A DNA stretch of 24,753 nucleotides from a virus: IMG/VR virus record IMGVR_UViG_3300007363_000096, positions 1 through 24,753 of that record. One strand, 5' to 3'. Positions 1-24,753 of this stretch are shown piece by piece; position 1 is the first letter of the stretch; the number at the start of each line of letters is the position of its first letter. The translations under genes and the position numbers were made by a program. The notes beneath the pieces are model-generated. The model did no database searches and was not told where the DNA came from. It saw only the letters and a list, made by a program, of their open reading frames with translations.

Positions 1-58
1 GCACACCCGCAGCGATAGCGAGGTGAAACCCGAAGCGGGCGATCAAACCTGCGATCAT
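1..58 (-). CDS. Partial membrane protein (start only), lysis cassette
   Basis: Only the first 19 codons are inside the window; the rest lies beyond the left edge. The peptide begins MIAGLIARFGFHLAIAAGV, which is hydrophobic with a single early Arg, as in a signal anchor or first membrane helix. The ATG at 58 overlaps the stop of the endolysin in an ATGA junction, and a good ribosome binding site (GGGGAGG) sits about seven bases upstream, inside the endolysin gene. A short membrane protein directly after an endolysin is most often an Rz-like inner-membrane spanin or a holin. The visible part cannot decide between them, so the product is inferred from position only. Confidence 0.6.
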   Translation of the reverse strand, partial: MIAGLIARFGFHLAIAAGV

Positions 59-813
59 CCAGACCTCCCCTCAACGGCTGCCTTGACTCGTCTCGATATG
101 ACCAGGATCGCGGCAAACACACCAAGCCCAAGCGCGACGGCTTTGGAATTGGCGCCCGTCTCGAGGATCACGCTTTTGACCGGCGCCATGGTGTTAAGCT
201 CAGACACAGCCTCAAGCGCGCCCTTCATCGTGCTTTCAGCGTAACCCGCGGTGGCCGCGCCACCTGCGGCAATCCCGCCCCATACCGTGCCAGACTTCGG
301 AAGTGGCCGCGTGCTTGGTGCAATCTCGACTTTCTGCGGCATGGACGGCTCGACGGGCTCTTGAACGGGCTCGAGGAATAGCGCCGCCTCTTTTCCTCGA
401 CGTGCGACCAGGCCCGGCAGCACCATCCCGGCCGCCTTTGTCCAGCGCCCGAACTCCTGCCCCGCTGCTTCCCACGCGGTTTCGTTGACGCGCTTCAGTA
501 GCGTGGATTTCTGCAAGGCGCCCGTGCCTAGGTTGTACGAAAACGACACGAGCGCATCGAATTGGTTTTGGTTGAGCGCGACGGTTGTCATACGCTCGAC
601 GGCGCTTTCGTGCTTCGCGATCTCCGCGAGCAAGCGCGCCTCGGCATCCGCGCGTGTCCAGCGCATGTTCTCCTTAACGCCCTCGGTGCAACCCCAGCCG
701 ATTGTCAGAACGCCAGCCGGGCAGCGATAGGCCACGCAGCTCCCATCCGGTTGCGCCCGGTGGTAGCCTTCGAATTCCTTGATCATGTCAAGGCCACGGG
801 TCGATAGTTTCAT
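55..813 (-). CDS. Endolysin, GH24 lysozyme with C-terminal membrane segment
   Basis: A 252-residue lysozyme that would cleave the glycan strands of host peptidoglycan at the end of infection. The GH24 core covers about residues 5-148. The likely catalytic Glu is E15 in EFEG, and the C-x5-T motif is C31 and T37 within CPAGVLTIGWG. About 15 residues separate Glu and Cys, against the usual eight, so there is a small insertion (about 17-27). NQFDALVSFSYNLG (83-96) is the conserved helix of the family. After a Pro-rich linker (150-172) comes a non-lysozyme tail with a Gly/Ala-rich stretch (179-190) and a hydrophobic segment (226-240) ending in RRVK, which looks like a C-terminal membrane anchor or holin-like domain. 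There is no N-terminal signal peptide. The start is weakly supported, since the 27-base gap upstream has no strong ribosome binding site. The enzyme assignment is secure; the role of the tail is inferred. Confidence 0.93.
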   Translation of the reverse strand: MKLSTRGLDMIKEFEGYHRAQPDGSCVAYRCPAGVLTIGWGCTEGVKENMRWTRADAEARLLAEIAKHESAVERMTTVALNQNQFDALVSFSYNLGTGALQKSTLLKRVNETAWEAAGQEFGRWTKAAGMVLPGLVARRGKEAALFLEPVQEPVEPSMPQKVEIAPSTRPLPKSGTVWGGIAAGGAATAGYAESTMKGALEAVSELNTMAPVKSVILETGANSKAVALGLGVFAAILVISRRVKAAVEGRSG

Positions 814-840
814 GTCTGTACCACGTATGGGTAAAATATC

Positions 841-1743
841 TCAGCTCACCGTTGTCCACGTGCGGCCTGCAACAGCGGCCATCGACGCACCGGCCCAATT
901 GATATTATCATTCGATATGGCTGTGTTCCAAACCGCGAACTCTGTCATGTATCCGGTGTAATTGTTGCCGAACGTAACCCCAATTTCGATTAGGTTTGTG
1001 TCTGTGTATGAACCGATTGAAGTGGCCGCGAGTGGCGTGCCCTCAGCACCGTTGAAGAACGGCTCGACGTTCGCCCCGTCAAAACGCGCGCCCGCTACGC
1101 AGTTCATTGCAACGGCTTCTGATGCGACATCGGCGCTCGTGTGGCTGCTGGTGTAGTGATGCATCTGGACGACTGGCGTCCCCTTGAAGGCCAAGCCAAC
1201 GCGCGTCTGGATTTGCCAGAGCTGATTGTTTTGATACGGCAGCGAGTTGTTAGGCGCGACAGTCGGGCGGGCCACGGCCAGATGAGTGTAAGCCGTTGAC
1301 GTTATAAGCGTGCTACCCGCAGTGCCTCTCACATACGGGCCGGTTGGGAAATAGACAGTCGGCAACCCGTTGAGGTTTGTATGCAGAGTGCCGGCCGTAA
1401 CGACAAACGGCTGAAGAGAAGCCCCCGCCGTTCCGAAATTGCGCCCGTTGCCGCTCTGATCGTACCACGTGACAATCCGCCCGTCCGACCCGCCGACAAA
1501 CGACGTTAGAGCGGCAGTATCAACAAGCCCGTCTCCGTCGAAACCAATGTCTTGTTCTGCGTTGTCGCTGACGCGGCGCACACGATAGGCCGATCCACCG
1601 TATCCACTTCGCAAACGGCGGTAGGCCGAGATCATTGCATTCGGCGTTACGGTCACGTCGTCGAATTCGTCGGCAGCACCAGTCGGGGCACCTCCTGTAG
1701 GCGTTGCGTATGTCGGCGATTTGACAAGAATAACCCGACCCAT
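841..1743 (-). CDS. Tail fibre/host-recognition protein with GH54-like motif
   Basis: A 300-residue protein, the last of four fibre-type genes. Residues about 40-105 contain AYRVRRVSDNAEQDIGF, then TAALTSFVGG and VTWYDQSGNGRNF. This combination is characteristic of the alpha-L-arabinofuranosidase B catalytic family (GH54 type, Pfam ArabFuran-catal), which has been carried into many phage and bacterial surface proteins. The remaining 200 residues look like a beta-sandwich of the concanavalin A/laminin G kind, for example FNGAEGTPLAATSIGSYT and MTEFAVWNTAIS. The protein probably binds a host surface polysaccharide. Whether it cuts sugar is unknown, as catalytic residues could not be verified by eye. 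A ribosome binding site (AAAGGGG) precedes the ATG, 11 bases after the previous gene. No trimerising coiled coil is visible. Confidence 0.75.
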   Translation of the reverse strand: MGRVILVKSPTYATPTGGAPTGAADEFDDVTVTPNAMISAYRRLRSGYGGSAYRVRRVSDNAEQDIGFDGDGLVDTAALTSFVGGSDGRIVTWYDQSGNGRNFGTAGASLQPFVVTAGTLHTNLNGLPTVYFPTGPYVRGTAGSTLITSTAYTHLAVARPTVAPNNSLPYQNNQLWQIQTRVGLAFKGTPVVQMHHYTSSHTSADVASEAVAMNCVAGARFDGANVEPFFNGAEGTPLAATSIGSYTDTNLIEIGVTFGNNYTGYMTEFAVWNTAISNDNINWAGASMAAVAGRTWTTVS

Positions 1744-1754
1744 GCCGTGCCCCT

Positions 1755-2759
1755 TTATGGCAGCTGGAAAGTCAATTCGACAAGCAAGCCAAGCGGCTCG
1801 GTTGTCGAGACTGCATCAACGTCAATTCGGATAATGTCACCCGTCGCAACGTCATCATTTCCGGTATCAATGGCAGCCGGCGTTGCCGCCGTCGCGCTGT
1901 CCGTCTCGCCGCTGTCGATCGTGATCTTGGTTGTCAGCATGTCGGCGGCTTGCGTGACATTGTGAATTTGGATGTCCGTTGTTCCCGTGGTTCCGGCCGT
2001 GCGAACAGCCGCCGCCACGCCGACAAGGTTGTATCCGTTCAGCACGCTTGGAACGCGCCAAAACAGATCGCCAGCACCGTCCCCCGTTGTCACGTCGGTG
2101 GCGTCGGAAAACACAAGCAGGCTGATAACGGTTTTGCCAAAGTCGGAGCCAGCGAATCCATCCGGCGTAAGCGCCCGGCCGGTATCGGTTCCGGTCGTTG
2201 TCTCGGCCGCCGTTGCCAGCTCGACGACGCCAGACGCGGAATCCGACGCTGCCGCGATTGTGAGATTTGTTCCCGAGAACGCAAGCGGGCTGGATGGCGT
2301 CCAGTAGGCGATATTGCCGGCGCTATCGTCAAAGAACAGGCCGGAGTCAGCGCCCGGATCTGTTGCCAACGCCGCGATCTCGGTCAACAACTCATCAAGC
2401 GTCACTGTCCAAACCGTGCCGCTCGAGCTGACTGTCACGTCACCATACGTGCCGTCGAGCAGCATCAAATCCGACTCGGCGCCCGTGCTGTCTTTGAAAC
2501 GGATCACGGTCTTGCCGCCCGTGTCGGCGGCATAGAGGCGCCCAACATTTGCGCTCGGCGTGCCAGGGCTCGCGTTCTCGTCGAAGTCGATATGTGCCGT
2601 GATCTTGCCCTTGCCCGTGCGGTCCAGGCTATCCGTCAGCGCGGCCTCGAGATCGTCAAGCGTATCATTCCAGTGATCCTCATCGATCGTGGTGCCCTCG
2701 ACTGCTGGATTCCACGAATTCGATGGTGCGGTATATGTGCCGGAAGCGTCTCTCGACAT
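1755..2759 (-). CDS. Tail fibre protein with shared N-terminal module
   Basis: A 334-residue fibre-like protein rich in Thr, Ser, Gly, Ala and Asp. The first 60 residues (MSRDASGTYTAPSN, later LTDSLDRTGKGKITAH) parallel the start of the collar-domain fibre at 3305-4261, which suggests that both use the same kind of particle-binding module. Residues about 175-205 (ASGVVELATAAETTTGTDTG, then RALTPDGFAGS) match the repeat of phage tail fibres seen after shaft regions. The C-terminal third (about 215-334) is a beta-rich domain, probably the receptor-contacting tip. It follows the 180-residue fibre protein after a short gap of six bases; the ATG is preceded by a rather distant AAAGGG. The fibre role is well supported by composition, motifs and context; the receptor is unknown. 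Confidence 0.8.
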   Translation of the reverse strand: MSRDASGTYTAPSNSWNPAVEGTTIDEDHWNDTLDDLEAALTDSLDRTGKGKITAHIDFDENASPGTPSANVGRLYAADTGGKTVIRFKDSTGAESDLMLLDGTYGDVTVSSSGTVWTVTLDELLTEIAALATDPGADSGLFFDDSAGNIAYWTPSSPLAFSGTNLTIAAASDSASGVVELATAAETTTGTDTGRALTPDGFAGSDFGKTVISLLVFSDATDVTTGDGAGDLFWRVPSVLNGYNLVGVAAAVRTAGTTGTTDIQIHNVTQAADMLTTKITIDSGETDSATAATPAAIDTGNDDVATGDIIRIDVDAVSTTEPLGLLVELTFQLP

Positions 2760-2765
2760 GCTGCG

Positions 2766-3308
2766 TCAACCCTTTTTCGATGCTTCAATTACGAGCGCGG
2801 CCATAGCCTGCTGAATCGCCGAAACCTGATCTTTCAGCGTGGCAACCTCAGCCGCGATTGCCACGATTTGAGCCTGGAGCGCCGATACGTCGGCGCTCGG
2901 CGTGCCGTTACCTGGTTCCGGCGCGATGATCTCGCCGGCCTGCGAAAACTGCACCGTGATGGCCTCACGATTTTCGAAGGCGTCGAACGATTGCACGGGC
3001 GTAACCGGAATTTCGGAATATCCCGGCTTGTGTGTCGCCGTTCCCTTCACCGTGAATATCGCCACCGTGTCACGTGTCGCGCTGGTGATGACGAGCGTCC
3101 CGCGATTATCGGCGGTTCCGCCTGCGTCCCATGTCGCGACATACTGCGAGACATCCGGGTTGCGCTTCCCAAGCATCGCATGAGAAACACAAATCACGGT
3201 CGTCTCATCTGCCGATTTCGCGTTGTATGACAGCCCGCCCCCGCCCGGATCTCCGCGCGTCGTCTTGGCGTCAAAGCGCCATGGAATGCCGCCGATTTGA
3301 TCTGTCAT
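2766..3308 (-). CDS. Small fibre-associated protein with C-terminal coiled coil
   Basis: A 180-residue protein starting MTDQIGGIPWRFDAKTTRGD. This start is chosen because its ATG forms an ATGA overlap with the stop of the upstream fibre gene; an in-frame ATG at 3323 would add MDHQT and a 19-base overlap. The N-terminal part resembles the small phage virion proteins with a DPGxGxLxxN start, seen beside fibre genes, and contains a compact beta domain up to about residue 125. A Pro/Gly linker (130-137) leads to a predicted coiled coil at 138-175 (VSALQAQIVAIAAEVATLKD), with hydrophobic residues at heptad spacing. Such a coil could trimerise the protein or dock it to a fibre. Exact function is unknown; a fibre accessory or connector is the best guess from its place among fibre genes. 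Confidence 0.72.
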   Translation of the reverse strand: MTDQIGGIPWRFDAKTTRGDPGGGGLSYNAKSADETTVICVSHAMLGKRNPDVSQYVATWDAGGTADNRGTLVITSATRDTVAIFTVKGTATHKPGYSEIPVTPVQSFDAFENREAITVQFSQAGEIIAPEPGNGTPSADVSALQAQIVAIAAEVATLKDQVSAIQQAMAALVIEASKKG

Positions 3309-4261
3309 AGTTTGATGATCCATGTGCCGAGAAATGCCGGAGGCATGTTGCTGTGCGCCGCGTTGCTGCCGGCCGATGCGGTGGTGAAAGTGTGAGTATG
3401 GGAGCCTGAACTGCCCGTGTTCGCCGTTGTCGTCGTGAAATCGACAGTTTGCGCATTGTTAACGGTGGTTGCTGCGCCGTATACGCCGGCCGTATAAGTA
3501 TGCGTATGTGCGCCATCTGAGCTAGTTGTTCCAGTGTGGGTGTGCGACGGCATCTGAGATTCAGTCAGCGTGTGCGTTTCTGTGCCGCCTGACGCACCGT
3601 TGGTCGTGTCATTTGTTATGATAGACCCGAGCCGGCCCGCTGCGCTCGAGCCCATATCATCAAGGCCGAAGAACGAGCGCCCGCGCAGGTCTGGCAGCGT
3701 GATCGTTTTGTTGGCCGCAAAGTCGGCCGCAGCCGACGCACCCCTGCCACTAGAGACCGGACAGACCGTGTTGCTGTAGCTGTTCCATAGCAGCTCAAAT
3801 AGATCCTCGACATCCGCCGCCGCACGCTCGGTGCCGCCGCTTGATGAGTTTCCGACTGTGCGGCCGTTGGCCCTGACCCACCCTGTCGGCGCCGTTGTGC
3901 TGACATAGGGCAGCATCAGGCCCGTGGGCATCGCGCCAAGGATCTGGCCGGCTGCGTTGGCAATGCCATCGCTTGAGAATGACGCGACCTCGGCGCCACC
4001 CGCAGCCACGCCGATCACGTCGGCAGACTTGCGATATAGGCCCGTGTTCGTATCCGAGCCGAACGCCATGGACGGCGTGGATGCAGACCCGTTGGCAGCC
4101 TTGAACTGCCCCGTCATGGTGGTTTGGCCGTCACGGGCCAGCGAGCCGGTTATTTCGGTGCCAAGGTCGTTGAAGTTCCCTTGTACCGGCGAGGCGGCGA
4201 CTTGATCGCCAGCCGATATTGTATTGGGCAACGAATACGTGCCCGAGCCATTACGAGGCAT
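3305..4261 (-). CDS. Tail fibre protein with collar (HxH) tip domain
   Basis: A 318-residue fibre. Residues 1-55 (PRNGSGTYSLPNT, later ITGSLARDGQTTMTGQ) form a presumed attachment module shared with the fibre at 1755-2759. GSASTPSMAFGSDTNTGLYR (58-77) is the typical shaft-to-tip motif of phage fibres. From about residue 110 the protein matches phage tail collar/microcystin-dependent-protein domains: GLMLPYVSTTAPTGWVRANG, ITLPDLRGRSFFGLDDMG, and the close AHSNMPPAFLGTWIIKL. Three HTH tripeptides (SHTHTG, AHTHTY, SHTHTF) in the last 80 residues follow the HxH pattern that coordinates metal ions along the axis of T4 fibre tips. The gene lies 33 bases after the largest ejection-type gene and has an AGGGAA ribosome binding site. 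A host-receptor-binding role is very likely. Confidence 0.88.
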   Translation of the reverse strand: MPRNGSGTYSLPNTISAGDQVAASPVQGNFNDLGTEITGSLARDGQTTMTGQFKAANGSASTPSMAFGSDTNTGLYRKSADVIGVAAGGAEVASFSSDGIANAAGQILGAMPTGLMLPYVSTTAPTGWVRANGRTVGNSSSGGTERAAADVEDLFELLWNSYSNTVCPVSSGRGASAAADFAANKTITLPDLRGRSFFGLDDMGSSAAGRLGSIITNDTTNGASGGTETHTLTESQMPSHTHTGTTSSDGAHTHTYTAGVYGAATTVNNAQTVDFTTTTANTGSSGSHTHTFTTASAGSNAAHSNMPPAFLGTWIIKL

Positions 4262-4294
4262 CGTTTATTCCCTGATGGGAACGCGAGACAGGGT

Positions 4295-6721
4295 TTAGCG
4301 GTCGTATTGAGCGGCGCCGCTCGCGCCCAAGGCGCCGAGAGACGGATTGCGCGGGCGCAATGTCGGAGAAATCGCAGACTGCGCGGCAACGTAGCCGGTC
4401 GCGTTTCCGACCGGCGTTGAACGCATAATGGTCTGCGTGATCTTCGCAATCGGGCCGTTGAAGCTCCCGAGTGCGGAGAGCAACGCCTGCCCCCATTGTC
4501 CGCCGTAGAATAGGTTGCCGACAGCCGAGCTTGACGGATTCGGATCTTTGTAGGCGAGATCTTTCATAGCCGCACCGAAGCGGCGAATGGTTGCCAACTC
4601 GGCTGGCGTGTAAAGTTCCTTCAACACCGAGCCCTGCTGACTAAACGCCTCGTCGATGCGCTTGGTGATCATCGTCGGCGTGTGAAGTTCGCCCGACGAT
4701 GTTTTGACGAGGTTCATCCAATGCGCCAGCCTGATGTCATTCCAGATCGGGGCGGCTTGATCCTTTGGCAGATACTTAAACGCGCCCTGCTTGATGCGGC
4801 GCACGGCTTCCAACGTCGCTTGCTTTGGGCCGCTGCCAGGGTTTGTTCCGAACAACTCGCGCACGATGGATTCGGGCGCTAGGTCGTCTTTCTTGACGAT
4901 CTTGTCGATCAGCGCGCCGCCCGCGCTGCGTTGTCCCGTCTTATCTGTTGGCCCAAATATCTGCTTCATTTCGCGCGTGCGGTCGCGCGCGACACGCAAC
5001 GTCGCCGCCGCGTTGGCGTCACCTTTCAATAGCGCCGCCTCGGCCGCATCATCGATCCACTTGTTGAAGCCTTCATAGACGCGACCAGCAGCGACACCAT
5101 CAAAATCACCAGACTGCGCGCCCTTCATCATTTGGAACAAGTTCCGGCGCATTGTATCAACGCTCGGCGTTTTGACATTGCCGAGGAATTCGTCGGCCTC
5201 TGCCGGTGCGCCGCCCTTTTTATAGTTCCTCAGCGTGTCCAGCATCGCGCTGGCCTTGGGCGCCGTGTCTTTGGTCAGGCTTCCGGCCAGATCATCCAAG
5301 CTTGTTGCGATTGACTTGGGCAGCAGTTCTAGCGCTTCTGGCGTGGCTTCAAGCGTGCCAACCTGCTTCCAGACCAAATTTTCATCAACCTTGGCCGCAT
5401 CCCGCGCCGATCGGACGCCTGACCGGATACCCTCTCCGACATCACCCGGCCGCGTTCCCGTCGCCACGCGACCAGGGTTGATCGCCCGCGCAATACTCTT
5501 CTCGCCACCGCCTAGCGCCGCCTCAGAGATAGCCGCCGCTTGACGCTGATCAAACGCCTGAATTGTGTCCTTTGCCGTCTCGCCGAAGGCGCCGTAGCGC
5601 ATGGCCTTTTCGTTCAGCAGACGGCCCGGATCTTTCGTCAACTGGCCGCGTGTTACGGGCAAATCGAATTCCTTCCCGCGCACCGATTGGCCCGCGATGA
5701 CAGGATCTCGAATGGCTGCGTATTTCTGCGCGAACTCCTTTGCGACATCTGCTGTCATGTCGGCCGGGTCGAATCCAGCATCCTGGGCAATCTTTGCGCC
5801 CTTCGGCGTCAACTGCCCCGTGCCCTTGTTGACCAATCCCGGCTCGGTGACGAGCTTGCGCCACAGCAGGCCAAGCCCAGGTGATAGCGTCTCAGCAACG
5901 CCGCCGACAGCAGCGGCAGCCGTTGCGCGGCCGATGTCTGGCGCCTGCTCGGATCCAGCGCGGCGCGCAGCCAGATCGCCGCCAACGCTGGTTGCGAACG
6001 CCCCGCCCGCCTGCCCCATGGCCTTGAATGGCAGGCTGAGGCTCTTGGTCAGGCCACCCATGACGCGCCCGCCGATGATATACGGCAAGGATTGAAGGCC
6101 GACGTTGTTGATGTCCTCGAGATCAAGTCCAGGCTTGTTGACGTAGGCAACAGCCTCTTGACCGTTTTTGTCACGGTAGCGCACCACGTCGGCGCCGTAT
6201 TGGTCCTTATCCATGCCGATAAAGCGCTTGCCGAGTGCGTTTCTCACAATATCGGCGTGCGCCCTGTCATCCGGCGTCAACGCCTGACCGGCTGTGATCT
6301 GGCGATAAGAGGCCCGCGCCGCATCGCTATTGTCGTCATAGATCTCATTTTCGAGCACGCGCGAGATGGCTGGCGCGTTCGCGTAGCGCGGATCTTTGCG
6401 GCCGGTGATATTGTTATCCATCCATTCCAGCCAGCCCTCGTTCTTCGGATCTTTGAACGTGGCGGCCTTTGGCGCTTCGGCAACGCGCGGCGCTGGTTGC
6501 GGCGCGGCTTCAACGCCTTCGAATAGTCGTTTACTCCATGCGGGCTTCTGAGGTTCTGGCATCTGTTCCGGTTGCTGCGGCTGCGCCCTCTGCATGGGCC
6601 TCGGCGCTGCCGGGCGCTCGTCAAATCCAGGCCGCTCGATTGGTGCCGGGCGCTGAATTGGCGCTTGAACCTCAGTGGCTTCGGCTTGGCCAGAAAACAG
6701 CAGATCAGACCATTTGCCCAT
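4295..6721 (-). CDS. Large internal virion/ejection-type protein
   Basis: At 808 residues, the longest protein in the window. It sits at the position of the large ejection protein of short-tailed phages, after the adaptor, nozzle and smaller internal proteins and before the fibres. The N-terminal 100 residues are Pro/Gln/Arg-rich and disordered-looking, and hold two copies of a short motif, KWSDLLFSG (3-11) and AWSKRLFEG (61-69). Residues about 205-290 are rich in Gly and Ala with amphipathic stretches (IGGRVMGGLTKSLSLPFKAM), a plausible membrane-interacting region. The remainder is mostly helical and charged. No catalytic motif is recognised. The start ATG overlaps the upstream stop (TGATG). 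The inferred role is entry with the DNA and formation of the channel across the cell envelope; the assignment rests on size, composition and context. Confidence 0.7.
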   Translation of the reverse strand: MGKWSDLLFSGQAEATEVQAPIQRPAPIERPGFDERPAAPRPMQRAQPQQPEQMPEPQKPAWSKRLFEGVEAAPQPAPRVAEAPKAATFKDPKNEGWLEWMDNNITGRKDPRYANAPAISRVLENEIYDDNSDAARASYRQITAGQALTPDDRAHADIVRNALGKRFIGMDKDQYGADVVRYRDKNGQEAVAYVNKPGLDLEDINNVGLQSLPYIIGGRVMGGLTKSLSLPFKAMGQAGGAFATSVGGDLAARRAGSEQAPDIGRATAAAAVGGVAETLSPGLGLLWRKLVTEPGLVNKGTGQLTPKGAKIAQDAGFDPADMTADVAKEFAQKYAAIRDPVIAGQSVRGKEFDLPVTRGQLTKDPGRLLNEKAMRYGAFGETAKDTIQAFDQRQAAAISEAALGGGEKSIARAINPGRVATGTRPGDVGEGIRSGVRSARDAAKVDENLVWKQVGTLEATPEALELLPKSIATSLDDLAGSLTKDTAPKASAMLDTLRNYKKGGAPAEADEFLGNVKTPSVDTMRRNLFQMMKGAQSGDFDGVAAGRVYEGFNKWIDDAAEAALLKGDANAAATLRVARDRTREMKQIFGPTDKTGQRSAGGALIDKIVKKDDLAPESIVRELFGTNPGSGPKQATLEAVRRIKQGAFKYLPKDQAAPIWNDIRLAHWMNLVKTSSGELHTPTMITKRIDEAFSQQGSVLKELYTPAELATIRRFGAAMKDLAYKDPNPSSSAVGNLFYGGQWGQALLSALGSFNGPIAKITQTIMRSTPVGNATGYVAAQSAISPTLRPRNPSLGALGASGAAQYDR

Positions 6722-8625
6722 CAGATGCCGAACTCCCGTTTGAGTTGCGACCGTACGGCATCATCCATGCGATTTGGCGAGACTTTGCCTTGCAATTCCT
6801 TCTCAATCTCCGTTGCGCGCTGGTCTACAATTTTTTCCATGTCATCCAAAGCAACGCCCGCCTCCCACGGCTTCCCACGGAATCCGATCGTGTTCAGATA
6901 AATCGCGCGCGCCATGGCCTGTTTAGACTGTTTGGTCGTTTCAAGCATTTTGGCCTCGAATTCTGTCGGGCTGTCGCCGTCGAAGATCTTTGTGCCGGCG
7001 TTTGGAAGCGTCGTCATAATGCGCTGGTATTCCTGCTCGCTGACGGCAACGCCGGACAGGTATTTGACATAGAGCGCGGCGTTTGCGACTGACTTCTGTC
7101 GGAACTTGGTATAGCGCCCCAATTCTTTTTTATCTTCTTCCGGCAGCGCCCCGAACTTGTCCTGAAGCGCCGCCCACGCCATCCCCGTGCGGTTGAACAC
7201 GTCCAGAAATTTCGGATCAAAGTCCCTTTGGATCGACTCCAACCGGCCGATTGTGTTGGTCAGGCCAACAATATCCTTCTGAACTTCGCCTTGTGCCGTC
7301 TTATCAAGCCGCCCATCCTTCGCCGCCTCGGCCAGCATCTTGCCGGCTTCGCCTTTGCCCTTCAGCGCAAACGCAAACCCAAGCTTCTGTGCCTGACTGG
7401 CGGGCATCCGACCCGCTGGCGTGTCAACCACAGGATCTGCCGCGCTTTGCGCTTGGGGCAATCCAGGTGGCTGCGCCGTTTGCGTGCGGATGACGTTCGG
7501 ATCTGTGCCGGGGCCATCTTGCGGCATGTACGATTGCGGCTGAATTGGAGAGCCCGGCGCTTGATTCTGGCCGCCGCCGATGATGCTCATAATATATTGG
7601 TCAAGCGCATCCTTCTGGCCAAGCGCCTGCACCTCGGCCTCGGCCTTTTTGCGGCGAAGCGGGTTCATCGCTTTCGCTTCTTCAAGATCCATTCGCGCTT
7701 TTTCTTCTTGCAGCGCGGCCATTGGATCATTCTGGCGCCTGAACTGAGACAGCAAGAGGCTGCCGCCAATGTCTCGCGTCGCGGGGTTCATCATGAGCTG
7801 TTGCGGCGTCGGATTGCCGGCCAGGAGCGCGGCCATCGCTTCATTGGATTGTCGCTGCTGTGCTTCAGCCTCGCTCATATGCGCCCGGCCAACGCCAGCC
7901 TGCAACACGCGAGCAAGCGCCTGCGTCCAGTGTTGCACGGGCTCTGTGCTCATGCCCTGCTGCATGAGGGCCTGACCCATCTTGCGGGATTGCGCGATCT
8001 GTTCCGGCGTCGGTGCGTTCGAGTATGCGGCGGGCATCGGTGGCGCTGCCATCGCTGCGGCTCCTGGTGCTGATGTTTCACGTGGAATAGGGGCGGCCGA
8101 TGGCGCGATCGGTTGCGGCGCGCCATTGAACGCGGCGCCCTCGAGATCGAATTGACTGTTTAAGCGCGGCGCGATGTTTTTGTCATACCAGGACGCATGT
8201 TGCAGCGTTTCGCGCGGGCGCTGGACGCTGCCGAAGTAGGCCGGCACCTTGCCCTGATGCGCCACACGAATGAGCGCGTCCGCGACCTTGTCCGGGTCGT
8301 TGACATCCTGCCATGTGTTGAGCCCGTACTCGCCCTTATTGAACTGATATGGGCCGAATGATCGCTCGGTGGGAATAGTCGTCGAAAATCGCCGCAAAGA
8401 TCCGTCCGGGTTTGTCGGCGCGATCCGATGGCCGCTTTCCTGCTGGCCAACCATCGTGAAAAACCGCGTCCACTCCTCCGGCGACCCGGTTTTGATGCCG
8501 AATTGAGCGCCCCATGCTGGCGCTTGCCCTGCAATCGGAGAACCGGCGATCTTGTCCCGCAGACGTTGGGCAAACGTCACCGGGTCGTAAGCGCCGTTAC
8601 TGCCGAATGAGTAAGGCCCGCCCAT
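6721..8625 (-). CDS. Internal virion protein with lysozyme-like domain
   Basis: About 634 residues from the ATG at 8625, which is preferred because it forms a TAATG junction with the upstream stop; a TTG at 8646 would add seven residues. Residues about 50-135 look like a lytic transglycosylase/lysozyme fold: FFTMVGQQESGHRIAP holds a Glu (E63) in the ES context of SLT enzymes, and SFGPYQFNKGEYG (89-101) matches the second SLT motif. A DNA-ejection protein with such a domain would open peptidoglycan locally during entry, as T7 gp16 does. The middle region (about 150-420) is Pro/Gln/Ala-rich with several long charged helices, and the C-terminus (about 450-634) is helical. It is coupled to the 808-residue gene downstream. 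The lysozyme motif is seen; the entry role is inferred. Confidence 0.75.
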   Translation of the reverse strand: MGGPYSFGSNGAYDPVTFAQRLRDKIAGSPIAGQAPAWGAQFGIKTGSPEEWTRFFTMVGQQESGHRIAPTNPDGSLRRFSTTIPTERSFGPYQFNKGEYGLNTWQDVNDPDKVADALIRVAHQGKVPAYFGSVQRPRETLQHASWYDKNIAPRLNSQFDLEGAAFNGAPQPIAPSAAPIPRETSAPGAAAMAAPPMPAAYSNAPTPEQIAQSRKMGQALMQQGMSTEPVQHWTQALARVLQAGVGRAHMSEAEAQQRQSNEAMAALLAGNPTPQQLMMNPATRDIGGSLLLSQFRRQNDPMAALQEEKARMDLEEAKAMNPLRRKKAEAEVQALGQKDALDQYIMSIIGGGQNQAPGSPIQPQSYMPQDGPGTDPNVIRTQTAQPPGLPQAQSAADPVVDTPAGRMPASQAQKLGFAFALKGKGEAGKMLAEAAKDGRLDKTAQGEVQKDIVGLTNTIGRLESIQRDFDPKFLDVFNRTGMAWAALQDKFGALPEEDKKELGRYTKFRQKSVANAALYVKYLSGVAVSEQEYQRIMTTLPNAGTKIFDGDSPTEFEAKMLETTKQSKQAMARAIYLNTIGFRGKPWEAGVALDDMEKIVDQRATEIEKELQGKVSPNRMDDAVRSQLKREFGI

Positions 8626-9401
8626 TAGAACAGCTTCCCAACCCAAGGCGAGCCCAAGAGCGACCCGCCAATCCCCGCCAACCCGCCGAGCATCGCGTTG
8701 CGCTGCTGCATCTGCGCGTTATAGTTTTGCCACTGGCCGGCTTGATTCATGCCGACAAGGTTCGCAATATCGACGTTTTGAACCCCAACGCCCGGCACAT
8801 TGGCAAGGTTGGGTTGGAGCGACCCCATGCCGAACTGTAAGCCCGGCGCCAGTTCGCCAAGCTGCTGCTGACGATCAGCCAGCCCTTGTTGGAACATCTG
8901 CCCTTGCAAACCCGTCACGAGGTTGTTGCGCGCCTCATTCTGTTGGAGCGCAACGTCATTCATTTGGCTCTTGTACGCCTCACTGGTCGGGTCAAGGCCC
9001 TGGTTGCGCAAGCGGTTGATTTCCGCGTCTCGTGTGCGCTGGAAACGCGGCTCGAGGTTGGCCGAGGCATACTGATAGGCGCGATCAAACGCGGCATTGC
9101 TGCCGAGATCCGGGCGATTGCCCACGGCGCCGAAATACTGGCGGCCAAGATCCGACAGACCGCCCGTAAACATCTGCCCGGTCTCGCCGAGCTTCTGTGT
9201 GGCGTTAAAGATCGGATTGCCTTTGGCATCGGTGCCGCTCTGCGAATACGTTAGCGAATTGCCGAGTGCGTCCGTCTGGTTGACGCGATTAAACGAGGCA
9301 TTCTGCCAGGCGTTCGCGGTGTTCTGCGTGTTCGCCTGCGCCGTTGTTCCCGCGACATCAAGCGGCGCTGGCGCTTTTGGTGTTTTGAAGAGTGAGCCCA
9401 T
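8625..9401 (-). CDS. Probable internal virion/DNA-transfer protein
   Basis: A 258-residue protein of a family common beside ejection genes of alphaproteobacterial phages. The N-terminus MGSLFKTPKAPAP and the segment NRVNQTDALGNSLTYSQSGT (40-59) are typical; databases often label such proteins as tail fibre domain or DNA transfer proteins. The centre (about 95-180) is Gln/Arg/Asn-rich and helical (LEPRFQRTRDAEINRLRNQG), and the C-terminus (239-255) is Gly-rich and hydrophobic (MLGGLAGIGGSLLGSPW), which could touch a membrane. The gene overlaps the upstream GNAT-like gene by 44 bases and shares a TAATG junction with the lysozyme-domain gene. Its place between these two supports an internal virion role; the exact activity is unknown. 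Confidence 0.65.
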   Translation of the reverse strand: MGSLFKTPKAPAPLDVAGTTAQANTQNTANAWQNASFNRVNQTDALGNSLTYSQSGTDAKGNPIFNATQKLGETGQMFTGGLSDLGRQYFGAVGNRPDLGSNAAFDRAYQYASANLEPRFQRTRDAEINRLRNQGLDPTSEAYKSQMNDVALQQNEARNNLVTGLQGQMFQQGLADRQQQLGELAPGLQFGMGSLQPNLANVPGVGVQNVDIANLVGMNQAGQWQNYNAQMQQRNAMLGGLAGIGGSLLGSPWVGKLF

Positions 9402-9804
9402 TGATCCACCTGCATTGATGCGGCATCATTGAAAAGGCATAGGCGTCTTGCCCAGGCCCGTAATACTCACGCTCTGTGCCTTGGAACGTGAACCCGAACT
9501 TAGGGGCGGCGCGGCGCACTGTGCGGTTCTCCTTGCGCGTGCGAACCTCGAGGCGCCAGATCCCCCACTCGAGGAAAACAAGCCGAAACATGGCCTTCAC
9601 CGTGTCGTTACTCGTCTTGCCATAGACATGCAGCTCGGCGGTTGTTTCCGATCTCCATGTGATCACGAAAGCGCCCCGCAGCACGCCGCTGTCATCGATA
9701 ATCCCGAGCACAGCACGCGGCGCCTGATACACGGCCACGCCGTAGCGATGCGCCAGCCATTCGCAGATTGTCGCCTCGTGCTCGACCGCGCCAACGATCC
9801 TCAC
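9358..9804 (-). CDS. GNAT-fold acetyltransferase-like virion-module protein
   Basis: A 148-residue protein starting at GTG, which overlaps the nozzle gene stop (GTGA). The stretch IWRLEVRTRKENRTVRRAA followed by KFGFTFQGTEREYYG (about 93-127) matches the C-terminal half of GNAT N-acetyltransferases, where the acetyl-CoA loop precedes a KxGF motif. The front part (AVYQAPRAVLGIIDDSGVLRG) fits the first strands of the fold. GNAT-like proteins in this slot, next to internal virion genes, are known from T7/SP6-like phages, where the fold may be structural rather than enzymatic. No obvious Q/RxxGxG/A pyrophosphate loop is present, so catalysis is uncertain. It overlaps the next gene by 44 bases. 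Confidence 0.68.
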   Translation of the reverse strand: MRIVGAVEHEATICEWLAHRYGVAVYQAPRAVLGIIDDSGVLRGAFVITWRSETTAELHVYGKTSNDTVKAMFRLVFLEWGIWRLEVRTRKENRTVRRAAPKFGFTFQGTEREYYGPGQDAYAFSMMPHQCRWINGLTLQNTKSASAA

Positions 9805-11669
9805 AGCCAGTCGCCTTGCTCATACGTCACGAGGATGCCTTGCATTCGCATGGTTTCATCTGAATTGGCGCCAGATCCCCACAGCGCAACGCCCCACTTC
9901 GAAACGCCCCAAACAGACCCGCCCACCTGCACACCGATGGTTGCCTGGAACTTTACGCTTCCGAATGTTCCGATCGCGCCAACGCTCATCCAATCGGACA
10001 CTTGTGATTGCGTGTCGGACCAGATCAACCCGCCATCCCACAGCCCGCCCCCGTCCCAAGCCGTAGCATCTGAACCCTCCACGACCTGCGTCGAAAGGTT
10101 GTCAGTCTCCACAAAGTCTACCGACATGCCGACGGACGGTCGATTGGTGCCCGTTGCAGTCACAAGCGGCCGAACAAGCGAAAACAGTTTTGTGTAGGCG
10201 CCACCATAGGGCAGATAGGCACTTTGGCCCGTCGCCACGATCGGCTGATCTATGTCCGCGCTGCCCGTGTCGGCCTCATACACATAGCCGGCGCCGCCAA
10301 AATATAGCGTATCGTTGAACACAAGCCACGTGTTCGCGTTGTGGGCGTCGAACTCGCACCATGCGCCCGTCAGCGTGTTCATGACGTATTGGATCGCGGT
10401 CACGTTTTCGGCGGTCGGGATGTTGACAATCAACCGCGTGCCCTTGGCGTAGACGCACGCCTCCCAACCGAAATTGGCGCTGTACTCAACGGCCCGCAGG
10501 TTGAACGCTTGGCTGATGCGCTCCGAGATCGCCACGCGCCCGGTCTGGCTTTGATCGACCGCGAGCAGTTGCGACAGCGGGAACACGCCCTCGACGGTCA
10601 GCAGAAGCACGTCACCGCCGTAGCGTGTGAAGCAGCGCCGGCCGATCGGCGTTGGCACATCGAACGTGCCGACAAGTGCCCACGTGTTCGCGCTTGCCGG
10701 ATCGGTGCCCTGATAGACCGCCACCTGTCCCCGGCTCGAGATCGCGACGAAATAGTCATCCGAACCGGAGCCACCGTCACGTGTCCAGGTGGCAAGCGCG
10801 AGCAGATAACCGCCCTTGGTAAACAGCGAGCCAAATTGGAACTCTGCCGCCGCACCCGCCACAGCCTCGGTGCCGAGGTAAGCGGCTTTCGTGCTTTCAT
10901 TGAGGACGAACCATAGCCGTTTTTTATGGCTGATGACGTGTACCGCGTCGGCCGCCGTGATGCCGGTAATCGATGGCGTTGCCCAGGTCGTGCCGTTGTA
11001 GTGAACCGGCGCATCCGACCCGTTCACCACGAACACGAATTGCCCTGCGCTGGTTGTGTGATTGCACCATTGACAGCGATCGGTTGACAGGCCGCCATAG
11101 CTAAACGTCGCTGCGGCTTCCGCCGTCACGTCCCACACGGCGCCGCCCGCAATGGCCAACATCTTTGAACTCGCCGGCCCCTGCCAAGCCATCAGCGTTT
11201 GGGCGTCCGGGTCCGTGACCTCATAGACAGTGATTGTGCCCGATCCGGTTGACGTGATGTCAATGGCCGCGCCGCCATCCGATGCGGCCAGCTTGAATGT
11301 GTCCGTTGTCGCATCGCGCACGTAATAGACGGCCGAAGTTAACGGCGTTGGCAGTGTCGTGCTCGCGTGCACCTTGACGGCAGTACCATCGGCCAGCCCG
11401 TGTCCGGTGATCTCAATCAGATCGGTGGCGTCGTCAACGCTATCGACAGTCTGCGCATTCGATCCGAGTTCCCACGCATGATATTGGAACCCGCGCCTGA
11501 CCTCGACATAGCCCGGCTGCGGAAACCAATTCTTGAGCTGCACCGCGCGCTTTTCGCCCATGCTCGCGAGCGCGCTTGTGGCGTCCCATCCCTCGACGGG
11601 CGCCGGCAGCGCTTTGGCTCTTGAGATGCGAACGCGGCGGGCGTTGCGCTTGAGTGCGGTGCGGATCAC
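9801..11669 (-). CDS. Tail nozzle/tubular-B-like virion protein with inserted beta module
   Basis: A 622-residue beta-rich protein directly after the adaptor gene, in the position of the tail tube/nozzle component of short-tailed phages (P22 gp10 or T7 gp12 role). EGWDATSALASMGEKRAVQL (26-45) and LKNWFPQPGYVEVRRGF (45-61) are the typical opening of this family; the end, WGVALWGSGANSDETMRMQG then YEQGDWL, is the usual close. Residues about 75-154 (GHGLADGTAVKV, LPTPLTSAVYYVRD) form a compact beta module that interrupts the family pattern between RRGFQYHAWELG and TLMAWQGP. The start GTG overlaps the adaptor stop (GTGA). Tail assignment is strong from context and motifs; the exact tail component is inferred. 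Confidence 0.75.
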   Translation of the reverse strand: MIRTALKRNARRVRISRAKALPAPVEGWDATSALASMGEKRAVQLKNWFPQPGYVEVRRGFQYHAWELGSNAQTVDSVDDATDLIEITGHGLADGTAVKVHASTTLPTPLTSAVYYVRDATTDTFKLAASDGGAAIDITSTGSGTITVYEVTDPDAQTLMAWQGPASSKMLAIAGGAVWDVTAEAAATFSYGGLSTDRCQWCNHTTSAGQFVFVVNGSDAPVHYNGTTWATPSITGITAADAVHVISHKKRLWFVLNESTKAAYLGTEAVAGAAAEFQFGSLFTKGGYLLALATWTRDGGSGSDDYFVAISSRGQVAVYQGTDPASANTWALVGTFDVPTPIGRRCFTRYGGDVLLLTVEGVFPLSQLLAVDQSQTGRVAISERISQAFNLRAVEYSANFGWEACVYAKGTRLIVNIPTAENVTAIQYVMNTLTGAWCEFDAHNANTWLVFNDTLYFGGAGYVYEADTGSADIDQPIVATGQSAYLPYGGAYTKLFSLVRPLVTATGTNRPSVGMSVDFVETDNLSTQVVEGSDATAWDGGGLWDGGLIWSDTQSQVSDWMSVGAIGTFGSVKFQATIGVQVGGSVWGVSKWGVALWGSGANSDETMRMQGILVTYEQGDWL

Positions 11670-12376
11670 GAGATCGACCAGTTCCCGTCGGTCAAATATG
11701 GATCTGTCAGCGATGAAGCGTCATCACTCACGCCGAGATCGATCGTCGCCTGCCCGCCGTCTGTGCCGGCGAGTGACGCGAGACGGTGTTCATATTCCTG
11801 CATGTCCTCGCCGTAATCGAGGCCGCGGGCTTTCTTGAACCGCCACACCACGCCGAGCGTCATCAGTTCCTCATCCAGAAACGCCTCGTCAGTATCGACC
11901 ACCCAGCTTGTTTGGTCCGGGTCTGTGTCGCCGACGCTCGCGCACCAGTACTTCGTGACATACTCAAACGCCATGCTATCACCCGCCGTCGGCGTCGGTG
12001 ACATAATGATGTCGTTGCCACGGATGCGAAACGAGTCATAGGGCAGGGTAATAAGCCCGGTTTGCAAGCTCTGCCATCGCTGCGGCGACAGCGGCCCCGC
12101 AACGCGGCGATCCTGCGATCGATTAAAGAACGTGCCCGGAATGATGCGGTCGAAGTCGCTTGGCAACACACCGCTTTGCGTGGTCGTTGCCGTCGCCGTG
12201 AACGTCTGCTCGATAATCAAGCGCTGCCAATCGTGCCGACGCACCAAGGCCCGGCCGTCCTGGTTAGACAGCGTGATCATAGCCTTGACGTGATCGGCTG
12301 TTGACCCAATCACGGTGCCGGGTCGGGCCAGACCGACCCGAACGCACGCATCCTGCACGATTGTCAAAAGCGACAT
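11666..12376 (-). CDS. Head-to-tail adaptor protein
   Basis: A 236-residue protein resembling the phage adaptor/tail-tubular-A type family: LLTIVQDACVRVGLARPGTV (3-22) then LSNQDGRALVRRHDWQRLI (36-54) is the helical entry pattern of proteins that bind under the portal. The centre (DFDRIIPGTFFNRSQDRRV, then LSPQRWQSLQTG) and the beta segment DSFRIRGNDIIMSPTPTAGD are also typical. Near the end DEELMTLGVVWRFKKARGLD is a conserved helix. Its ATG overlaps the previous stop (TAATG), and it is followed by the nozzle-like gene with a GTGA overlap. The role would be to seal the portal and connect it to the tail. Confidence in the family is good. Confidence 0.82.
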   Translation of the reverse strand: MSLLTIVQDACVRVGLARPGTVIGSTADHVKAMITLSNQDGRALVRRHDWQRLIIEQTFTATATTTQSGVLPSDFDRIIPGTFFNRSQDRRVAGPLSPQRWQSLQTGLITLPYDSFRIRGNDIIMSPTPTAGDSMAFEYVTKYWCASVGDTDPDQTSWVVDTDEAFLDEELMTLGVVWRFKKARGLDYGEDMQEYEHRLASLAGTDGGQATIDLGVSDDASSLTDPYLTDGNWSIS

Positions 12377-12615
12377 TAGGCCCCCACAAACGGTATTGCG
12401 TCACGCAACACAAGTGTGCCGGTGCCAGATCCGGAGAGCACCCGCGTCCAAATGCTTCGGCCCGTGTGATCGCCCGTTTCCGTAACGACAACCTGAATAT
12501 TTCTTAGATCTGTCGGCGCCGTGCCGGTGTAAGAGGTAATCGACGCGCTGGCCGCTTCGCACGAGCCAGTGCCGAGCAGAGTTGATCCTTTATAGACTGC
12601 GCATGCCGATGCCAT
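12376..12615 (-). CDS. Small beta-rich virion-like protein, unknown function
   Basis: A 79-residue protein with no recognised family. It is rich in Thr, Ser, Gly and Ala and looks all-beta (AVYKGSTLLGTGSCEAASAS, LRNIQVVVTETGDHTGRS). Cysteines C5 and C19 are present. The ATG has a clear AAGGA ribosome binding site eight bases upstream, and the stop forms a TAATG junction with the adaptor gene, which supports expression. Small beta proteins at this point in phage genomes are often head or tail accessory proteins, but nothing in the sequence assigns a role. It also has the look of a short strand-swapped domain of the kind found in decoration or fibre proteins. Confidence 0.6.
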   Translation of the reverse strand: MASACAVYKGSTLLGTGSCEAASASITSYTGTAPTDLRNIQVVVTETGDHTGRSIWTRVLSGSGTGTLVLRDAIPFVGA

Positions 12616-12624
12616 GAGTTATCC

Positions 12625-13080
12625 TTATGCGGTGGCTTCTGGTTGGTCAGACTTTGGCGGGCGTCCTGGTCCACGCTTCGGCGCTTCGGCCGTGAGCGCT
12701 TCCAGCGCCTCGAGCTTGCGCTCGGCGAGAAATCCCTTGGCCACACGCGCCAGCGTCCACGTGCCCATGCCGAGACCCTTGGCGGCGGCCTCATCCAGTG
12801 CGGCCAGTTCCTCGGCAGTGCGGACGCCCTGGAGCTTCAGCGCCATGGCCCGGCCCTTGTCGATGCCCGGAACTTCCATCAATGACGTGCCCTTGACCTC
12901 GACCTCAGCCTTGCCGGCTTGGTATGCCGCCCACTCATTCGGCCAGCGCTCGACATCCTGCGGCGTGACCTTGCGGATGAGCGTGTTTGGATCGCCGATA
13001 ATCTTGATTTCGACCATGTCGCGATTCAGTTCGTCATCGCGCACGAACGAGGCGCGGAGCTTGTTGATCGGTTCTTTCAT
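12625..13080 (-). CDS. Phage protein with helix-hairpin-helix and AT-hook-like tail
   Basis: A 151-residue protein. The N-terminal half (VRDDELNRDMVEIKIIGDPN, QDVERWPNEWAAYQAGK) resembles a family of phage proteins found between capsid and adaptor genes. Residues 67-92 (LMEVPGIDKGRAMALKLQGV followed by RTAEEL) fit a helix-hairpin-helix motif, the non-sequence-specific DNA-binding unit that uses a PGI turn. The last 15 residues contain KRGPGRPPK (135-143), an AT-hook-like minor-groove motif. The start ATG overlaps the methyltransferase-gene stop (ATGA). A DNA- or head-associated role, for example in head completion, is plausible. No enzyme motif is visible. The HhH and AT-hook readings are by eye. 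Confidence 0.6.
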   Translation of the reverse strand: MKEPINKLRASFVRDDELNRDMVEIKIIGDPNTLIRKVTPQDVERWPNEWAAYQAGKAEVEVKGTSLMEVPGIDKGRAMALKLQGVRTAEELAALDEAAAKGLGMGTWTLARVAKGFLAERKLEALEALTAEAPKRGPGRPPKSDQPEATA

Positions 13081-14447
13081 GTTTCCCTCGTAACCACAAA
13101 AATGGAGTGCGGCCCAGCATCGGCTTCATGGGTGACGTGATAGCCAAGCCGTTCAAACATTCCGCGCCACCACGCATGCTCTTCAACTGTCAGATGTAAA
13201 TGTTGATTGATCACCGCGCCGAAGTTATCGGGCACCGTGGCAATCTGGAAAAACGCTGTCGGGACGCTCGCCATGATGTTGGCAATCACCGTCTCGACAT
13301 GCTGCGGCGGGATATGTTCCAGCACGTCCGCGCAGTAGCCGAAATCGCCATGCAACGGGCACCGCTCGGTCAGGTCGTGCTCGATAAAGGGCAAGTGCAA
13401 CACCTCGTTGTCCCGGCAGTTTGAGGCGAAATCGACCAAGAATACGTCAAGGCCTGTCCTGGAGATCGCCAGCCCGCCGCGCCCTGTGCCACATCCGAAG
13501 TCGATAACGAGCCCGGTTGGCTTAACAATCTCCATGAACATCTGCGCCGAGTCCTCGCCAGGGCTTTGTCGGCGATAGCCGGCCACGGACCACATGCGCA
13601 TGTATTTCTCACGCTCCGGGAGCGCTTCTGGCGGGGTATTCCACATGTCCGGTAACAATCCAGATCCGTGAATGTGGATGGTGCAGCCGGCTGCTTCCAA
13701 CGCACGCAAGGTTTCCTGCGCTTTTTCGGCTTGCAGCTTCATTGTGAGACTAGTGCGGTATTCCTTGCCGTTCCACACCACCACGCAATTGGGCTCCCCG
13801 TCGTTCATGCGCTGATGGAACGCATGCGACTGTGCCGAGCGGTGGCTGCTGTCATAGCCATAGAGATGCAGCGTCCGAAAGCCCATCACATAGGCCAGCA
13901 CCGTCGACGTATTGCCGACGCTCGCAGCGCCGCCAACCAGGGCAAACGGGTGCGGATAGTTCGGCAGGTCGTCGTCAATGCCTTCAATCTGTAGATGATA
14001 CAGCTTCGCATGCGGCAAAGCCTCAAAAATAGCCGGATGACACTGCGAGGCAATCAAGTGGTCTTTGGCAGGCCCAACAAGCTGTTTCGTCTCTTCGCGA
14101 GGGTCGATCATCACTTGATAATCAGCAAGGATGCCGCGCTCGTTGAGATAGGCTGCCGCCCCATTCATCGCGAAGATCACGACGCCAGCTTTGGCATGCG
14201 CGCGAACCTCGTCTAGTGTGTCCGCGAGTGACGGACCAGAGCCAACCAGAACCGCAACGTGCTCGTGGGCCGGCTCGCTTTTCACCCACTGCCGCATCAG
14301 TTGGCGCGCGCGCGCAGAGTTGGCCTTGATGTTCCGGTGCAGGTCCTCTTCGGACGTGTTGCAAATGACATGCACGGGTAGGATGAGCGGCGCGGTGGCG
14401 CCGGGATTCCAGTGATTGATCTGTAGATTGGCAAAAGGTAGCTGCAC
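13077..14447 (-). CDS. Two-domain DUF115/MptE-like and SAM methyltransferase protein
   Basis: A 456-residue protein with two enzyme-like domains. Residues about 30-265 match the DUF115/6-hydroxymethylpterin diphosphokinase MptE-like family, also the core of Maf flagellar glycosyltransferase proteins: VAVLVGSGPSL (64-74), FAMNGAAAYLNERGI (92-106), and GGAASVGNTSTVLAYVMGFR then LHLYGYDSS (172-201). Residues about 300-456 are a class I SAM-dependent methyltransferase: IDFGCGTGRG (315-324) is motif I, and YCADVLEHIP (371-380) is the DxLEHIP post-motif. The start GTG at 14447 lies just past the terminator, with AAGGG upstream. It is coupled to the next gene by ATGA. The substrate is unknown: a glycan, a virion protein or a small molecule are all possible. 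Families are clear; biological role is inference. Confidence 0.85.
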   Translation of the reverse strand: MQLPFANLQINHWNPGATAPLILPVHVICNTSEEDLHRNIKANSARARQLMRQWVKSEPAHEHVAVLVGSGPSLADTLDEVRAHAKAGVVIFAMNGAAAYLNERGILADYQVMIDPREETKQLVGPAKDHLIASQCHPAIFEALPHAKLYHLQIEGIDDDLPNYPHPFALVGGAASVGNTSTVLAYVMGFRTLHLYGYDSSHRSAQSHAFHQRMNDGEPNCVVVWNGKEYRTSLTMKLQAEKAQETLRALEAAGCTIHIHGSGLLPDMWNTPPEALPEREKYMRMWSVAGYRRQSPGEDSAQMFMEIVKPTGLVIDFGCGTGRGGLAISRTGLDVFLVDFASNCRDNEVLHLPFIEHDLTERCPLHGDFGYCADVLEHIPPQHVETVIANIMASVPTAFFQIATVPDNFGAVINQHLHLTVEEHAWWRGMFERLGYHVTHEADAGPHSIFVVTRET

Positions 14448-14456
14448 AAATCACCC

Positions 14457-14487
14457 TTTTAAAAAGGCGGGAGCCTCGGCTCCCGCC
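14457..14487 (-). terminator. Intrinsic terminator after capsid/decoration genes
   Basis: Read on the minus strand, a perfect 10-base inverted repeat (GGCGGGAGCC and GGCTCCCGCC, with two bases between) is followed at once by TTTTTAAAA. The stem is GC-rich and the effective loop is small. The plus strand lacks a T run after the hairpin, so it should act only on minus-strand transcripts. It lies in the 48-base gap between the decoration-like gene and the DUF115-methyltransferase gene, and would reduce expression of everything downstream relative to capsid. Confidence 0.88.
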
Positions 14488-14495
14488 AGTCAGGC

Positions 14496-14999
14496 TTAGG
14501 TCACGCGGCCCTGCATGGCCGGCCGGTTGACAACAAGCGTTACCGTTGTCCGGCCAGCCGTGGCAGACGCCACCGCCGAGACCATAGCGCCCTGGATCTC
14601 GTTGCCGGAGATCGTCGCGACCGCAAGGCCGGTTGACGAACTGACGGCCACCTTGGCCGCAGCCGCAAACGACACCGTGCATGCCTTCGCCGCCACGGCC
14701 AGACCGCTGATCTGATACCAGCCGTATTGATCGGCGACGTTAGCCGACATTGCGACAGCAAGCGGCCCCGGCACGTTCTCGCCCGCATAACCAAGCGCCG
14801 TCTGGTAAGTCGTGCCCTTGTAGTTGACGATCGATCCAACCGTCGTGGAGGCCACGCCCTTCAGATAGATGAACTCGCCGCTGCCATAGGTCGGGTCATG
14901 CGCCTGAATGATAGTGCCAAGCGGATGATTCTGCGTCGTCGAGGTGGTTGCAATCGGCTGATGGCCAACCAGCGCCGGGCCAACTGTGCGATAAGTCAT
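14496..14999 (-). CDS. Probable capsid decoration/stabilising protein
   Basis: A 167-residue Ala/Thr/Val/Gly-rich protein directly after the major capsid gene, with the strongest ribosome binding site in the window (AGGAGG, nine bases before the ATG). Its N-terminus (HQPIATTSTTQNHPLGTIIQ) and YGSGEFIYLKGVAST (37-51) match small proteins that commonly follow this capsid type. The rest is predicted beta (VGSIVNYKGTTYQT, QYGWYQISGLAVAAKACTVS). Head decoration is inferred from position, expression signal and composition; no decoration protein family was named with certainty. Transcription probably ends at the terminator a few bases downstream. Confidence 0.68.
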   Translation of the reverse strand: MTYRTVGPALVGHQPIATTSTTQNHPLGTIIQAHDPTYGSGEFIYLKGVASTTVGSIVNYKGTTYQTALGYAGENVPGPLAVAMSANVADQYGWYQISGLAVAAKACTVSFAAAAKVAVSSSTGLAVATISGNEIQGAMVSAVASATAGRTTVTLVVNRPAMQGRVT

Positions 15000-15014
15000 A
15001 TGGCTTGCCTCCTA

Positions 15015-15971
15015 TTAGGCGCAGATCACAGCCTGAAGGCTGCGGTTGCTGGTTGTCATATTGCCGGCCAGATACATCGGGACCACCATGGCGTCCTGGT
15101 TGACCGATGCCTTGTCGCCCGCGGGCTTCATCCACCGCCCCTTCGCCTTGCGGACAAAGAGATAATCGGTGTTGAGCATGTACATGCGGGTCGCATTGCA
15201 GTTGTCGTCATAGACAACCGGCAGGTTGCCCATAAACATCAGATTCGTGAAGCCGGCGCCGGCGTTCTTATCGTCCGCAAAGCGCTGGTTCACCTGCAAC
15301 GAGGCGAGGTAATAGAGGTAGTAGGTCTGGCCCGCAGTGCAGATGTCCGGTTTATCTGACCCGCGAATGACGTTGATGTGGGCCGTGTTCATCGCGGCCT
15401 GGATGGTGGTCGAGCTGGCGGTGATCGCCAACGTCGAGAAGTCGTAGACGTAGTTGCGCCACCATGAGTAGGTGTTGCCGCTGATGCCGCCGACGGTGTT
15501 CGTGTTCGTGTCGGCAACAAGCAACTGCAATCCACCAAACTCCTTGCCGCTGCTGCCGGTGCCGTCGGCATAGAGCGCCGAAGCAACGGTATTGCGCAGC
15601 GACTTCTCGAGATTCCGGATGCGCGCCTTCAGCAGGTTGTGCACCGCCTCTTTGCCGCTGTTCTGGATTTCCTCGAGGCCGGTGATCACCACGTTGCCGG
15701 CGAGCTGCTTGTAATTGTATTCAGCCGCCGTGAACGTCTCGGAAGCCGAGATGTCCAGCGCTTCCGCGCCCGTGTACCAGTTCACCGTGCCGTTTTCGGC
15801 GTACTCGAGCTCCTGAACAATCGTGCGGCCGGTTGCGACCTCACCATTGCCCTTGCGCTCGATCTGCCGAAGCAAGGCATTGTGATTGGTGATATTGTCG
15901 GCCAGCGTGCCGGAGTACCCCTGCAAGCTGGTTGTTACGATGTCAGTGAAATCGCTGTTAGGCGATGCCAT
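15015..15971 (-). CDS. Major capsid protein
   Basis: A 318-residue protein following the scaffold, with the family signature of many alphaproteobacterial phage capsids: an N-terminal helix segment (TSLQGYSGTLADNITNHNAL), then IVQELEYAENGTVNWYTG, and the central ITGLEEIQNSGKEAVHNLLK followed by ARIRNLEKSL and SALYADGTGSSGKEFGGLQL. The C-terminal half contains the VRKAKGRWMKP and DAMVVPMYLAGNMT strands. An HK97-type fold is expected from the family. It forms the shell. A ribosome binding site (AAAGGA) lies about 11 bases upstream of the ATG, 28 bases after the scaffold stop, one of the larger gaps here. No internal protease cleavage site is evident, and the scaffold is separate. Confidence 0.92.
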   Translation of the reverse strand: MASPNSDFTDIVTTSLQGYSGTLADNITNHNALLRQIERKGNGEVATGRTIVQELEYAENGTVNWYTGAEALDISASETFTAAEYNYKQLAGNVVITGLEEIQNSGKEAVHNLLKARIRNLEKSLRNTVASALYADGTGSSGKEFGGLQLLVADTNTNTVGGISGNTYSWWRNYVYDFSTLAITASSTTIQAAMNTAHINVIRGSDKPDICTAGQTYYLYYLASLQVNQRFADDKNAGAGFTNLMFMGNLPVVYDDNCNATRMYMLNTDYLFVRKAKGRWMKPAGDKASVNQDAMVVPMYLAGNMTTSNRSLQAVICA

Positions 15972-15999
15972 GGCTCAATGTCCTTTCTGTGAGCCGGGC

Positions 16000-17145
16000 T
16001 CAACCAAACCGCGCGCCAATTGCACCCGAAATCACATCATCCAGGTTCGTCTTGGCCGCTCGGCCGTTGACGATTGCCCCGGTTGAGTGAATCGGCTGCG
16101 CTTTTTTCGCCTTTGCGACAATCTCAGCCTGCTGTTGCTGGGCAGTTGCCGCCTTGGCTGCGATGGCCGCTTGAAGCTGATCCTCAAGGGGTTTCGATGC
16201 CAGGGCGTAAGCCTCTGCAAGCGTCTTGGCTTGACCAGTCGAGAGCAATTGTCCCATGGTCGGCTTGACCGTTTCGAAGAAAGGGTACTTCGCCGAACCG
16301 TCCGGGTTCTTCTCGGTGGCAAATGCCTGCACTTGCGAGGCGAGCTGCTGTTCAACAGTCGAATGATACTGTTGCTCTAGGCGTTGGGCGCGTTGGCGCT
16401 CCTGTTGGAGTTGAGCCTGTAGGTCGTGAATGACCGGATACGCTTGGCCGGTGGGTTGCAACGGGTCGGCGTAAGGGTCGGGCTCAGGCTGCGCAAACGG
16501 GATGCCGTAGGCTTGGGCGATGTCGGCGAAAAGCTTGACCTTTTCTGCATATGGGGCATAGCGCAGTGTTGCTTCTATGGATGCATAGCCCTCGAAAAGT
16601 TCATCGGGCGATTTGCCGATGCTTTGCGTGAACTGTGACCATTTCTGCGCCGCCTGATAGAGAGGTTCGGTCTGCTTTCGAAACTCGCCTTCCTCGGTCA
16701 GTTTGCGTTGATAGAATGCCTGCTGCTCGGCCTGACGCTCCATCACCAACGCTTGCACGTCGGGCGACAGGCTGTTGAACCGCTGGCGCTGCTCCGGCTT
16801 CCATCCTGCGAAGTGGCCGTCCGTCCAGGCTTGCGCTTGCGCGGGCGCTGCCGTGGTTTCGGGGTTGGCGTTCGGCTGGGTTGCCGGCTCCTTCGGCGCG
16901 GCTTCGGCTGCGGGAGTAATCCCGCCCTCTGCCTGCGCTTTCGGCTTGAATCGGCCAAGCTCGTCACGATCCGTGCCGGTCGCCTTGGCCTCAATCTTCG
17001 GTGTGTCGTCAACGGGCGCAGCCTCATCGACCTTCACGGCCGCAGAGACGGGCTCCGAATATCCGTCGAGTGCTTTGGACAGGGCCGCGTCGAGCGCGCC
17101 GCCGTCATCCATCTCAGTGTTATCGTCCGCGCCGTTCACGATCAC
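16000..17145 (-). CDS. Scaffolding protein
   Basis: A 381-residue protein just upstream of the capsid gene. The acidic, disordered N-terminus (DDNTEMDDGGALDAALSKAL) leads to TDRDELGRFKPKA (about 58-70), an ELGRF motif typical of phage scaffolds, then an Ala/Pro/Gln-rich linker. The rest is helical and Gln-rich (QAQLQQERQRAQRLEQQYHS, about 240-262) and ends in a basic region (AAKTNLDDVISGAIGARFG), which may bind the capsid. The GTG start at 17145 overlaps the previous gene by 26 bases and has AGGGAG upstream. The protein would assemble the procapsid and be released or degraded. No protease domain was seen. Confidence 0.85.
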   Translation of the reverse strand: MIVNGADDNTEMDDGGALDAALSKALDGYSEPVSAAVKVDEAAPVDDTPKIEAKATGTDRDELGRFKPKAQAEGGITPAAEAAPKEPATQPNANPETTAAPAQAQAWTDGHFAGWKPEQRQRFNSLSPDVQALVMERQAEQQAFYQRKLTEEGEFRKQTEPLYQAAQKWSQFTQSIGKSPDELFEGYASIEATLRYAPYAEKVKLFADIAQAYGIPFAQPEPDPYADPLQPTGQAYPVIHDLQAQLQQERQRAQRLEQQYHSTVEQQLASQVQAFATEKNPDGSAKYPFFETVKPTMGQLLSTGQAKTLAEAYALASKPLEDQLQAAIAAKAATAQQQQAEIVAKAKKAQPIHSTGAIVNGRAAKTNLDDVISGAIGARFG

Positions 17146-17401
17146 GCTCCATCTCCCTGTGCAGGTCCCACCAAGCCGGTTTCACGCTGCCGGACCAATC
17201 TCGCCCGACCTGCTTTGACCCCGTCGCGCGCTCGTACTCGCGCAGCTTCGACCGACTGGTGATTTCTTTGCCGTCTTGCGTCACGAAATGACGAATATCC
17301 GGCATGATCTGGTGGCAAGTTTCGACCTCGGGGCCGTTGTGGCTGTAGATCTGCACCACAGCGTCAAGGTCGGGGTCGTAGCGGTAGCGTGTAACGGTCA
17401 T
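17120..17401 (-). CDS. Small phage protein of unknown function
   Basis: A 93-residue protein, charged throughout. The core MPDIRHFVTQDGKEITSRSK then LREYERATGSKQVG (33-66) resembles a conserved phage protein with an xDI...G..I.SRS..REHL..... GxxxVG pattern, found next to capsid or scaffold genes in short-tailed phages of alphaproteobacteria. The end (HREMERDRERRGR) is strongly basic. The start ATG overlaps the upstream stop (ATGA), and the gene overlaps the scaffold start. No enzymatic role is recognised, but the conserved neighbourhood suggests a head-assembly function. Confidence 0.65.
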   Translation of the reverse strand: MTVTRYRYDPDLDAVVQIYSHNGPEVETCHQIMPDIRHFVTQDGKEITSRSKLREYERATGSKQVGRDWSGSVKPAWWDLHREMERDRERRGR

Positions 17402-17592
17402 TTACCCTCGATCTCGATCCGTTGGGCGACCTCGGCCGACGTGTGCGCAGTGCATACCGACAAGTCGAGCGTCATCATCTTGTGAAACCCGCATTCTGCC
17501 GCGCTGATGCCGTCGCGGCGCTCGGACCACCATCCGCAGTTCGCGCACTTGGGCGTGTCATTCGCCCGGCGCACATCAAGCATTGCGTTCAC
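17398..17592 (-). CDS. Small Cys-rich, possibly zinc-binding protein
   Basis: A 64-residue protein with cysteines in CANCGWW (16-22), AECGFHK (32-38) and SVCTAH (45-50). The CxxC plus two later Cys/His groups is the pattern of a small zinc site. The GTG start overlaps the repeat protein stop (GTGA); an ATG four codons later (MLDVRR) is also possible. The stop overlaps the next gene (ATGA). Such small proteins are common in phage head modules, but the function cannot be named. Confidence 0.62.
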   Translation of the reverse strand: MNAMLDVRRANDTPKCANCGWWSERRDGISAAECGFHKMMTLDLSVCTAHTSAEVAQRIEIEGK

Positions 17593-19265
17593 GCGGCCTC
17601 CATGAGGATAAACAGCAGATCGTCGTCATCGTTATCGGCCACCACGGCGACGGGTAGCGGGATGGGCTCGACAACGGGCAGCGGCCGGATCTCGAGCGGC
17701 TTTGGCGCCGGGATAGGTTCGCGCGTCGTGACGATGACCGGCTGCGGCGGCAATTCTGGCTCGGTGACGCGACGGATTAGCTCGTCAAGATCCTGCTTCT
17801 GCTTGCGGCGCCTCTTGACGCGACTGTCATAGACCGAGCCGCCGCCTCCGAGATGCGGCACTATATCGACAGGAATCTCGGCAACAGATGGCGCCCCGAC
17901 TGTCGGCGCGCCCGTCGAAATACCGACGGGAACAAGATTATCGACGCCACCGCTCGTTAGAACGGGCGACCCGACAGTGGGCGCTCCCGTTGCAATGCCA
18001 TCTGCAACCAAGCCATGAGCCTGACCGATGATAGGAGCGCCGACGGTTGGCGCTCCTGTGCCAACGCCAGTGGCCGATAGTGCGTGAGACTGCCCAAGAA
18101 CCGGCGTTCCGACCGTCGGCGCGCCCGTCGAAATCCCCGTCGGCACAAGATCGTAAATACCATCATCGATTGTCAGAACAGGCGTTCCAACAGTCGGCGC
18201 GCCGGTTGCAATGCCCGTCGCGGCAAGGTCATGGATCTGCCGGAATACGGGCGTCCCAACCGTCGGCGCGCCAGTCGATAGGTTGCCGGTGAAGAATGCA
18301 AACTTCCAGCGGCCTTTACCCCACTTGCTGCCCTTAAGTTGCTGAATCTGAGTGAAAACCGGCGTTCCAACCGTCGGCGCGCCCGTTGCGATGCCCGCAG
18401 GCACAAGATCGTTAACACCGTCATCACTTGATAAAACAGGCGACCCGACCGTTGGCGCACCCGTCGCCACACCTGCCGCTGTCAGGACATGAACCTGCTC
18501 GAGCGCCGGACTCCCAACCGTCGGCGTCGCCGTGATCCCCGTCGGCGTGAGCGCGTGAATTGTAATCTCGAGCAGCGCCGCGAAAAGGCCTGCCGTGTCA
18601 CCCGTTACGGCAAGCGTGGGATTGCTGGTTTCTCCGGTGCTGGTGTTAATCCTGAATTCGCCGCGCGCCAAAACGGCAGATGCGTTGTTGCGCGAGCGCG
18701 ATACGTTGATCGCAGTAAAGGACGTGGAAACGGTGATCTGTGTTGTAGAATTGGCTTCTTTGCCGAGCCCTCGGAAATACAGCCGGGCCTTGCTGGCTAG
18801 ACCCGAGAACGCGCTCGATCCGAATCCTGCCGAAGCGTCCACTTGCGACGTAATCGGGTTTGTCCCCGGCTCGGTATCGAGCTTGATCGTCGTGCTGGCG
18901 CCCTTCGTGAATTTCCAGAACGATGCCGCCTTGTCTGTTCTGTTCGATGCAAAGTTGAGGGTAATCGTCGTGCCGGTGTTGACCGTGCCCGTCGCCTCGA
19001 ACAGCCATATCGACGTGGTGACGCCAGCGGCCGACGCCGCGTTGCTGTTCGTGTACTCGCCAAGCTTAGTCCATGTTCCGGTGCCGCCAGATACCGACGT
19101 GTGCTCGTTATTGTCGCCGTCCGTCGTTGACGTGTTATCCGTGACGCTGACAAGAATACCGAAATCACCACTGGCCAGCGAGTTGGTGGCCGTGTTGAAC
19201 GTGTAGCTGCTGTTGCTGGATGAGTTGGCACCCGTGCCGAGAGTGCCAACTGATGCGATCGCCAT
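17589..19265 (-). CDS. Virion-like protein with TGAPTVG repeat array
   Basis: A 558-residue protein in the head module. Residues 1-235 look like a beta-sandwich, Ser/Thr/Asn-rich (VGTLGTGANSSSNSSYTFNT, VTTSIWLFEATGTVNTGTTI), as in phage surface proteins. Residues about 240-470 contain nine copies of a unit with the core GIATGAPTVGSPVL. The tail (475-558) is basic (SRVKRRRKQKQDLDELIRRV), then Pro-rich (PAPKPLEIRPLPVVEPIPLP), ending in DNDDDDLLFILMEAA. A surface-exposed extended fibre or head appendage is likely; binding to the host surface is an inference. No strong ribosome binding site is visible upstream. Repeat proteins of this type occur in alphaproteobacterial phages and prophages. Confidence 0.68.
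   Translation of the reverse strand: MAIASVGTLGTGANSSSNSSYTFNTATNSLASGDFGILVSVTDNTSTTDGDNNEHTSVSGGTGTWTKLGEYTNSNAASAAGVTTSIWLFEATGTVNTGTTITLNFASNRTDKAASFWKFTKGASTTIKLDTEPGTNPITSQVDASAGFGSSAFSGLASKARLYFRGLGKEANSTTQITVSTSFTAINVSRSRNNASAVLARGEFRINTSTGETSNPTLAVTGDTAGLFAALLEITIHALTPTGITATPTVGSPALEQVHVLTAAGVATGAPTVGSPVLSSDDGVNDLVPAGIATGAPTVGTPVFTQIQQLKGSKWGKGRWKFAFFTGNLSTGAPTVGTPVFRQIHDLAATGIATGAPTVGTPVLTIDDGIYDLVPTGISTGAPTVGTPVLGQSHALSATGVGTGAPTVGAPIIGQAHGLVADGIATGAPTVGSPVLTSGGVDNLVPVGISTGAPTVGAPSVAEIPVDIVPHLGGGGSVYDSRVKRRRKQKQDLDELIRRVTEPELPPQPVIVTTREPIPAPKPLEIRPLPVVEPIPLPVAVVADNDDDDLLFILMEAA
17870..18550 (-). repeat. Nine-unit in-frame repeat array (TGAPTVG core)
   Basis: Nine copies of a roughly 70-78-base unit encode a core such as GIATGAPTVGSPVL. 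Linkers are of two types: one reads like DDGVNDLVPA, the other like GQSHALSAT. One unit has a longer, unlike insert (KGSKWGKGRWKFAFFTG) so that its spacing is about 109 bases. Codons vary between units while the peptide is kept, which points to selection rather than recent copying. Confidence 0.9.
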
Positions 19266-19268
19266 TGA

Positions 19269-19637
19269 TTAAACTGCGTCCGGTATTCCGATGTCGAAGG
19301 CTTCCGTCGTAAACGTGTTTCCGCTCGTGACGGCTTGGGATGCGTTGAGCGCCCCCGTAGCCATCAAGGTCGTGCCTGATTTCGTGATCGCCCAATGGGT
19401 CGCCGTGCCCGTGCCAGTAACCGAGCCGTCGGTGATGGCCGCGATCGTGACCTTGCGCCCGTTTGGCGTTCTATCCCCAGGAGCGCCGATTGACAGCGAC
19501 GATTTATTCCCGAGAGCGTATGTGCTTGATGCCTCGGTATACGTCGTCGCCTCTTGCGACGTGATGTAGAGAGTTGTGGTTGCCGTGTCTAACTCGGACA
19601 GGGCAAGATCTAGAATATAGTCCGCCAGTAGAGCCAT
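19269..19637 (-). CDS. Small virion-associated protein, unknown function
   Basis: A 122-residue protein between portal and repeat protein, with an AGGGTGA ribosome binding site five bases before its ATG. The first 20 residues (MALLADYILDLALSELDTAT) are helical; the remainder is beta-rich (YALGNKSSLSIGAPGDRTPN, GRKVTIAAITDGSVTGTGTA), with an ending TEAFDIGIPDAV. This pattern is shared by small phage proteins that sit beside repeat and portal genes in rhizobial-type phages, usually annotated as hypothetical. A head decoration or connector role is possible but unproven. Confidence 0.62.
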   Translation of the reverse strand: MALLADYILDLALSELDTATTTLYITSQEATTYTEASSTYALGNKSSLSIGAPGDRTPNGRKVTIAAITDGSVTGTGTATHWAITKSGTTLMATGALNASQAVTSGNTFTTEAFDIGIPDAV

Positions 19638-19640
19638 TTA

Positions 19641-21866
19641 TCACCCTGCGATCATTGTTTCAGCGCCAACCGCACGCCCATCGCCATCGCGGACAATCTT
19701 GATCCGTTTTGGCTTCGACACTGCGGCAATAGCCTCTTGCATCGCGGCCATTCTTTCCGCCGCCTTCTCCATCGCGTCGGCGCTGCCTTGAGCCACAGCA
19801 GCAATCTGTTGCATTAGGTCACTCATGGCCTGCTTTGCCGCTTCCGCGTCTTGTGTTTTGGCCGCTTCGGCTTCTTTGCTGGTGGAAATTTGCCGCTGCT
19901 TTTCTTCGGCATCCATGCGGCGCGCGTCGGCGTCCATGAACTGCAGGCGCTGCTTGTGGCCGGCTTCGACCTCGTGCATTTGCGTCTTGGCGGCGATGTC
20001 CATCTGCTTGGCCTCGCGCTCGAGGGCCATCTTCTCGCGCGAGTGTTCAAGCTCGAGCATCTTGCCCTTATAATCCAGCTCGAACATTTTCGTTTTAGCT
20101 TCGATCTCAAGCGCCGTTTTCGCCTTGGTCGCCTCGATTGCCGGATCTGGCGGCGGCGGCTCCTGCGGCTGGCTCATGCGCTGCTGGATGGCCTGCATGG
20201 TCTCGTCAATCACATCCTCCATGCTGTTGCCGGCTTTGAAGCCGCGCACGCCGAAGGCCATCATCTCGCCGACCATCTTCATCATTTCCGGCGCGACTTG
20301 TACGACGGGCAGCCATTGTTGCGCGAAGCCGCCCATTGCGGTGAGCAGTTCAACGCGGCCCTGCTTCTCGGCCTCGGCGTCCTCAAACACCGTCGAGTCC
20401 GTTTCGATGTCGATCTGATAGCCGCGCCGCTCATCCGAGCGAAGCACCTGCATCGCGGCCTGAAATAGCTCGTCTTGCACATTGTGGCCGGTGATCTCGG
20501 CCACTTTTTCCGGCGTAAAATGCGTGCACACCAGCTCAGCCTTGATGCGATAGCTATCCCTCACCCACCGCTGAACCTCGCGCTGGCTATCCTTCAGCCG
20601 CATGGAGCCAAACTGCGCTTTGATGTTCTGCGCCGTGGCTGTTTCATTCGGGTTCGTGCTGCCGCGCACGATGTCGGAGATCCCCGATACCTCGTAAATG
20701 GCCTGCACCAGACGATCGCGCTGATCATAAAGGCCGATCAGCGTGTCGGCGACCGGCTTGATGTCCTCAGTATCAAAGGCACGTTTGAGGCCACCTTGCT
20801 GGGCAATAAGGTTGTACTTCGATCCATCAACCGGAATGAACTCGTTATCACCAGCACGTGACAGGCGCTTAAGCTCTTGCACTGAGCTGTCATAGATGCC
20901 CCGGCGCTTCAGCGCCTTGACCAGCATACTGATGCGCGCGGTGATTTCGTCCAGATCGTCGGCTTGATCTTCGTACTGCGTGAAGTACGGCGTCGGAATG
21001 TAACTATCCGTGCCGAGCACGGCGCTGATGGGCTCGGCCAGCGGCCAGAAATCTTCTAGCTCATACGGATCGGGGTCGATCCGCAGCGCCTTGACGTAGC
21101 CCTTGACGATCCAATACCGCGCCTTCGATCGCTTGCACCAGATTTCCCATACCTCGGCGCGCTTGAGGCTATCGGGCACCTCATGGGCCTGACGATCCGA
21201 TGCGTCGGCGACGTAGTTAAGCGGCACCTCGGTTACATCTTCGAAGCCGTTGGCCTCAAGATCCTCGCGCGTCATGCGGTGGCGAAAACCCACCCACGTG
21301 ACTTCGCGCCAGCAGCGGGCCGGCTCCATCAACACATCGCGCCAGTAGACGTGCTGCTCGAGCACTTTCTGATCGGCCACTTGCTCAGCCATCACCGGCT
21401 GGCCATCGGGGCCCATTGCCGGCTGGCCGGTCATTGGATCAACCTGCGGCACCTGGGCCATGCGGGCTTCATACAGCAGCCTCACGACGCCTCGGCCGGG
21501 CAGCGTCAGGTCATGCACGCCAGCCCGATACGCGCGGTCGTGTCCGGTATTGTCGGAGCAATAAGATAGTACGCGCTCGAGGATTTCGGCCGCCGTTCGG
21601 GCGACCGGGTTGCGGTCACCAAACCGCCGGCGCACATCCGGCTTCGGCGTGCGCGCATAGAGCGCGGCCTTGAGAGTCTCGGTGTTCGAATACAGAATCG
21701 AAAAGCGCTTGACGCGACGGGCTTTGGCGCTCGCGTCCTTTTCGGCGCGATAGCGCTTCTGGATCTTGTCGCCGTTGTCGCCCCACTCGCGAACGTCACG
21801 CTCGGCAGCCTCGATCTGCTGCTGCCAATGCTGTGCCGCTTGCGCGGGGCTCATCTGATCAGTCAT
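19641..21866 (-). CDS. Portal protein
   Basis: A 741-residue protein of portal type, placed directly after the terminase. The start is set at the ATG at 21866, overlapping the TerL stop by eight bases; a TTG at 21869 would add only one residue. The N-terminal region (RFSILYSNTETLKAALYART then PKPDVRRRFGD) and the central IYEVSGISDIVRGSTNPNET are typical of portals from podovirus-like phages. The C-terminal quarter (about 570-700) is a long charged coiled coil (EIEAKTKMFELDYKGKMLEL, AAKTQMHEVEAGHKQRLQF). Twelve copies would form the DNA channel at one capsid vertex. The ribosome binding site is weak, consistent with translational coupling to TerL. Confidence 0.88.
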   Translation of the reverse strand: MTDQMSPAQAAQHWQQQIEAAERDVREWGDNGDKIQKRYRAEKDASAKARRVKRFSILYSNTETLKAALYARTPKPDVRRRFGDRNPVARTAAEILERVLSYCSDNTGHDRAYRAGVHDLTLPGRGVVRLLYEARMAQVPQVDPMTGQPAMGPDGQPVMAEQVADQKVLEQHVYWRDVLMEPARCWREVTWVGFRHRMTREDLEANGFEDVTEVPLNYVADASDRQAHEVPDSLKRAEVWEIWCKRSKARYWIVKGYVKALRIDPDPYELEDFWPLAEPISAVLGTDSYIPTPYFTQYEDQADDLDEITARISMLVKALKRRGIYDSSVQELKRLSRAGDNEFIPVDGSKYNLIAQQGGLKRAFDTEDIKPVADTLIGLYDQRDRLVQAIYEVSGISDIVRGSTNPNETATAQNIKAQFGSMRLKDSQREVQRWVRDSYRIKAELVCTHFTPEKVAEITGHNVQDELFQAAMQVLRSDERRGYQIDIETDSTVFEDAEAEKQGRVELLTAMGGFAQQWLPVVQVAPEMMKMVGEMMAFGVRGFKAGNSMEDVIDETMQAIQQRMSQPQEPPPPDPAIEATKAKTALEIEAKTKMFELDYKGKMLELEHSREKMALEREAKQMDIAAKTQMHEVEAGHKQRLQFMDADARRMDAEEKQRQISTSKEAEAAKTQDAEAAKQAMSDLMQQIAAVAQGSADAMEKAAERMAAMQEAIAAVSKPKRIKIVRDGDGRAVGAETMIAG

Positions 21867-23202
21867 CAAGATCGTCGTCGCCTATGTTGCCAAGCACCTC
21901 AGACATGGTGCGCGGCTTGATCAGTTCCTTGATCGGATCGCGTGGCCGGGCCGACGGCTGCATCTCGCGCCATGCCATTGCCAAATACCGGAAGGCGTCG
22001 GCAGCGTGTGATGTCCAGTCGTGCAGCGGCGCGTCCTTAAATACTTTCAGTTTTTCGTCATAGGCCGAGCGATACTGGCGCAACGCCTCGAGGCCCTGTC
22101 GGCAGCGCACCTCGTCAAACCAGATGCGCGGGAAGCTCACGCGGGCGGCGTTGATGCCGTCCATGACCGTGTGAGCCGGCACCAGGCGCGGCTTGCGCTT
22201 CAATTCCATCAGCGTCTCGACACGAGTGCGACCCGTGCCAAGCTCTCGTGCGCGGGCGTCGTGCGGCACCCAGTCGTCGGCGTAGACGTAACCTCTCGAG
22301 GCAAGCACGGCGGCGTAGTGGCTCAACGGCTGACTATTGGCCTCGTAGTAGTCCACGACCCGGATGCCACCAGGGGCGACCTGGAAAAACCATATCGCAG
22401 TACTGTCCCCGATGCCGAGATCCCAGGCTGTATGCACGGGCAAGGCCGGGTCGTAGTCCACCTTGCCAATTCGTCCAGCCGCTTCAGCGTCGGCAATCTC
22501 GCGTCCGTAGTAGGCACCAACGACGGCCGCGTTGAAATTGCACTCAACCTCTTGTTCATACTGCTCCGGCGTCATCTCGCGGCGCATGCCGTCCAGTTCT
22601 TCGTCGTCAAGCAGGCCGCTGTCCGATCCTTTGAGAACCATCTCGAACCAATTGGGGTCGCCCTGGGCGTGGTCCCACACCTTAAAGAAATCGTTTCGAC
22701 CCTTTGGCGTGCCAATGAAGACTGCCCAACCCTTACGATCGGCGAGCATGGGGCGGATGACTTCAGGCCACGCGGCCGGGTGCATGTCGCCATATTCGTC
22801 TAAGATGCAACCGTCGAAGTACGAGCCGCGCATCCGGTCGTAGTTGTCGGCGCCATACAGCCGAAGCCGAGCGCCGTTGTGGGCAAAGTCGATCCGCAGC
22901 TCGCTTTCATTGATGGTGACGCCAGGAATGGGCGTGGTGAAGCGTTTAGCATAGGTCCAGGCGGCGTCCTTAGCCTGGACGTAGTACGGGGCCACATACC
23001 CGAAGCGGCCTTCTTCTTTCTTGCATCTCAACGCGGCATCCACGAGATCCATGACGCACGCAACGGTCTTGCCGGCACGACGGTGAGCCACGAGGCAGGC
23101 CCAACGCTGACGACGCTTATGGAACGGGACAAACTGCTCACGCGGCCGGTAGCCGAGATCAATGATGCGACGGCGTGGCTGCGTCGATTGATGCGTCTGC
23201 AT
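21859..23202 (-). CDS. terL: Terminase large subunit
   Basis: A 447-residue DNA-packaging motor with an ATPase domain and a nuclease domain. ATPase motifs are the Walker A-like AHRRAGKT (39-46), the Walker B CILDEYGDM (132-140; D135, E136) and the coupling motif GTPKGRNDF (164-172). The RNase H-like nuclease shows acidic residues at D261 (AWDLGIGDS), D309-D310 or D315 (YADDWVPHD) and D402 (SHAADAFRY). The ATG is preceded by a GAGGA ribosome binding site inside the small-subunit candidate, which it overlaps by 44 bases. The short, acidic end (GDDDLDD) is unremarkable. It would work with the portal to fill the procapsid. Confidence 0.95.
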   Translation of the reverse strand: MQTHQSTQPRRRIIDLGYRPREQFVPFHKRRQRWACLVAHRRAGKTVACVMDLVDAALRCKKEEGRFGYVAPYYVQAKDAAWTYAKRFTTPIPGVTINESELRIDFAHNGARLRLYGADNYDRMRGSYFDGCILDEYGDMHPAAWPEVIRPMLADRKGWAVFIGTPKGRNDFFKVWDHAQGDPNWFEMVLKGSDSGLLDDEELDGMRREMTPEQYEQEVECNFNAAVVGAYYGREIADAEAAGRIGKVDYDPALPVHTAWDLGIGDSTAIWFFQVAPGGIRVVDYYEANSQPLSHYAAVLASRGYVYADDWVPHDARARELGTGRTRVETLMELKRKPRLVPAHTVMDGINAARVSFPRIWFDEVRCRQGLEALRQYRSAYDEKLKVFKDAPLHDWTSHAADAFRYLAMAWREMQPSARPRDPIKELIKPRTMSEVLGNIGDDDLDD

Positions 23203-23497
23203 CGTCCTCGCGTGGTACGGATGACAGCACCGTTAGGGCTTCTAGTTCCTTGCCGGCTGACGTGTGGTCAACCGCGGCCAGCCGGTTGTGTACGTAAGGC
23301 GCCGCCTTCTCAGCATGGGACACGGCCTCCTTAACGTCGCCGCTCTCCCACGCTCGGCGCATCGCTGTTATCATCACGTCAAGCGGCGATATGCCGTCGG
23401 CGACAGCACGCGCCTGCATCTCCTGACGATAGATCGTCGCTTTGGTGACGGAGCCCTTCTTGCGTCCAGCCCCCGGTCGTTTGCCGCCCTTTGGCAC
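23159..23497 (-). CDS. Putative terminase small subunit
   Basis: A 112-residue protein immediately before the large terminase. The N-terminal basic segment MPKGGKRPGAGRKKGSVTKA (1-20) is the usual opening of small-terminase and similar phage DNA-binding proteins. The middle is helical (YRQEMQARAVADGISPLDVM, 23-42) and contains ITAMRRAWESGDVKEAVSHA, followed by a His/Asp-rich end. The GTG start has an AGGAA site ten bases upstream. Position, size and basic start support a role in recognising viral DNA for packaging. No full small-terminase domain could be confirmed by eye. Confidence 0.75.
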   Translation of the reverse strand: MPKGGKRPGAGRKKGSVTKATIYRQEMQARAVADGISPLDVMITAMRRAWESGDVKEAVSHAEKAAPYVHNRLAAVDHTSAGKELEALTVLSSVPREDDADASIDAATPSHH

Positions 23498-23529
23498 GCT
23501 TTGATTTCCTATGAAAGCAATTCAATTAA

Positions 23530-23670
23530 TCAATTCGGCAACTTAGCCGGCGTTCCAAACCAGTGTTTGCAGACAAGTTTGCCGTTTTTATCGACAAACC
23601 TCCATTGTGGCGGAATATCAAGCACGGACAGGCCGCAGACCTCGCACTTCATTGGTTCGCACATCGTCAT
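23530..23670 (-). CDS. 46-residue Cys-rich protein, possible zinc finger
   Basis: A short gene between the membrane protein and the small-terminase candidate. It starts MTMCEPMKCEVCGLSV and ends VCKHWFGTPAKLPN. Cysteines at 4, 9, 12 and 34, with His at 36, could form a compact zinc site: CEVCG is a clear CxxC pair, and VCKHW supplies Cys and His. The ATG at 23670 overlaps the stop of the membrane protein gene in an ATGA junction, which is the strongest evidence that it is translated. The segment DIPPQWRFVDKNGKLVCKHW resembles small phage zinc-ribbon proteins. Function unknown. Confidence 0.68.
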   Translation of the reverse strand: MTMCEPMKCEVCGLSVLDIPPQWRFVDKNGKLVCKHWFGTPAKLPN

Positions 23671-24710
23671 GCAACCTTTAGCAGGTGTGCAACGTCCCTA
23701 CGTTGTGCCCAACGCTTTAGGGCGCTTTCGTTAATCATGATCGTGGTGCTGTTAGGATGGGCAGGCGCCGTGTAGGGCTTGGCGAGGGAGAGCGCTTGCC
23801 CATGGTTCTCGGCGGCCTGCCCAATGGTGTGGTCGTCTTGCTCTCGGCGGTAGAGGCCAGCCAGCACGAAACAGAAAGCCGGCAATCCAGTTCCGGCGAT
23901 GGCCATGGCGAGGTTGGTTGATTGCTCGGCGGCGGCCTGAACGTGGGGCGTGGGCTCGAGGCCACCGGTGCTGACCAGCGTTACAGCCTTAGCGAGAAAT
24001 TCATTCTGGTGCACCACCGGGCTCGATTTGTGCTCCGTGACGGCGGCGGTATCTCGAGCTTTGGCGAGCACGCGCTTGGTGGCTTCGATCTTGCCGGTCA
24101 GCTCAGACTTTTCCTCGGCGATGGCAATCTTGCTGGCCAGTTCGTCGCGCTCCTTGGTGCGGGCGAGGCAGCGAGACTTGCAGCCACCTCGAGCGGCTTC
24201 CTGCTCAATGGCGAGGTTTGCGCTCGCGAGTTGAGCTCGGAGCGCTTCCGCAGTGACTGTGGCTGACCAAGCGTTGGCGGCCTCGAGATCAGCAAGGCGC
24301 TTTTCCCACAGGACGAGACTGGCCTTGCCTTCCTTCACGTCGTCTTGGCGCTGGTCGTAACGGACGTTCTGCACGGCGGTCGTCTCGATATTGTGGCCGC
24401 GCAGACCGGCCGTATAGCCGGCGTGGCTGTAGAACTCGATCGCCAGCAGCGGCGCGCAAATGAGGGCAATGACGATGCCGGCCGTCTTGCGGCCATCGGT
24501 GAAGGCACGGTGCGCAGCTTCAGGGCCGAAGGCGGCGACAAACGTCAAGCAAGCGAGGAAGGCGGCGTGCTTCCAGGATACCTCGGCGCCGAAGCCCCAC
24601 GACATCGCGGCGGCAACGATCAGCACAATCACGCCGATCCGTGCCCACATCAGGCCGGTGGCGTCGAGATTGCCGAGCATGGCCCGGATGAAATTATCGA
24701 GTTTTTTCAT
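23667..24710 (-). CDS. Membrane protein with central coiled coil, unknown function
   Basis: A 347-residue protein. Hydrophobic segments lie at about 20-40 (ARIGVIVLIVAAAMSWGF), 49-63 (AAFLACLTFVAAFG) and 77-95 (AGIVIALICAPLLAIEFY), with a fourth at about 267-286 (LAMAIAGTGLPAFCFVLAGL). Between them, about 125-222, is a charged coiled coil (LVLWEKRLADLEAANAW, ERDELASKIAIAEEKSELTG) with a CKSRC pair (177-181). The C-terminal 22 residues (NESALKRWAQRRDVAHLLKV) are basic and helical. Similar membrane/coiled-coil proteins sit upstream of terminase genes in some alphaproteobacterial phages and prophages, but their role is not known. It could act on the host envelope or in superinfection exclusion. 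The start has AGGA about ten bases upstream; the stop is coupled to the next gene by ATGA. Confidence 0.7.
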   Translation of the reverse strand: MKKLDNFIRAMLGNLDATGLMWARIGVIVLIVAAAMSWGFGAEVSWKHAAFLACLTFVAAFGPEAAHRAFTDGRKTAGIVIALICAPLLAIEFYSHAGYTAGLRGHNIETTAVQNVRYDQRQDDVKEGKASLVLWEKRLADLEAANAWSATVTAEALRAQLASANLAIEQEAARGGCKSRCLARTKERDELASKIAIAEEKSELTGKIEATKRVLAKARDTAAVTEHKSSPVVHQNEFLAKAVTLVSTGGLEPTPHVQAAAEQSTNLAMAIAGTGLPAFCFVLAGLYRREQDDHTIGQAAENHGQALSLAKPYTAPAHPNSTTIMINESALKRWAQRRDVAHLLKVA

Positions 24711-24722
24711 GGCGCTATGATC

Positions 24723-24753
24723 CTAATGCACGGTTGCTTCCGGCTCATACGCT
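24723..24753 (-). CDS. Possible end of an upstream gene, cut by the right edge
   Basis: One minus-strand frame entering from the right edge reads AYEPEATVH and stops at a TAG, 12 bases before the membrane protein start. Another frame runs on to a TGA that would overlap the next start in an ATGA junction, as many genes here do, so the true frame cannot be chosen from this stub. Confidence 0.25.
   Translation of the reverse strand, partial: AYEPEATVH

Follow-up and report, generated by a model that had tools for sequence, protein, structure and literature searches.

The window, which is the whole stretch of 24,753 nucleotides that was analysed, carries on its minus strand a block of virion genes in which a gene for a two-domain protein lies between a capsid decoration-like gene and the tail genes. 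The features of this block are listed below in the direction of reading.

15015-15971, minus strand: major capsid protein (MCP), PHROG 9953, E=2.6e-88
14496-14999, minus strand: capsid decoration-like virion protein, 167 aa, proposed acceptor, PHROG 29386 virion structural protein, E=1.5e-27
14544-14609, minus strand: decoration residues 131-152, with Ser/Thr kept where the enzyme is present and absent in the enzyme-less clade
14466-14487, minus strand: intrinsic-terminator-like hairpin between the decoration and fusion genes, 9 bp (8 G-C) followed by T5
13077-14447, minus strand: DUF115-methyltransferase fusion gene, 456 aa, GTG start
13635-14444, minus strand: DUF115 half, Maf-like sugar-transferase by prediction, residues 2-271
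14226-14243, minus strand: GSGPSL nucleotide-binding loop, residues 69-74
13908-13934, minus strand: GGAASVGNT motif, residues 172-180
13812-13859, minus strand: GYDSSH..H208..Q212 motif, residues 197-212
13080-13622, minus strand: class I SAM methyltransferase half, residues 276-456, with an LHLTV...WW signature, assigned from fold and conservation
13476-13502, minus strand: SAM-binding motif I DFGCGTGRG, residues 316-324
13308-13328, minus strand: DVLEHIP motif, residues 374-380
12625-13080, minus strand: next gene, HHH-like, 151 aa, in ATGA overlap with the fusion gene
11666-12376, minus strand: tail/head-tail protein downstream of the cassette, PHROG 6013, E=1.2e-56

The fusion gene runs from 14447 to 13077 with no internal stop codon. 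An earlier note on this DNA had read its product as a fusion of a DUF115/MptE-like domain and a class I methyltransferase, and both halves were recovered. PF01973 (MptE-like) matched residues 39-201 (E=1.5e-18, 67.6 bits compared to the Pfam gathering cut-off of 34.6), and all four motifs named in that note (VGSGPSL 68-74, GGAASVGNTS 172-181, DFGCGTGRG 316-324 and DVLEHIP 374-380) are present at these residues. The methyltransferase half of this one sequence stayed below the Pfam threshold (PF13489, 23.6 bits versus 27; weak methyltransferase models at ~305-407) and was rescued by its fold and by an order-swapped relative (P0007), in which PF13649 exceeds the cut-off (34.7 versus 27). This half has the Rossmann-like fold, the GxGxG of motif I and the acidic post-I residue of class I methyltransferases. 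In 75 fusion sequences, G71, S73, N95, D115, G178, D199, H208 and Q212 of the DUF115 half and G318, G322 and D339 of the methyltransferase half were invariant, and D316, G320, D374, E377, H418 and W427 nearly so. With its predicted active-site residues thus conserved, the protein has retained intact nucleotide and SAM pockets. The ATGA at 13080-13077 places the start of the next gene inside the stop codon of the fusion gene, which agrees with the translational coupling suggested before.

The AlphaFold2 model of the fusion protein, built with 26 relatives, had a mean pLDDT of 87.5. Residues 2-271 aligned with the Maf glycosyltransferase 5mu5 from Magnetospirillum over 224 residues (Z=22.1, rmsd 3.2, VIA-align), and residues 276-456 matched many class I methyltransferases with Z up to 19.1, among them the sugar methyltransferases TylM1 and CalS10 (Z ~17). 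In fold searches of the fusion model, matches of the methyltransferase half filled the matches listed, and Cst-II was not among them. We then compared a profile built from 14 diverse phage DUF115 domains with PDB sequences. Maf 5mu5 ranked best (E=1.8e-16), followed by MptE 8sd5, a 6-hydroxymethyl-7,8-dihydropterin pyrophosphokinase (E=3e-4), and the GT42 sialyltransferases of the Cst-II type (E=0.022). The MptE alignment covered the N-terminal half only (profile positions 17-134 of 258), so that whole-length similarity to MptE was not found; the two share PF01973 and the N-terminal nucleotide loop. The Cst-II similarity was very weak and confined to the GNGPSL-like loop and the GxD region, and PHROG 4603, an alpha-2,3-sialyltransferase, weakly matched the split homologue in MW202621. 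We also considered H208 as a catalytic base by analogy to Cst-II but dropped this idea, as H208 aligns with the Cst-II 'SSYAF' stretch, where Tyr replaces His.

Thus, by profile and fold, the DUF115 half most resembles the catalytic domain of Maf, an enzyme that attaches nonulosonic acids to flagellin by O-glycosylation, and MptE is well behind. Of the two links that the earlier note had drawn for DUF115, the one to Maf stands and the one to pterin diphosphokinase is disfavoured. The phage protein has the central DUF115 catalytic domain of Maf with its sialyltransferase-like fold, and the positions of D199, H208 and Q212 are kept, with H and Q also present in Maf. Unlike Maf/PseD, it lacks the N-terminal Rossmann-like and C-terminal helical domains; a SAM methyltransferase replaces the C-terminal domain, and the gene adjoins a capsid decoration gene in a phage genome. 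PseD/Maf was the sole NCBIfam model to match the fusion protein, at 1.2e-5 and far under its cut-off (FlagModPseD, 24.2 bits versus 670). Second DUF115 copies found at two related loci (L012 and L080) matched PseD (1.3e-11) and the Kdo transferase WaaZ (1.9e-5). Because the known relatives (Maf, PseD and WaaZ) transfer ulosonic acids, an ulosonic-acid transferase is the best-supported type for the DUF115 half, as judged by homology only.

Relatives of the fusion gene were found mainly in uncultured phages. A search of 50,697 phage genomes matched one record, and there the methyltransferase half only, whereas viral metagenome contigs yielded 25 further full-length fused relatives with 40-87% identity (alignment A2); the bins in which full-length relatives occur are mostly alphaproteobacterial. 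In all 25 the fusion directly follows a decoration-like gene, so the position after the capsid block pointed out earlier is conserved, and the order major capsid - decoration - fusion - tail genes was present in every examined locus that was long enough. The scan with the decoration protein reached at least 577 loci, of which the best 80 were kept; together with other loci they gave 81 distinct decoration proteins, which are those nearest to the locus in the window and not a random sample. The fusion accompanied 67 of them, DUF115 alone or in another fusion accompanied seven, and seven had neither (one locus in each of the latter two groups, L063 and L108, respectively, ends at a contig end). 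DUF115 lies downstream of the decoration gene in about 73 of ~80 distinct loci closest to that of the window.

The content of the slot behind the decoration gene varies. At L105, an FdtA gene (1.7e-37) is followed by a 687-aa protein that joins GT2, a glycosyltransferase (phrog_1962, 6e-32) and DUF115, and at L067 a 658-aa protein combines a glycosyltransferase (phrog_1962, 6e-35), DUF115 and Methyltransf_24. A NeuD-type hexapeptide acetyltransferase gene lies upstream of the DUF115 gene at L030, and a PS_pyruv_trans-like gene accompanies a second DUF115 at L027. The slot is therefore modular, with sugar-modifying enzymes exchanged behind the decoration gene. By eye, the N-terminal domain of the L030 DUF115 protein resembled GT-A, but this reading found no support from profiles or PDB matches, and BLAST to the L105 glycosyltransferase domain gave E=0.023. 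The DUF115-methyltransferase pair also occurs in other arrangements: as a fusion in reverse order (L114 and L115, the latter directly behind a capsid-like gene) and as split adjacent genes after a capsid gene (MW202621 and the Lysobacter dokdonensis prophage L117). In L115 and L117 the capsid-like gene was called by eye and position. MW202621 and L117 have distant DUF115-like proteins, which were sub-threshold or unmatched in Pfam. The occurrence of the pair in two fusion orders and as adjacent genes suggests that both enzymes belong to one pathway. In L118, a related cassette adjoins a tail tube gene (PF08813, below cut-off with E=1.6e-4) and possibly serves tail tube glycosylation: immediately upstream of that gene, positions 6803-9133 encode two further DUF115-like proteins, a methyltransferase relative and a glycosyltransferase-like product.

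The strong hairpin between the decoration and fusion genes, which the earlier note does not mention, recurs: a home-made scan of 67 loci detected a hairpin with a T-rich tail in the same interval of 33, some of them enzyme-less. Such a terminator would likely keep transcription of the structural genes above that of the enzyme gene. At two loci, genes that by eye resemble HNH-type homing endonucleases are inserted between the decoration and fusion genes (L036:5559-6209, which had no Pfam match, and L066:5542-6159). At two others, related small genes of unrecognisable family lie upstream of the fusion gene (L080:5485-6066 and L074:4660-5184); a reading of these as sulfotransferases by eye was dropped as neither Pfam nor PDB supported it.

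The decoration protein is related to a protein of Myxococcus phage Mx8 that is named 'major virion structural protein' (53.5% over residues 1-99). Its predicted model was of low confidence (pLDDT 61.8); the first ten fold matches of this model were mostly capsid decoration proteins, with a best E=0.24, and the matches, which include Sf11, HFTV1, lambda gpD, YSD1 and P21 SHP, were not individually significant. To compare the histories of the genes, we correlated pairwise identities between proteins across 55 non-redundant loci (values for a smaller set in brackets). MCP and the tail protein were strongly correlated, r=0.82 (0.80), and so were the decoration protein and the DUF115 half, r=0.67 (0.83). 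In contrast, r was 0.13 (0.16) between MCP and DUF115, 0.21 (0.24) between MCP and the decoration protein, and 0.22 (0.45) between the decoration protein and the methyltransferase half. The bootstrap interval of the difference between the decoration-DUF115 and MCP-DUF115 correlations was 0.42-0.66. This pattern indicates a common history for the flanking capsid and tail genes, and a different one that the decoration gene has in common with the DUF115 half. For example, locus L008 and the window are 35% identical in MCP but ~83% in the decoration protein and 74% in the fusion protein. Adjacent genes may travel together without a shared function; however, adjacency by itself would make MCP, which lies just as close, covary with the decoration protein too, and this was not observed. 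As the divergence of DUF115 follows the decoration protein and not MCP, the covariation points to the decoration protein as a probable partner or substrate of the DUF115 half. The earlier note had left the substrate open, and the covariation favours the adjacent decoration protein as the acceptor. Moreover, positions 131, 145 and 152 of the decoration protein hold Ser/Thr in 92-100% of the proteins that have the enzyme and in 0/7 of those without it. Two of these seven loci are from Mx8 and Mx9, in whose complete genomes we found no MptE-like gene. We regard the Ser/Thr stretch as a lead to possible acceptor sites and not as proof, because the enzyme-less proteins form one clade (i.e. one evolutionary event) and the alignment is gapped there.

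Taken together, the locus probably encodes a virion glycosylation enzyme of the phage, a Maf-like transferase that acts on the decoration protein and is coupled to a methyltransferase. Maf itself offers the model, as it O-glycosylates a surface filament protein in the cytoplasm from a CMP-ulosonic acid. By analogy, the putative catalytic activity of the DUF115 half, with its GT42-like fold, would be the transfer of an activated sugar, probably one that resembles sialic acid, to Ser/Thr residues of the decoration protein, the product of the gene immediately upstream. This step would take place in the cytoplasm, either while the virion is assembled or earlier, and the methyltransferase half would then methylate the sugar so attached or the protein. 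The donor would most likely be a CMP-ulosonic acid of the host, CMP-Kdo or, where the host makes them, CMP-Pse, CMP-Leg or CMP-Neu5Ac. Maf enzymes take CMP-Neu5Ac and CMP-Kdo in addition to their native donors (PMC11339370). A profile search recognised no donor-making genes in the window. In five genomes with relatives, mostly metagenome bins, a member of the PF02348 CMP-sugar synthetase family was present in 5/5 and NeuB was absent in 4/5, although such bins are incomplete and phage contigs in them are often mis-binned.

What else could the enzyme modify? The earlier note had considered a modifier of the virion or of the host surface; gene order and covariation make the virion role the likelier, and the host surface gained no support of its own. 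On the latter reading, host LPS or capsule would be glycosylated and methylated during infection, blocking superinfection or re-adsorption to debris. Phages often bear surface-modifying glycosyltransferases, and the fold relatives Maf and WaaZ build flagellar glycans and LPS, both of which speak for this role. Yet the gene keeps a fixed place among the capsid genes, following the decoration gene, the divergence of its DUF115 half tracks the decoration protein and not the remaining phage, and related cassettes adjoin other virion genes, including the tail tube gene of L118. We thus consider host-surface modification quite improbable. Another virion protein (the major capsid, a head-tail or a tail protein) could be the acceptor, with the decoration linkage arising from physical hitch-hiking. 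Nearest to the enzyme gene lies the decoration gene, so an exchange of both as one block requires no functional tie, and in other phages similar cassettes adjoin different structural genes. But MCP is as close to the decoration gene and covaries neither with the decoration protein nor with the enzyme, and the covariation is located in the DUF115 half and not in the methyltransferase half; on balance a different virion acceptor is unlikely.

Two further readings concern the chemistry. The DUF115 half could be a genuine pyrophosphokinase like MptE, or some other kinase that depends on a nucleotide, and would then make a pterin or small-molecule product for its methyltransferase. The Pfam family is named after MptE, and 8sd5 was matched. 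However, Maf is matched better by twelve orders of magnitude, the alignment to MptE omits the GxD...H region that is common to Maf and, partly, to Cst-II, and the neighbours in the slot are sugar enzymes, with no pterin genes seen among them. We regard a kinase as highly improbable. Alternatively, the two halves could act on unrelated targets and be fused for co-expression, a reading that overlaps with virion glycosylation as far as the DUF115 half is concerned. The methyltransferase half is missing at some loci that have DUF115, so the two activities need not share one substrate; it is replaced by Methyltransf_24 in L067, and it does not covary with the decoration protein. Against this stand the two fusion orders and the adjacent separate genes of the pair in different phages, and we find unrelated targets somewhat unlikely.

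Glycosylation of the decoration protein by a Maf-like transferase would not be the first case of virion glycosylation by a phage. It has been reported, only recently, in the mycobacteriophages Che8, Corndog and Myrna, where capsid and tail tube proteins are glycosylated by phage-encoded enzymes (Freeman et al. 2023, cited in PMC12363180). The enzymes there are mycobacteriophage glycosyltransferases, and the passages of PMC12363180 that cite them do not mention a fusion to a methyltransferase. What appears to be new is the link of a Maf-like transferase to a decoration protein; our literature search returned no report on phage DUF115 glycosyltransferases, and the papers that it returned for MptE-like proteins and phages were unrelated. 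The data suggest that related uncultured phages, dozens of which have the same enzyme in the same place, coat their capsids with sugars. In a broader and more tentative form, which we hold to be possible but doubtful, this would be a widespread modular cassette for capsid glycosylation: an ulosonic-acid transferase of the Maf type would serve only the adjacent decoration protein, co-evolve with it and use CMP-Kdo of LPS-bearing hosts, and swappable methyl-, acetyl-, pyruvyl- and glycosyltransferases would give each lineage its own sugar coat. If glycosylation of the decoration protein is true, many environmental phages modify their capsids by a flagellin-type glycosylation enzyme with a named acceptor protein, and the donor may be a sugar of LPS-bearing hosts. 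It would also give a molecular account of the swapping of decoration cassettes (environmental adhesion, stability, escape from binding proteins) and a possible tool for O-glycosylation beyond flagellin, and the database label 'pterin diphosphokinase' on such phage genes would be corrected.

Some further genes were noted in passing. In a contig from a Rhodospirillales bin (L121:7351-8621), two bacterial methyltransferases, one of them related to the methyltransferase half of the fusion, adjoin genes that read by eye as flagellar hook genes, perhaps reflecting methylation of flagellar glycans. In the window, the small protein encoded between tail genes at 9358-9804 (minus strand) is GNAT-like by eye, with no Pfam match, and the gene at its place is annotated as a putative acyl-CoA N-acyltransferase in Mx9 and as a potential holin in Mx8. 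Finally, near the lysozyme gene, the protein encoded at 841-1743 (minus strand) matched PF09206, the alpha-L-arabinofuranosidase B catalytic domain, over residues 35-108 only (E=4e-9), and it possibly carries a lectin-like tail or adhesion domain.
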